Of a stretch of 64,000 nt of DNA, positions 1 to 64,000 are shown in pieces. The first letter of the stretch is position 1. Every line of letters begins with the position of its first letter. Source of the DNA: Magnolia sinica (Eukaryota > Streptophyta > Magnoliopsida > Magnoliales > Magnoliaceae); contig NC_080582.1 in the NCBI RefSeq assembly GCF_029962835.1, forward strand, positions 15,694,032 through 15,758,031. The letters are read 5' to 3'. The notes under the pieces are model-generated. The model saw nothing but the letters and a program-made list of their open reading frames with translations, was not told where the DNA came from and did no database searches. Both the position numbers and the translations under genes were made by a program.

Positions 1-1212
1 GTACTTCACTAGGAACGTCTGAGAACCAATCACTTCCATTACCTGAGAATTCATATCCACATGATATTGTCCTCCTGAAGATCCCTCCATTGTAAATTGC
101 TCTCGTAGCCAATCCATAAATTCCCCTTCCATAGATTGAATCTTGGATAGGTCTACTGGAAAATATTGTTCCGCCCACCTATTTAGATATGAGGTTAGGT
201 AATTTGGGTTTGATGACACCAAAGACAATAACACCATGCATCTCTCTACAAGCTCTTTGAGCAGTAAATTCCCCAATCTCTTGAAAGCTGCTTCTTTATT
301 CTCCTCATTGAAAAATCCATCTAAAAAGCCCTCCGACCTCCAATACTCTTCTATCAAGGAATCTCCATCGATGGAGCATCGGTTTTGACAGAGCAAGGAG
401 ACGTAAGAGAAGCATTTGAAGACCATGTCTCCGGTTATTGAGAAACGAATGCTGGCAGCAACATCGGCTGCCTCTTCCTGTAAAAAATCCCAGGCGTCTT
501 CTTTAGACCACTCCCCCACCCTGATGTTTACTTGGGCTTTCATTTCCTCACAAACTTCTTGGGATCGAGTCGTGATCACGACTTTACTGCCGCTGGTGAT
601 AGCAGAGGCCATGACTGGAACTCCCATCTCTTTCAAGTTGATGCTTTCCCAAACATCTTCTAAGACAAGGAGGAACCTTTGGTTGCTTAGCTTAGCCGAG
701 ATTTGTTTAGCAGCAGCGTAGAAGTGCATGGACTTTGGGATATCCAATGCCTCCTTGATTCCCATCTGTACCTCCATTAAACGATTCCTTCTCCCCTCTT
801 CAATCAACCCCGTTAAAAGCTGTATCTGCAACTCATATGAATGTTTCAATTCTTCTCTGATTCTCGCCTGCATCTTCTCAGCAAGACCCTCGACTCCCGG
901 AGCTCTTACTCGTATGATCACATCAAACAGACGGCTAGATTCTCTGGATTCATCCATCACCGCTGCAACCACCTGTCTCATGATCCGTGACTTCCCCACA
1001 CCCTGCCATCCCCAAACTGAGAACACTGAAATATTGTCATCTCTCAAGCAATCCCATATCCGTTGCCTCATGCGTCGTGACCAAGCACTCACAACCTCTC
1101 CTCCTTGTCTGAGCCGTAGATCATCACCATCCCTGGAAGCTGCCGTCTCCTCCGCACGATCACTTCCTGCAAAATCGAATTCCTTGTTTGGTAAGGGTGG
1201 AAATGAGAGCAT
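1..1212 (-). CDS. NLR locus A, 5' part of an NBS-LRR gene running off the left edge
   Basis: The minus-strand frame is open for 404 codons from an ATG at 1212 to base 1, so the LRR half lies outside the window. Seen: P-loop GWQGVGKS near residues 68-75, kinase-2 FLLVLEDVWE, RNBS-B GSKVVITTRS, RNBS-D-like CFSYVSLLC, then MNS where NLRs usually have MHD, followed by FLVKY. A GLPL motif and an N-terminal coiled coil are absent, as in the other copies. The start is odd: the Met used by the sister genes (MAAS...) is ACG at 1144-1146. The in-frame ATG at 1210-1212 would add 22 residues; the next internal ATG is at 1069-1071, still before the P-loop. Known for the family: cytoplasmic nucleotide-switch immune receptors. 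By sequence it groups with locus C (SITGDMV, ESINLKEMG). Whether the whole gene is intact cannot be seen. Confidence 0.85.
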   Translation of the reverse strand, partial: MLSFPPLPNKEFDFAGSDRAEETAASRDGDDLRLRQGGEVVSAWSRRMRQRIWDCLRDDNISVFSVWGWQGVGKSRIMRQVVAAVMDESRESSRLFDVIIRVRAPGVEGLAEKMQARIREELKHSYELQIQLLTGLIEEGRRNRLMEVQMGIKEALDIPKSMHFYAAAKQISAKLSNQRFLLVLEDVWESINLKEMGVPVMASAITSGSKVVITTRSQEVCEEMKAQVNIRVGEWSKEDAWDFLQEEAADVAASIRFSITGDMVFKCFSYVSLLCQNRCSIDGDSLIEEYWRSEGFLDGFFNEENKEAAFKRLGNLLLKELVERCMVLLSLVSSNPNYLTSYLNRWAEQYFPVDLSKIQSMEGEFMDWLREQFTMEGSSGGQYHVDMNSQVMEVIGSQTFLVKY

Positions 1213-1310
1213 GGGCCAGGCACGTTCTGCGCCCTATAAATTTTAAAGCCGGCTTGGGCTCAAGTCATTTTACACCGATCCAGCACTTTGGGTTTTCTTC
1301 TCTCTAGCAA
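1213..1310 (-). promoter_or_regulatory. 5' flank of NLR A (class 1)
   Basis: This flank contains GCCGGCTTGGGCTCAAGTCATTTT-like sequence (plus strand, around 1249-1272) and an AT-rich TTTAAAATTTATAG stretch near 1235-1248. The same block lies upstream of locus C and of the two NLR stubs, so it is a conserved promoter-proximal or 5'UTR segment. No canonical TATA box in the minus orientation could be fixed. Confidence 0.4.
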
Positions 1311-1339
1311 AGCAACAAAATTTATTGAAATGTGTGAAA

Positions 1340-1750
1340 ATTACGTGGGCCCACAACGATGTATTTCTTACATCCACACTGTTCATCCATTTTTTCGGAT
1401 CATTATGAAAAACAGGGCAATCTCCACTGCGAGGTTAAATGGGAAGTAAGCCTACGGTTGGTGCTAGAAATGTTTCAACGGTGGTATGGTCCACTTGAGC
1501 TTTGGATGTACCTCATGTTTTGGCCCATGCTATGATATTATCTACAAATATTGATGAACAGTGTGGATTTAACACAAAAAAATCATAGTGGGGCTTGGAA
1601 AAGTTTCACACTTAAAACTTGTGTTGTGTAGCACGCAATCTATCCAAGGAGAGAGATCCTGCTCAATTTTGGTCTGTCCTAAAATGATCTCAAATAAGGG
1701 ATGGACGGGGTGGATTTCTCATGAACATCAAGGTGGGCCCCACCTAGAGT
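1340..1750. repeat. Foldback MITE copy plus a right-arm fragment
   Basis: The left arm (about 1346-1420: ACATCCACACTGTTCATCC, GATCATTATG) and right arm (about 1481-1655: TGGTCCACTTGAGCTTTGG, GATGAACAGTGTGGAT) are inverted copies of each other. The right end carries the GTTGTGTAGCACGCAATC variant terminus. A second right-arm fragment (1665-1745) of the 'GGTGGATTTCTC' subfamily follows. Confidence 0.6.
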
Positions 1751-1885
1751 AACGAGAAATGATGTGGAGAGTGCGGATTGTCTGTGTTGAAGACAGTAAA
1801 ATTCAGTGCGGCCGCTTCTGATTGATCCACGTCATCGCCGGTGACTCCACCTAACAACACGCTAGCTGGATTTCTCTCTACCCAT

Positions 1886-2345
1886 AGATTGCGTGATACA
1901 CGAGGTGACTTTTAACGTCCACAATGATTTATGTTTTAGATCCAAACAGATTATTAGTTTTTACAGATCATTCTAAAAGAATGAGCCATAAAACAAGGCA
2001 CATCAAAAGCTGAAGTGGACCACAACATAAAAAATAGTGGGGATTAAACCACCACCGTTAAAACCTTCCTAGGGTTCATTGTTAGTTTTATTTTCCATCT
2101 AGCTTCTTCATAAGCTAACACATACATGGATAAAGGGAAAACTAAAATATTAGCTTGATTAGAGTTTTTTGTGGCCGTAAGAAATTTTCAATAGTAAGCG
2201 GACATTTCCCACTATTTCTATAGTGTGGCCACTTGAGCTTTTATCTACATTGCTTTCGGTCTAATTCCATAAAATGGTATGGAAAAATGGATGGATGGTT
2301 TGGATCGAATACATTCAGCATGATGAGGCCCATAGAAGTTCCATA
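1886..2345. repeat. Foldback MITE copy
   Basis: The element starts with ATTGCGTGATACACGAGG and a left arm with TTTATGTTTTAGATCC. Its centre has the family's GGGGATTAAACC and ACACATACATGGATAAAGGG landmarks. The right arm ends with ATGGATGGATGGTTTGGATC. About 460 bp, no coding capacity. Confidence 0.6.
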
Positions 2346-2397
2346 TGCCAATACTTTCCGTTTTCTTCTCTGCACTTGGAATGTGCTGCACCATGGG

Positions 2398-2925
2398 AGC
2401 TGATTAGGTGAGACCCGGGGCTTACCCAAGACAATGCGGTAGTTACCCTGGTGCCCACCTTGACTTGTTTATTTTGTATGCACTCCGTTTATCCATTTTT
2501 CCAAATAATTCTAGGGTTTTATAGAAATAATAAAGTAGATCCAATTATCAGGTGGACCATATCATGATAAACAGTGGTGATTAACAATTAATAAGGTACA
2601 AAAGTTTTATATCAAGCCTATATTTGGCTTACCTCTTCATCCAGTCTTATATGAACGCATCAACAGATTGATGGAAAATAAAACAAACGGAAACATTAAG
2701 GTGAGCCCTAAGAAGTTTTTAATGGTACGTAACATGCTTAATCACCATTGTTTCCTGGAATATGGTCCACGGGATTATTGGATCTTCGTAAGTTTTGGTA
2801 TCATGATCTAAAATGATCCGAAAAACCGGATGGACAGAGTAGATAGAGAATACACAAATCAAGGTGGGCTCCTTGGTAAGGCTGCACCGTCTTGGGTGAA
2901 GCCCGGTATCATCTAATGGGCTTGC
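2398..2925. repeat. Foldback MITE copy with GATTAGGTGAGACC termini
   Basis: The left end reads GGGAGCTGATTAGGTGAGAC. The right end reads CACCGTCTTGGGTGAAGCC followed by ATCATCTAAT, an imperfect inverted copy. Internal landmarks are GATCCAATTATCAGGTGGAC and AGTTTTTAATGGTACG. No clean target-site duplication was found. Confidence 0.6.
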
Positions 2926-2939
2926 GTGCACCGCGGAGT

Positions 2940-3455
2940 AAGCCATCGAATTTCTTGGAGTGTGAAATTTATGTAGGCCGTGATATGATATATTTCTTAG
3001 ATCCACACTGTCCGCCCCTTTTTTTTTTTTTCAGATCATTCTAAAATGTGAATCCAAAAACATTGAAAATTCAAAGCTAAAGTGGACCACGCCACCGAAG
3101 ACAGTAAGAATTCATGCTACTGTTGAAAACTTCTTGGGGCCACATGAGGCTCTGATCAAGTTGATATTTGTATTTTAACTTCATGCAGGTATGTGTGATC
3201 TTGTGAACAGGTCAGATGAAAAATAAACCTCCAGTGGGCCCCAGGAAAGTTTCAACTGTAGCTTGTTCAATCCTTCATGTAGGGTTATCTACTTCAACTT
3301 TGGATGTACCTCATTTTAGGTTTATGCTCTATATTTGTCTGAAAATATTGATGGACAGTATAGATCTAGCACAAAAATCATGATGGGACCCAGAAAAAGT
3401 TCCACACATGTTAAGAGTTGTGTTGTGTAATGAGATAGAAATCCGTTGTATCTCG
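2940..3455. repeat. Foldback MITE copy (ACACAACTCTTAACATG subfamily)
   Basis: The left arm has TCTTAGATCCACACTGTCC, interrupted by an oligo-T run. The right arm has TTGATGGACAGTATAGATC and ends near GAGTTGTGTTGTGTAATG. It shares its termini with the copies at 1340 and 46170. Confidence 0.55.
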
Positions 3456-3633
3456 TTAGCTGAGTCATCAGAAATTACGGGGAGGAATGAGAAGCAACAG
3501 CAATGGAATTTTTTGTGCCTTCAACACAGAGGATCCCCACTCTGCAACTTATCCCACTTCCGCACCTTGTAAAAATGGTTTACTGTGAAAAGATAGAAAA
3601 ACCAGTAGATGTAGATGATACCTGGTATTTGCC

Positions 3634-3905
3634 TCCTCTTATGTCCTGCGTTCACAATCTCTCCTCTTCCTCTAAGCCGCCCATCATCATCGTCTACCAC
3701 CGCCTCTGTCCGATCTCTTTCTGCAAAATACGAATTCCTTGTTTTATAAGAGTGGAAATGAGTGCATGGCTAATCATGGCATGCAAGCTTGGCCTTATCA
3801 ATTTTCATGCCGGCTTGGGGATAGGTCATTTTAGACCAAGCCATCCGGACCAAACTTCATATGTAGCCGTTATGTCACCTATATATATTTTTAGACTTGA
3901 AGGGC
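3634..3905 (-). pseudogene. NLR stub 1: 5' coding end and 5' flank of a lost NLR copy
   Basis: Read on the minus strand, 3634-3760 aligns with the first codons of locus C: the Asp run (DDDD), RGRGEIVN in place of RGGGEIVN, and the GAATT-rich leader before it. The aligned block continues into the class 1 flank (GCCGGCTTGG, TCATTTTAGACC) up to about 3905. Similarity stops just inside the coding region, so the NBS and LRR are gone. The stub at 38500-38760 has the same inner junction, followed by a matching AAGATAGAAAAA segment, so the truncation happened before the duplication. Confidence 0.7.
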
Positions 3906-4089
3906 CTGTTTGAATATCACCTCACAAGTAACTCTTTTTTTGTTTGTTTGTTTGTTTTGTTTTTTCTAACTTATAGCGATAAAAAATTTATTTTTGCAAG
4001 TTAGTTTGGTTAGCACTATTAGATTTTCTTTTTTTTCTTTTTTTTTTCCAAACCTTTTCTACTCCCCTTCTCCGGGCACAGCTTCCGTG

Positions 4090-4345
4090 GATCCCAAACT
4101 GTGGAGCCCACCATGGTGATACGTGAGCCTTGCATCCACAGTGTCCATCCAATTTTACACATCATTTTAGAGCAAGATCCAAAAAAGGAAGCAGATCCAA
4201 TTCTCTAGTGGACCACACCACGGGAAACAGTGGTGATTGATCATTAAAAGCTTCTTCTCGACCATGAAAGTTTTGAATCAAGAGGTTAGGTGGCAAATAA
4301 ACATTCACGCATCCCCCAAGAAATTCACGGTGGGCCACACAGTAA
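4090..4345. repeat. Left half of a foldback MITE
   Basis: GCATCCACAGTGTCCATCC, ATCATTTTAGAGCAAGATCC and GGACCACACCACGGGAAAC are left-arm landmarks; the right arm is absent. The paralogous half copy is at 38985-39180, so it belongs to the duplicated segment. Confidence 0.55.
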
Positions 4346-4369
4346 GGGATCCAAGGACCTATTCTCTAG

Positions 4370-4640
4370 AATTGGACACTCCACATAAAAGGTGGCCGCG
4401 TATGATGGACAACCCATATAAAAAATGAGGTCCACATGATGGATGATCCGCATCAAAGATGGGCTTCATATATATGATGGACAATTAACATTGATGGTGC
4501 GCCCAGATGATAGATGATTCATATCAAAGTGGGCCCCCACATAATGCGCAGTCCACATCAAAGGTCGGCCTCTAATGATTAATGGTTTATATCCAAGGCA
4601 GGGCCCGCATGATGGATGACCCACATCAAAGGTAGGGCCC
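4370..4640. repeat. Minisatellite, duplicate 1, left part
   Basis: Degenerate tandem units of about 30-33 bp built on ATGATGGATGACCCACATC and AAAGGTGGGCCC. The array is interrupted by the solo LTR at 4641-5314 and resumes at 5315. It aligns unit by unit with 39190-39790. Confidence 0.75.
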
Positions 4641-5314
4641 TGACGTAGGGATGAACATGATGAGGTCGATCACCTTCTTCAGACAACTACTTCGAATCCA
4701 CGAAGCCTCTCTAGACTCCTCACAGAGACTTCTCGAATCCATGAGGAAAAAAAGCAAGAAAATAGAAATAATATTCTAGAAAATTTGTAAATTTATTGAT
4801 GATTGAATAAATGAGTTTACACTCCTTTAAATAGGGATACTAAACCATGAAAGAAGTTTCAGAATTAAGCTACAACTAAAACTCCTAGAAATCATGACTT
4901 ACCATAAATAGTAAACTTACTATTTATAGACGGTCGTGATTTTTACTAGTGCGCATGGTTTTCAGCCAAAAATAGTAAGTGTCCTATTTAGCTTCAACAT
5001 GCTGTTCTCCTAATTATTCTAAGTACTTTTAATGTTGGGCCCAACTCGTAAAGCCCAACGGATGAAGAGTTATAACAAAACTGTAACTTATTATAAATAG
5101 TGAAAATAAAATTAAAACAGGTATTCGACAAACGATCCGATGGTATTTCGCAAATTCGTCTTGGGCAAAATCATATATGGTATATCTGATAGCTCATTCC
5201 GATTTGTGAGATACGTCTGTTTGAAGTTCTGACAGTCTAGATCACATCCATCTTTGATCGGGCCTTTTTTGGTCCATCTTGGTCATGAAACTATCCGCGA
5301 CCTGCTCTGCATCA
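4641..5314 (-). mobile_element. Solo LTR of an LTR retrotransposon (fossil)
   Basis: A 674-bp block begins TGACGTAGGG and ends CTGCATCA. It is flanked by the exact 5-bp duplication GGCCC (4636-4640 and 5315-5319). It shows an LTR-like promoter stretch (CTTTAAATAGGG on the plus strand near 4833-4844) and no internal coding region, so it is a solo LTR in minus orientation. Three relatives lie at 13808, 15005 and 56019. The superfamily cannot be told from the LTR alone. The paralogous minisatellite near 39.4 kb lacks it, so it inserted after the duplication or was never in that copy. Confidence 0.8.
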
Positions 5315-5640
5315 GGCCCACACTATAAGGTGGGATCCACATGATAGACGATGGATAGAGGCCCACATATGGATAGTAACATTGAATATAAGCCCCACAA
5401 GATGGATGGCCCATATCAAGGTGGGCCATCTTGAGGACAATTCACATCGAAGATCTGCCCATAGCTAGTGATGAATGACCAATGTTTAAGGCAAGTCCCA
5501 CATAATGGACAGCCCATTTTGAAGTTGGGCTTGCATGATGAACAGTCCACATTAAGGTGGCCACGCATGATGGACGACCCACATCCAAGGTGGGCCTCAC
5601 ATAACGGGTAACCCATATCAAAGGGGGAGCGGATTAGGTG
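5315..5640. repeat. Minisatellite, duplicate 1, right part
   Basis: The same degenerate units continue after the LTR (for example ATGATGGACGACCCACATCC and AAGGTGGGCC). Because the unit length is close to a multiple of three, long open frames appear here on the minus strand; they are not taken as genes. Confidence 0.7.
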
Positions 5641-5862
5641 AGACCCCATATCCACTGAGGTGGGTGGGACTCCTATGGGTTGACTGGCATCCACCGTCCA
5701 TCCATATTGGAAGCTCATTTTAGGGCATGATCCAAAAAATGAAGCAGTTCAATGGAACGGCCTCTTCTTTCTAGCACATAATAACCCAAATAAAAGAGAA
5801 TTACAGTAGTTCAAGAAGAGAAGAATAACACAGCAAACAGGGATAGTTTGAGCAGAGAAGAA
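5636..5862. other. Half MITE and conserved 3' flank of NLR B
   Basis: 5636-5755 is a left MITE arm (GCGGATTAGGTGAGACCCC, CCACCGTCCATCCATATTGG). From about 5756 to 5862 lies a block with CCAAATAAAAGAG, TTCAAGAAGAGAAGAATAAC and GCAGAGAAGAATCACTTAC that recurs downstream of loci C and E, and in shorter form D. It is probably the NLR 3'UTR. Confidence 0.5.
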
Positions 5863-8583
5863 TCACTTACTTGAAAGACAACAATATTCTTTGAAACGGA
5901 TGTAGCTTGGCTTGATACTGCCCTCCCATTTTATATTTTCCCACCATTTCAGCTCACCTTGGATATCAACTTCTGTTGCAGAAGCATTTGTGTTATCGAG
6001 AGGAAGCTTCTCCAGCAGCGGGCATCCTCGAATCTTCAACTTCTTCAGCATCGGCAAGTGCCCACCGCAAATGCTTTTCAGTTTGCGTAGCTCCCAAAGA
6101 CATATATCAACTAGCTGTGGAAATGCATTTTGCCCCACCTCGCTGTCTTCTTCAAAGACCTTCTCCAGTCTACAACAGAATTTTATTTCAAGTAATTCGA
6201 GATTCTGTAACCGAATGCTTGAAGAGAAGAAATTGATTAGCTTCGGACAACATTCCAAATATATATGCTTTAGGCATGCAAAGCTTCCTCTTCCCAACTT
6301 CCCCCGGCACACTGTTATTAATTTGGCAAGATTGGACACCCGTAGATTTTCTAAACAGACAACTGCATCAATGTCTACCATTCGTCCAACTATCAGATAC
6401 TCCAATTGATGGCATTTCTCAATCCAGCATTCTTTAAGGTTGTCCATCTCCATGCCAAGATTGGACAGTGCCTTAAGGAATGCATTGCCATACAAATGAA
6501 AGAATTCTGTCACTGAGAGAACCCCTCCAACACCGTCTAGGGAATTCTTACCACCACAAACCTCCAGTTGTCTTTCATAACTCAAAGACTGCTCAAATCG
6601 AGTATAAATACGCTGGTAGAAAAATCTGTTTCTTTTAAAATCACCATATCTATCCTTGCGCCCTCCCTCGCAGGGACAGACCAAGAAATGAAATTTTTGA
6701 AAGCAGGATTTCCACAGTTTCGAGCTTTCGTCCAAAGACTCAAAAACACTTGCATCACCGACCGAGATGTGACGACTGCTGCTGTCTTGGAGCTGCTCAT
6801 GCAGCAAGTTCAAGCCACATCGATCCCAATTCAAGTTTTCTGGAAGCCGTTCTATCTTTCTCCAGTCAACCGTCTTGAGATGCTCCATTCCCAACAGGTC
6901 TAGGCACTGCATGCTAGTCAGATTGAAAATTTGGTGCGGAAGCACTTCCAATTTCGTGCCTGAAAGATCAAGTGCCTCAAGTTTTGAAAGTTTATCTAGG
7001 CTGGCCAGTGTCATTAGAGAGCGGCAACCCTTGAGCGAGAGCCGGCTGAGGTTGCAGGCACCTGAGATGTCGAGGAGTCGGAGGCTTTGCATGTTATTGA
7101 AGGATGCCTCCACCATCTTTGTCAGGGGAGTTTTATGGAGATCAAGGATCTCAAGCTTCCGCATATACTTAAAGAAGGTAGGAAGACCCTCTAGCTTGTG
7201 GCAGCTTTGGAGCTTCAACAACCGCAATTCACAAAGGCAGGATATGGAGGATGGCAGGGAAGAGATGCTTGTAGAAGAAAGGTCGAGGACTCGGAGTCTG
7301 GTCATGTTCTTGAAAAAACTATCTGGGATTTCTTGCAAGCGATCATTATCATTAAGCAATAACGTTGAGAGAAGAGGGCAGTTTGGAGAGCTGAATTGGA
7401 ATGTTTGTACCTGATTGTGAGATAATGAGATCCATTGGCATGATTCTTCTGCGTCCAAGTTGTATTTCACTAGGAACTTTCGAGAACCAATAACTTGCCT
7501 CACATGAGAATTCATATACACATGATATTGTCCTCCTGAAGATTCCTCCATTGTAAATTGCTCTTGTAGCCAGTTCATAAATTCTGCTTCCTTAGGATGA
7601 TTGTTCCACGGATATATATCTAGTTCTTCGGTCTGCTTTAGAAAGACATTTAGGTAATTTGGGTTTGATGACGTCAGGGACAATAGAACCATGCATCTCT
7701 TCGCGAACTCTTTGAGCAGTACATTCCCCAGTCTCTTGAAAGCCACTTCTTTATTCTCTTCATCATTGAAGAATCCATCTAAAAAGCCCTCCGACCTCCA
7801 ATACTCTTCTATCAAGGAATCTCGGTGGATGGAGCTTCCGTTCTGACAGAACAAGGAAACGTAGGAAAAGCATTTAAAGACCATGTCTCTGTTTGAAAAA
7901 CCAATGCTGGCAGCAACATCATCCATCTCTTCCAGTAAAAAATCCCAGGCATCTTCTTCAGACCACTCCTCCACCTTGATGTCTAATTGGGTTTCCATTC
8001 CATAACAAACTTGATGGGATTGAGTGGTGATGACGACTTTGCTGCCACTTGTAACCGAAACTCCAATATCTTTCAAGTCAAAGCTTTCCCAAACATCTTC
8101 AAAGATGAGGAGGAACCTTTGGCCACTTAACTTATCATTGATACTCTTAGCAGTTGGGGAGATTTGTATGGACTCTGGGATCTTCAATGCCTTCTGGATT
8201 CCCATCTGCACCTCCATAAACCGATTCCTTCTCCCATTTGCAGCCAACCGCTCTACAACACGTTCACACCAAACACTGCGCTGAGTAAACTCTCCTTTGA
8301 TTATATCCGGCATCTTCTCTCCAAGACTCTCGATCCCTGGCGCTCTTATTCGTATGATCACATCAAACAGACGGCTAGATTCTCCAGATTCCTCCATTGC
8401 GGCGACCACCTGTCTCACGATCCGTGACTTCCCCACTCCCTGCCATCCCCACACTGAGAATACTGAAATATTGTCATCTCTCAAGCAATCCCATATCCGT
8501 TGACTCATGCGTTGTGACAAAGCGCTCACAACCTCTCCTCCTCCTTTGAGCCGTCGATCATCATCGTCCCTAGAAGCTGCCAT
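5863..8583 (-). CDS. NLR B: complete intronless NBS-LRR protein, 906 aa, non-canonical NB-ARC
   Basis: Predicted cytoplasmic immune receptor of the RPS2-like CNL lineage, encoded by one uninterrupted frame. Seen: P-loop GWQGVGKS (46-53), RNBS-A-like FDVIIRIRAPG, kinase-2 FLLIFEDVWE (157-166), RNBS-B GSKVVITTQ (180-188), RNBS-C-like EEDAWDFL (209-216), RNBS-D-like CFSYVSLF (238-245), MNS (357-359) in place of MHD, FLVKY, then LRRs from about residue 400 to the end. Missing: the N-terminal coiled coil (only about 30 residues precede the NBS) and the whole GLPL-bearing ARC1 segment, so RNBS-B to RNBS-D is only about 58 residues. The start is ATG at 8583, giving MAASRDDDD, conserved in D and E. 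The C-terminal LRRs are rich in Cys and Leu (for example LECCPKLINFFSSSIRLQNL). The C-terminal codons overlap a GTAAGT. The intact frame and paralogy suggest a functional gene. Nucleotide binding is plausible; switching as in ordinary NLRs is doubtful. Confidence 0.92.
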   Translation of the reverse strand: MAASRDDDDRRLKGGGEVVSALSQRMSQRIWDCLRDDNISVFSVWGWQGVGKSRIVRQVVAAMEESGESSRLFDVIIRIRAPGIESLGEKMPDIIKGEFTQRSVWCERVVERLAANGRRNRFMEVQMGIQKALKIPESIQISPTAKSINDKLSGQRFLLIFEDVWESFDLKDIGVSVTSGSKVVITTQSHQVCYGMETQLDIKVEEWSEEDAWDFLLEEMDDVAASIGFSNRDMVFKCFSYVSLFCQNGSSIHRDSLIEEYWRSEGFLDGFFNDEENKEVAFKRLGNVLLKEFAKRCMVLLSLTSSNPNYLNVFLKQTEELDIYPWNNHPKEAEFMNWLQEQFTMEESSGGQYHVYMNSHVRQVIGSRKFLVKYNLDAEESCQWISLSHNQVQTFQFSSPNCPLLSTLLLNDNDRLQEIPDSFFKNMTRLRVLDLSSTSISSLPSSISCLCELRLLKLQSCHKLEGLPTFFKYMRKLEILDLHKTPLTKMVEASFNNMQSLRLLDISGACNLSRLSLKGCRSLMTLASLDKLSKLEALDLSGTKLEVLPHQIFNLTSMQCLDLLGMEHLKTVDWRKIERLPENLNWDRCGLNLLHEQLQDSSSRHISVGDASVFESLDESSKLWKSCFQKFHFLVCPCEGGRKDRYGDFKRNRFFYQRIYTRFEQSLSYERQLEVCGGKNSLDGVGGVLSVTEFFHLYGNAFLKALSNLGMEMDNLKECWIEKCHQLEYLIVGRMVDIDAVVCLENLRVSNLAKLITVCRGKLGRGSFACLKHIYLECCPKLINFFSSSIRLQNLELLEIKFCCRLEKVFEEDSEVGQNAFPQLVDICLWELRKLKSICGGHLPMLKKLKIRGCPLLEKLPLDNTNASATEVDIQGELKWWENIKWEGSIKPSYIRFKEYCCLSSK

Positions 8584-8720
8584 TGCCTATGCTAGAGCTC
8601 TCCTGCAAAATTCGAATTTGTAGTCTCGTGAGCAAGGGTGGCAATGGGCCGGGCAACGCACCCAGATCAATTTTCCAAGCTGTGTTTGTGCTCAAGTCAT
8701 TTTAGCCCCACCCATCACCA
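8584..8720 (-). promoter_or_regulatory. 5' flank of NLR B (class 2)
   Basis: The conserved leader (plus strand: CTCCTGCAAAATTCGAATT, GGTGGCAATGGGCCGGGC, CCAAGCTGTGTTTGTGCTC) is shared with loci D and E but differs from the A/C flank beyond about 60 bp. It is likely 5'UTR plus core promoter; no clear TATA box. Confidence 0.45.
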
Positions 8721-8790
8721 ACGTAGTACATGCCAATCTAACCCTTGATTAGTCCACCCATGCATATTGAATGCAAACCATTGATTTGTC

Positions 8791-9260
8791 GGGAGCGGAT
8801 TGAGTGAGACCCAGATCCACCAAGGTAAGTGGGACCCTGATTGTGGGGATCACAGTGATGTATGTGCCTTAAATCCACACCGTCTAACCATTTTGAAAGA
8901 TCATTTTAGGTATAACCTCAAAAATGAGGCTAACTCAAATCTTAGGTGGACCACACTACAGGAAACAGTCGTGATTAAATCTTCACCATTAAAAACTTCA
9001 TGGATTCCATGGGACTGTTTATTTGCCATCCAACATGTTGATAAGGTCACAAAAACCTAGATGAAGAGACCACACAAATATCATCTTGATCCAAAGCTTT
9101 TTGGCCCACAAGAAGTTTTTAATAGTCAATCACCACTGTTTCCTGTGCTATGGTTCATCTGGGATTTAGAACTGCTTCATTTTTTGGATCATGCCCTAAA
9201 TTGAGATTTCAATACAGATGGACGGTGTAGATGTAGTCACGTGCATCACCTAATTCCCTC
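8791..9260. repeat. Foldback MITE copy
   Basis: Left end GGGAGCGGATTGAGTGAGAC, left arm TTAAATCCACACCGTC. Right arm CAGATGGACGGTGTAGATG, right end CACCTAATTCCC. Flanks TTGATTTGTC and TTGAATTGAG could be a decayed target duplication. Confidence 0.6.
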
Positions 9261-9299
9261 CTTGAATTGAGACGGATAGAGGTGTAGAATGCATGGGCC

Positions 9300-9625
9300 C
9301 TCGCTTCTCAGGCGAACCACACTACAGGAAATAACGGTAATCTAATGTCCACCGTTAAGAACTTCTTGGGGGCCACATGAGTTTTGGATTATGCTGATAT
9401 TTATTTCTTTAATCCTAGTATTTATAACCTAATCAATATGTTTGATGGCACATAAATGGTATGTTGCTTTCAATGGTGAGTGTTCAATTACCACGTTTTT
9501 GGCATGATGTGGTCAACCAGAGATTTGTATCTACCTCATTGTTTATTTCTGGCCTAAAAAAATTATCTAAAATGGATGGACGGTATAGATAAAACACACA
9601 TCATGGTGGGCCCCACAAAGCACGC
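9300..9625. repeat. Foldback MITE, centre and right arm
   Basis: It starts inside the family (CGAACCACACTACAGGAAAT) and runs to ATGGATGGACGGTATAGATA and CATCATGGTGGGCCCCAC. The left arm is missing. Confidence 0.55.
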
Positions 9626-9659
9626 TATTGGCAAGGTCGGTAGGCAATCGGGTCCCCAT

Positions 9660-10015
9660 GGTAGGTAGTGGATTAGGTGCGACCCGGTCTCATCGGACAC
9701 GGTGCTGCCCTGACTGTGGGGCCTATCTTGACGTATGTAATGTATATCCATACCATCCACCTGTATTCGCATATCATTTTACGGTATGGCCTAAAAATTA
9801 AGCATATCTAAATCTTAGATGGACCAAAACACAGAAAATGATTGTGTTTGACCATTAAAACTTCTTGTGGGCCACAAAAATTTTGGAGCAAGCTGATATT
9901 TGTTTTTTCCCCTTCATCCAGTAATATGTAACCTTATCAAAAGGTTAGACCACATGGATATGTAATAGATGCATCAAGGTGGGCTCCACTATTAGGGTTG
10001 AACTGTGTTGACTAA
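9660..10015. repeat. Foldback MITE, left half
   Basis: Left end GGTAGTGGATTAGGTGCGAC, left arm ATATCCATACCATCCACC. Landmarks run up to the middle (CTGATATTTGTTTTTTCCC), then a short right-end remnant (AAGGTGGGCTCCAC). Confidence 0.5.
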
Positions 10016-10044
10016 TGCGAGGGTCGCACGTACTCCACCACACA

Positions 10045-10335
10045 TCCTTAGTTGGTAGGTTAGGTGAGGCCCACCGTGGGGTTTGTAAAAAATGCACTGT
10101 CCATCCATCTTTTCATATCATTTTAGGTTATGACTCTGAAATTGAAGAAGATCCAATGCTCAAGTGTATCACACTAGGTGAATCTATTTTACGGATCTAA
10201 GATCGTCCACCGCTGAAACCTTCTTAAAGCCCACTCGCAATTCAAATCTACTATTGTCTTTTAGTTCATGGCCTAAACTGAGTGTACAAAATGGAAGGAC
10301 GGTTTCGATCAACTATATATGTAATGATGGGCACC
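10045..10335. repeat. Short foldback MITE copy
   Basis: The left arm (GGTTAGGTGAGGCCCACC, CACTGTCCATCCATC) and right arm (AATGGAAGGACGGTTTCGATC) enclose a reduced middle. Confidence 0.5.
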
Positions 10336-10959
10336 TAGAGTCCTTCGCATATAGTCCCCCAACTAGTAAATTCATGAAAATAAGTGCGCTAAGGGCAAGA
10401 TGGTCATTTTCAATTCTTCACAACGTTTTTTTATCCCCTAATAATTTCAGCTAAGCGCTTTTCTCACCGTGTTCCTAATTATTCTTTATTTTTATAAAAT
10501 ATATATTAATAGTATTTACATCTCGTTACCTATTTTTTTCTTGTTAAGCAAACATTGTGGCCATTTTGGTTATTTTAGGAAAAATGATTCTTTAAAATGA
10601 AGGTCGTGAGAGAAAGCTAATGGAAGGTACTAACTTGATAGTAAATTAATTAATGAAGTAGTTTAATGAAAACTTAATTTAGAAAGGTACTTGAGCATTT
10701 ATGTCGTGGAGATTTTTAGCTGAAATTTTTTCATTTATGTGATAATCCAATTACATGCTTTGACCCTTCATAGTAAAAAGCATAGGTATCAAATTCAGTG
10801 TGTTTAAGAAATCCACTCTCATCATAAGTTGAGTGACCTAATTTCAAGCATAGGTATCAAAAGCAAACCCCATCCATTATTCAGTGGAACGTACAATTGA
10901 AAACATTGTACACAGGGATGCGCGCCTTTAAATTGCTTCCCTTTAGTGTGATTAACCTT
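10336..10959. other. AT-rich gap with an alpha-block fragment
   Basis: No gene is seen. Part of it (about 10550-10740: TTATTTTAGGAAAAATGATT, GAAAACTTAATTTAGAAAGG) matches the start of the alpha blocks at 19.3, 47.7 and 62.6 kb. The rest is unassigned AT-rich DNA. Confidence 0.4.
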
Positions 10960-11225
10960 AATCAAATATGTTTTTGATTTTTATGCCCTAAACCTAAATG
11001 TTTTTGTAGAATCTAATGGTTGGAGTGGATTTCTTATAGTCATTATGGTGGTCGCTATAAAAATCAAGGGTGGACTTCTCTCCTAACTCTTTCTTTTGTT
11101 GTGACCCAACTATTTCAAATATCAGCTTAATGTTTTGGTCTTGAGCCTAATGTGGGATTATGCATCTAATAGTCGGGGTGGATTTTGCATATACATCATG
11201 GGTTCGAGTACCCATTGCGGCGTGT
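10960..11225. repeat. Two tandem right-arm fragments of a MITE variant
   Basis: Two units resemble TAATGGTTGGAGTGGATTTC and TAATAGTCGGGGTGGATTTT, each ending in CAT-ATGG. The same variant occurs as a pair at 61205-61500. A B-box-like GGGTTCGAGTACCC follows at about 11202-11216. Confidence 0.4.
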
Positions 11226-11267
11226 GTGGGTGCTACATAGAAACAGAGGTGAAGTCCCTTCAAACAT

Positions 11268-11790
11268 AAGTGGACCAGGTGAGAACTCGAGCTGATCAAG
11301 ATGGTGCAGCCCTTATCATGGAGCCTACCTTAATATATGTATTATGTATCCAGGCTGTCCAACCATTTTTAATTGTTATAGGGCATTATCTCAAAAATGA
11401 AACAATCCAATCATCATGTGGACCATACCAAAGTAAACAATGGTAATTGGCCATGAATGGACCACGGAAGTTTTCAATCAAGCTAATATTTGTTTTTTTC
11501 CCTCGGTTCAAGCTTATGTGATCTCATTAAGAGATTAGATGACAAATAAATACTATAAAAACATTAAGGTGCACCCTAAGAAGTTTTAAAAGGTAGGGCA
11601 TTCAACCACCACAGTTTTATAATATATTGTCCATATGATAATTGGATCTGCTTCATTTTTGGGATAATACCCTAAAATGATCTGAAATTTTTTTTGGACA
11701 TCATAGATATAGAATACAAACATCAAGATGGGCCCCATGGTAAGGGTTGAACCGTCTTGGGTGAGGTACGATCTCACCTAATCCACTCCC
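11268..11790. repeat. Foldback MITE copy with GTGGAnnAGGTGAG termini
   Basis: Left end GTGGACCAGGTGAGAACTC, right end GATCTCACCTAATCCAC, with arms and middle in the usual order. Length about 520 bp. No exact target duplication seen. Confidence 0.6.
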
Positions 11791-11867
11791 CTTTATAATG
11801 GTCTCCAAAGGATGCGGATCGGTTACTACCCCCATCGGGGCCTACCTAGAGACATATGGTCTTAGTA

Positions 11868-12300
11868 AGGGGTTTGTGGGGCCCACCATGATGTATGTGT
11901 TTCATCACGCCTTCCATTCATTTTGACAAATCAGATTAAGGCATGATCGACCACATAAAATAGCAGGGACATTGATGCCCACCATGGAAATTTTCCTAGG
12001 GCCCACCATGATGTTTATTTGAGCTCCAACCTTTTCATAAGTTCACACAAACATGGACCAAGGGAAAACATAAATATCAGCTCCATCAAAAAACTTATGT
12101 GGCTCCCAAGAAGTTTTTAATGGTAAGCATTCAATCCCACTATTTTCTATGATGGGGTCCATTTGAGCTTTGGATCCGCCTCATTCTTTGGCCCATGCCC
12201 TAAAATGATCTCTCCAAATGGATGGATGGTGGGTATACAACATGTACATCATGGTGGAGCCCACAAAAATTGATGATGTCACTTCGTTATCGAGATAGCT
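11868..12300. repeat. Foldback MITE copy (TCGGTAGCGAG terminus subfamily)
   Basis: Left arm GGGGCCCACCATGATGTATG and CCTTCCATTC. Right arm AATGGATGGATGGTGGGTAT, ending GATGTCACTTCGTTATCGAG. The terminus resembles that of the copies at 12356 and 27590. Confidence 0.6.
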
Positions 12301-12355
12301 ATTGAAGCTACTTCACCCTGCAAGATGCGGCTCATAAGTTTTCTCACCGTTGAAG

Positions 12356-12800
12356 GGACATCACCAAGTTTTGTGGGCCCTACCATAATGAATGCGTTGT
12401 ATCCACACCATCCATCCATTTGAAGAGATCATTTTAGAGCATGAGACAAAGAATAATGAAGATCCAAAGCTCAAGTAGAATCCACCACAAAAAATAGTTG
12501 GGGATTGAATGCCTATCATTAAAATCTTCTTAGGGCTTAGAAAGTTTTTGATAAGTTTGATATTTGTGTTTTCCCTTCGTCCATGTCTGCATGAACTTAT
12601 GAACAGGTTGGATATTAAATAAATGTCATGATGGGCCTATCCCTACTGTATTATGTGGTGGGTCCACTTGAGCTTTGGATCTGGCTCATTATTTGGCTCA
12701 TGCCCCGAGATGATCTCTCCAAATGAATGGAATGGATACAACACATACATTATAGTGGGGCCAATTGAACTGGGTGATGCCACTTCAGTAGCCAGATAGC
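12356..12800. repeat. Foldback MITE copy (same subfamily)
   Basis: Left arm GTGGGCCCTACCATAATGAA and ATCCACACCATCCATCC. Right arm GAATGGATACAACACATAC, ending GATGCCACTTCAGTAGCCAG. Confidence 0.6.
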
Positions 12801-12980
12801 CCCGAAGCTGTCAATAGCTAATTTGCATCGTCACTAGGCTGATAAAACATGAGACAGGTGGGTTGCGTCTGGAAAGTATTGAAGTAGCAGGCAGGCCCAT
12901 GACTTTCATTAATGAAATGGGGTTTAAGGGCATTTTTTTGAAATCTTTTGGCCTCATATCCAAACAAGCGACGCGGTTTG

Positions 12981-13320
12981 CATACTGCCCCCTCCGAATG
13001 GCCAGGGGCTCTGAGTGGCCACCGTGATTTATGGGTTTTCTTCCGCACCGTCCATCCATTTCTCTATATCATTTTAGGGTATATGATAAGGGAGAATCGA
13101 ATGATTCTCCATGATATTCGATATGTACAAATATTACGGAGAATCATTCGATTCTCCCTTATCAGTATATGACCAAAATCGAGGCAGATCTAAAATAGTG
13201 GGGATAATGACATCCATTGTTGAAACTTTCTTAGGGCCCACCTGGACATTCATTTACCATCCAGCCTACTCATAAAGTCACATAGACATAAAAGGAAAAC
13301 AAATATTAGTTCGATCATAT
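12981..13320. repeat. Foldback MITE half copy split by a 79-bp hairpin insertion
   Basis: Left terminus GGCCAGGGGCTCTGAGTGGC, arm CGCACCGTCCATCCATTTC. The copy is interrupted at 13086-13164 and continues with ACCAAAATCGAGGCAG and later middle landmarks. The copy at 28120-28353 has the same terminus. 12801-12980 holds nothing I recognise. Confidence 0.55.
13086..13164. mobile_element. 79-bp double-hairpin insertion with 7-bp target duplication
   Basis: A perfect 26-bp inverted repeat (13085-13110 against 13138-13163) encloses a 27-bp loop. Each arm also contains its own small palindrome, GGAGAATCGAATGATTCTCC. GTATATG flanks both sides (13079-13085 and 13165-13171), and the interrupted MITE is continuous without it. 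This is a miniature foldback element of unknown superfamily. Confidence 0.75.
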
Positions 13321-13439
13321 CCTTACTCATGACTCATGGCTTAGTGATAGAATGGCAAGAGTTTTAACACTATATATATATAAACATTTTTGAGAAATCA
13401 TTGTACGTGATTTGAATTCAAAATCTGAACGGTCCACAT

Positions 13440-13620
13440 GAAGCAGCACCTCATGAAACACCCCAGACCCAATTTTTACTTTGATCCAAAACTCTGGTGG
13501 GCCATGAAATATGAAAACAGTTTCCTCTCTTGATTTGCATTTCTCTTAGCTATGGCCCACCATAATTTTAGATCGGGGTGAAAATTTGTCACGTGAGGTT
13601 TCATGGGATTCCACATCACA
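13440..13620. repeat. Small foldback element of a different family
   Basis: Left arm CACCTCATGAAACACCCCAG, with TTGATCCAAAACTCTGGTGG. Right arm CCCACCATAATTTTAGATC and CACGTGAGGTTTCATGGG. The arms are imperfect inverted copies over about 60 bp. 13321-13439 holds nothing recognised. Confidence 0.5.
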
Positions 13621-13697
13621 TGGACCATTTGTATTAGACGCCCATGACATGTGTGCAAAGGTACACATGTGCCTAGATCTGCAGGTGAGCAGGACTA

Positions 13698-14531
<834 letters not shown>

Positions 14532-14534
14532 TAT

Positions 14535-14970
14535 ATATGCTCACTTTGTAACTGGTTCTCATGATAACTTGTGAACACTTTTTGATAAGTTATGTGGGTA
14601 CAAATTTTGAATGGTAAGATTTTTAATCCTCATTATGTGGTCCACTTGTGGCTTGGATTTCTCTACACTTTGGGCCTATGTGCTAGAATAATATCCAAAA
14701 ATATATGAACGGTGTGGATGAAAGCCATTCATCAGGTATCCACACGGAGCCCCTAGCCATTCCAGAGTTGGAAAAACCTTTTAGGATAATGGCAGTACAT
14801 GCGACGGAAAGTTAGGTGAGGCCTACCATGATGTTTTATAAGAAATGCATCCTGTTCATCCGTTTTGTCGTATTATTTTAGAACATAAGACAAAAAATTA
14901 GGCATGGTGGCTTCGTGACAAGGAAATAATGACTAGGAAAACGACTACTGTTAAAACCTTCAACTCAGAC
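14535..14970. repeat. Two MITE half copies
   Basis: 14535-14780 is a right arm (TGTGGTCCACTTGTGGCTTG, TGAACGGTGTGGATGAAAG). 14805-14970 is a left arm (GTTAGGTGAGGCCTACCATG, CCTGTTCATCCGTTTTG). Confidence 0.5.
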
Positions 14971-14980
14971 CGGGCAGTGG

Positions 14981-16140
14981 CTCAAGTGGCTACCGTAATG
15001 AATGTGACGCAAGGATGAACGTGATGAGGATAACTACTCCGAATCCACGGAGCTTCTCTGGACTCCTCACAGAGACTTCTCGAATCCACGAGGAAAGAAA
15101 GCAGGAAATAGAGATAAATTCTAAGAAATTCGAAATTGATTAATTGATGAATAAAAAAGAGTTCACAACCCTTTAAATAGGGGTACCAAGCAATGGGAAA
15201 GAAATTAGAATCAAACTACAACTCAAACTCCTAGAATCCGTGACTTACTATAAATAGTAAACTTACTATTTATAGACGGTCGTGATGTCTACTAGTGCGC
15301 AAGGTTTTCGGCCAAAATAGTAAGTGTCCTATTTGGCTTCACCAAACCGTTCTCCTAATTATTCTTAGCTCTTTTCATGTTGGGCGCAACTTCTAAAGCC
15401 CAACGGATGAAGAGTTATAATCAAACAAAAACTTACTATTTATAATAAAAACGAAATTAAAACAGGGAAATGACCATCGATCCAGGGGTTTTTCGTAATT
15501 CCGGGCTGCGTAACCCGGCGCAACAGGGTCGGTTGGCTTCAGTAGCTCGTTCTACCCTAAAATCATATATTTTACGTCAGATAACTCATTCCGGATTGCA
15601 AGATACGCCCGATTTAAGGTTCGATGGTCTGGATCACTTCTGTCGTCGACCGGGCCTTTTCTGATCCATCTGGCCCATGTAACCGTCCGCAACCCGCTCT
15701 ACATCAGAATGAGTTTAATCCACACTGTTCATCTATTTTTCCATATAACTTTAGGAAATATGCCCAAAACTGAGATAGACCCAAGCCAAAAGTGACCACA
15801 AAATGGGAATTAAAAATTTTAGCGTTCAAAACTTATTAGGGCTATAGAAGTTTTGGTTCCAGCTAATGTCTTTTTATTTTTTTTAATCATCCATGTCTAC
15901 CTGACTTTCTGAATAGGTTGGATGGTAAATAAACAGAAGGTGGGCCCTAAGAAAGTTTGAACATTGGACATCATTACCATCATTGCTTCCTGTGTTGTGG
16001 TCCACTTGAGCCTTAGATCTACCTTGATTTTGGTCCTACACACTAAATGATAGGGAGAAATGAATGGATAGTGTGGATAACACTAATAAATCATGGTGGC
16101 CCCACTCATAGCCCCTGCCCAATCGGCAGAGTAGTATGCA
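14981..16140. repeat. Foldback MITE copy split by a solo LTR
   Basis: The left arm begins at about 14981 (GGCTACCGTAATGAATG), is broken by the LTR at 15005-15706, and resumes with GAATGAGTTTAATCCACACT. Middle and right arm follow to about 16130 (GAATGGATAGTGTGGATAAC, ATCATGGTGGCCCCAC). Confidence 0.65.
15005..15706 (-). mobile_element. Solo LTR, same family (fossil)
   Basis: 702 bp from TGACGCAAGG to CTACATCA, flanked by the exact duplication GAATG (15000-15004 and 15707-15711). It inserted into the left arm of a MITE. Its own target duplication shows that it and the LTR 470 bp to the left are two independent insertions, not the ends of one element. Confidence 0.85.
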
Positions 16141-16524
16141 ATCAGCCTCCCTTGTTTGTATTCGATACCAAATTTTAACGCCTTAACCGGTTTTCATTAA
16201 TAAAAAAATTGTAGGGCCTGCCTGAAACTCCAGTATTTCCAAACACGTACCCATTTCTTATTTCGTCGGGTGCTGTAGGACGCAATCCTTAAGTTATTTT
16301 CAAAGTTTTCTTAACTATTGTTAAGAAAATACCCACCAATCATTTTTTTTTAAAAAAAACAATAATCCTAAAATAACAAAAATACCCACCAATTAATAAC
16401 GTTGCCTAAGAAATAAAGAAAGCTAGATGTAATTATCAATTATTTAAAATAAAAAAATAAAAATAAAATAAAAAAGTCTTTAAAAAAAGTCCTAGCATTT
16501 TTCTCGTATAGGGATTACATGGGG
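16141..16524. other. AT-rich intergenic gap
   Basis: No gene or clear repeat is seen. It contains A/T-rich runs around 16340-16490. Confidence 0.4.
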
Positions 16525-17017
16525 ACGTGGTTACTGGTTGGTGATGTGTGGGGCCATAATGATGTATATGTTTTATCCATGCCATTTATTTATTTTCGAG
16601 ATCATATTAGAGAGCCCAAAAATGAGACAGATTCATATCTCAGGTGGACTACAAAATAAGAAACAATGGTGAATGGATGCCACCATTAAAAACTTACTAG
16701 GGCCCATCGTATTGTTTATTTTCCATTAAGCCTGTTGATTATAGGTCACACAGACATGGATGAAGGGAAAACATAAGTACATCTTCATCTAAAACTTTTG
16801 TGGCCTCCAAAGAAGTTATTAATGGTTGGCGTTGATTGTTGAATCACCAATATTTCTTATGGTGTGAAGCACCTGAGATTTGGATTGCATCATTTTCAAC
16901 TCATGCCATAAGATATCATAAGATGACCAGGCAAAATGAATTGTCAGCATGGACAAAACACATAGATCATGGTGGGCCTACAAAGCTATGTATGCCAACA
17001 GCATTCGAGTTAAATTC
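16525..17017. repeat. Foldback MITE copy
   Basis: Left arm GTGGGGCCATAATGATG and ATCCATGCCATTTATTT. Middle CAGACATGGATGAAGGGAAA. Right arm GACAAAACACATAGATCATG, GTGGGCC. A LINE sits just beyond its right end. Confidence 0.6.
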
Positions 17018-17033
17018 AAGTTAAAGGCTATAC

Positions 17034-17688
17034 GCCATTGGATATGGCTTTGGTACCAGCAATATTGCTTAGCTTAGAGCGATCTGGGATGAGATCAACT
17101 TTTGCCTGCAAAAGGGCTTGCGAAAGGTTCAACTTGAATCACACTCAAAACTCATCATTGACCCAGTGAACGGTCACTGCTAAGCAAGTGTGAGTTGGAT
17201 CTACTGGCTGAATCGTATCCAATCCCTGCGTATGGGGGCGTGCTTTCCTCTAAGACACGTTTTCAGAGAAGCAAATGATGCTACGGACAGCTTGGCTAAG
17301 TTGGCCTCTGCATCCCAAGCCCACTCTATTTGGTCAGCAACCTCTGTCCTCCCTCAATCGGTCCGGGGCATAGTCCTGCTGGATAAGGTTGGGCTGGACG
17401 CTCTCAGGGGATCCCATTCCGACTAACGCGTTCTTCGTTTATTTTTTTTTTTTTGTTTTTTTTTTTTTTTTGTGGTTTTATACGATAGGCGGGCTCAAAA
17501 TATTTTAGTTTGGGCCTGCCTGAATGTCCGGGTCTGTATATGTCTCATGGGTGGTGCGCCGGCAACCCTCGGTTGGGCCCACCTGTTTTCCTGTTTATGT
17601 TGATTGGTTAATGGAATCATGACTTTAGCCTTTAAAAAATAAATAAATAAACATTCAACCCATCAAAAAAAAAAAAAAGAAAAGAAAG
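17034..17688 (+). mobile_element. 5'-truncated LINE, RNase H end and 3'UTR with poly(A)
   Basis: The piece encodes the C-terminal part of a plant L1-type RNase H domain. The last stretch (17190-17426) reads LRHVFREANDATDSLAKLA, the usual 'FRExNxxADxLA' end. Two in-frame stops lie upstream of that, so it is dead. A 3'UTR follows, then an A-rich tail at 17664-17688. A 16-bp target duplication (AAGTTAAAGGCTATAC) flanks it at 17018-17033 and 17689-17704, which fixes both ends and shows typical 5' truncation. Confidence 0.85.
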
Positions 17689-17734
17689 AAGTTAAAGGCT
17701 ATACTACTGCATTAGACACAGATTGGGTATTGGT

Positions 17735-18345
17735 GGGGACGTGGCTAGAGACGGTCGGTCCTATCACGGCCTCTGGAGGGTCCACCTTATTTTATATGTT
17801 TTATCGTCTCGTCAATCTATTTTGACATATCATTTTATGCCACGAGACCTTGTAGGCTAAGTCCATCACAGCAAAGGAAGTAGTGGGGATTGAGCTTCTA
17901 CCATTGAAAGCTTCGTAATGCCTCATCTTGATGCACATATCAATATTGTTCACCTATTTCTCCGAGCCCCGAAGTGACGTACATTCAAATCGCAGGTGGA
18001 CCACACCGCAGTAAATAGTGGTGATTAAATGTCCACCATTAAAAACTTCTCATGGGCTATAAAAGTGTTGGATCAAGCTGATATTTGTTTTTATAATTTA
18101 TCTAGGTCTGCGTGTCCTTGTTAACATGTTAGATGGCACTATAGTGGACATTACGGTGTGTTGTATAAGTTTTTAATGGTGGGTTCAACCAGCACTATTC
18201 CCTATGGGATAGTTAGATCTGCTTAATTTTTTGCTCATGCCCTAAAAGGAGCTGGCAAAATGGATGGACAGCATGGATATGCAATACATATATCAAGGTG
18301 AGGCCCACTGTCACGGCGGCCCCATGTTGTGTGAGGGAAGGTCCC
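17735..18345. repeat. Two adjacent MITE pieces
   Basis: 17735-17965 is a left half (TATGTTTTATCGTCTCGTC, ATCATTTTATGCCACGAGAC). 17965-18345 is a middle and right half (CAGGTGGACCACACCGCAG, ATGGATGGACAGCATGGAT). Confidence 0.55.
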
Positions 18346-18399
18346 TACATATTCCATCCGGCAGACTGCGGCATCCTATCCTTTAATTTGGATGCAGTT

Positions 18400-18855
18400 T
18401 GCATGCGGTGATTTGTGGGCTCCACCATGATGTTTATGTTTTATACGTGCCATCCATCCATTTTGCCAGATCATCTTATGTCATGAGCCGAAAATGACAA
18501 ATATGCACATCTCCAGTGGACCACACAATAAGAAACAATGGTGATTCAACCCCCTCCCAACCATTAGGTGCATGAAAGTTTTGGATGAAGCTATACTTAC
18601 GTTTTCCATTCATCTTGGAATGCGTGATCTAATCAATAGGTTCTATTGAAGATAAACATTACAGTGGGCTTTAATAAGTTTTTAATGGTGGGCATTCAAT
18701 TATCACTGTTTCCTATGATGTGGACTACCTGAGATTTGGATATGCCTCATTTTTGGGCTTATGCCCTAAAATGATCTCGAAAATGGATGGATGTCATGGA
18801 TAAAACACATATATCATGGTGGGCCCACATAGCACCGACCACTAGCCATATTCCA
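18400..18855. repeat. Foldback MITE copy
   Basis: Left arm GATGTTTATGTTTTATACG, GCCATCCATCCATTTTGCC. Right arm ATGGATGGATGTCATGGATA, AACACATATATCATGGTGGG. Both arms are near complete. Confidence 0.65.
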
Positions 18856-18950
18856 ATGCAATCAGTGTCCATGATAATTATAGGATTTTTCTCTTTTTAA
18901 GGCCTTTTTTTATATATATAATTACACCTCATTGATGATAATTACATCCA

Positions 18951-19290
18951 GCTATGTAAAGGAAGCGGATTGCGTCCTTCACGGCAAAATCAGTCCAAGC
19001 AAGGATCTGTGGGACCCACCGTTGTGAATGACTTTTATCCAAACTGTTCATCCATTTTTTTTTATATCATTTTAGGGTATGAGTCCAAAAAATGAAGCAG
19101 ATCCAAGGGTCAAGTGGTCCATACCATGGGGATTGAACACCCACAGTTAAAAACATGGTGGCCACAGAAGTTATTTATCAAGCTGGAAGTTGTTTTATAC
19201 ATTCATCCAAGTTTGTGTGACCTTACAAATAGGTTGGATGGAAAGTAAACGTCACGATGGGCCTTATGAAGGTTTCAACGGTCAACATTG
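18951..19290. repeat. MITE left half with GGAAGCGGATTGCG terminus
   Basis: It begins GGAAGCGGATTGCGTCC at about 18961, continues ATCCAAACTGTTCATCC and the middle, then breaks into the alpha block at about 19290. Confidence 0.55.
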
Positions 19291-20760
19291 TGGGCATTTT
19301 TGTCATTTAAAACAAATTTATAATGGAAGCTAAGAAAATCAAACAGAAGCTACCCTTTTACATTAACTTAATTAATGAGGTATTTTGATGATAACATAAT
19401 TTAAAAAGATACTGGGATGTAAATATGGTATTAATGAGTTACTATTTTATAAAAATTCCTTTATTTTATTAATATTTAGAAGTGATTGGAGATTTATAAA
19501 AATTTAGGGATTTTATCATGTACTCTTCTTAATAAATAAGAAAGCATCACAATCTAATAGAATTACCGACCTAATCCTCTAACAAACTTAATTTTTACCA
19601 ATACTCAAAAGTTTTCACCCCCAGCTTATTCGGACTAGGAAACTGACCCAAATCCAACCTATACTCTGGAGGATTGGGCCCGGGTTTGAAACTCAGACCG
19701 CTTATCAAAGGGAACTGATCACCTTATACGAGCCTGCACCACACGTAATCATACAGTGCGTTTTCTGCCATCCAAACGGGGAAAAAAGAATATTTAATAC
19801 ATCCAATGGCTAAAAATGTCCTATACCACAAGGAGTGGTGCTGGTGCATGCAGGTAATCAGTTCTGATAATTAGTCGGGTCAGCTCAGGAACTCGACTCA
19901 TTCTGACCCAACTCATCTAACTTGCACACCTTACAAGAATGCTTTTGCGGAAATTGAATCCAGTCATGATGGAAAATATCTTAAAACGAGAAAAGAGAGA
20001 AATTTCAAAAGATTTATATACCTGAGGTTTAGCTCCTCGGTGGCTTTCTAGTAGCAACTCAAAATAAAATTAACGAGGCATCAACTGCTGCAGTAGGCCT
20101 GAAAGCTTCATACTACATGTTTATATAAGCTGAATTGAGGTAGATATGAATACGTGTGATGGATAATTGGATGCTTGCTTGCATTAAACGGAAAGGAAAA
20201 AGAGAAAGGTTGATGCTTCCTTGAATAAAACGGAAAGGAAAAGAGATAGGTTGATGCTTCCTTCCATGGGAGAGAAAGGGGTTTCCTATGGAAGAGAGGA
20301 ATCTCTTTCACAGTCAAAAAGCAATTTTGGTACTCTTTACTGTAGAAGAGGCCAGAGTTTGTGTCATACGAGGCGAGTTCCTGTTTGGAATTAGTTTATA
20401 AATGTGGAGTTCATGGTTGATTTATCCAAGCCATTGATCTGTTGCCTCCATCACAGATGGACGACTCACTTAAAATCTCCTAAATTGGAAGATCCTAGCC
20501 ATCAAATCTTTGGTCTTTCCTCTAGTGAATGTGGTTTTTTCATTCATTTCTTTTAAACATATATGTACATGCTGAAAACAATAAGGTTAGAGTTGACCGA
20601 TTGAGAGGAGATACTGCAAATGGTCCATCTGTGATCGGGGACGTCAGATCAATGGCTTGGATAGACTAGCCATGGGACCCACACTTACCAACCAGGTTGG
20701 GAAACCAATAGAGAAGTTGGCATCTTTTCATTAATTCCAGCGATTCGGGTGGATGCATCC
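19290..20760. repeat. Alpha block, copy I (segmental repeat)
   Basis: An AT-rich start, then ACTCAGACCGCTTATCAAAG, CCACAAGGAGTGGTG, TTCTGATAATTAGTCGG and GAAAGGGGTTTCCTATGG. The same order occurs at 47643-48470 and 62580-64000. No coding function recognised. The last part (20400-20700) mentions no known motif but is conserved in copy III. Confidence 0.6.
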
Positions 20761-20829
20761 GGAAATTATAACTGTCGTGCATTCGGATTTGAGAAGAACA
20801 GTTCCTTTCTACGTACTGAGATGACGTGG

Positions 20830-21165
20830 AACTTACTGCCACATGAAGCTAGGTGGGGCCCACCGTGATATTTATGGGAAATCCACCCAGTCCGTCCATT
20901 TTTCCTGATCATCTTAGACATGGCCCAAAAATGACACAAATCCAAAACTTAAGTAGGCTGTACGACAAGAAAATATGGTCACATGGGTAGGTAAATGCAC
21001 ACCGTTGAAACCTCCCTGGGTCCACCGTGATGTTTATATGCCATTCATACCGTCCCGTCTGTAAGGTCATTCCTACTTGATGAACTGAAAACACAAAAGT
21101 TAGCCCGATCCAAAACTTCTGTGGCCCCACCAATGTTTCAACAGTGGATGTTCATTATTCTGTAC
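20830..21165. repeat. Foldback MITE inside the beta block (GGTGGATTTCTC subfamily)
   Basis: GTGGGGCCCACCGTGATATT, ACCCAGTCCGTCCATTTTTC and CATTCCTACTTGATGAACTG. Its paralogue sits at the same place in the other beta copy (49395-49880). Confidence 0.6.
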
Positions 21166-23050
21166 TGCAGGTTTTTGAATTTTAAGTATTAAAATATCTG
21201 TTATAAACTAATAAATAATTTTAAATTTCAAATACAAACTAGTTATAATTTGGGATTTTTACGAGAAAGTTTGGAAATTACCCAAATACTCGTGTATTAT
21301 TTTTCTTTAAAGTTAGAAAATTTTGTGGCACAAGTATTATGCGTATGACATCCAAGTTTATCAAACATCTACAACTAACCATAACGATCACACAGAACTA
21401 ATGATAATAATAACATGACTAAAAACCTTTCTGATTGAATCACTGAATGGGTCCCATGTGCATTTTGATGTTTTTAAAGTGGTATATGTTATTTTTTATG
21501 GTGCGGCTCATCTTCCATTTACATTGATCAAATTTTTGTTCTTCTCAATCTCGTACCAAATTACAGCTTTCAACTGGTTGGATATCATAAAAATATCACA
21601 TGGGCCCAAAATTCTTCACTTTACCACTTTCTAAAGAAAAAGTGCATGCTGAGTTTTATGATAATTTCACCACCCAAAAGCACTTCTTGTTCATTTCATT
21701 CACGGGTACATTAGTTGGTAAAATACCAAAGTTGCAAAATTCCTAATATCAGATAATTTTTACATTATCATGCCGAGTAATTTAAAACTGCTGATATTTG
21801 GAAAATCTCACTATAATATTGTTTATCTTATTTCCCACGATAATATCTTGAGATTTTCAACATAATAGATCTTTATCACACTGCTAATCCTCTGTTGAGC
21901 AAAACCAATACCAATTCTACACCTAAGAATCTCATTGACAAACTCACTGCGATTGCCAACCTTTTCCTATGATTTTGTTCTGCAAGACTGGGGCAACTCT
22001 GTAAAAACCAGTGCTTTGTACACCTTCAGAATCTCACCCTTTTTGAATTCCTGGCCCTACCAACAATGGATTTGTCTAATCATATAATGTTGAAATTGCG
22101 GTCAATAGGAAAAAATCACATCCCTGTGGATGCTTTTTCATGCATATTATCCAATATCTACAAATTAGAGAGACCATTCAACTGGCTCATCCATCGTACT
22201 TCTTTGGGTTGTCCTTCACTGTATGAGTCATAACCAGTGTGACAAACATCACCTATAACATCACAAAAGTATACACTGAACTATTTGTTATGTGAATATA
22301 TATTTAATTAAAAAAAATTAAATGGATGAGATTTTCGAAAATATCTTCCAAGAAAAACCTCAAAATTTGAACATCTCCTGAAAATTTGCAGAGAGCAGGG
22401 TTTGTCACTATGGTGTCAATCGAGCATTGACGGGCCTTGATCTTTGGCCTGTAGATGGCAGCAAATGGTATCAAAGACAAGTTTTTAGCTTAAAATGGAA
22501 CTGGTCCCCACTGGTGATCTGGCCTTGGGGATATGGCCCATCCGCATGGTGAATCAAATGGTCCCAAGCATGGGTGCAATAGATGTTCTGTCACACTCAT
22601 CTACATTATACTAGCATCTCTTACTGATGAATTTAGGCTCGGATATTTTAGTCCATGTTGCAATCAGATCCAACAAGAAAATGTCAAAACTAGCTAGAAG
22701 CTGCCTGTGAAACATCATCTTGAAGATTTTAACAGAAAGATCTAACAAGATAAATGGTTCAGATGTTCTGCTACAAGTATTGAACATTGCGGTATCGCTC
22801 AAAGACAAATATTCTAAACATTTTCATCATTATCACTTTCTAAAGATTATTTTTCATTCCTTCGGGTCGCTCTATAAATTACATTTGGGAAAAAAAAAAA
22901 AATCCAGATAACATACAAATTATGCTGGGCGTTCAGCTGCTCTTTCAAGACCATCAGAGGTTCTTCCCTTATGGTCCACTTGAATCGAGACTGCAAACTA
23001 ATTTGGAGAAAGCTCACTTCAGATAGAACCAGCTTCCTCGATTAACAAGG
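21166..23050. repeat. Beta block, copy I (segmental repeat)
   Basis: AT-rich DNA with ordered landmarks: TAATTTGGGATTTTTA, ACATCTACAACTAACCATAA, TCTTATTTCCCACGATAAT, CTATGGTGTCAATCGAGC, GTTTTTAGCTTAAAATGG. It is colinear with 50080-52270, and in pieces with 28354-29130 and 30491-30900. No gene recognised. Confidence 0.6.
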
Positions 23051-23160
23051 AGTGGTTTATAGATTATATCATTCTTCATCTGTTGACTTTCAAAAACTAT
23101 CTAATCAAAATCTGCTCTTTACTTCATGGTTAGCCAGTCAGCCTCAAGCAAGCTTCTCTC

Positions 23161-23173
23161 TCCCTCAAGCAAG

Positions 23174-23214
<41 letters not shown>
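23161..23214. repeat. (TC)n microsatellite with a short direct repeat
   Basis: CAAGCTTCTCTCTCCCT occurs twice (about 23149-23178) and leads into a pure TC run to about 23213. Confidence 0.85.
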
Positions 23215-23216
<2 letters not shown>

Positions 23217-23699
23217 GCATGCGTATCTTTGTAGCAAGCTTCTCCATGATTTTACCTAAATCACACGTGGCCCATACAACATGGAAAAATAGGGCCAGCC
23301 TGAGTAGAGGTACTGTGCAATACATGGATATCTTCTCTTCCAAGCTTGAAAACATCTTGTTCTGATATATTTACATCAACAGCATGGCTGGTCCAATGGG
23401 GTTGTAAGAGCAGAACTTGCTCGGCAGAACCCTCTCTCAGCTTTGCCACGCTAACAAATGAAAGAATACAGTACCGCCATCCCCTAATTGAGTGCCAGAC
23501 ATGGAATGGAACCACTGATTCAGAGCCACTGCACAGCAGTTGAATGTGACAAAGAACAGTGGAGAGAGCACTGAAGATTAGTTGAAGAAATATGTGGCAT
23601 CGAGTACGTCTTTCAAGTCGAAATCCCCTCGCTCTGGCAGGGGAGGGAAACTTAATGATGGGAACGATTGCTCGAAGCTCTCCAACAGCTGCATAAATA

Positions 23700-24290
23700 G
23701 AGAACCATACAAACTTTAGATATAGCCGTTGTGATCAATACATGGCTGGTAAGAGGACTGACGAAATTATTGTGCGGGCCTCTTGATTGTACCGGCACAT
23801 GCAGACAACACATTGGGAATCACAGGCATACATGCCAAAGTGGCACGTGCATGAGATTTGGGCTATTCATGAATAGGGACCCAACATCAACATGGGCTGC
23901 CCCAAAAATCATGCAATCCACTCATGGTGGATCTTACATGTACCTTGAATGTGGGCTATGTATGGCCCACTGGGTGGTAGACCAGCCTGGAGTTTGGACA
24001 AGCACCATGGTTGGGCACACCTGATGAGCTCTAGACGAGTGCCATGTGGGCATGTCTGACTGTGTCTCCCGAAGTGCAAGACAGGTTCGCGTTCCTCTTT
24101 TGTAAGAATGGCTTTGATTTTTTTAGAAGATGAAAACCCACTCAGTTATAGAAGAAGATTTTTGAGTATGAAATTTCTCTCAAAGAAAAACACTTTTGTA
24201 GCAACAGAAAAATGGGATGCCCTCACAAACCCATGACTATCTGCACTAGGATAATTTGATTAGTTTTTTTTTTTTTTCCTAAGGCAGTCT
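23700..24290. other. Unassigned gap within the RPOT fragment
   Basis: No exon, repeat arm or RNA gene is recognised here. TGGCCCA-type motifs hint at old repeat DNA. Confidence 0.35.
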
Positions 24291-24294
24291 CCAG

Positions 24295-24745
24295 TGGTAA
24301 AAGGAAGATGTGGGGCCCACATATGCGTTCATGAAATCCAACTCATCTATCAGATGTGTCACCTCAGAAAACCCCTGGGACCCAAAACTTGGCCTTATTC
24401 GAAACTAAGTTGAGCCACATAAAAGAAATCAAGGATGGACCGCCCACCCAAGAAATTCACAAGGGCCCACCTGAGTCGAAAACAGCCTGAATTTTTGCAT
24501 TATCAATATTCCTGGATAAGGGTCAGAACTGCCTTGATATACAAAACACAGTGGGCCACCACCCTAATCAATGGTGGGCATTCCCCGGTATGTTCCATGT
24601 GCTACCTGTGACCCAACTGAGTTTTGGATCAGGCTGCTTTATGGGTATGGGATCTGCTAAGGCAACGCATCTTATGGACGGGGTGGATTTCGTGAACATA
24701 TCACTGGGCCTCGCATCTGCCCGCTGCCACTGGAGCACGCCCCTT
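24295..24745. repeat. Diverged foldback MITE
   Basis: Left GTGGGGCCCACATATGCG and ATGAAATCCAACTCATC. Right TTATGGACGGGGTGGATTTC, ATCACTGGGCC. The internal sequence differs from the main family. Confidence 0.45.
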
Positions 24746-25099
24746 AAAACAAAGGACAAAAATTAGAAGCATCTCAATAGCTATAATGAAATAAACAAAA
24801 CCACTCACATAAATGAAAATAATCTTTAAATGTGAAAAAAGCTTCACTTCATGGATAAAGTAGCTTCAAAAAGAGTGAACTGATTCCTTAAAATGTTGAG
24901 AAATTTCAGGGACAATACACAAAAAATAATAATAATAATAATAAGTATTGGCTTACAAGTGGTTTCCATCTTAACATGGGTAATAGCTTTAGGGTGCGTT
25001 TGGATGCAATATTGAACTGTAATTATTAGTCTAATGACATGCAAATACCAAATTGTGATTTCCTTGGCATCCATATTCAGAGTCTAGGTTACTTTCAAG

Positions 25100-25790
25100 T
25101 TAGACTTGAAAGAGGGTCCTTATACTCTAGCTCTGGTGGTAGACTCTCACGGTTTTCAACACCTGGTCAAGGGTAGTGAAATTCCACTATGATACATCAC
25201 TAATCTCCTTAAAATTTCTTTTTATTATTAAATCTCTTAATTAAATTGAATGTCCCAATTCAATTGACTTGCGCATCCAAACACAACCTTACTCTCCACT
25301 GTGTTGGCTGTCCTAACAACCTATTTCTTAATGAGGCCTGAAGCAAAGGTACTTTACAATCTCCAATGTCAGTATTTCATAGATCTCGAGGAACTTGATC
25401 TTTACTCTTGCTCGGGTGGTAGACTCTCAGGAGTTTCAATACCTGGTCAAGGGTTTGAATATCCATGGGTGGCGAAATTCCACTACAGCATGAGTATGTG
25501 CGTGTGAAAAAAAGAAGAAGAAGAAGCAGATCCAACATGAAGGCTGGAGGGTATTTGTCACAATACAAATACTCGGATACATCACTAATTTTCTCTTTTT
25601 TTAAAAAAAAATAATTATTAAATCTCTTAATTAAATAGAATGTGCCAATTCAATCGACTTGTGCATCCAAACACAACCTCACTCTCGGCTGTGTTGGCTG
25701 TCCTAACATCCATTAAGAGGCCTGAAGTAAAGGTACTTTACATTCTCCAATGACAGTGTTTCATAGATTTCGAGGAACTTTCCTTTTTAA
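25100..25790. repeat. Tandem duplication (two units) carrying SINE pieces
   Basis: Unit 1 (about 25115-25392) and unit 2 (about 25403-25782) both contain GGTGGTAGACTCTCA, AACCTGGTCAAGGG-like sequence, TTATTAAATCTCTTAATTAA, TTGGCTGTCCTAACA and TTTCATAGAT-TCGAGGAACT. Unit 2 holds the longer SINE copy. Confidence 0.7.
25402..25525 (+). mobile_element. tRNA-derived SINE
   Basis: TCGGGTGGTAGACTCTCAGG resembles a pol III A box, and GGTCAAGGGTTTGAATATCC a B box spaced as in tRNAs. The 3' part has GGCGAAATTCCACTA and GTGCGTGTG, ending in an A-rich tail. Four relatives are in the window: 25115-25185, 26738-26858 (minus), 27125-27240 (minus) and 38000-38055 (minus, partial). Confidence 0.6.
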
Positions 25791-26224
25791 GTATCCTGTT
25801 CAATTCATCAACATGATATCACATGCATGCATGCAGTACGCAGTACGAATCATGAACTCCTGCAATCACCGATGATGAAAATGAAAAAGAAAAATAAAAA
25901 AGGCTTAACACAGTCAAGAGTTATATCCAACAAGAACAAAGCAGGAAACTGCGGTCGTCATCATGTGGGACCCATCAAGTGATTGGACAAAATTTGGAGG
26001 AAAAGCCGTCCTCTGCCACTTAACATGACCTGCAGTAGCAAAATTTGTTGAGTTCAATGCTAACCTTTTACGCAAAGGTCCAAAAACCTCCCGCTCTTAA
26101 ACGCTGGACATTAGTTACCTGTAAGAATGGTACACTGTATTTCGATATTGACAATACTACCTTCCCTTGACCGCACTTGCAATCTCTCTCACTGCGAATT
26201 CACAGGCACGCCATCCTAACCGGC

Positions 26225-26500
26225 GACCATATGTGGGGCCTATCTTATTATTTCTGAGAAATCCACGCCGTTCATATGTTTTTCCAGCTTATTTTAGGTT
26301 CGGACTAAAAAAAGAAGCAGATTCAAATCACAAAGTGAGCCCCCCCTACTCCTAGGAATTTTCAACGGTGGTTCTCATTTCCCAGTGTTTCCTATCAATT
26401 GGTTCATTTTTGTCCCACGCCCTAAAATAAATTGGCAAAACAGATGGATCGAGTGGATTCGTCAAAAAAAAAAAACCCATGTACCTCTGGTTATCACTGA
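26225..26500. repeat. Short foldback MITE copy
   Basis: Left GTGGGGCCTATCTTATTATT and ATCCACGCCGTTCATATG. Right CAGATGGATCGAGTGGATTC. About 275 bp. Confidence 0.55.
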
Positions 26501-26524
26501 TTTCCATTAACTGCAGGGCAAACC

Positions 26525-27010
26525 TGACCGTACGTGGGGCCCATTTTTATGTTGTTAGAAATCCATGCCGTCCATCTGTTTTCTCAACTCATTTTAGGAT
26601 ACGGGTCTAAAACTAAGGCATATCAAAAGCTAAACGTGGAATGAGGATAGCCAGAAGACGTTTCAAGGGTGGCCCTTCCATCTCACTCTTACCTCTCATG
26701 TAGCCCACGGGAGCTTCTTTTATTATTATTATTTTTTTTTCATACGCACACACACCCTCACACACTCACGCCGTTGTGAGATTTCATGACCCATGGATAT
26801 TCAAACCCTTGACCGGGTGTTGAAACTCCCAAGAGTCTGCCATCAGAGCAAGAGTAACGGTGATCTGGAGCTTGGTATTGATCACGTGGTGGGATTTCAT
26901 CACCTATGTTGCCCACTGTAGCTTGGTATTGATTTCGTTTTTGGGTTCATGGCATAAGATGATCTGAAAAATATAGATGGATGGTTAGATTTGTAAAAAG
27001 AATCACGTGG
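26525..27010. repeat. Foldback MITE split by a SINE
   Basis: Left CGTGGGGCCCATTTTTATG and ATCCATGCCGTCCATCTG. Right ATAGATGGATGGTTAGATTT. The SINE at 26715-26860 sits in its right half. Confidence 0.55.
26715..26860 (-). mobile_element. tRNA-derived SINE (minus)
   Basis: Reading on minus: TACTCTTGCTCTGATGGCAG, then GGTCAAGGGTTTGAATATCC, then GTGTGTGTGCGTATG and an oligo-A tail with AAT repeats (26706-26740 on plus). Same family as 25402. Confidence 0.6.
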
Positions 27011-27109
27011 CTTCATGAATGTTTCAATGGCAGCATTTAATTACCATTTTTTCAAGCTCGTTTGGGTCACTTGAAATTTAGATCAGCAGAATTTTTGGGC
27101 TCCACCAAA

Positions 27110-27245
27110 GGGTTTTTTTTTTTTTTTTTTCCACACGCACACACACCCCACACACTCACGCTAGTGGAATTTCACTCACCTATGGATACTCGGACCTGGG
27201 TGTTGACACTCATGTGAGTCTACCACCCGAGCAAGAGTAAGTTTA
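27110..27245 (-). mobile_element. tRNA-derived SINE (minus)
   Basis: Reading on minus: TACTCTTGCTCGGGTGGTAG, then CACCCAGGTCCGAGTATCC, then GTGTGTGTGCGTGTGG and a 20-bp A tail (27113-27132 as T on plus). Confidence 0.6.
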
Positions 27246-27309
27246 GCAACCGTTACCCTCCGGACTTCAAGTATCCATCAAGCCTCTGAGTCTGACATTG
27301 ATGAGACAT

Positions 27310-27590
27310 TGATTGCTGTGCCAACCTTAGTGTGACTGTCCGTGAGGCCAGGATGGATGGCTTTTGAAAATCCACCCGTCAATTTATTTTTTCAGCTCAT
27401 TTCAGGGGCATGAACTCAAAATATAGAAAGATTAGAAGCTGAAAATGAGCCTTGCGATGGCCCCAGGATATCTCAACAGTAGTCGTTCAATCTCACTTTT
27501 CTACGACTGTGCTGCTTGAGATTACGTAAAAACAAATGAATGGAGTGGATTTCTCCTAAACTTACAAGGGTCCCGTGTACCATTGTACCT
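27310..27590. repeat. Short foldback MITE copy
   Basis: GAAAATCCACCCGTCAATTT on the left, AATGAATGGAGTGGATTTCT on the right, with a reduced middle. Confidence 0.5.
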
Positions 27591-28110
27591 GCATTCTCAT
27601 ACATTTTTCACGTCACCAAGTTCTGCAGGCCCCACTATGATGTATGTGTTGTATCCACACGGTCCATCCATTTTCAGATATCATTTTAGGGCATGATCCA
27701 AACAATGAGCCAGATAAAAAGCTGTAGTGGACCCCACCACAGAAAACAGTGGGGAGAGTGATTCCCACCGATTGAAACTATCCTAAGGCCACCATAATGT
27801 TTACTTAAAATACAACCTGTTCAAAAGTTAAAAAATACTTTGGTGGCCTTTAGAAATAAGGGAAAACACAAATATCAGCTTGTTCTAAAACTTTCATGGC
27901 CCTTTAGAAGTTTTTAATGGTAGGCATTACTGTCCCCACTGTTTTCTGTGCTGGGTCCACTGGAGTTTTGAATTTAACTCATTCTTGGGATATTGCCCTA
28001 AAATGATCTCTCCAAATGGATGGAAGGTGTGGATACAAAATATACATCATGGTGGGGCCCACGGAACCTGGTGACGTCACTTCGGTAGCGAGTCTCGCTG
28101 CTCAACCTGT
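27590..28110. repeat. Foldback MITE copy (TCGGTAGCGAG terminus)
   Basis: Left TTTTTCACGTCACCAAG and ATCCACACGGTCCATCC. Right ATGGATGGAAGGTGTGGATA, ending GTGACGTCACTTCGGTAGCG. Both arms are well preserved, about 520 bp. Confidence 0.65.
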
Positions 28111-28119
28111 AAGTAGCTG

Positions 28120-28353
28120 GGCGCGGATTAGGAGCTACCCGTCTACCCCCGACTGTTCCGAGCTCGGGACAGGCAAAGGCTCCGAGGGCCACTGAGGGGC
28201 CACAGTGATTTATGGGTTTTACCCACACCGTCCATCCATATTTCCATATCAGTTTAGATGACTAAACCCAAAATAAGGTAAATCTAGGGCTCAAGTTGAC
28301 CACACCACAGGAAGCAGCAGTACTAAGGACTCCCACCGTTGAAACCTTCTTAG
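28120..28353. repeat. MITE left half
   Basis: It starts GGGCGCGGATTAGGAGC, then GGCCACTGAGGGGCCACAG and CACACCGTCCATCCATATTT. It stops where the beta block begins. Confidence 0.5.
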
Positions 28354-29130
28354 GTAAAATCTCAATTTGTCAAATTTCTTAATATCAAATTTGCCAATAT
28401 TTTGAAAATTTTACAATAGTATTGTTTATCTTATTTCCCACAATAGTATCCTGAGATTTTCAACTTAACAGACCTTTCTCGCACTGCTAATCCTCCGTTT
28501 GTTGTGAAAATCCAAATCTTTGCCTTTTTGGAATCTCATTGACAAACTCACTACAATTGCAAACTTTTTTCCTATGATTTTTTTCTGAAGGGTGCAGCTA
28601 TACTATCAGAATCAACAGTTTGTACATGCTCAAAATCCCACCGTATATGAATTTCTGGCCCTTCCAACAATGGATTTGTCTAAACATATAATGCTGAAAT
28701 TGCAGTCAATAAGGAAAAAATCACATCCTTGTGGATGCTTGTTTATGGATATTATCTAATATCTACAAATTAGAGAAACCATTCTACTATCTCATGCTTA
28801 TACTTCTTTTGGCTTGTCCTTCACTGTATGAGTCACAACCAGTGTGACCAGCAATGCTGATAACATCACGAAATATATACTGAACTATTTGTTACGTGAA
28901 CATATAATTAAATTTAAAGATATTTATTTACAAAAATATTTTTATATTTGATGAGATTTTCCAAATTATCCCGAGAAAAACCTCAAATTTTGAATCTCCC
29001 AAGAAATTTCTGGGCCGATCGAGAAATAGAGACAACAGGGTTTGTGACTATGGTGTCAACTGAGCGCTGATGGGCGTTGATCTTTGACCTGTTGATGGCA
29101 GAAAATGGTATCAGATACTTCATCATCTAG
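28354..29130. repeat. Beta block, copy II, second part
   Basis: GTTTATCTTATTTCCCACAA, CTTTTGGCTTGTCCTTCAC and CTATGGTGTCAACTGAGC align with 21780-22480 and 50690-51650. The first part of beta is displaced to 30491-30900. Confidence 0.6.
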
Positions 29131-29446
29131 CTCCTGGATTTGAAAAGAAAATGCTTCAGCTAAAAACCCAAATCCAGATTTATCCAAATCCAACCGAAAG
29201 AGCTGCATCCATATGCAGCTGATCACACTCCAAACTTCAGCAGGAACAGCTGTCCCATTCCAACCAACATCAGCTAAAACCGCGTCTGCAACCACTACCG
29301 GAATCAACTAGCAACAGCAATCCAAATGGAGCAGCTGCATTGATTTACATTTAGACACAAAACACTCAATTACACACACCTCGATTTCACGCATACCCTT
29401 CCCCTGCCCACTGACACACTATACAACACACACCCAAATCACCTCT

Positions 29447-29498
<52 letters not shown>

Positions 29499-29839
29499 AC
29501 ACACCCACACACACACTCACTTGCACACATAGGCGCGCACACACAGAGACTTCTATTAAAAGCATAAGCAGCACAATATACATTTGGAAAGAGAGAAGTA
29601 AACATGAGGGCCACTCTGAGCTTGCGAAGCAGGCTAGACACATCTACCACCTCACAAAGGGCTACAATAACTTATCTCTAAACCAACTCCATTTATACAT
29701 TATACAGCCTAGCTCGCGATGAGCTCGACTACAGGCCGCATCCAACAGAAAACTTGTAACGGCAGCAACTACTGGAACCATTCATCCATATTTATATTTT
29801 ACATAACTAACCTGCAGCCCTGGCATGCACATACAATAC
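29131..29839. other. Unassigned gap with a (TC)n microsatellite
   Basis: TC run at 29451-29494, bordered by CA-rich sequence. A 252-nt minus frame at 29056-29307 has no recognisable domain. Nothing else supported. Confidence 0.5.
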
Positions 29840-30490
29840 TCTGCAGATAAGTCCATTCCTCTAAGCCTGCATCAGAAGGTCTTACACAAGGGGAGCTCAG
29901 ATCCGTCTGCAAGGTAGGAGAGATAATCAGAATCTGAGGGCATTGTACACTTCCCAGCCCTTACAGACATGCTTCCTGCCAATTGGATCAGCCTTTGCTT
30001 CAAATGCAGCCCAGCCCCACGGCATCCATTTCTAAGAGACCCCTCACTTCCATAGGGAGATCACTTCTTGACCACACCACGGGTTCATAGACAAGCTAGT
30101 CTATCATCCGCTGCATTTGCTCTCTCTATAAACATGTGAGATGGAGAAGTCCAAGCATTCAAGCTCCTTCTTGATGTCACCCACAATATACCAGATCTTA
30201 CAGGGGATGCTATGATGGTTGAGAATGGCCTCTGTTGCCACTAGGGAATCTAATTCAATGTTTACATTTGATAGGTTAAACTGTTTACATATCTTAATAC
30301 TGTCCAAAATGGCCCTTGACTCTGCTTCTATGTCGGATGAGATACCATAAGATTGGTGAAAAGCAAAGATCAGGCATCCTAAGTGGTCTCTGCAGACTCC
30401 TCTGCTTCCACTCCTGCCTGGGTTCCTGCGAGAGGAACCATCAACAGCTAATTTGACCCAGTAAAAAATATTTGTGTATGACATTAGCAA
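29840..30490 (-). mobile_element. LINE fragment with RNase H domain, copy 1
   Basis: The minus frame 30104-30490 encodes an RNase H-like (RVT_3) domain: KLAVDGSSRRNPG with the first catalytic Asp, EAESRAILDSI with the Glu, IELDSLVATEAIL with the second Asp, ending HVYRES. A single-base frame slip then separates the usual 'N-ADRLA' end. The following 250 bp match the 3' flank of the copy at 53285-53780. The reverse transcriptase is absent. Confidence 0.75.
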
Positions 30491-30900
30491 CCAAACATAA
30501 TAATCATAAGGACCAAAAATCTTTCTTGTAGAATCACTAAATGGTCTGTACTTGTAATTTGATGTTTTTTATGGTGTTTCTCGTCATCCTAAGATTGATC
30601 AAATTTTTTATTTCTTCTCCACATCATACGGAATTATATCTGTTGGACGGCTTGAATATTATAAAAATATGTAATGGGCCCCATGAATGTCTACTTTCTC
30701 ACTTTCAAAATAAACAAGTGCACCTTGGGCATTATGGTAATTTCAGTGCTAAAAAAAAGGACTGTCATTTTGGTTGGTAAGGGCATTATTTGGTAAATCC
30801 TAATTTGTGAGGAAATTTGTGATAAAAATCCCTAATTAAAATGTGAAATTTCTATAGCAAACGATTACCAAAAGTAGAAAATACCAGGGTATTTCAATGA
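30491..30900. repeat. Beta block, copy II, first part (displaced)
   Basis: AACCAAACATAATAATC, ATTTGATGTTTTTTATGG and GGGCATTATGGTAATTTCAG align with 21360-21780 and 50260-50650. Confidence 0.55.
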
Positions 30901-31499
30901 TTCCCTGTTTAAGACTACAAATCGGCCATGTGATGGGACCCGATTTCCAGACCTACCTCAACTCAGCCAACACATTTTCCCATAACCCAGCCCAAACTAT
31001 TATCCAACCGTGCCTGTTTCTCTGGAATGGATAAACATGATTAAGAGCATTGATATTATAAAGAATTAAACATACCCAACATGGAACAATTGAGTTGGAT
31101 CAATCGGGATTGGGATGAGCCTGGCCCAAGTTTCAGACTTATCCATTGGTTGGGCTGAGGTGATTAGCTTATACCTTGGTTTTTTGTTTTTTTTTTTTTG
31201 TTTTTTTTTAAAATTTGAATTGTTGGGGCACTACCGTATGCAATTTTATTGATATAACAGAAAAATAGAAAAAAATGAGTTTTGCTTACTGCTGAAGTAT
31301 GATTTGCCATGTAATGCATCCAATTTCTTACTGAAATTTATAATTTGAAGGCACTAAGATTAAATCATTTAAGTCCAATGGAACACCCTCTTCTTTCTAC
31401 CACATCATAACAGAAATAATTGAAGAGAATTAGAATAGTTCAAGAAGAGAAGAATAACATAGTAAACAATGGGTGTTTAAGCAGAGAAGAATCAGTTGG
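30901..31499. other. Shared 3' flank of NLR C
   Basis: Colinear with 54030-54757 downstream of NLR E (CCTACCTCAACTCAGC, TGTTTCTCTGGAATGGAT, TGGATGAGCCTGG-like, TTGCTTACTGCTG). The last 110 bp (AAGTCCAATGGAACACCC to GCAGAGAAGAATC) also match downstream of NLR B. Confidence 0.6.
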
Positions 31500-34230
31500 T
31501 TATGGACGCCTTTCTTTGAAATGGATGTTGCGTGGCTTGATGCCGCCTTCCCATTTTATGCTTTCCCACCATTTCAGCTCACCTTGGATCTCGACCTCTG
31601 CTGTAGAATCATTTGTGTTATTGAAAGGAAGCCTCTCCAGCATCGGGCATCCTCGAATCTTCAACTTCTTCAGCATCGGCAAGTGGCCACCACAAATGCT
31701 TTTTAGCTTGCGTAGCTCCCAAAGACGTAAATCAACTAGCTGTGGAAATGCATTTTGCCCTGCAACATTGTCTTCTTCAAAAACCTTCTCCAGTCTACAA
31801 CAGAATTTTATTTCAAGTAATTTGAGATTCTGTAACCGAATGCTTGAAGAGAAGAAGTAGATGAGCTTCGGGCAACATTCCAAATATATATTCTTTAGAC
31901 ATGCGAAGCTCCCTCTTCCCAACTCCCCCCGGCACACTGTTCTTAATTTGGCAAGATCGGACACCCTTAGATTCTCTAAACAGACCACTGCATCAACGTC
32001 TGCCGTTCTTCCGACAACCAGATACTCCAATTGATGGCATTTCTCAATCCAACATTCTTTAAAGTTGTCCATCTTCATGCCGAGATCGGACAGTGCCTTA
32101 ACAAATGCATTGCCGTACAAATGAAAGAATTCTGTCACCGAGAGAACTCCTATAACACCGTCCAGGGAATTCTTACCCCCGCAAACCTCCAGAATTCTTT
32201 CATAACTCAAAGATGGCTCAAATCTTGAATAAATACGCCGGTAGAGAAATCGGTTTCTTTTTAAATGAGCACATATATCCTTGCGACCTGCTTTGCAGGG
32301 ACAGACCAAGAAATGGAATTTTAGAAAGTAGGATTTCCAGAGTCTCGATTTTTTGCCCAAAGACTTGAAAACACCAGCATCACTGACCGAGATGCGACGT
32401 CTGCTGCTGTCTTGGTGCGGTTCATGCATCAAGTCCAAGCCACAACGATCCCAATTTAATTTTTCTGGAAGCCGATGTATATTTCTCCAGTCAATCATCT
32501 TCAGATGCTCCATTCCCAACAGATCCAGGCACCGCATGCTAGTCAGATTGAAAATTTCATCCGGGAGCTCTTCCATTTTCGTGCCTGAAAGATCAAGTGC
32601 CTCAAGTTTTGAAAGTTTCTCCAGACTAACCACTGTTAGTAGAGAATGACAACCCTTGAGTGAGAGCCTTTTGAGGGTGCAGGCACCCGATATGTCGAGA
32701 CGTCGGAGGCTTTGCATGTTGTGGAAGGATACCTCCATCGTCTTCGTCAAGGGAGTTTGATGGAGATCAAGGATCTCAAGCTTCTGCATATCCTTTAAGA
32801 ATGCAGGAACAACCTCTAGCTTGCAGCAGCTTCGAATCTTCAACAACCGTAATTCGTGAAGGCAGGACATGGACGATGGCAGGGAAGAGATGCTCGTAGA
32901 AGAAAGGTCAAGGACTCGGAGTCTGGTCATGTTCTTGAAAAAACTGTCTGGGATTTCTTGCAAGCGATCGTTATCATTGAGCAACAACGTCGAGAGGAGA
33001 GTAGTTTGGAGAGCTGAATTGAAATGTTTCTACCTGATTGTGGGATAATGAGATCCATTGGCATGCTTCTTCCCCGTCTAAGTTGTATTTCACTAGGAAC
33101 GTCTGAGAATCAATCACTTGCCTCACATGAGAATTCATATCCACATGATAGCGTCCTCCCGATGATTCATCCATTGTAAATTGCTCTTGTAGCCAATCCA
33201 TAAATCCGTCTTCAGTAGTTTGAAATTTTGACGTGCTATCTAAATATTTTCCATACTTGTTTAGATAAAAGTGTAGGTAATCTGGGTTTGATGACATCAG
33301 AGACAGTAGCACCATGCATCTCTCTGCTAGCTCTTTGAGCAGTACATTCCCAAGTCTCTTGAAAGCCGCTTCTTTATTCTCCTCCTCATTGAAGGATCCA
33401 TTTAAAAAGCCCTCCGACCTCCAGTATTCATCTATCAAGGAATCCCCATCAATGGAGCATCCGTTTCGACAGAACAAGGAGACGTAAGAGAAGCATTTCA
33501 AGACCATGTCTCCTGTTGTTGAGAAACCAATGCTGGTGGCCACATCGGCTGCCTCTTCCTTCAAAAAATCCCAGGCGTCTTCTTTAGACCACTACCCCAT
33601 CATGATGTTTACATGGGCTCCCATTTCCTTACAAACTTCATGGGATCGAGTCGTGATGACGACTTTGGTGCTGCTGGTGATAGCAGATGACATGACTGGG
33701 GGAACTCCCATCTCTTCCAAGTTGATGCTTTCCCAAACATCTTCCAAGACAAGGAGGAAACGCTGGCCGCTTAGCTTAGCCGAGATTAGTTTAGCAGCTG
33801 CAGAGAAGTGCATGGACTTTGGGATCTCCAACGCCTCCTTGATTCCCATCTGTACCTCCATCAACCGATTCCTTCTTCCCTTTGCATCCAACGCCATTAA
33901 AAGTCGTCTCCTTAAACTCGACAAATTGTCCAATTCTCCTCTGATTCTCGCCTGCATCTTCTCTGCAAGACACTCGACCCCCGATGCTCTTACTCGAATG
34001 ATTACATCAAACAGACGACTAGATTCTCTGGATTCCTCCACCACCGCTGCAACCACTTGTCTCATGATCCTTGTCTTGCCCACTCCCTGCCATCCCCATA
34101 CGGAGAACACTGAAATCTTTTCATCTCTCAAGCAATCCCAAATCTGTTGCCTCATGCATCGTGACCAATCGTTCACAATCTCTCCTCCTCCTCTGAGCCG
34201 TCGATCATCATCATCCCTGGAGTCTGCCAT
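31500..34230 (-). pseudogene. NLR C: full-length NBS-LRR pseudogene
   Basis: The same gene type as NLR B with the start MADSRDDDDRRLRGGGE at 34230 (upstream in-frame ATG at 34302). The NBS part has P-loop GWQGVGKT, kinase-2 FLLVLEDVWE and STKVVITTRS. It is broken twice. GAG became TAG at 33592-33594, just before WSKEDAWDFL. A net 2-bp loss near 32985-32998 shifts the frame at the start of the LRR (SPN|LLLNDND). All other sequence is open, including 495 codons of LRR from 32987 to the stop at 31500. MNS again replaces MHD and the GLPL segment is missing. Closest to locus A. With so few lesions it is probably a young pseudogene; a truncated NBS protein of about 212 residues could still be made. 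Confidence 0.88.
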
Positions 34231-34430
34231 CGCCTCCGCGCGATCCCTTTCTGCAATATTTGAATTCCATGTTTCATGAGGGTGGAAATGGAGAGGGATC
34301 AATTCTCAAGCCGGGTTGGGCTAAAGTCATTTTAGACCGATCCATCCCGACCTGACTTCATATCTATCCCTTATATCACCTATATATTTTTAAAAACACA
34401 AGCTTGGGCATCCTGTTTTAGTCACATGAT
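34231..34430 (-). promoter_or_regulatory. 5' flank of NLR C (class 1)
   Basis: Leader with TGAATTCCATGTTTCATGAG, then CAAGCCGGGTTGGGC, TCATTTTAGACCGATCC and CACCTATATATTTTTA. The same sequence is upstream of locus A and the stubs. TATATATT near 34380-34387 could be a TATA element. Confidence 0.4.
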
Positions 34431-35404
34431 ATGCTAAACCTTGGGATCGGTTGAAAGGCCACAACTAACTTTTTTTTTTAACTTACGGAAATTAAATTAA
34501 AAATAAAATTAAAAATAAAAAATAAAAAAATCTTTTCATGTCCGCTTGCTTTTCAGCTATGAACCGAACACCTCCCACTTTTAATGTATTTCCAAAAACC
34601 GGCTATATTTTCAACGGTTAGACATTAAACCGCCTGCTATTAACCGCACAACCAAAGGGGGGGTGAGCACAACCAGTGGCCTGCATAAGCAATCCGCACA
34701 ACACTCATTGCGCGCACAATGAGTCTCACAATGAGTCTACTACGTGGACATTTGGATGACTGTACAATCACGAAGGGATTAATCGAAGACCTTTGTCTGG
34801 GTTGACAGATCAAAGAATCTTCTCATAAGCATGGAATCAATAGGAATGGATGTCATCTCAGAATATCAAATTTTTCTATGCTGAAGATTTACAATGGGAT
34901 TTGAAATACGACAGGAATTAATATTAAACATTTGATATTAATATTGAATTATATAAATATTTTACTTTAGAATCAAATGACATAAAAGATGTAAACGAAT
35001 TCGGAATAAATGAATAGTGTGATTATTCTCCCTATTATTCTCTTGTTGACCATTGAGTAAATGAATTTCAACCAATTCAATGCATTTGTTTCTTATCAAA
35101 ACAGTACCTGAAAGCCCTGTTTGTTTGAACTGCCCACAAAGAGAACCGACTCAGATCATTCAATCTATGACCCAGGTCATCCAATCTACAGGTCAGTGGA
35201 TTGGTTCCGGGCTGAAACTTACACCCACTTATCAAGGGGAACTAATCACCTACAATGGGCCCGCTCCACACCATGTCGTACAGATCATTTTCAGCCATTG
35301 GATGCCCGCAGACCCACTTATCAAGGAGAACTAATCACTTACGGTGGGCCCACACCACACCGTATCGTACAGATCATTTTCAGCCATTGGATGGGTTAAA
35401 TAGG
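34431..35404. other. Intergenic gap with a short tandem duplication
   Basis: 34431-35190 holds nothing recognised beyond AT-rich runs. 35222-35306 and 35312-35392 are two tandem copies of an alpha-derived unit (CACTTATCAAGG-GAACTAATCAC, TCAGCCATTGGATG). Confidence 0.5.
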
Positions 35405-35885
35405 TATGATAGAAGGAAGCAGATTGCGTACTAAGTCAAGTAAGCTAAGCGTACTGATTAAACGCATTGGGACCCACCATGATTTATGTATTTTATCCAC
35501 TCCGTTTTTATCAGAAAAATTTAGGGCTTGAAACCAAAAATAAAGCATATACAAAACTCAAGTGGACCCACCATAAGAAACAGTGTGAATTTAACATCTA
35601 CCTTTGAAATATTCTTGGGCCACAAAAGTTTTGGATCAAGCTGATATCTTTGTTTTCTCTTCAGCCATGTCCCTGTGATCTTATGACCAAGTTGGATGAC
35701 AAATAAACATCACCGTTAGGATGGTTTCAACCGTGTAAATCATTAATCCTACTGTTTCTTGTGCTCCACTTGAGCTTTGGATAAGTTTCAATTTTGGGCT
35801 CAACCCTTAAAATGATCTGGAAAAACAGTTGAACGGAATGGATAAACTATTATACATTCACGATGGCCCAATAGAGTTTGCTCTT
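35405..35885. repeat. Foldback MITE copy (GTACTGAGTA terminus subfamily)
   Basis: Left end GGAAGCAGATTGCGTACTAAG-like with TAAGCGTACTGATTAAACGC; arm TTTATCCACTCCGTTTTTAT. Right arm GTTGAACGGAATGGATAAAC. The right terminus is lost at an oligo-T tract. Sister copy at 57570. Confidence 0.6.
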
Positions 35886-35929
35886 TTTTTTCTTTTTTGT
35901 TTTTAAGGGTAGAGTTACTCCGTACATAA

Positions 35930-36060
35930 TCCAAGTTCGTGATAGAAAAGCAAAAAACTAAAATAAATGAATATTTAATGCATCAAACGGTTTGAAATGT
36001 CATATACCACAAGGAGAGAGTGGTGCAGGCGCCTGCCTGTAGGTAATCATATTTGGCTAA
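35930..36060. repeat. Alpha-block fragment
   Basis: GAATATTTAATGCATCAAAC, ATATACCACAAGGAGAGAG and GTAGGTAATCAT match alpha at about 19790-19870. Confidence 0.5.
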
Positions 36061-36104
36061 TGGCAGCGTAGGTAAATCATATTTGGCTAGTGACGCTGCC
36101 ACTA

Positions 36105-36560
36105 GCCCTGGATTATGGTAGGTGCTATGTGGGCCCCACCATGATCTATGTATTTTATTGGCACCATTCATTTCTATACATTATTTTAATCATTTATCCC
36201 ATAAATTAGACAAATCAAAATCTCAGGTGGACCACACCATGGGAAAGTAATAATTGAATGTCTATAGTTAAAAACCTCCTAAAGCACACTGTAACAATTA
36301 TTTGACATCCAAACTTGTAGATTAGGTCACGCAGACTTCAATGAAGGTGAAAAACAAATATCAGCTTCGGCCAAAACTTTTGTAACCCCTAGAAGTTTTT
36401 AATGGTGAGAGTTCAATTAATCAATACTGCGTGGTTCACTTAGATTTTGATCTACCTCAGTTTTGATTTCATTCTTTAAAATTATCTTGAAAAATGGATG
36501 GACCGTGTGGATGAGACACATACATTGTGGTGGGGTCAACAAAGCACCCAACACTGATCA
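36105..36560. repeat. Foldback MITE copy
   Basis: GTGGGCCCCACCATGATCTA with TTTTATTGGCACCATTC on the left; AATGGATGGACCGTGTGGAT with ACACATACATTGTGGTGGG on the right. Confidence 0.65.
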
Positions 36561-36990
36561 GTTTTGTGTGCTCATTTTGAGACTTAGAGACCAAAAGTTA
36601 AAAGGATCCAAGACTCAAGTGGGCCTCACTAGAGGGAAAGGTGGTTGGGGAAATTCCTAAAACCTCCTTCGGTCGGTAGTGATCTTTAAATGCCATCTAT
36701 ATCATTCATTACGCCATTCCTACTGGGATGAACTGACAACACAAATATTACCCTGATTCGAAACTTCCATGGCCCCAAGAATATTTCAACTGTGGACATA
36801 TAATCCTTACATTTTCGGCCAACTTAAGTCAACTTAGGTACCGTAAGCTCATTTTTGTGACATTTATTAAAATAAGTTCACAAAACGGATGATAGGGATG
36901 GATTTCTCACAAACATCGCGATGGACCCTAACCTTCCTGCGAAAGTCCTTCTCCTTAGCAGGAAATCCGTCGTCCCACTTTCGCAGACGC
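36560..36990. repeat. Foldback MITE copy (GGTGGATTTCTC subfamily, left end clipped)
   Basis: AAGACTCAAGTGGGCCTCAC, CATTCCTACTGGGATGAACT, then GATAGGGATGGATTTCTCAC and the CTTCCTGCGAAAGTCC terminus with AGCAGGAAATCCG. Confidence 0.55.
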
Positions 36991-37019
36991 AGTTTGACCA
37001 GTGACGCTGCCACCATCAC

Positions 37020-37400
37020 GGTGTCTAGTGGTCGGTGCTCTGTACGTGCTGTGTACGCCCATCATGATCTACATGTTCTATCCACATCATCCATCTAATT
37101 TTACACCTCATTTTAATACTTCAGCCATAAATGAGGCAAATCAAAGTCTCAGTTGGACGTTACTAGGGAAAATAGCAGTGATTGAATGTCTACCATTAAA
37201 AACCTCCTGGGGCCCACTATTATGTTTATTTGACATCCAGCCTGTGGATTAAGTCACATAGGCTTGGAAAAAAACAAAGTTTTAGGTTCATGTCATAAAA
37301 TTATATGAAAAAATGGATGAAAGTAATAGACAGACACATACATTATTTTGGAGCCCACGCATCACCAAGGTGAATCCGTTTCCCACACCGTTCGAAAGGT
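37020..37400. repeat. Foldback MITE copy
   Basis: CATCATGATCTACATGTTCT with ATCCACATCATCCATC on the left. The middle has GTTTATTTGACATCCAGCC. A decayed right arm (AAAATGGATGAAAGTAATAG) runs to about 37360. Confidence 0.5.
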
Positions 37401-37860
37401 AGCAAGCGGATTGGTTGGTGTACCGCACACCATCCATCTTGCTGGTGTGTTGACATCACCAAGCTGGTGTGTTGACGTCACCAAGCTCTGTGGGTCCTAT
37501 CATAAGGCATGTGCTATATTCCAACTGTCCCTTTATACGGCAAGCTCGTCTGCAGAATGCTTTGAGGATTAATTTTTTTTTAAAAAAAGGTCTATCATTG
37601 AAACCTTCCAGGGGTCACCTTTCTCATCCAAGTCTGTGTAACCTTTTAAATAAACACTATAACGGGCGGTATGTTTTAATTGTGAGAATTATTGTGGTAT
37701 GAATACAATAAATATATCATTTTAGAGCCCATTTTAACTTTGATCTACTCAGAACCGTTCGTATTACTTGGAGCAGCTCATGCAGCGGCAGCACTCGCCT
37801 TCGCACGAAATGTACCCACACCGGCCAGATCGCTGGTGTGCCGTACACCATCCAATATCC
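37400..37860. repeat. Decayed MITE with a direct terminal repeat
   Basis: CACACCATCCATCTTGCTGG and two copies of GCTGGTGTGTTGAC-TCACCAAG (about 37440-37485). The middle is weak. The right part at 37690-37850 ends GGTGTGCCGTACACCATCC. Confidence 0.4.
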
Positions 37861-38450
37861 AGGGGCGGATTTCCTGCAAAAACCTTTCAAAGTGACGCTG
37901 GTGGAAACCTAGGTGGGGGCATCGTGATATTTATGTGAAATCCATCCTTCCATCCGTCTTGTGAGGTTTTTTTATTTTTTTATTTTTATTTTTTATTTTA
38001 TTACACACGCGCACACACTCCCCCACACACTCACGCTAGTGGAATTTAAACTTGAAACAAAATTAAGTCGGATTCAAGCTTGAATTGGACGTCACCATAG
38101 GAGAAGGTGGGTACGGAAATTACCATAGTTAAACCTCCTGTGTCGACAGTGATGTTTACATGACATCCATACCGTTCATACCTTCATTCCTAATGTTATG
38201 AATTGAAAACACAAATATTAGCCTGATTCAAAGCTTATGTGGCCCCACCAATATTTCAATTGTAGGCATTCAATTCTCACCTTTTGGGCCTACTTGAGTA
38301 TGATCCTTCTCATTTCTTGCTTAATATCCTAAAATGATCTCACAAAATGGATGAACGGTGTAGATTTCTTACAAACATCATGGTGGGCCCCACCTACGTT
38401 CCCTGCTCAGGAACTTGGTGGGAAAGGCTTTAGCAGGAAATCCGCGTCCC
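37860..38450. repeat. Foldback MITE (GGTGGATTTCTC subfamily) split by a SINE piece
   Basis: Left GGGGCGGATTTCCTGC, GATATTTATGTGAAATCCATC. The SINE 3' end (minus) is at 37965-38055. Right GATGAACGGTGTAGATTTCT, GGTGGGCCCCACC, and terminus TTAGCAGGAAATCCGCG. The termini are inverted copies. Confidence 0.6.
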
Positions 38451-38499
38451 AGCGGATTCGCTATGCTGTATACAAATTAACGCGGACCAGATAGAAAAT

Positions 38500-38760
38500 C
38501 TTTAAATTCGTGAAAAGATAGAAAAATTAATTGCCGTTGATACCTGATATTTGTCTCTTCGTGTGTCCTGACGAAGCGCTCACAATCACTCCTCTACTCC
38601 GTTGATCGTCTTTGGAGGCTGACTCCGCACCATCTCTTTCTGCAAAATTCAAATTTCTTGTTTTGTAAGGGTGGAAATGAGCGCATGGGGTAGGCATGGC
38701 CTTGAAACTTCCCCCTACCAATTTTCAAGCCGGCTTAGGCTAGGTTGTCCTAAATTCGTA
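38500..38760 (-). pseudogene. NLR stub 2: 5' coding end and flank of a lost NLR copy
   Basis: Reads on minus as a decayed N-terminus (GCT...AAAGACGAT, then the GAGTGATTGTGAGCGCTTC stretch) with the class 1 leader (CAAATTTCTTGTTTTGTAAG, AGCCGGCTTAGGC). It shares its inner breakpoint and the AAGATAGAAAAA neighbour with stub 1 at 3634. Confidence 0.65.
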
Positions 38761-38776
38761 TGTACCCACTATGTTA

Positions 38777-38782
38777 CCCCCC

Positions 38783-38824
<42 letters not shown>
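38777..38824. repeat. (C)n(TC)n tract
   Basis: A C run at 38777-38793 followed by a CT run to 38824. Stub 1 has a TATATATATT stretch at the matching place. Confidence 0.9.
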
Positions 38825-38828
<4 letters not shown>

Positions 38829-39190
38829 TTTTGTATATTTTTTTTATATAGTTTTTTCTCTTTTGTAACTTGTAGCAATAAAAAAGTTATTTTTGAAGTT
38901 GCTTTAATCATCACCATCAGAATTTTAATTTTAATTTTTTTTTTTTTTTGAACTTTTTACTTTTCTACTCCCCTTCCAGCATGGATTGGGTGGATCCCTG
39001 ATGGTGGAACCCACAGTATACATCTACTGTGTCCATCTATTTTGACGCATCATTTCATGGCACATTCCAATAAACAAAGCAAATCCAAATCTCAGGTAAA
39101 CCACACCACAGGAAACTATGGTTTTTGACAATTAAAAACTTATTATAGCCTTAAAGGTGGGCCACACAGTGTGGGATTGAGGGACCAACT
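38825..39190. repeat. AT-rich spacer and MITE left half (duplicate 2)
   Basis: 38850-38970 matches 3945-4070 (TAGCAATAAAAAAGTT, CTTTTCTACTCCCCTTC). 38985-39180 is the paralogue of the MITE half at 4090 (CTACTGTGTCCATCTATTTT, ACCACACCACAGGAAAC). Confidence 0.55.
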
Positions 39191-39790
39191 CCTCAGAATT
39201 GGACACTCCATATAAAAGGTGCCCCGCATGATGGTGACCCAGATCCATAGTGAGGCCCACATGATGGATGATCCATATTAAATATGAAGTCCACATGATA
39301 GACATATAATATTAATGGTGGGCCACATGATAGGTGACCCATATCAAAGCGGGCCCACATAAGGGGCATACCACATCAAAGGTCGGCCTCTAATGATGAA
39401 TGGTTCATATCCAATGCAGGCACCACATGATGGATGATCCACATCAAAGGTAGGGTCCACACTTGGATGGTCCACATCAAAGGTGGGATCCACATGATGG
39501 ACGGTGGAGATCGAAGGTGATCCCTACATGATGGATAATAACATTGATGGTGAACCCCACATAATGGAACGCATATCAAGTTCGGCCACATGAGGACAGT
39601 TGACATCAAAGATCAGCCCCTAATGATGAATGACCCACATATAATGCAAGCACCGAATAATGTAGGACCACTTTGAAATTGGGCCCGCATGATGAGCATT
39701 CCACATTAAGATGGCCACACATGATAGACGAACCACTTCCAAGGTGGGCGTCGCATGATTGGCAACCGACATCAAAGGGGAAGCTGATTG
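39190..39790. repeat. Minisatellite, duplicate 2 (uninterrupted)
   Basis: About 18 degenerate units of 30-33 bp built on ATGATGGATGATCCACATC and AAAGGTGGG. It aligns with 4370-4640 plus 5315-5640. The site of the solo LTR in duplicate 1 corresponds to about 39455 here (GGTAGGGTCCACAC). Confidence 0.75.
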
Positions 39791-39947
39791 CGTGAGAACC
39801 CGGATTGGTGAGACCCCGGAGTGTGGTGCCGACTGTTATGTAGGTGACTGTATACACGTCGTCCATTCATATTGAAAGCGCATATTAGTGCATGATACAA
39901 AAAAATGAAGTTCCAAATAAAAGAGAGATAGTTTAAGCAGAGAAGAA

Positions 39948-42731
39948 TCACTCACTTGATGGACACCATTCTTTGAAATGGATGTTGCTTGGCTTGATGT
40001 TGCCCTCCCATTTAGTGCTTTCCCACCATGTCAGCTCACCTTGGATCTCGACTTCTGATGTAGAAGCATTTGTGTTATGAAGAGGAAGCTTCTCTAGCAA
40101 AGGGCATTCTCGAATCTTCAACTTCTTCAGCATCGGCAAGTGCCCACCGCAAATGCTTTTGAGTTTGCGTGGATCCCAAAGACGTAAATCGACTAGTTGT
40201 GGAAATGCATTTTGCCCCTCCACGCTGTCTTCTTCAAAAACCTTCTCCAGTCTACAACAGAATTTTATTTCAAGTAATTCAAGATTCTGTAACCGAATAC
40301 TCGAAGAGAAGAAGTTGATGAGCTTCGGGCAACATTCCAAATATATATTCTTTAAACATGCGGAGCTCCCTCTTCCTAACTCCCCTCTGCACACTTTTCT
40401 TAATTTGGCAAGATCCAACACCCTTAGATTTTCTAAACAAATTGCCGCATCATCGTACGTCCCTCCTACGAACAGATACTCCAACTGATTGCATTTCTCA
40501 ATCTAACATTCTTTAAGGTGGTCCATCTTCATGCCTAGATTAGACAATGCCTTAATGAACACATTGCCATACAAACGAAGGAATTCTATCACCGAGAGCA
40601 ATCCTCTAATACCATATAGGGAATTCTTACCACCGCAAACCTCCAGCCGTCTTTCATAACTCAAAGACTGCTCAAATCGAGTATAAATATGCTGGTAGAG
40701 AAATCGGTTTCTTTTAAAACAAGCAAATATATCCTTAGGCCCTCCCTCGGAGGGACAGACCAAGAAATAAAATTTTAGAAAGCAGGATTTCCATAGTTTT
40801 GAGCTTTGGTCCAAAGTCTCAAAAACACTAGCATCACTGACCGAGATGCGATATATGCTGCTGTCTTGCAGCTGTTCACGCAGCAAGTCCAAGCCCCATC
40901 GATCCCAATTTAATTTTTCTGGAAGCCTATCTACCTTTCTCCAGTCAACCCTCTTGAGATGCTCCATTCCCAACAGGTCCAAGCACCGCATGTTAGCAAT
41001 ATTGAAAATTCCGTGTGGAAGCTCTTCAATGCTCGTGCCTGAAAGATCAAGCGACTCAAGTTTTGAAAGTTTATCTGGGCTGACCAGTCTCAATAGAGAG
41101 CGACAACCCTTGAGCAAGAGCCGACTGAGGTTGCAGGCACCAGAGATATCTAGACTTCGGAGGCTATGCATGTTGTGGAAGGATACTTCCACCATCTTTG
41201 TCAGGGGAGTTTGATGGAGATCGAGGATCTCGAGCTTCTGCGTATCCTTTAAGAATGCGGCTGGAAGAGACTCTAGCTTGCAGCAGCTTCGAAGCTTCAA
41301 TAACCGTAATTCATGAAGACAGGAAATGGACGATGGCAGGGAAGTGATGCTTGTAGAAGAAAGGTCGAGAACTCGGAGTCTGGTCATATTCTTGAAAAAA
41401 CTGTCTGGGATTTCTTGCAAACGATCGTTATCGTTGAGCAACAACGCAGACATAAAAGGGCAATTGGGAGAGCTGAATTGGAGTGTTTCTACCTGATTGT
41501 GGGATAATGAGATCCATTGGCATGATTCTTCCCCGTCCAAGTTGTATTTCACTAGTAACTTTTGAGAATCAATCACTTGCCTCACATGAGAATTCATATC
41601 AACATGATATGGTCCTCCTGAAGATTCCTCCAATGTAAACTGCTTTTGTAGCCAGACGTTAAATTCCGCTTCCTTAGTATGAGAGTCCCAAGGCGCTAAA
41701 TTTTCTGAAGACTGCTCTAGAAAGAGAGTTAGGTAATTTGGGTTTGATGACGCCAGGGACAATAACACCATGCATCTCTCTGCCAGCTCTTTGAGCAGTA
41801 GATTCCCCATTTTCTTGAAAGCTGCTTCTTTATTCTCCTCTTCATTGAAGGACCCATCTAAAAAACCCTCTGACCTCCAATACTCTTCTATCAAGGAATC
41901 TTGATCGATTGAGCATCCATTTTGACAGAACAAGGAGACGTAAGAAAAGCAATTCAAGACCACGTCTCCAGTTGAGAAACCAATGCGGGCAGCTACGTCA
42001 GCTGTCTCTTCCTGTAAAAAATCCCAGGCATCTTCTTTAGACCACTCCTCCAACATGATTTTTAATTGGGCTCCCATTTTGGAACAAACTTCATGGAATT
42101 GAGTGGTGATGACGACTTTGCTGCCACTGGTGGTGGTAGGGGCTGTGATTGGAACTCCCATCTCTTGCAAGTCAAAGCTTTCCCAAACATCTTCAAAGAT
42201 GAGGAGGAACCTTTGGCCGCTTAACTTATCCTTGATACGCTTAGCAGCTGTAGAGAATTGTATGGACTCTGGGATATCCAATGCCTCCTTGATTTCCATC
42301 TGCACCTCCATTAATCGATTCCTTCTTCCCTTTGCATCCAACATCTTTAAAACCCGTATCTTCTTATAAAGCTCAATTTCAAGCTTAAATATTAATCTGC
42401 CGTATCTTGTAATCTGGTCCTGCAAATGGTCGAATTCTTCTCTGAATTTCTCCAGCATCTTTTCTCCAAGACTCTCGATCCCTGGTGCTTTTACTCGTAT
42501 GATCACATCAAACAGTCGGCTAGATTCTCCAGATTCCTCCATTTCTGCGACCACCTGTCTCACAATCCGTGACTTCCCTACCCCCTGCCACCCCCATACT
42601 GAGAATACCGAAATCTTGTCATCTCTCAAGCAATCCCATATTTGTTGCCTCATGCGTTGTGACAAAGGGCTCACAATCTCTCCTCTTCCTCCTTTGGGCC
42701 GTCGATCATCATCATCCCAAGAAGCTGCCAT
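39948..42731 (-). pseudogene. NLR D: near-intact NBS-LRR with one in-frame stop
   Basis: Starts MAASWDDDDRR at 42731. P-loop GWQGVGKS (47-54), kinase-2 FLLIFEDVWE, GSKVVITTQ, CFSYVSLFC, MNS and the full LRR are present; no GLPL segment and no coiled coil. The only lesion seen is TGG to TAG at 40503-40505, inside KEC(W)IEKC, after 742 residues. The frame then stays open to the normal C-terminus at 39948. A 742-residue product with most of the LRR could be made, so it may not be a null allele. Sister to NLR B by duplication of the whole segment. Its promoter is split by a 675-bp insertion. A sequencing error or a segregating stop is possible. Confidence 0.88.
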
Positions 42732-42827
42732 TGTCTACGCTGGTTCTCTCCTGCAAAATTCGAATTCCTTGTCTCATAAGTAACGGTGGCAATGAACCGG
42801 GCAACACACCCTCGTCAATTTACCAAG
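42732..42827 (-). promoter_or_regulatory. 5' flank of NLR D (class 2), interrupted
   Basis: CCTGCAAAATTCGAATTCC, GGTGGCAATGAACCGGGC and CAATTTACCAAG match NLR B. The rest of the block (CCAAGCTGTGTTTGTGCT) resumes at 43503 after an insertion. Confidence 0.5.
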
Positions 42828-43502
42828 GAAAAAATTAGCATTGCAGACGAGTCCGTACAATGCCCTTCTTTTTCCTCAAACTTATCTGACCAAAAGCGAT
42901 ATTTAAGTCAAGGACGTTAGTTTTTTTTTTTTTAATGAAAATACTCCTGCCAATTAAGGTAAAGTAACTGAAAAAGTAGAGGTATTTTTGTCTTTCTGGG
43001 TTCATCCGTACAACTAATAGTCTAATTACCGCCCGTTTGGCCAGGCAGACCGGATGTGATTAGATTGTATTGGAAGGGATTGGAAGGAGCAATCCCAGGC
43101 TTGGCGGCATGCCAAACAGGCATGTTGAACTTCTGCCTGAATTGGGGCAATCCCATAGGATTGCCAGCAATCCACTAACATCACCATCATTACCTTGAAA
43201 TCCACCCAATCCCTCCTAATCCTATCTATTTTGCCTGGAACATGTTTGGGTGGACGGATTGGAAGGGATTGGCCGGGCATAATCTCGGGATTGGCCAAGC
43301 GGGCCAAACATACTCGGTGATAGATTCCCTAGATATAGCAATCCCCAGCAATCCACTGACGCAGCCATCATTACCAGCCATCCACCCTAATACAATCTAA
43401 TCCCATGGGATGGGCTCGTCCAAACATGCCATAAGGTTTTTTTCGGGTCGCGTAAAATAACGTGGGTAGTCCGTCCGGTCTATACTGGAAACTTACCCTT
43501 TT
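42828..43502. mobile_element. 675-bp insertion in the NLR D promoter, containing a MITE
   Basis: Flanked by CCAAG on both sides (42823-42827 and 43503-43507); the B and E flanks are continuous here. Inside, 43028-43318 is a GC-rich foldback MITE with CGTTTGGCC-type termini and repeated GGATTGG/CCAATCC motifs, and 43319-43430 is a related half copy. The outer part has no recognisable family. Confidence 0.6.
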
Positions 43503-43599
43503 CCAAGCTGTGTTTGTGCTAAAGTCATTTTAACTTGACCCACAACCAACCTAGCATATACCATTGATTTGTGGAAGTGGATTGGCTGGTGTGGGTATA

Positions 43600-44095
43600 T
43601 GTCGTGACAAGAGGAGCACCGACGATCGACAAACTCAGGTTATATGAACGGTTAAAATGATATTAAAAGTTTGGTGGGCCTGATGTATTTATTATATCCA
43701 CACTGTTCATCTATTTTGCTAGATAATTTTTTAATATGAGCTCAAAAATGATTTTCACCCCAAAATATTTGTAGGGCCCATCGTAACATTTATTTTCTAT
43801 CAAATCTTTTCATAAGGTCACACTGACCTGATGATGAGGAAAAGCGAATATCATATTCATCCAAAACTTATGCGACCCAAAAAGGTTTCAATGGTAGATG
43901 TTCAATTCCCCACTGCATTTTGTTTGCAATGTGGTTCACTTGATCTTTGGATATGTCTTATATTTTTGACTCAAGACTTCCTACCAGCTCGATAAATGGA
44001 TGGATAATTTGGATATAACCCATGCCTCATGATGGGACCCACACAAAGTTTGCTGATGTCAACCCACCAGCCAGGTCGGTGGGGGTGTATTACAC
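43600..44095. repeat. Foldback MITE copy
   Basis: ATATCCACACTGTTCATC on the left, GATGGATAATTTGGATATAA with CATGATGGGACCCAC on the right. The ends are ill-defined. Confidence 0.5.
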
Positions 44096-44104
44096 CAGCT
44101 ACGG

Positions 44105-44600
44105 ACGCGGATTTCCTGCGAAATCCTTTTGCAGGACGCTCGAACTTAGGTGGGGCCCACCCTGATGTTTTTGAGAAATCAACCCCGTCCATCTGCTTTT
44201 TGAGCTCATTTCAGGGCATGTAACCAAAAATGAACTGGACCTAAGACTCAAATGTGCTGAAAACGTGAGGATTGAATGCCTGCAGTTGAAATATTTATGG
44301 GGCCACGGAATTGTTGAATCAGGATAATATTTTTGTTTTCAGTTCATCCCAGTAGGAATGACGTTACGAACGGTATGGATGACATGTAAACATAATTGTC
44401 AGCCCCAGGGAAGTTTCAAAGGTTGAAATTTTCCTACCCACCTTTTCCTTTAATGCGGTCCACTTGAGTCATGGATCCTGATCACTTTTTCGTCTCAAGC
44501 CTTAAATTAATCTCACAAAACGGATGAACGGGATAGATTTATCACAAACATCAGGGTGGGCTCCACTTTGGTTTCGAGCGCAGGAAATCCGCGTCCACTA
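44105..44600. repeat. Foldback MITE copy (GGTGGATTTCTC subfamily, complete)
   Basis: Left ACGCGGATTTCCTGCGAAAT, right CAGGAAATCCGCGTCC, so both termini are visible and inverted. Arms GTGGGGCCCACCCTGATG and ATCAGGGTGGGCTCCAC. About 490 bp. Confidence 0.7.
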
Positions 44601-44639
44601 GCCACTACTTTATTACGGATCGTGGCGTAGAACGCGGGC

Positions 44640-45640
44640 TCCGCCTCGGTGGATCCGGGGATCAGTTGGGATCCCTGATTGTGGGCCCACCTTGATTTTA
44701 GCAACTTACATCCACGCCGTCAATTCTTTTTGAAAGCTTATTTTAGTGCATTATTCCAAAATTGAAACAGATTCAAATATTAGTTGTATCACATTACAGA
44801 AACAATGTTGATTGATTCTCCGCCATTAAAAACATCTTGGTGGCTACCGAAATGTTTATTTGAGTCTGGTCGGACATTTAAGCGTCTGACCAGATCTACA
44901 TGGGGCCACCATGAATTTATGCTTATCTACGCCATCCATTTCTTTTCTAAGATCATGTTTAAACTTAGGTTGCATTAAATGCACAAAAGCCACTTATCGA
45001 CAAGTTGCATTAAATGTAAGAGTCATCTCTGGTGTAATCCACTAGAGCGTTGGATCTACCTTATTTTTAAGCCAATGCCTCAAGATATGATCTTAGAAAA
45101 GTGATGGACGGTGTGGATAAATGGATACATCACGGTGGGCCCAAACAGATCTGGTCCAGAGCTTAAAAGTTTGACTAGGGTCGGACGAAATCTGTGTCCA
45201 GCTTACCATTTGGTGTGGTCCAGTAGAACATTAGATCTACCTCATACCTTGATATGATCTTAGAAAATGGATGGACAGCATCGATAAATAGATAATTAAT
45301 CAGGATGGGCTCTCACATAGATTTGATTGGACGCTTAAAGATACGACCTGGACTTAATCCATGTCCATTTATTTGCCATTCAACCTTTATATAAAGTTAT
45401 CAGGACCTAGATGAAGGGCATACAAATATCAACTTCATCAAAGACTTTAAAGACTTTTGTGCCCACTAATAGTTTTTAACAGCCAATCACCACTGTTTCC
45501 TATGGTATGGTCCAACTGATTGTTTTGGATATGCTTCAATTTTTGGATTGTGCCCTAAAATGAGCTGTCAAGGTGATTGGATGGCCGGGGATTTTTAAGG
45601 AACATGCATCAAGGTGGCCCGATAGTCAGGGATCCCACCT
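44640..45640. repeat. Foldback MITE split by a second MITE
   Basis: Left ATCAGTTGGGATCCCTGATT and ATCCACGCCGTCAATTC up to TGTTTATTTG (44862). It resumes at TTTATTTGCCATTCAACC (45368) and runs to TCAGGGATCCCACCTACC. Confidence 0.65.
44863..45367. mobile_element. Nested MITE with 8-bp target duplication
   Basis: A 505-bp insertion flanked by TTTATTTG (44855-44862 and 45368-45375); the host element is continuous without it. Its ends (GTCGGACATTTAAGCGTC; inverted GTCGTATCTTTAAGCGTCC) are an imperfect terminal inverted repeat. The inner part has a second right arm ending AATCTGTGTCC. Confidence 0.7.
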
Positions 45641-45679
45641 ACCACGAAGCTTCTCATTGGTACACGCAGGTGCGGATGA

Positions 45680-46150
45680 CAATAGGGGAGTGGATTAGTT
45701 GAGACACTAGGCTCACCCAAGACAATGGGGCCCACATTAATATATGTATTCTACATCAACTTTATCCATCATTAAGCGGATCATTTTAGAGCATTCTCCC
45801 AAAAAATGAAGCAGATCCACCAATTATCAAGTGAACCATATCATAGGAAACAGTGGTGATTGACCATTAATGGGTTACAAAAGTTTTGGATCAAGATGAA
45901 ATCTGTTAGTTTCCTTTGTCCAGACCTATGTGACCTTGTCAACAGAATAGATGTCAAATAAATGGTACATGAAGCATTAAGTTAAGCCCAAATTAGTTTT
46001 TTAAGGTAGGGCATTCAATCGACGCTGTTTCTACTGATAATTGAATCTGCTCCCCATTCCCTAAAATGATCTAAAAAAATGGATGGTCAACATGGATGCA
46101 AAATACAAATATCAACTGAGCCCCACGGTGATCAATTCCTGGTTCTAGCT
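45680..46150. repeat. Foldback MITE copy (GAGTGGATTAG terminus)
   Basis: Left GGGGAGTGGATTAGTTGAG and CTCACCCAAGACAATGGGG. Right ATGGATGGTCAACATGGATG, GCCCCACGGTGATC. Confidence 0.55.
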
Positions 46151-46169
46151 CACAAAAGACGGCGATTTT

Positions 46170-46700
46170 CCCCATTAGTGTAGATTGTGTCCTATACAAC
46201 TTTTAACACATCAAATTCTTTATAGCCACACCATGATTTATGTTTTAGATTCACACTGTCCATCAATTTTTCAGATCATTATAGAACATGAGCCCAAAAA
46301 TGAGACGCATCCAAAGTTCAATCGGACTGCATCCAAAGTTCAATTGGACTGCACTAGAAGCAGTGGAGGTTGAACTAAGTTGAAACCTTCCTAGGGCTAA
46401 ACGAGATGTTTATTTGCCATCTAACCTATTTATAAGGTCACACCGACCAGATGAAATTAAAAAACAAATATCAGCTTGATCAGAGCCTTTCGTGGCCTCG
46501 AGAAGTTTTCAACAGTAAACATCCAATTCATATTGCTTCTTATGGTGTGGGCCCTTTGAGCTATGGATTTGCCTTGTTTTTAGGCTCATATTTCAGAATA
46601 ATTTGAAAAAAAAAATGTTGTATCAGTGTGGATCTAAGAAATACATAATAGTGGGGTACACATAAGAAATTCTGATTTACATTCCAAGGAGAGAAGCAAA
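46170..46700. repeat. Foldback MITE copy (CAACTTTTAACACAT subfamily)
   Basis: Left TAGATTGTGTCCTATACAAC and TTAGATTCACACTGTCC; the middle has a 20-bp local duplication around GCATCCAAAGTTCAATTGGA. Right CAGTGTGGATCTAAGAAATA. Confidence 0.55.
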
Positions 46701-47060
46701 CCGGGTTGATATATAGAACTTCCGTTAGCCCATTATGATGTATGTGTCAGATCTAAAAACAGGGTTGAAAACTTTTTGGTGCCACAAAAGGCTTTAGGAT
46801 CAAGTTTATACTTGTGTTTTCCCTTTATTAGGTAACCTCACCCACAAGTTAGATGGCAAGTAAACCTTACTAAGGACCATAAGAATGTTTCAACGGTACC
46901 TGTTCAATCCCCGCTGCTTTCTGTCTTGTGGCCTACTTAGAGCTTTGAATATGCCTAATTTTGGGATCAGTCTAGTAAAATTGTTGGATGTTGCAGACCT
47001 AACACATAAATCATGGTGGGGTTAGAGAAATTTCAAATGTTATAAGTTTTGTTAAGGAGC
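46700..47060. repeat. MITE centre and right half
   Basis: GGTTGAAAACTTTTTGGTGC, CCACAAGTTAGATGGCAAGT and TAACACATAAATCATGGTGG, ending near AAGTTTTGTTAAGG. Confidence 0.45.
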
Positions 47061-47104
47061 GGGCAATCTAGCAAGGAAAGAGGAAATTGGGGAAATGGAT
47101 ATTG

Positions 47105-47625
47105 TGGTGTGCTAGAGACCACCTATCTCCTAGGTGTGTTGACCTCAATAAGCTTTGTGAGGCCCACCGTGATGTATATGTTTAATCCACACCGTTCATC
47201 TATTTTGCTAGATTATTTTAGGGCAGAAGCCCTAAAATATTGCAGATCCACCTCCTAAGTGCACCATACCGTTAGAAAGAGTGGTTATGAACACCCACCA
47301 TTAAAAACTTTTTGTGTGCTACAAAAGTTTTGGATCAAGCCGATATTTGTTTCTTCCCTCCATCCAGGTCTGTGTGACTGAATCAACTGGTTGAATGGAA
47401 AATAAACATTACAGCGGGCATTACAATGGGCCCTAGAAAGTTGTTAATGGTGGGGTTTAATCACCATTGTTTCCTATGGCGTGCTCCAACTGAGATTTGG
47501 ATCTACCTGATTTTTGGGACGAGGACCTAATATGGCATGGAGAATTGGACGGACGGTGTGGATAAAACAAATACATCATAGTGGGTCCACCAGCAGCCAC
47601 ATTCTTACAACCATTGAATGGGGTC
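47105..47625. repeat. Foldback MITE copy
   Basis: GAGGCCCACCGTGATGTATA with ATCCACACCGTTCATC on the left; GGACGGACGGTGTGGATAAA with ATACATCATAGTGGG on the right. Arms well preserved. Confidence 0.65.
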
Positions 47626-47642
47626 AAGAGAAAGCTCTGTTT

Positions 47643-47643
47643 G

Positions 47644-47675
<32 letters not shown>

Positions 47676-48470
47676 CTTAGGAATTTTCTTTTATAATAAA
47701 AACCCAATTAATTATATTCACATGCATTTTCGTTATTTTAGAAAAAATCATACTTGAAAGTGAAGTTAGAGAAAACTAAGGGAAGGTACCTGTTTCACAA
47801 ATAACTCAAACAATGAAATGGCTCTATGAAAACTTAATTTCAAAAGGTAGAGGGATGTAAAAATATTATATTAACAAGGTTTTATTTTATAAAAATCTCT
47901 TTATTTTATTAACACATAAAAGATAGGAGATACGTAGGGATTGGTAAAGATCTTAACGGATTCACTTCTTATCTCAATTTAATAAAAATATCTAAATTCT
48001 AACCATACTCAAAACTGTACACACCCACCTTATTTGGACTTGGAACCGATCCAGATCCAACCCATACGCTGGTGTATTGGGTCCGAGGTTGAAACTCAGA
48101 CCCACTTATCCAAAGGAACTGTTTATCTGCAGGCAGGGGCTACACCACACCTAGTCCTACAGGGCGTTTTCAGTCATTGGATGCGTTGAATGGCTGTGAT
48201 GGAAAAATAAAATAAATTTAATGCATTCAATGGCTAAAAATATAATATACCATAAGGAGTGGTGCGGGTGCCTGTAAATAATCATTTCTGATAATTAACC
48301 GGTTGGGCTCCGGAGCTCAACTCAACCCTACACAACTAGATCATCTCACTCGCACACCTTATGAGAAAGCATGGTGAAAAAAATCTCTTACTATGAGAAA
48401 AGAGGAATTTTTCAATAGATGTACATACCTGAAATTTGGCTCCTCGGTGACTTTCCAGTGTTGTTGGATC
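47643..48470. repeat. Alpha block, copy II
   Basis: A 29-bp T run, then TTATTTTAGAAAAAATC, TGAAACTCAGACCCACTTAT, CCATAAGGAGTGGTGCGGG and TTGGCTCCTCGGTGACTTTC. Colinear with 19290-20040; breaks off before the second half. Confidence 0.6.
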
Positions 48471-48529
48471 CCACCTAAATGTTTGTAAATGTTCATGTTT
48501 AATGAAACTTCCGTGGCAAGAGTCCACTT

Positions 48530-48533
<4 letters not shown>

Positions 48534-48596
<63 letters not shown>
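48534..48596. repeat. (TA)n microsatellite
   Basis: A pure TA run of about 63 bp at the left end of the Copia fossil. Confidence 0.95.
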
Positions 48597-48599
<3 letters not shown>

Positions 48600-49391
48600 T
48601 GCTACCTAGGGATTTCTTCATATACAAACTATCTAGTTTTGTCCATACCCCTACGATGGTCTTTTAATCCAGGACACTGTCTACTAGGTACAATTATATT
48701 GAGATTGTAAGCCCCTTGTTTAGTTAATCCCACTCATTATCAGTCATAAATGCAGGATGTTTTGCCTTGTCAAGGAGAGCATGTTGCAATTCTTGCTGAA
48801 TTAGGATGCCTCTCATCTTAACCTTCAATAGTTTACACTTATTTCTTCTGGTGAACTTCTCCATTTTATACTTAATATTAAATCCCTCAAAAGTCATATT
48901 TTCATATTGAAAAAAAAAAAAAAAAAAAAAAAAAACCTTAAAACCCTAACGTTATCTATGATACCACTTTTTTAGGAGATCCATGGAAGCAACCCCGAGT
49001 TTGAATCAAACAATAAGAGATAAAATAAATAAAGCAAACAAAGAACACAAGGTTTCATATGGAAAAACCCTCACGGGAAAAAGCCACAACACAAAGTGAC
49101 AACGAATCTACTGTGATAATCAATGTTATAAGAGATGAAAGACATTATCAATCTGTGAATAAACCTCGAAAACTATACAAAAAACCCTACCTTTGATTTT
49201 TCTTTACCTATAAAAGCCTTAAACATGTTTTTCAAAACCCTAATCCTCGATTACCAACCTTAATCCTTGATCAGATCGATTCCATTGACAACCCATCAAT
49301 GGGATCGAAGCCATCTTTGATTGGATTGATTTGGACCAAAAAATTGTCTAGTGATCAAAGGCCAAAAAAAGAATTTATCTCGATGAGATCA
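48597..49391 (-). mobile_element. Ty1/Copia retrotransposon fragment (fossil)
   Basis: On the minus strand about 49391-48980 looks like an LTR (starts TGATCTCATCG). A tRNA-Met-type primer site TGGTATCA lies at about 48969-48976, then an A/T tract, then decayed gag sequence resembling the UBN2 region of plant Copia elements down to about 48600. It is short, broken and old. Family assignment rests on the gag resemblance and the primer site. Confidence 0.55.
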
Positions 49392-49394
49392 AGT

Positions 49395-49880
49395 GAGCTT
49401 CGCGGAACTTCCTTCCAAGGGAAGCTGGTGGGGCCCGTCGTGATATTTGTGGGAAATTCACTCCGTCCATCCATTTTGCTAGATCACGTTAGGACATGAC
49501 CCAAAAAATGATGCAAATCCAAAACTCAAGTGGGCCATGTGATAAGAAAATGTGGGTAGGTAAATGCCCGTTGTTGAAACCTTCCTAGGGTCCAACATGA
49601 TTTTATATGCAATCCATAACATCCGTAGGATCATTCCTACTTGAATGAACTAAAAACACAAAAAATTAGGCTAATCTAGAACTTTCGTGACCCCACGAAT
49701 GTTCCAACAATGGACATTCAATACTGTGGTGCAGTCCAATTGAGTTTTGGATTTGCATCATTTTTGGGCCCATGTCTTAACATGTTCTGCAAAAAATGGT
49801 TGGATGGGGTGGATTTCTCACGAACATCATGGTGGCCCCACCTAGCTTCCCATCAGCTTTCACAGGGAATCCCCGTCCTT
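49395..49880. repeat. Foldback MITE in the beta block (GGTGGATTTCTC subfamily)
   Basis: CCTTCCAAGGGAAGCTGGTG, CACTCCGTCCATCCATTTTG; right GTTGGATGGGGTGGATTTCT. Orthologous in position to 20830-21165. Confidence 0.6.
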
Positions 49881-50079
49881 ACCACTTGCAATCCTCATTT
49901 TGGATGGCAGATGGTCACCATCTCTCCCATGCATCTAAGATTGGCCCTTGTCCATTTATAGTTCTTCATAGTGACAAATCTCATTCTTGGGAACTTCTTG
50001 GCTCTAGAATTTCTAAAGAGGTTTTTGAACTTAAAGGTTTTCTCTGGATATTGTTAGGAAAATTTTCTAAAACTAAAAA

Positions 50080-52270
50080 TATTATTATAAATTTAAAAAA
50101 TAGTTTAAAATTTTAAACATAAACTAGTTCTAATTTGGGATTTTTATGGGTACGTTCATGCTTTGAGAATGGAAATTACCCAAGAACTCTCGTATATTGT
50201 TTTTCTTTAAAAAGTAATGAAGTTAGAAAATTTTGTGGCCCATCTGGTATGTATATATGACACCTAAGTCTGTCAAACATCTACAACCAACTATAATGAT
50301 TACTCAGCATAATAATTACAGGGATGAATTTTTTTTTTGATTGAATCACAAGATAAGCTGCAAGTGCATTTTGATGTTTTTAAGTGGTGCATATTACTTA
50401 TTATGGCCTGGCTCATCTTCCATTTAGATTTACCAATCTTTTTGTTCTCAACATCATAGCTGATTACACCAATTCGACAGATTGAATATCATAGAAAATA
50501 TCATGTGGGCCCCACAATTCTTCACTTTACCACTTTATAAAGAAAAGAGTGCACGGTGGGCATTATAATAATTTCACCACTCAAAAAAGCACTTCTCCAT
50601 CGTTTAATTCACAGGGATATTATCCGGTAAAATCCCAAATTGTGAGGAATTTTGCTATAAAAATTCCTAATATCAGATAATATTTACATTATTAAGCTGA
50701 AAAAGCCGAGCAATTCAAAACAACTGATATTTTAAAAATCTCACGGTAATATTGTTTATCTTATTTCCCACAATATTATACTAAGATATTCAACATAATA
50801 GATTTTTGTCACACTGCTAATCCTCTGTTTGTTAGCATGAAACCAATTCTACACTTAGGTCTGCGATTGACAGACTTTTCCTATGATTTTGTAATGCAAG
50901 GCTGCGGCTTCTCTATAAAAAGCAGTGCTTTGTACATCATTCCGAATCTCACCCTTGTGGTTGCTTGTTCATCATATTATCTGATACCTACAAATTAGAG
51001 AAACCATTCTTTTGGGTTCTGTCCTTAACTGTATGAGCCACAACAAGTGTAACAGGAGCGAGCTTTGTGAGCCCCATCAATTAGACGTACATTTCCATGG
51101 TGGGCCATGGCCTAAATATCAGGCCAATCTATGAAATAGGTGGGCCACACCATAGACAACAATTGAGAGTAGATGCTCACCCATTGAATGTTTATAGACA
51201 CCACGGAGATGTAGTCTAGACATCCAACCTGTCCATTGTGTGTCCTACTTGGATGAGGAGTTGCACCAAATTTCAGGCCATTCCAAAACTCAAGTGGGCC
51301 CTGCGAAGTGCTTTTAAATGTTTTGGGCATGATTTTACAAATTGTGTGACCCACCTAAGCTTCAAATATGGTTGATAGACATCTCATAACATAGAGGGGA
51401 CCCGCCAAATGTACGTTGTGGATGTCCAAACACACATAACGATGGGTCCTTCAGAGTTCGACATCATGGGAACTTCCAATGAGGCCAATCTCGTATAACC
51501 ATTTCCACTTGATTTTCCAGATAATACCCTCAAATTTTGGAAATCTCGTGAGAAATTTCTGGAGTGAGAAATTGCTGAGAACAGGTTATGTCACTATGGT
51601 GTCAACCGAGCACTGATGGACCTTGATATTTGACCTGTAGATGGTAGAAAATGGTATCAAATACGAGTTTTTAACTCAAAATGTCACTTATCCCCACTGG
51701 TGATCTGGCCTTGGGGATATGGCCCATCCACACTGAATCAAATGGTCCCAATCATAGATACAATAGATGTTCTGTCACGCTCATCTATGTTATAGTTGCA
51801 TTTCTGACTGCTAAATTTAGGCTTGGATATTTTAGTCCATGTCGCAATCAGATCCAACATGAAAATATCAAAGCTAGTTAGAAGCTGCCTGCGAACATTG
51901 TCTTGAAGATTTTAACAGAAAGATCGAACAAGATCAATTGTTTAGATGTTCTGCTACAAGTAATGAACATTTCTATATCCCACAAAAACGAATATTCTAA
52001 ACCGTTTTGTCATTAACACTTTCTAAAGATTAATTTTGAGTCACTCTATGAATTACATTCGGGGAAAAAAAAAAAAAAAAACAGAAGACAACAAAACATC
52101 TCCAGATAACATACAAATTCTGCTGGGAGTTAAGCTGTGCTCTTTCAAGACCTTCAGAGGTTCTTCTGTTGTCGTCCCCAACTGAATCGAGACTGCAAAC
52201 TAATGTGGAGAAAGCTTACTTCACATAGAACCAGCTTCATCGATTAACAAGTAGCAGATTTTCAGCTCTT
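50080..52270. repeat. Beta block, copy III, with a MITE inserted
   Basis: TAATTTGGGATTTTTATGG, ACATCTACAACCAACTATAA, CACTATGGTGTCAACCGAGC and GAAGATTTTAACAGAAAGAT align with 21230-23040. A foldback repeat (about 51050-51530: GTGGGCCATGGCCTAAATAT, AAAACTCAAGTGGGCCC) is absent from copy I. Confidence 0.6.
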
Positions 52271-53284
52271 TTCTACTTGAATTCTCATGGGAAAATCTTG
52301 CTGAAAATTAAAAATTTAGAAATTAAACTAACAAATCATTTTAAAATTATTATATATGTGTATTTAATGATTATTTAAAATTTTAGATATGTTATGTGTT
52401 AATATAGCAATATAATTTCATGATACAATTATGGAAAATTAAAATGCTGCCAGATTTTGAAAATCTCAAGATATTAAAATGTTGTTTGATTAATGTTCCA
52501 CGAGATTTTCATGATCTTGGTGATATTTGTTGCAATGGTCATGTAACACTTCGTGTTATTAAATTCTGAATGGATAGGATTTTTTATTTTTTATTTTCTG
52601 CTAAATATAAAAGGACTTTTGAAATGCTAAGCTAACAAGTTGAAAATGCAAAAGTTTACAGAAATGTAAGTTGCAGTGCAACTACAAGAAGAGAAGGTCC
52701 AAGACCCACTGAAAAGGAAGCAATGCCATCTCTTAGCATGTTCAGTGCAACCCTCAGACATCGTTATGGATCGAGTTTCAACTGCCAGCCTTAGCCACAA
52801 GATATCTAAAGGATATGTGACAAGTGGATTTCATCCCAGCTCAAGCCCCTACTTCCGGTCACCCAACAACAGAGAACTCCCCATCTTTTTCCTCTGAAAA
52901 ATTTCTATATCCCAAGATGGAAAAGATAGATCACATGTTTGGACATCACAAACTGAATACTTGTAAGATTCATAAGCAAACAGCTGCATGGCACTATATG
53001 AAATTGTGTATCACCTGTGGTAGATTGACTTTCCAATAGACTTTACTGCCCTCCTTCCCAATCAACATAATGGCTTTGCAAAAATTGCAGGCAGAGGCAC
53101 AGACAAAATTGCAGAGTCTTCAAGACAGCGGTAAGGCAAAACCAGGAGCAGCTACAGCGTCTGAAGCAAATATGCAGAGCAACAGCAACCACCCGCATAG
53201 CATAACAGGAGCAGAGTACAATGATTAAACAGAGAAATTTAGCGGATCAGACCTAGAAGCATCCAAAATTGCTAAGCCATGGAT
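52271..53284. other. Unassigned, AT-rich intergenic DNA
   Basis: No gene, splice pattern or repeat arm is recognised. Short open frames at 52676-53039 have no known domain. Confidence 0.4.
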
Positions 53285-53780
53285 TCAGATGCAAGGTAGG
53301 AGAGATAATCGGAATCTGAGGGCATTGTCCACTTCCCAGACCTTACAGACATGCTTCCTGCCAATTGGATTAGCCTTTGCTTCTAATGCAGCCCAGCCCC
53401 GCGCCATCCATTGGTAAGAGACCCCTAACTTCCATAGGGAGATCACTGATCCTTGTGTATGTTCAGTCGACCACACCACTGCTTCATAGATGAGCTAGGC
53501 TATCGACCTCTACATTGCTCTCTCTATAAACATGTGAGGTGGAGAAGTTTAAGCTTTCAAGCTCCTTCTTGATATCGCCTACAATATACCAGATCTTCCA
53601 GGGGATGCTATGATGGTTAAGAATGGCCTCTGTTGCCACTAGGGAATCTGATTCAATGTTTACATTTGATAGGTTAAACTGTTTACATATCTTGATACTA
53701 TCCAAAATGGCCCTTGACTCTGTTTCTGTGTTAGATGAGATACCATAAGAGTGGTGAAAAGCGAATATCAAGCATCCTAA
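53285..53780 (-). mobile_element. LINE fragment with RNase H domain, copy 2
   Basis: The minus frame 53484-53771 matches copy 1 at 29840-30490 from 'LIFAFHHSYGISS' on: ETESRAILDSI with the catalytic Glu, IESDSLVATEAIL with the Asp, and an intact end HVYRESNVEVDSLAHL. The N-terminal part with the first Asp is missing, cut off at an A tract (53785-53801). The 3' flank to 53285 is shared with copy 1. Confidence 0.75.
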
Positions 53781-54029
53781 GTAGGAAAAAAAAAAAAAAA
53801 ACAGAGGGACTATTTGGATGACTCATTGAGGTCCACACAAGAAGTTAGAAAACAAAATGATCTGTTATAGCATAATTAATTATGCTGAGAATACTAGGTC
53901 ATTGGTTTGTAACCTTGCATTGTATCTGTCATAGAAGTTCCAGCACACTCAAGATCTCCAAGCTTGGTATAAGAGTCCGCTTTGGTGGGGTGAGTATTTG
54001 GCTGGAGAGCCTACCAAAGCTCAATTCCA
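53781..54029. other. Gap with poly(A) tract
   Basis: A-run at 53785-53801, then DNA without recognised features. Confidence 0.35.
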
Positions 54030-54757
54030 TAGCTCACTGGTTAAGATTGAAAATCGGGCATGTGCTGGGACCCAATTTTCAGACCTACCTCAACTCAGCA
54101 ACCCAAACTTTTATCCAACAGTGCCTGTTTCTCTGGATTGGATAAACATGATTAAGAGTGTTGATAAAGAATTAAAGATCCCCCACCATGGAACAATTGA
54201 GTTAGACCAGTCGAGATTTGGATGAGCCTGGCCCAAGTTTCAGCCTAATCCATGGGTTGGGCTGAGCTCATTAGCTTATGCCTTTTTTTAAATAAAAAAA
54301 ATAAAAATTTGTGGGGATACTGTCATCTATAATTTCACCAATATAATAGAAAATTACATCTAGGGGACCATAAATGAAACCAGAAAAACCCGACAAATTC
54401 ATACAAAATAGCAAGAACCCATAACAAAAATCATCTAACATAAAAGACAAGTGAACCCAGTCTATCAGGAAAATGAAAGGAAAAATAAAAAAAAAAATTG
54501 AGTCTTGCTTACTGCTGCGACCATGATTTGCCAAACAAATCTGGTACTTGTTACCTTTCTGAAATACATGCAAAAGAGCAACACATCCAATTTCTTCCTG
54601 AAATTCATAATTCAAGCCAGTAAGACTAAATCATTTAAGTCCAGTGGAACACCCTATTCTTTCTACCACATACATAACACAAATAAAAGAGTAACAATAG
54701 TTCAAGAAGAGAAGAATAAGATGGTAAGTAGAGGTAGTTTAAGCAGAGAAGAATCAC
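54030..54757. other. Shared 3' flank of NLR E
   Basis: Colinear with 30901-31499 (CAGACCTACCTCAACTCAGC, GTGCCTGTTTCTCTGGAT, GGAACACCCTATTCTTTC). It ends with GCAGAGAAGAATCACTTAG at the old NLR stop. Confidence 0.6.
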
Positions 54758-55474
54758 TTAGTTGAAGGACACCATTCTTTGAAAGGGATGTTGCATGACT
54801 AGATGCTGCCTTCCCATTTCAGAACAAACATCATGGGATTGAGTCGTGATCATGACTTTGCTGCCACTGGTGGTGGCAGGGGCTGTGACTGGAACTCTCA
54901 TCTCTTGCAAGTCAAAGCTTTCCCAAACATCTTCCAAGATGAGAATGAACCTTTGGCCACTTAATTTATCCTTGATACGCTTAGCAGCTATGGAGATTTG
55001 TATGGACTCTGGGTTCTCAAATGCATTCTGTATTCCCATCTGCAACTCCATCAACCGATTCCTTCTCCCCTTTGCATCAAACATCTTTAAAACCTCTAAC
55101 TGTCGTTCAGGCTCAATGAAATGCCAAGTACCTACATCAACCAATTTCCTTATTGTCAGCTTGTCCTGCACATGGACCAATTCCCCTTCAATTCTCGCCT
55201 GCATCTTCTTTGCAAGACTCTCCAACCCTGGTGCTCTTACTCGTGTGATTATTTCAAACAGATGGCAAGATTCTCCAAATTCCTCCATTTCCATGACCAC
55301 CTGTCTCATGATCCGTGACTTCCCCACTCCCTGCTGTCCCCATACTGAGAACACTGAAATCTTGTCATCTCTCAAGCAATTCCATATCTGCTGCCTCATG
55401 CGTTGTGACAGAGTGCTCAAAACCTCTCCTCCTCCTTTGAGCCATCGATCATCATTGCCTTTAGAAGCTGCCAT
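54758..55474 (-). pseudogene. NLR E: NBS-LRR with about 2 kb internal deletion
   Basis: Starts MAASKGNDDRW at 55474. P-loop GQQGVGKS, an insertion between RNBS-A and kinase-2 like that of NLR D, kinase-2 FILILEDVWE and GSKVMITTQ are present. After VCSEMG the sequence jumps to the last 20 codons of the gene (junction at about 54811-54819) and continues in a different frame for 20 foreign residues, giving a 238-residue frame. Compared with D, RNBS-C, RNBS-D, the MNS region and all LRRs are gone. In D the two breakpoints share AAATGGGAG, so a microhomology deletion is likely. A product would be a bare P-loop/kinase-2 domain. In the gene's own frame the residual tail also carries a stop. Confidence 0.85.
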
Positions 55475-55590
55475 TGCCTAACGCCAGATTTCTCCTGCAA
55501 AATTCGAATTCCTTGTCTCATGAGTAAGGGTGGCAATGGGCCGGGCAATGCACCTGCATCAATTTTCCAAGCTGTGTTTGTGCTCAAAGT
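55475..55590 (-). promoter_or_regulatory. 5' flank of NLR E (class 2)
   Basis: CTCCTGCAAAATTCGAATT, GGTGGCAATGGGCCGGGC and CCAAGCTGTGTTTGTGCTC as in NLR B, with no insertion. The truncated gene therefore keeps a full promoter-proximal region. Confidence 0.45.
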
Positions 55591-55654
55591 AATATGGAAT
55601 TGGTTAGTGAAACAGTGGTTAGTGAACGCCCACCATTAAAAACTTGTTGCGGAA

Positions 55655-56545
55655 AGGGAGACGATTAGGTCCATCCCTGACTGCGTGGCCCACCTTTGAT
55701 ATATATATTGAATATCAATATCATCCATCTGTCTCTACAGCCCATTTTAGAGCATGAGCCCAAAATTGAATTAAATCCAAATCCCAGATCAAAAGATTAT
55801 ATGGCTAATAAACATTACGATGGGTATTACAGTAGGCCTATAAAGTTTTTAATAGTATGTATTCAGTCAGCACGGTTTCCTATAGTATAGTCGAAGTGAG
55901 GTATGGATCTGCCTAATTTTTGGATTCTTGTACTAAACGGAGCTAGGTAGGAAAATAGATGAACGGTATCCATATACCATACATAAATCAAAGTGAGCTC
56001 CACTGTCGGGGCTACAGCTGATGTAGAGTGGGTTGCAAATAGTTTCATGGCAAAGATGGACCAGAAAAGGCCCAATTGGAGGTGGAAGTTATCCGGACTA
56101 TCAGGATGTTAAAACGTGCATATTGCCTATGCTGAATTTGCGAGATTCCATGGTATTGACTATCAAAAATCAGATTAAATTTTGTTTTTACTATTTATAG
56201 TAAGTTTTAATTTGATCATAACTTTTGATCTGTCGATGTTCTAATACGAAAGCTGCTTAGAAAAATTAGGAGAATAACATGGTCAGAAAACCATGAGTTC
56301 TAGTTGACATCATGACCATCTATAAGTAGTAAGTTTACTATTTATGGTAAGCCACGGTTTTATGGAGTTTTTGTTTTAATTTGATTCTGGAACTTGATTT
56401 CATTTTTTATAATAATAGGCATATCTGTGTGGAGTCAAGATAAGTTACGTGGATTTAGAATATTTTTCTCGCCGTGGAATACGGTCGAGCATGTTCTCCC
56501 TGCGTCAATAGCCTATTGGGTGAGTCAGGCCATACGAAATTGGGA
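55655..56545. repeat. Foldback MITE split by a solo LTR
   Basis: Left GGGAGACGATTAGGTCC, GATTTGGG-type middle and right arm ATGAACGGTATCCATATACC up to 56018. The LTR occupies 56019-56507, then ATAGCCTATTGGGTGAGTCA continues the right terminus. Confidence 0.55.
56019..56507 (+). mobile_element. Solo LTR, same family, shortened (fossil)
   Basis: TGATGTAGAG at the start and CCTGCGTCA at the end match the inverted ends of the LTRs at 4641, 13808 and 15005. Flanks ACAGC and ATAGC are a near-perfect 5-bp duplication. At 489 bp it is shorter and more diverged than its relatives, so it is probably the oldest. The only plus-oriented copy. Confidence 0.7.
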
Positions 56546-56589
56546 AAGCCTTTTAACCTGCTGCAAAGACATGACATTAGATATTGGAC

Positions 56590-57060
56590 GATCGTGTCCG
56601 GGTCTCGATGGAGCTGCCCTTGATGTATATTTTTATCCATGCCAGTCATCTATTTTAATAATTCATTTTAGAGCATGAACCCAAAAAGGAGGCTGATCGA
56701 AGGCCTGAGTAGACCACACAAAGGGAAGAAGTGGAGATTGAAAGCCCATTGTTGAAAACTTCTTAGGGCCACAGAAATTTTGAATCAAGCTGATATTTGT
56801 TTTTTCCCTTCATCTAGGTCTATGTGCCCTTGTTAACAGGTTGGATGGAAAATAAAATTCACAGTGGGTACTATGAAGTTTTCAACAGTAAGAGTTCAAT
56901 CTCCACTACTTTGCCTGGTGTGGTCTACTTGAGCCTCATAGCTGTCTCCTTTTTGGGCTCATTCCCTAAAATGATCTATCAAAATAGATTGACAACATGG
57001 ATAGAACATATATATCATGGTGGGTCCCACAAAGCCTCTGACAGTTGTCTCTAGCTAGGT
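56590..57060. repeat. Foldback MITE copy
   Basis: TTTTTATCCATGCCAGTCAT on the left, GATTGACAACATGGATAGAA with ATATATCATGGTGGGTCCC on the right; full middle. Confidence 0.6.
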
Positions 57061-57410
57061 ATAGGTTCGGTAGTACTCAATCAGAGGTGGGCATCGAGTC
57101 AAGCCGGACCGGATTGGGTCCAGGTTGACTCGATCCGAATTTTTAAGTAATTGATCTGAACTCGATCCAATACGGGACCGAGTTCTGGTCAACTGACTCG
57201 ATTCGATCCGATGCATTACTAGCCTGACCTGAACCGAGTCCAACTCGGTCAAGGAAACCAAGTCGGATCAGGTTGGGCACAATTCGAATCGAGTCTTCTG
57301 TTTTATTTTATTTTTTGAAAGATTAAAATAAAAAAAAAAAAATATGAACGTCATGGATGAAACACATACATCATGGTGGGGCCACACCAACCATCCGCCA
57401 TTGGCTGGTG
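57061..57410. repeat. Degenerate TCGGATCC-rich repeat and MITE right-end remnant
   Basis: 57065-57295 is made of irregular CGGACCGGATTGGGTCC / GACTCGATCCGAA motifs. A similar tract is at 60880-61070. 57345-57400 is the end of a MITE right arm (GTCATGGATGAAACACATAC). Confidence 0.5.
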
Positions 57411-57569
57411 GTAGGGGGAGTAGCCAATCTATTTCTAAATCAGAGTTGGGAGGGTAATAGGCGAGTTAGAAGTTTCTAAATCGGACTTGGGAGGGGGAAA
57501 GGCGGGATAAAAGGCCTACTTGGTAGGGAATCTAGGGAGCAGTGGGATTTTGGCAGAAGAGAGGGAAGT

Positions 57570-58085
57570 GGCTTACGTACTATGCTAAGCGTACTGAGTA
57601 AACTATGTAAGGCCCAACATGATGTATTTATTTTATCCACTTCGTCCATACATTTTGTAATTTAATTTTAATAAATGAGATAAAAATAGAGCATATCCAG
57701 AGCTCAAGTGGACCACACCATAGGGAACAGTGTGAATTGAAAATCTACCGTTGAAAAATTCATTGGGTGGATAGACGCTTTGAATCAAGCTGATATTTGT
57801 TTTTTCCCTTCATCCATGTTCTTATGATCTTATGAATAGGTAGGTAGGATGAAAAATAAACACTAATGTGGACCCTAGGAAGGTTTCAACGGTGGAAATC
57901 ATTATTCCCACTGTTTTTTGTGGTATGGCCCACTTGAGCTTTGGATATGTTTCGATTTTTGGTCCAACAGCTAAAATAAGATAAAAAATGGATGGGCAGC
58001 GTAGATAAATCACAAGAATTCAAGGTGGCCCATAGGAGTTTACTCAGTATGATAAAAGCATACTGAGTAACAAAGTACGTTATCC
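57570..58085. repeat. Foldback MITE copy (GTACTGAGTA terminus subfamily)
   Basis: Left CTTACGTACTATGCTAAGCG and TACTGAGTAAACTATG; right CATACTGAGTAACAAAGTAC then GTTATCCGATTGG. Arms ATCCACTTCGTCCATAC and ATGGATGGGCAGCGTAGAT. It lies only 100 bp from the giant foldback and shares its TACTGAGTAA motif. Confidence 0.6.
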
Positions 58086-58188
58086 GATTGGATTTCAGAG
58101 GAGAGAGAAGTGTAGTAATTACCGTTGACTACAGCTGGGTGCCTGCTGCCCAAGGGAGGCCTCATCAATGCGCCACCCACTTCCCTTA

Positions 58189-58873
58189 CGAATCGGATTG
58201 TGTACTGAGTAACCCAGTACCACAAGGGTTACTGAGTTGAGGTGGCAGCATTCTATTGGCCAAAGGCTGGCTTCACTCCTCCAAGCGGCAGAGCAAACGG
58301 CGTTAACCCATTTCTCTCTCCAGTTGAGTGGAGAGATTCTCTCCCGCATCTCCCCCCGTGCAGGGAAAAAAAAAAATCTCTCCACTGTGCTGGGGAAAAA
58401 AGAAGAAGAAGAAGAAGAAGAAGAAGAAGAAGCAGAGAGAGAGTTTATCGGTCTCTCTTGTTAACCTCTCCGTCTCCCTCTCGAGTTCAACCTCCCTCTC
58501 TTTTTCGGATCGACATCAACTCGTTTCTCTAGATGGTGATGTTGATTTATGATTAGGAATTTTTCTCCTTTCTCTTCTCTCTTTACATGGTGATGTTGAT
58601 TTAGGATTAGGGATTTTGCTCCCTTCAATTGATAGTTTGATGAGAGATTAGAGACTAGGGTTTGAAATTGAAAATCCGCAGTAGGGAATTCTTCAAATCC
58701 CTAACCCATAACTTGAGATTTTTCAAATTTATAATTCCTAATTAGCATTTTCATATTAGAAATTGAAAATTCATATTATGGGATTTTTCAAATCTCTAAT
58801 CCATAACTTGAGATTCTTCAAATTTATAATTAGCATTTTTCAATCCCTAATACATAGTAGGGGATTCCCTATT

Positions 58874-58962
<89 letters not shown>

Positions 58963-59746
58963 AGATAGTACTTAAATGTGCATTTTTTTTTCAATCCCTA
59001 ATTAGGATTTTGCATTTGTAAATTTAATTGGGGACTTTTTTTAATCCAGTTACGGTTTTCAATTTTTAATCCCTAATTAGGGATTACAAATTAATTAGAG
59101 ATTGCAGATTGAAAATCTTAAATTAGGTTTTTTTAAACATTTGATTAGGGTTTTGATTAAAATCTTCATTATAATTTTGATTAAGATTTTTTTACTATTT
59201 TAATTAGGGTTCTTCATTTGATTAGCGATATGATTGTTTTAGTAAGTTACCTTCACCTTAAATGTTATCTCTAAAATAAATAAATAAATAAACAAAATTT
59301 GGTAATGGACTAACCCTTGCTTAATTGGTAATCTGGACCTAATTTGCCGAATGCTTGCTTGAATTACGGAATCATGTCGTAATTGGAAAGTTAACTTGAT
59401 AAGCTAAAACTGTTTTTTTTTTTTTTTTAGCTTGAGTGATGTTTAACCTTTGAACTATAGTCATGCTCTTTGTTGACAAAAAATGGATAACCACCTTGGG
59501 TTTTATCATTCTACGGATATTTGCCTCAAAAGGCTTGTTGCTAACAATAATTAAGGTGGTTATCCATTTTTTGTCAACAAAGAGTGTGGCTATAGTTCAA
59601 AGGTTAAACATCACTCAAGCTAAAAAAAAAATTTCGGTTTTAGCTTATCAAGTTAACTTTCCAATGGCGACGTGATTCCGTAATTCAAGCAAGCATTCAA
59701 CAAATTAGGTCCAGATTACCAATTAGGCAAGGGTTAGTCCATTCCC

Positions 59747-59815
<69 letters not shown>

Positions 59816-60818
59816 TAACATTTAAGGCGAAGGTAACTTACTAAAACAATCATATCCCTGATCAAACGAAGAACCCTAATAAAAATCGTAAAAAAATCTT
59901 AATCAAATAATCAAATGTTAAAAAAAACCTATTTTAAGATTTTTAGTCTACAATCTCTAATTAATTTGTAATCCCTAATTAGGGATTAAAAATTGAAAAC
60001 CGTAACTGGATTAAAAAAAAGTCCCCAATTAAATTTACAAATGCAAAATCCTAATTAAGGATTGAAAATAATAAAAAATAATAATAAATACGCACATTTG
60101 ATTAGAAATGTTATCTCTAAAAAAAAAACAAATAGGGAATCCCCTACTGTGGATTAGGGATTGAAAAATGTTAATTAAAAATTTGAAGAATCTCGAGTTA
60201 TGGATTAGGGATTTGAAAAATCCCCTAACATGAATTTTTAATTTCTAATATGAAAATGCTAATTAGGAATTATAAATTTGAAAAATCTCAAGTTATGGAT
60301 TAGGGATTTGAAAAATTCCCTGCTGCGGATTTTCAATTTCAAACCCTAATCTCTAATCTCTCATCAAACTGTCAACCGAAGGGAACAAAATCCCTAATCC
60401 TAAATTAGCATCACCATGTAAAGAGAGAAGAGAAAGAAGAGGGAAATTCCTAATCCTAAATTAACATCATCATGTAGAGGAAACAAGTTGATGCCGATAC
60501 GAAAAAGAGAGGGAGGTTGAAGTCGAGAGGGAGACGGAGAGGTCGACAGGAGAGACCGGCAAACTCTCTCTCTACTTCTTCTTCTTCTTCTTCTTCCCTG
60601 CACAGCTGGAGAGATTTTTTTTTATTTTTTTTTTCTGCACGGCGAGGAGACGCGGGAGAGAATCTCTCTACGCAACTAGAGAGAGAAACGGGCTAACATC
60701 GTTTGCTCTGCCGTTTGGAAGAGTGAAGCCGGCCCCACATATTAGGGCCAATAGAATGCCGCCACCTCAACTCAGTAGCCCTTACGATACTGAGTTACTC
60801 AATTCACAATCCGATTCC
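58189..60818. mobile_element. 2.63-kb giant foldback element, Mutator-like by its 9-bp target duplication
   Basis: Two arms of about 1.3 kb (58189-59497 and 59553-60818) are inverted copies around a 55-bp loop. Termini: GAATCGGATTGTG on the left, CACAATCCGATTC on the right. CTTCCCTTA flanks both sides (58180-58188 and 60819-60827). A 9-bp duplication with long inverted repeats is the known signature of Mutator-like elements. The arms contain a CT-rich, 5'UTR-like stretch (about 58310-58540) with a GAA run, then AT-rich DNA with repeated CCCTAATC motifs. By eye the arms match very closely except where microsatellites differ: (TA)n(GA)n at 58879-58959 only on the left, (TA)n at 59751-59812 only on the right. 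No transposase frame is seen. A transcript would fold into a long hairpin. Confidence 0.85.
58401..58432. repeat. (GAA)n microsatellite, left arm; TTC counterpart at 60575-60597
   Basis: The same repeat is present in both arms of the foldback with different length. It creates Lys/Arg-rich open frames that are not genes. Confidence 0.85.
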
Positions 60819-60839
60819 CTTCCCTTAGGTCACCTTTTC

Positions 60840-61070
60840 TTGGGAAATGGTTTTACCCCATCTCTTTACTTCTCATATGACTAGATCGTATCGGAACAGA
60901 TCGAATGGGATCCAATCGGATCGGTCCGAATTGACCACTAATCCAAACTCGATCCGATGTACGATCGGATTTGAGTGGGCCTACTCAATCTGCACCTATC
61001 CTGGCCTTCGGTTCGGTTCGGATTGGGTCGGATTCTATCCAGCTCTATACCCAATCCGAGTCTTAATACA
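60840..61070. repeat. Degenerate TCGGATCC-rich repeat
   Basis: Irregular GATCGGATCGGTCCGAATT-type motifs, the same kind as 57065-57295. The two tracts lie on either side of the foldback and MITE pair. Confidence 0.45.
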
Positions 61071-61074
61071 CTGG

Positions 61075-61500
61075 GGTGGAGCCTTTAACCTCGACGCAGA
61101 TTACAGACGGTGCTATGTGAGCCCATTAAGATGTTTGTGTTTAATGTATGCCATGGGAAATAGTGGTGATGAACACACACCTTTAAAAACTTCTTGTAAG
61201 GGCCGAACCTAATCTGGTGGAGAGCTTTAACCTACCGTAGGGTGGGCCCAACAGAATTTTGGACCTAAGGCCTAATGTTTTTCTGTGGCATGTAATGATT
61301 TGAGTGGATTTCAGATAATCATCAGGTGGGGCTCGGTGCATCTCCCAACTTTTTCTTTTAGTGTGGTCCATCTAAATAACAAGTCAGCCTAATTTTCTGG
61401 ATGTAAGACTAACTATAATATACTTAACAATAGGAGTGGATATCACATACACATATGGTGGGCCTTGTAAAAGATTGGCAGGGGCGTCCCACTCCGGCTG
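61075..61500. repeat. MITE half and two tandem right-arm variants
   Basis: 61075-61205 is a left-middle piece (GTGAGCCCATTAAGATG, AATAGTGGTGATGAACAC). 61205-61500 has two right-arm units (ATTTGAGTGGATTTCAG; AATAGGAGTGGATATCAC) like those at 10960. Confidence 0.45.
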
Positions 61501-61534
61501 TTAGATGAGATTTTCAAAAGCCTGACTCCAGGCA

Positions 61535-61960
61535 ATGTGCACTAAGTTCAGAGCCACACAATGAAGCATGTGTTTTATGCAGACTGATTTATCCATTTTT
61601 CAGTTCAATATAAGGCATGGGCAAATAATGATGTAGATTGAATGTTAAGTGGACGACCACCAAAGAAAACAGTGGGAGTTAAAGCCCACAGTTGAAACCT
61701 TCTCATGTAGGCTACTGAAAAAAGTGGGATTCACTGTTGAAATAGTCTTAGGGCTCACCGTGATGTTTTATTTTCCAAGGTCATGTACTTAGATGAACCG
61801 TAAAACACAAATATGAGCTCAATGACCGTTAGTTTTTTTTTCCCATGGTCCACCTAAAGCTTAGGATCTGCAAATGCCCTAAAATGAGTTAGAAAATGAA
61901 TAGACAATATGGATAAAACACATGCAGTATAGTGGCCCCCAAAGAGCTTGGGCCACGCGG
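61535..61960. repeat. Foldback MITE copy
   Basis: GAAGCATGTGTTTTATGCAG on the left; GAATAGACAATATGGATAAA with ACACATGCAGTATAGTGG on the right. Confidence 0.55.
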
Positions 61961-62029
61961 TACCACACCGATATCTCTACAGCCGGTGCAATTAGTTTCC
62001 TTCTATTATTATTATTATTATTATTTTTT

Positions 62030-62385
62030 ATGGGATGCCCACCGAGCCCCAACTACAATGCGTACCTGAAATCCATTTGGACCATTAAATCTATAATTCC
62101 ATAGAGAGCCTAAATCCACAAAAATCAAGTTAGCCTATGATTCAAGTGGGCCACAATAAATGAAGTGGTTATAAGATAGATGTTGTTCGTTGAGTTTTTT
62201 CAAGGCCCACCATGATTATCATGTGACATCCACTCAAAACTTTAGATGCCAAAAATTTATTTAGGACCCGGTCCAAAAAATAAGGACAATCTTTACTCAA
62301 GTGGGCCACGCCAAGGGAAACAATTTAGAGGATGCGCGTGGCCCTATACACTATTTTCAATCAACCGTGTGGTCCATTTTAATCA
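62030..62385. repeat. Diverged foldback repeat
   Basis: GAAATCCATTTGGACCATTA, CAAGTGGGCCACAATAAATG, AAGGCCCACCATGATTATC and CAAGTGGGCCACGCCAAGG. Related in design to 51050-51530. An (ATT)n run precedes it at 62005-62025. Confidence 0.4.
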
Positions 62386-62579
62386 CAGATAGAATTGAGC
62401 TTTGAGCAATTCTCTTAAAAATGTTTCGTGTGCACCGGTTGGAGTGCATCTTGGAAATGGGTCCCACCCAATGCAGCCCATGGCAAGATTGGGATGTAAC
62501 CTGTGTCAGCCGGAGAGGAGGAATGAAAATGGGTAGAAATGGCTTTTTATCTTCACCTGTGTTAGTAGGAAACATTTTT
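62386..62579. other. Short unassigned gap
   Basis: Nothing recognised. Confidence 0.3.
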
Positions 62580-64000
62580 TTAAAAATATAGAATTTAAAG
62601 GCTTTTTGCGTAAATTAATTTTTATGAAAAATTCCATTCTTTTATAACAACACCTTGTTAATGATATTTGCATTTTGGTGCCTATTTAATTCATTTTTAA
62701 GTAACTTCATTAATTGGTGGGCAGTTTCATCATTTTAGGAAAAATCATTGTTGGAGAAAATTAACTTAAGGTAACCATTGGACGATTAATATTTTGTAAA
62801 ATTATCTTTATTTTACTAACTAACTATTACTGGAATATATAGGAAAGATTTGAGATTTCTAGAGATTTATAGAGATCTTAGCAGATACTCTTCTTAACAT
62901 ATAAATTTATTTTAAAAAAAAAAAAAACATCCCACTTTAGTAGGATTACCCTAATACTGTAACAAACCTAAATTCTACCCATACTCAAACTTTTCACGGC
63001 CAGCTTATTTAGACTTCAATCCATACACTTATCAAAGGGAACTGGTCACCTGTAGGGGTCTACACCGCATGTTTTCAGCCATTGGATGCTTTGAATGGGT
63101 GTGAAGGAAAAATAAAATAAAAGAATATTTAACTTATTAAATAGGTGCCCGTAGGTAATCACTTCTGATAATTGAACGAGTCAGATCAAGAACTCATCTC
63201 AACTATGCACAACTCATCCTACTTGCACACCTTCCAAGAATATTTGGCATATATTCACACCAGCCATGATAGAATATCTCTTAATATGAGAAAAGAGGGA
63301 AATTTCAATAGATGTACATACCTGAAATTGATGGCTTTCCAGTAGCAACTCAAATAAAATTAACAAGACATATCAAGTACTGCTGCAAGCTTGCAAGCTT
63401 CATACTGCATATGTTTATTTATGCTACCCAAAAGTAGAGGTGAAGGCAAGTGTGATGAAGAAGTGGATGCTTCCTTGCATGAAAGGGAGAGGAAAAGAGA
63501 AAGGTAGGTGCTTCCTTCCATCAGAGGGAATGGGATGTCCTGTGGAAGAGAGGAATCCCTTTTGCAGTCAAAAGCAATCTTGGCACTCTTTACACTAAGA
63601 GGGGTAGGCCAGAGTGTGTTTCATTCGAGGCAAAATTCCCTCTTCGAAATTTTTTGGAATTAGTCGTGTTGGGTTTATGATTGATGCATCCAAGCCATTG
63701 TTCTGTTTGCTCCCATCATGGATGGAAAATGTCTCCAAAATCTCCCAAATTGAAAGATTGTAGCCATCAAATCTTTGACCTTTCCTTCCATGAATGTGGT
63801 CTGTTCATTCATTTCTTTTAACCATGTATTTGCATGCCAACAATGGGAAGGTTAGTGCTAACCAATTGAGAGGATATATTGGTATTGGTACATCCATATT
63901 TGGGGATGTTAGATCAATGGCTTGAATAGACTATCCACGAGCCCCACATCTACCAACTAAGTTGAGAAACTAACAGAGAACTCAGCAGTTTTCATTCACA
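62580..64000. repeat. Alpha block, copy III, running off the right edge
   Basis: TCATTTTAGGAAAAATC, CACTTATCAAAGGGAACTGG, TTCTGATAATTGAACGAG, TGGAAGAGAGGAATCCC and GTTAGATCAATGGCTTG follow the same order as 19290-20760. A beta block may follow outside the window. Confidence 0.6.

Follow-up and report, generated by a model that had tools for sequence, protein, structure and literature searches.

A 2.6-kb foldback element of the Mutator type in Magnolia sinica, multiplied passively with an NLR gene cluster

Plant foldback elements belonging to the Mutator-like elements (MULEs) are already known, and what the locus described here adds to them is its unusually long arms and the good historical record that it has kept. 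The Arabidopsis foldback elements known as FARE (Windsor and Waddell 2000, as cited in PMC3169594 and PMC4486113) have long palindromic repeats at both ends and are classed with the MULEs, and the present element, likewise a plant foldback of the MULE class with long palindromic terminal repeats, is likened to them by description only, as far as the passages on FARE in these two papers go; noted against the likeness are some imperfect direct repeats within the arms (76 nt spaced 95 apart, and 47 nt spaced 54 apart) and a family transposase of the FAR1 type. The MuTAnT elements of Medicago, as described in PMC4486113, are also MULE derivatives that consist largely of terminal repeat and fold back, but the first member to be described is 292 bp long with 144-bp repeats, the family ranges from about 200 bp to more than 1.6 kb, and TA runs are its targets. 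Mu killer of maize, going by the account of its make-up in PMC3440606, is comparable as a deleted, inverted MULE derivative able to form a long hairpin, whereas its inverted part is transposase-gene sequence, none of which is detectable in the foldback studied here. With the Pack-MULEs, lastly, the element shares captured DNA inside it, and PMC3310237 holds that capture can lengthen terminal repeats; the difference is that neither coding sequence nor an exon was recognised in what the foldback has captured. PMC3310237 also states, for MuDR and Pack-MULEs, that MULE ends carry promoters.

The length of the arms can be judged against the survey PMC6446971, whose figures for terminal repeats are 14-500 bp for the MULEs it analysed (640 bp in one table row) and 39-292 bp for the Jittery subgroup of dicots and monocots, FAR1 and SWIM being listed there for the plant subgroup. 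The family of the present element is assigned a likeness to Jittery/Hop by domain content (FAR1, MULE and SWIM together in a relative on contig C19), but the terminal repeats of five of its eight inspected relatives (C19, C9, C7, C1 and C5) measure 1182-1648 bp, which is outside those 39-292 bp (a described range in that part of the survey, and not a definition) and two to three times its 500-bp upper figure. The titles found in literature searches included no FAR1-type MULE whose terminal repeats reach kilobase length, and none of them dealt with this locus.

The window, that is, the whole 64,000-nt stretch of DNA analysed, lies on contig C10 of the Magnolia sinica genome, and the features of interest within it are these:

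58180..58188, no strand assigned: target-site duplication of 9 bp, left copy, CTTCCCTTA (from the sequence and five related empty sites)
58189..60818, no strand assigned: whole foldback element, read as a non-autonomous Mutator-like element of a FAR1-transposase family (from inverted-repeat, genome-copy and terminus comparisons)
58190..59498, plus strand: left arm, terminal inverted repeat (from the arm alignment and comparison with relatives); it holds a CT-rich leader at about 58300-58530 and an AT-rich inner part
59304..59744, no strand assigned: captured DNA, made up of the loop and the inner end of each arm; it recurs elsewhere in the genome, at several places near fragments of CLC chloride-channel genes
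59499..59552, no strand assigned: loop (from the arm alignment)
59553..60818, minus strand: right arm, terminal inverted repeat (from the arm alignment and comparison with relatives)
60819..60827, no strand assigned: target-site duplication of 9 bp, right copy, CTTCCCTTA (from the sequence and related empty sites)
54758..55477, minus strand: fragment of an NLR gene with the NB-ARC domain, lying 2.7 kb away from the foldback (Pfam match in the window copy; the equivalent stretch of all five duplicated units found by protein-to-DNA matching)

The foldback is a discrete mobile element of the Mutator type, as a sequence-only reading of the window had proposed, and its relatives with the same termini, the MULE-class transposase in some of them and the related empty sites all bear this out. 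With arms of about 1.3 kb each and a total length of 2.6 kb, it far surpasses every other inverted repeat of the window in strength (756 bits vs 154 for the second, about fivefold). The arm alignment that had been asked for gave 1084 matches and 98 mismatches, i.e., 91.7% ungapped identity over 1182 columns (K2P 0.089), with 20 gap openings covering 211 columns and a loop of 54-55 bp, the innermost ungapped blocks (59419-59497 and 59553-59631) having 55 nt between them. The high arm identity previously judged by eye is this 91.7%, and the differences include long microsatellites and indels. As the usual terminus of the family is GGAATCGG, the element was taken to run from 58189 to 60818, its first base being C in place of G, a change present in all five copies on C10. 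No Rfam family matched 55000-64000 at the gathering thresholds, and the element gave no match, at E values up to 1, to the three transposase pieces of one relative; with a MULE transposase of its own not detected, the foldback is filed as a non-autonomous derivative.

Relatives were looked for across 1.84 Gb of genome in 127 contigs, using as a query 301 bases from the left end and adjoining flank, which gave 41 matches among the best 40 of 126 candidates scored, so that family counts are lower bounds. The search for the termini, one of the checks proposed earlier, recovered five copies with paired ends on C10 as well as relatives elsewhere, of which eight paired-end loci outside C10 (C19, C9, C7, C4, C1, C5, C11 and C6) were inspected. 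Both ends read GGAATCGG in five of the eight (C19, C9, C7, C4 and C1); the C5 relative is one base off at both ends, and those on C11 and C6 differ at one end only, by one and two bases, respectively. Five of them (C19, C9, C5, C7 and C6) are flanked by a 9-bp duplication in which no more than one base differs, and no clear one was found around the other three (C4, C1 and C11); a duplication of this length falls within the 8-11 bp of the MULE superfamily. Looking for a transposase-bearing relative, likewise proposed beforehand, led to the C19 locus, between whose ends the Pfam domains FAR1 (1.9e-26), MULE (6e-31) and SWIM (7e-8) are found. This transposase lies in three pieces of a single frame, separated by single stop codons, the first carrying FAR1, the second MULE and SWIM, and the third giving no Pfam match, while pieces from C9, C6 and C7 match some of the same three domains. 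Genome-wide, and irrespective of position between family ends, the transposase has at least 104 matches (among the best 103 of 857 candidates scored), several of them more than 90% identical and some of these without stops.

Two of the relatives with transposase pieces, those on C19 (L015 789-1403) and C9 (L017 4628-5092), have a second open frame in common, of 205 and 155 aa, the C19 frame being without a Pfam match. The C7 relative (L026 2-4023) spans 22 kb, and its open frames look by eye like a nested retrotransposon. In the C4 relative (C4:22449914-22455500, the end of L020 together with L021), the inverted repeat extends outside the termini at 97% identity, the flanks being inverted copies of each other.

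We put the probability at about 0.9 that the foldback is a non-autonomous MULE of this FAR1-transposase family, with unusually long terminal inverted repeats, which arose by internal deletion, was inserted by a transposase acting in trans and was copied passively thereafter. Judging from the relatives, the deletion would have taken away the transposase together with most of the interior, so that two terminal repeats, with captured DNA at the inner end of each, remained with the 54-55 bp loop between them, and the transposase for the insertion would have been supplied from elsewhere in the genome. Long terminal inverted repeats, a trait of the MULE superfamily, are common to the foldback and the transposase-bearing relatives, with alignment lengths of 1579 bp in C19, 1563 bp in C9, 1648 bp in C7, 1334 bp plus an outer 105 bp in C1, 1182 bp in C5 and 609 bp in C6; that of C11 comes in two pieces of 145 and 284 bp, and that of C4 overruns the element. 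Such variation (C6, C11 and C4 in particular) speaks against this reading, as do the three relatives with no clear 9-bp duplication (C4, C1 and C11), and no single parent that would give exactly this foldback by deletion was identified among the relatives inspected.

An alternative origin, in which the arms were joined by recombination or by the head-to-head insertion of two family members, has to be weighed against the tree of 24 outer arms. In this tree the five left arms form one clade (support 100/100, stem 0.039) and the five right arms another (83/92); in C19, C9, C4 and C5, by contrast, each arm has the other arm of its own element as sister (the C7 and C6 pairs are not resolved). The ten C10 arms are held together as one group by support of 39/0 only. 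These groupings are what a chimera might leave; unequal rates of change after insertion could yield the same tree, however, and the captured DNA is common to both arms right up to the loop, an arrangement that the C1 relative shows too, so we regard a chimeric origin as an alternative deserving attention but unlikely. Whichever way the arms were joined, the tree places their separation before the duplication of the locus with the surrounding NLR cluster. Forcing the two arms of the window copy into a pair was rejected (p-AU 1.2e-50, for the pair of this copy only), and the tree gives no sign of homogenisation of the arms since that duplication. The sequence-only reading had taken the element to be young; with left arms grouping with left arms and right arms with right arms across the five copies, youth was discarded.

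The sequence 59304-59744 has 36 matches in the genome (18 of 18 candidates scored); this number takes in the five C10 copies, and the places outside C10 are on C9 (two), C16, C1, C12, C17, C3 and C7. Three of these places were inspected: those on C9 and C16 have no other part of the family arm in the 3.4 kb covered, and their match to the C1 relative extends over a longer stretch; at the third (C1:28.45 Mb) a family end is nearby. The C1 relative has arms, captured DNA and loop in common with the foldback but has kept an interior; in this relative the captured stretch extends towards a CLC chloride-channel fragment (L022, about 5234-5575; Pfam Voltage_CLC, E 4e-5, 23.3 bits, below the curated cut-off of 24.8); seven of the places matching 59304-59744 have copies of the CLC region at a distance of 2-6 kb. 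It is likely, from these comparisons, that a family member captured DNA whose end then became part of both arms, and the foldback may serve as an illustration of captured DNA turning into terminal repeat. The CLC-like fragment of the C1 relative is itself a Pack-MULE-like capture, with more than ten other copies of the region genome-wide at 86-97% identity. The CT-rich leader, which had been suspected of being captured from a gene, was rejected as such: it is ordinary terminal repeat, because it is located in the part of the arm shared by the relatives, and the captured DNA is instead that at 59304-59744.

As for the insertion site, searches of the genome with the right flank (best 40 of 1718 candidates scored) and the left flank (21 matches; 21 of 21 candidates scored) place the flanks of the foldback in an older dispersed repeat and lead to places where both flanks meet or where one occurs alone. 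All five inspected places of this sort (on C5, C8, C11 and two on C13) run continuously through the insertion point without the element, each with one equivalent of the target that differs from CTTCCCTTA at 2-3 of its 9 bases, and are 78.5-83% identical to the joined flanks of the foldback. Empty sites and other copies with these termini, whose absence had been named as a ground for giving up the mobile-element reading, thus do exist, and by their sequence these five empty sites are relatives of the target repeat within the same genome, being neither the orthologous site nor that of a relative species. Given the duplication and these sites, the deleted MULE would have been inserted into the older repeat by cut and paste, the 9-bp duplication being made in the process, after which it would have become immobile and its arms would have diverged before the locus was copied.

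The five C10 copies lie within 0.91 Mb in alternating orientation, and their flanks are 94-99% identical to those of the window copy, on the right over at least 392 bases (where the match of copy b ends) and on the left over some 1 kb or longer, the left-flank match among the units extending for 4.7 to 5.9 kb. The target duplication is common to all five, one copy having one changed base on the left side, and about 2.7 kb from the foldback each of the five units has a match to the first 200 residues of an NLR protein from the window. Within the window, NB-ARC-LRR resistance genes form a cluster on the minus strand (5863-8586, 31500-34305, 39948-42734 and 54758-55477), of which one is an open frame of 907 aa and the others are partial or in pieces. 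As the same flanks surround the five copies and the NLR stretch is shared, one insertion was multiplied by duplication of the NLR cluster, rather than five insertions having taken place; the foldback has been carried passively to five places. A sixth, empty duplicated unit was not seen on C10: in the left-flank search (all 21 candidates scored) the five units came out at 93-100%, followed by a match at 88%, and the right-flank search covered the best 40 of 1718 candidates. Copy a (L009 1762-3904) has a 2.1-kb insertion within its left arm, in which self-comparison found no internal repeat. Foldbacks are difficult to assemble, which lends some substance to the view that the structure is no transposon but arose as an artefact of assembly or by local inverted duplication; this is contradicted by the five diverged copies, whose borders are clean and shared, by the related empty sites and by the transposon relatives on other contigs, and we consider it scarcely credible. 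The result is a natural five-copy series, stemming from one insertion with shared flanks and provided with related empty sites, on which the silencing and decay of a foldback can be studied.

The pattern of mutation was counted in copies a, w, d and e (copy b, with its short right-flank match, being left out) at sites where the four copies either agree or differ 3:1, provided that the nearest gap is more than 3 columns away and that the site is not part of a two-letter run; the p values are nominal, coming from several tests and uncorrected for multiplicity. The element changed faster than its flanks (3:1 differences at 139/2204 vs 246/7464 sites), with transitions at CHG sites at 26/99 vs 30/462 (Fisher p 1e-7) and at CHH sites at 34/604 vs 39/2287 (Fisher p 6e-7), against 18/97 vs 42/278 at CG sites (p 0.42), 23/1404 vs 43/4437 at A/T sites (p 0.04) and, for transversions at all sites, 38/2204 vs 92/7464 (p 0.09). 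Relative to A/T transitions, the CHG excess over all flanks is 2.4-fold (p 0.019) and that of CHH is 1.95-fold (p 0.055), or 2.23-fold (p 0.028) when only flanks more than 0.5 kb away are taken. For the two arms separately, the CHH excess corrected in this way comes to 3.4-fold on the right (p 0.03) and 1.6-fold on the left (p 0.26), in spite of a higher raw rate on the left (20/301 vs 13/287), because A/T changes are also commoner there. The adjoining kilobase on the left is similar to the element at CG and CHG and lower at CHH (5/280; p 0.008 vs the element), and the first 0.5 kb of the right flank is like the element at CHH (6/131). A looser count with all five copies went in the same direction, with an intermediate right flank (CHH 6/103), and no significant preference for CWA was found within CHH sites (13/190 vs 21/414 for the others; p 0.45). 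This excess of CHG and CHH transitions, the CHH part being borderline after correction, suggests methylation, which the locus has probably undergone; as a pointer to methylation directed by small RNAs the pattern is weak.

Whether the element acts as a long hairpin is a related matter. The plus strand is predicted to fold at -1749 kcal/mol, vs -557 to -583 for three mononucleotide shuffles (about threefold), with 19 uninterrupted helices of at least 21 pairs, the longest of 81, and a read-through transcript would, as computed, give about 1.1 kb of mostly paired RNA, a likely dicer substrate. An active small-RNA locus, transcribed through both arms, diced, and methylating itself and its full-length relatives in a manner akin to the effect of Mu killer on MuDR, via terminal repeats and not transposase sequence, would draw on these helices, on the 125 to 621 exact 21-mer positions that the foldback has in common with each of the eight relatives and on the CHG and CHH transitions. 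CHH methylation is possible without small RNAs, though, the CHH excess is reduced by the correction for A/T transitions, above all in the left arm, the nearest right flank resembles the element, and the relatives, which carry the same repeats, could be the source themselves; we hold such an active locus to be rather unlikely. More than 1.6 kb from both ends, seven of the eight relatives share no 21-mers with the foldback and the C1 relative shares 102, a comparison that C11 (2.3 kb) cannot fail and C4 (4.0 kb) hardly can, and any effect like that of Mu killer would, by this distribution, work through the ends and not through the transposase reading frame. The strict Mu killer model, with transposase sequence in the arms, was rejected on the transposase comparison given above. 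Distinctly unlikely, in our estimation, is the further proposal that a hairpin made of terminal repeat only, brought to five copies by hitchhiking with the NLR cluster, would be a standing source of small RNAs that silences the FAR1-type MULE family in trans and places methylation beside NLR sequences, a guard in the manner of Mu killer without its transposase sequence.

In the host repeat to the left of the deleted MULE, a stretch at 58060-58089 that ends in ATCCGATT is 73% like the right end of the foldback over 30 bases, and the insertion may, on this similarity, adjoin a distant relative of the foldback itself.
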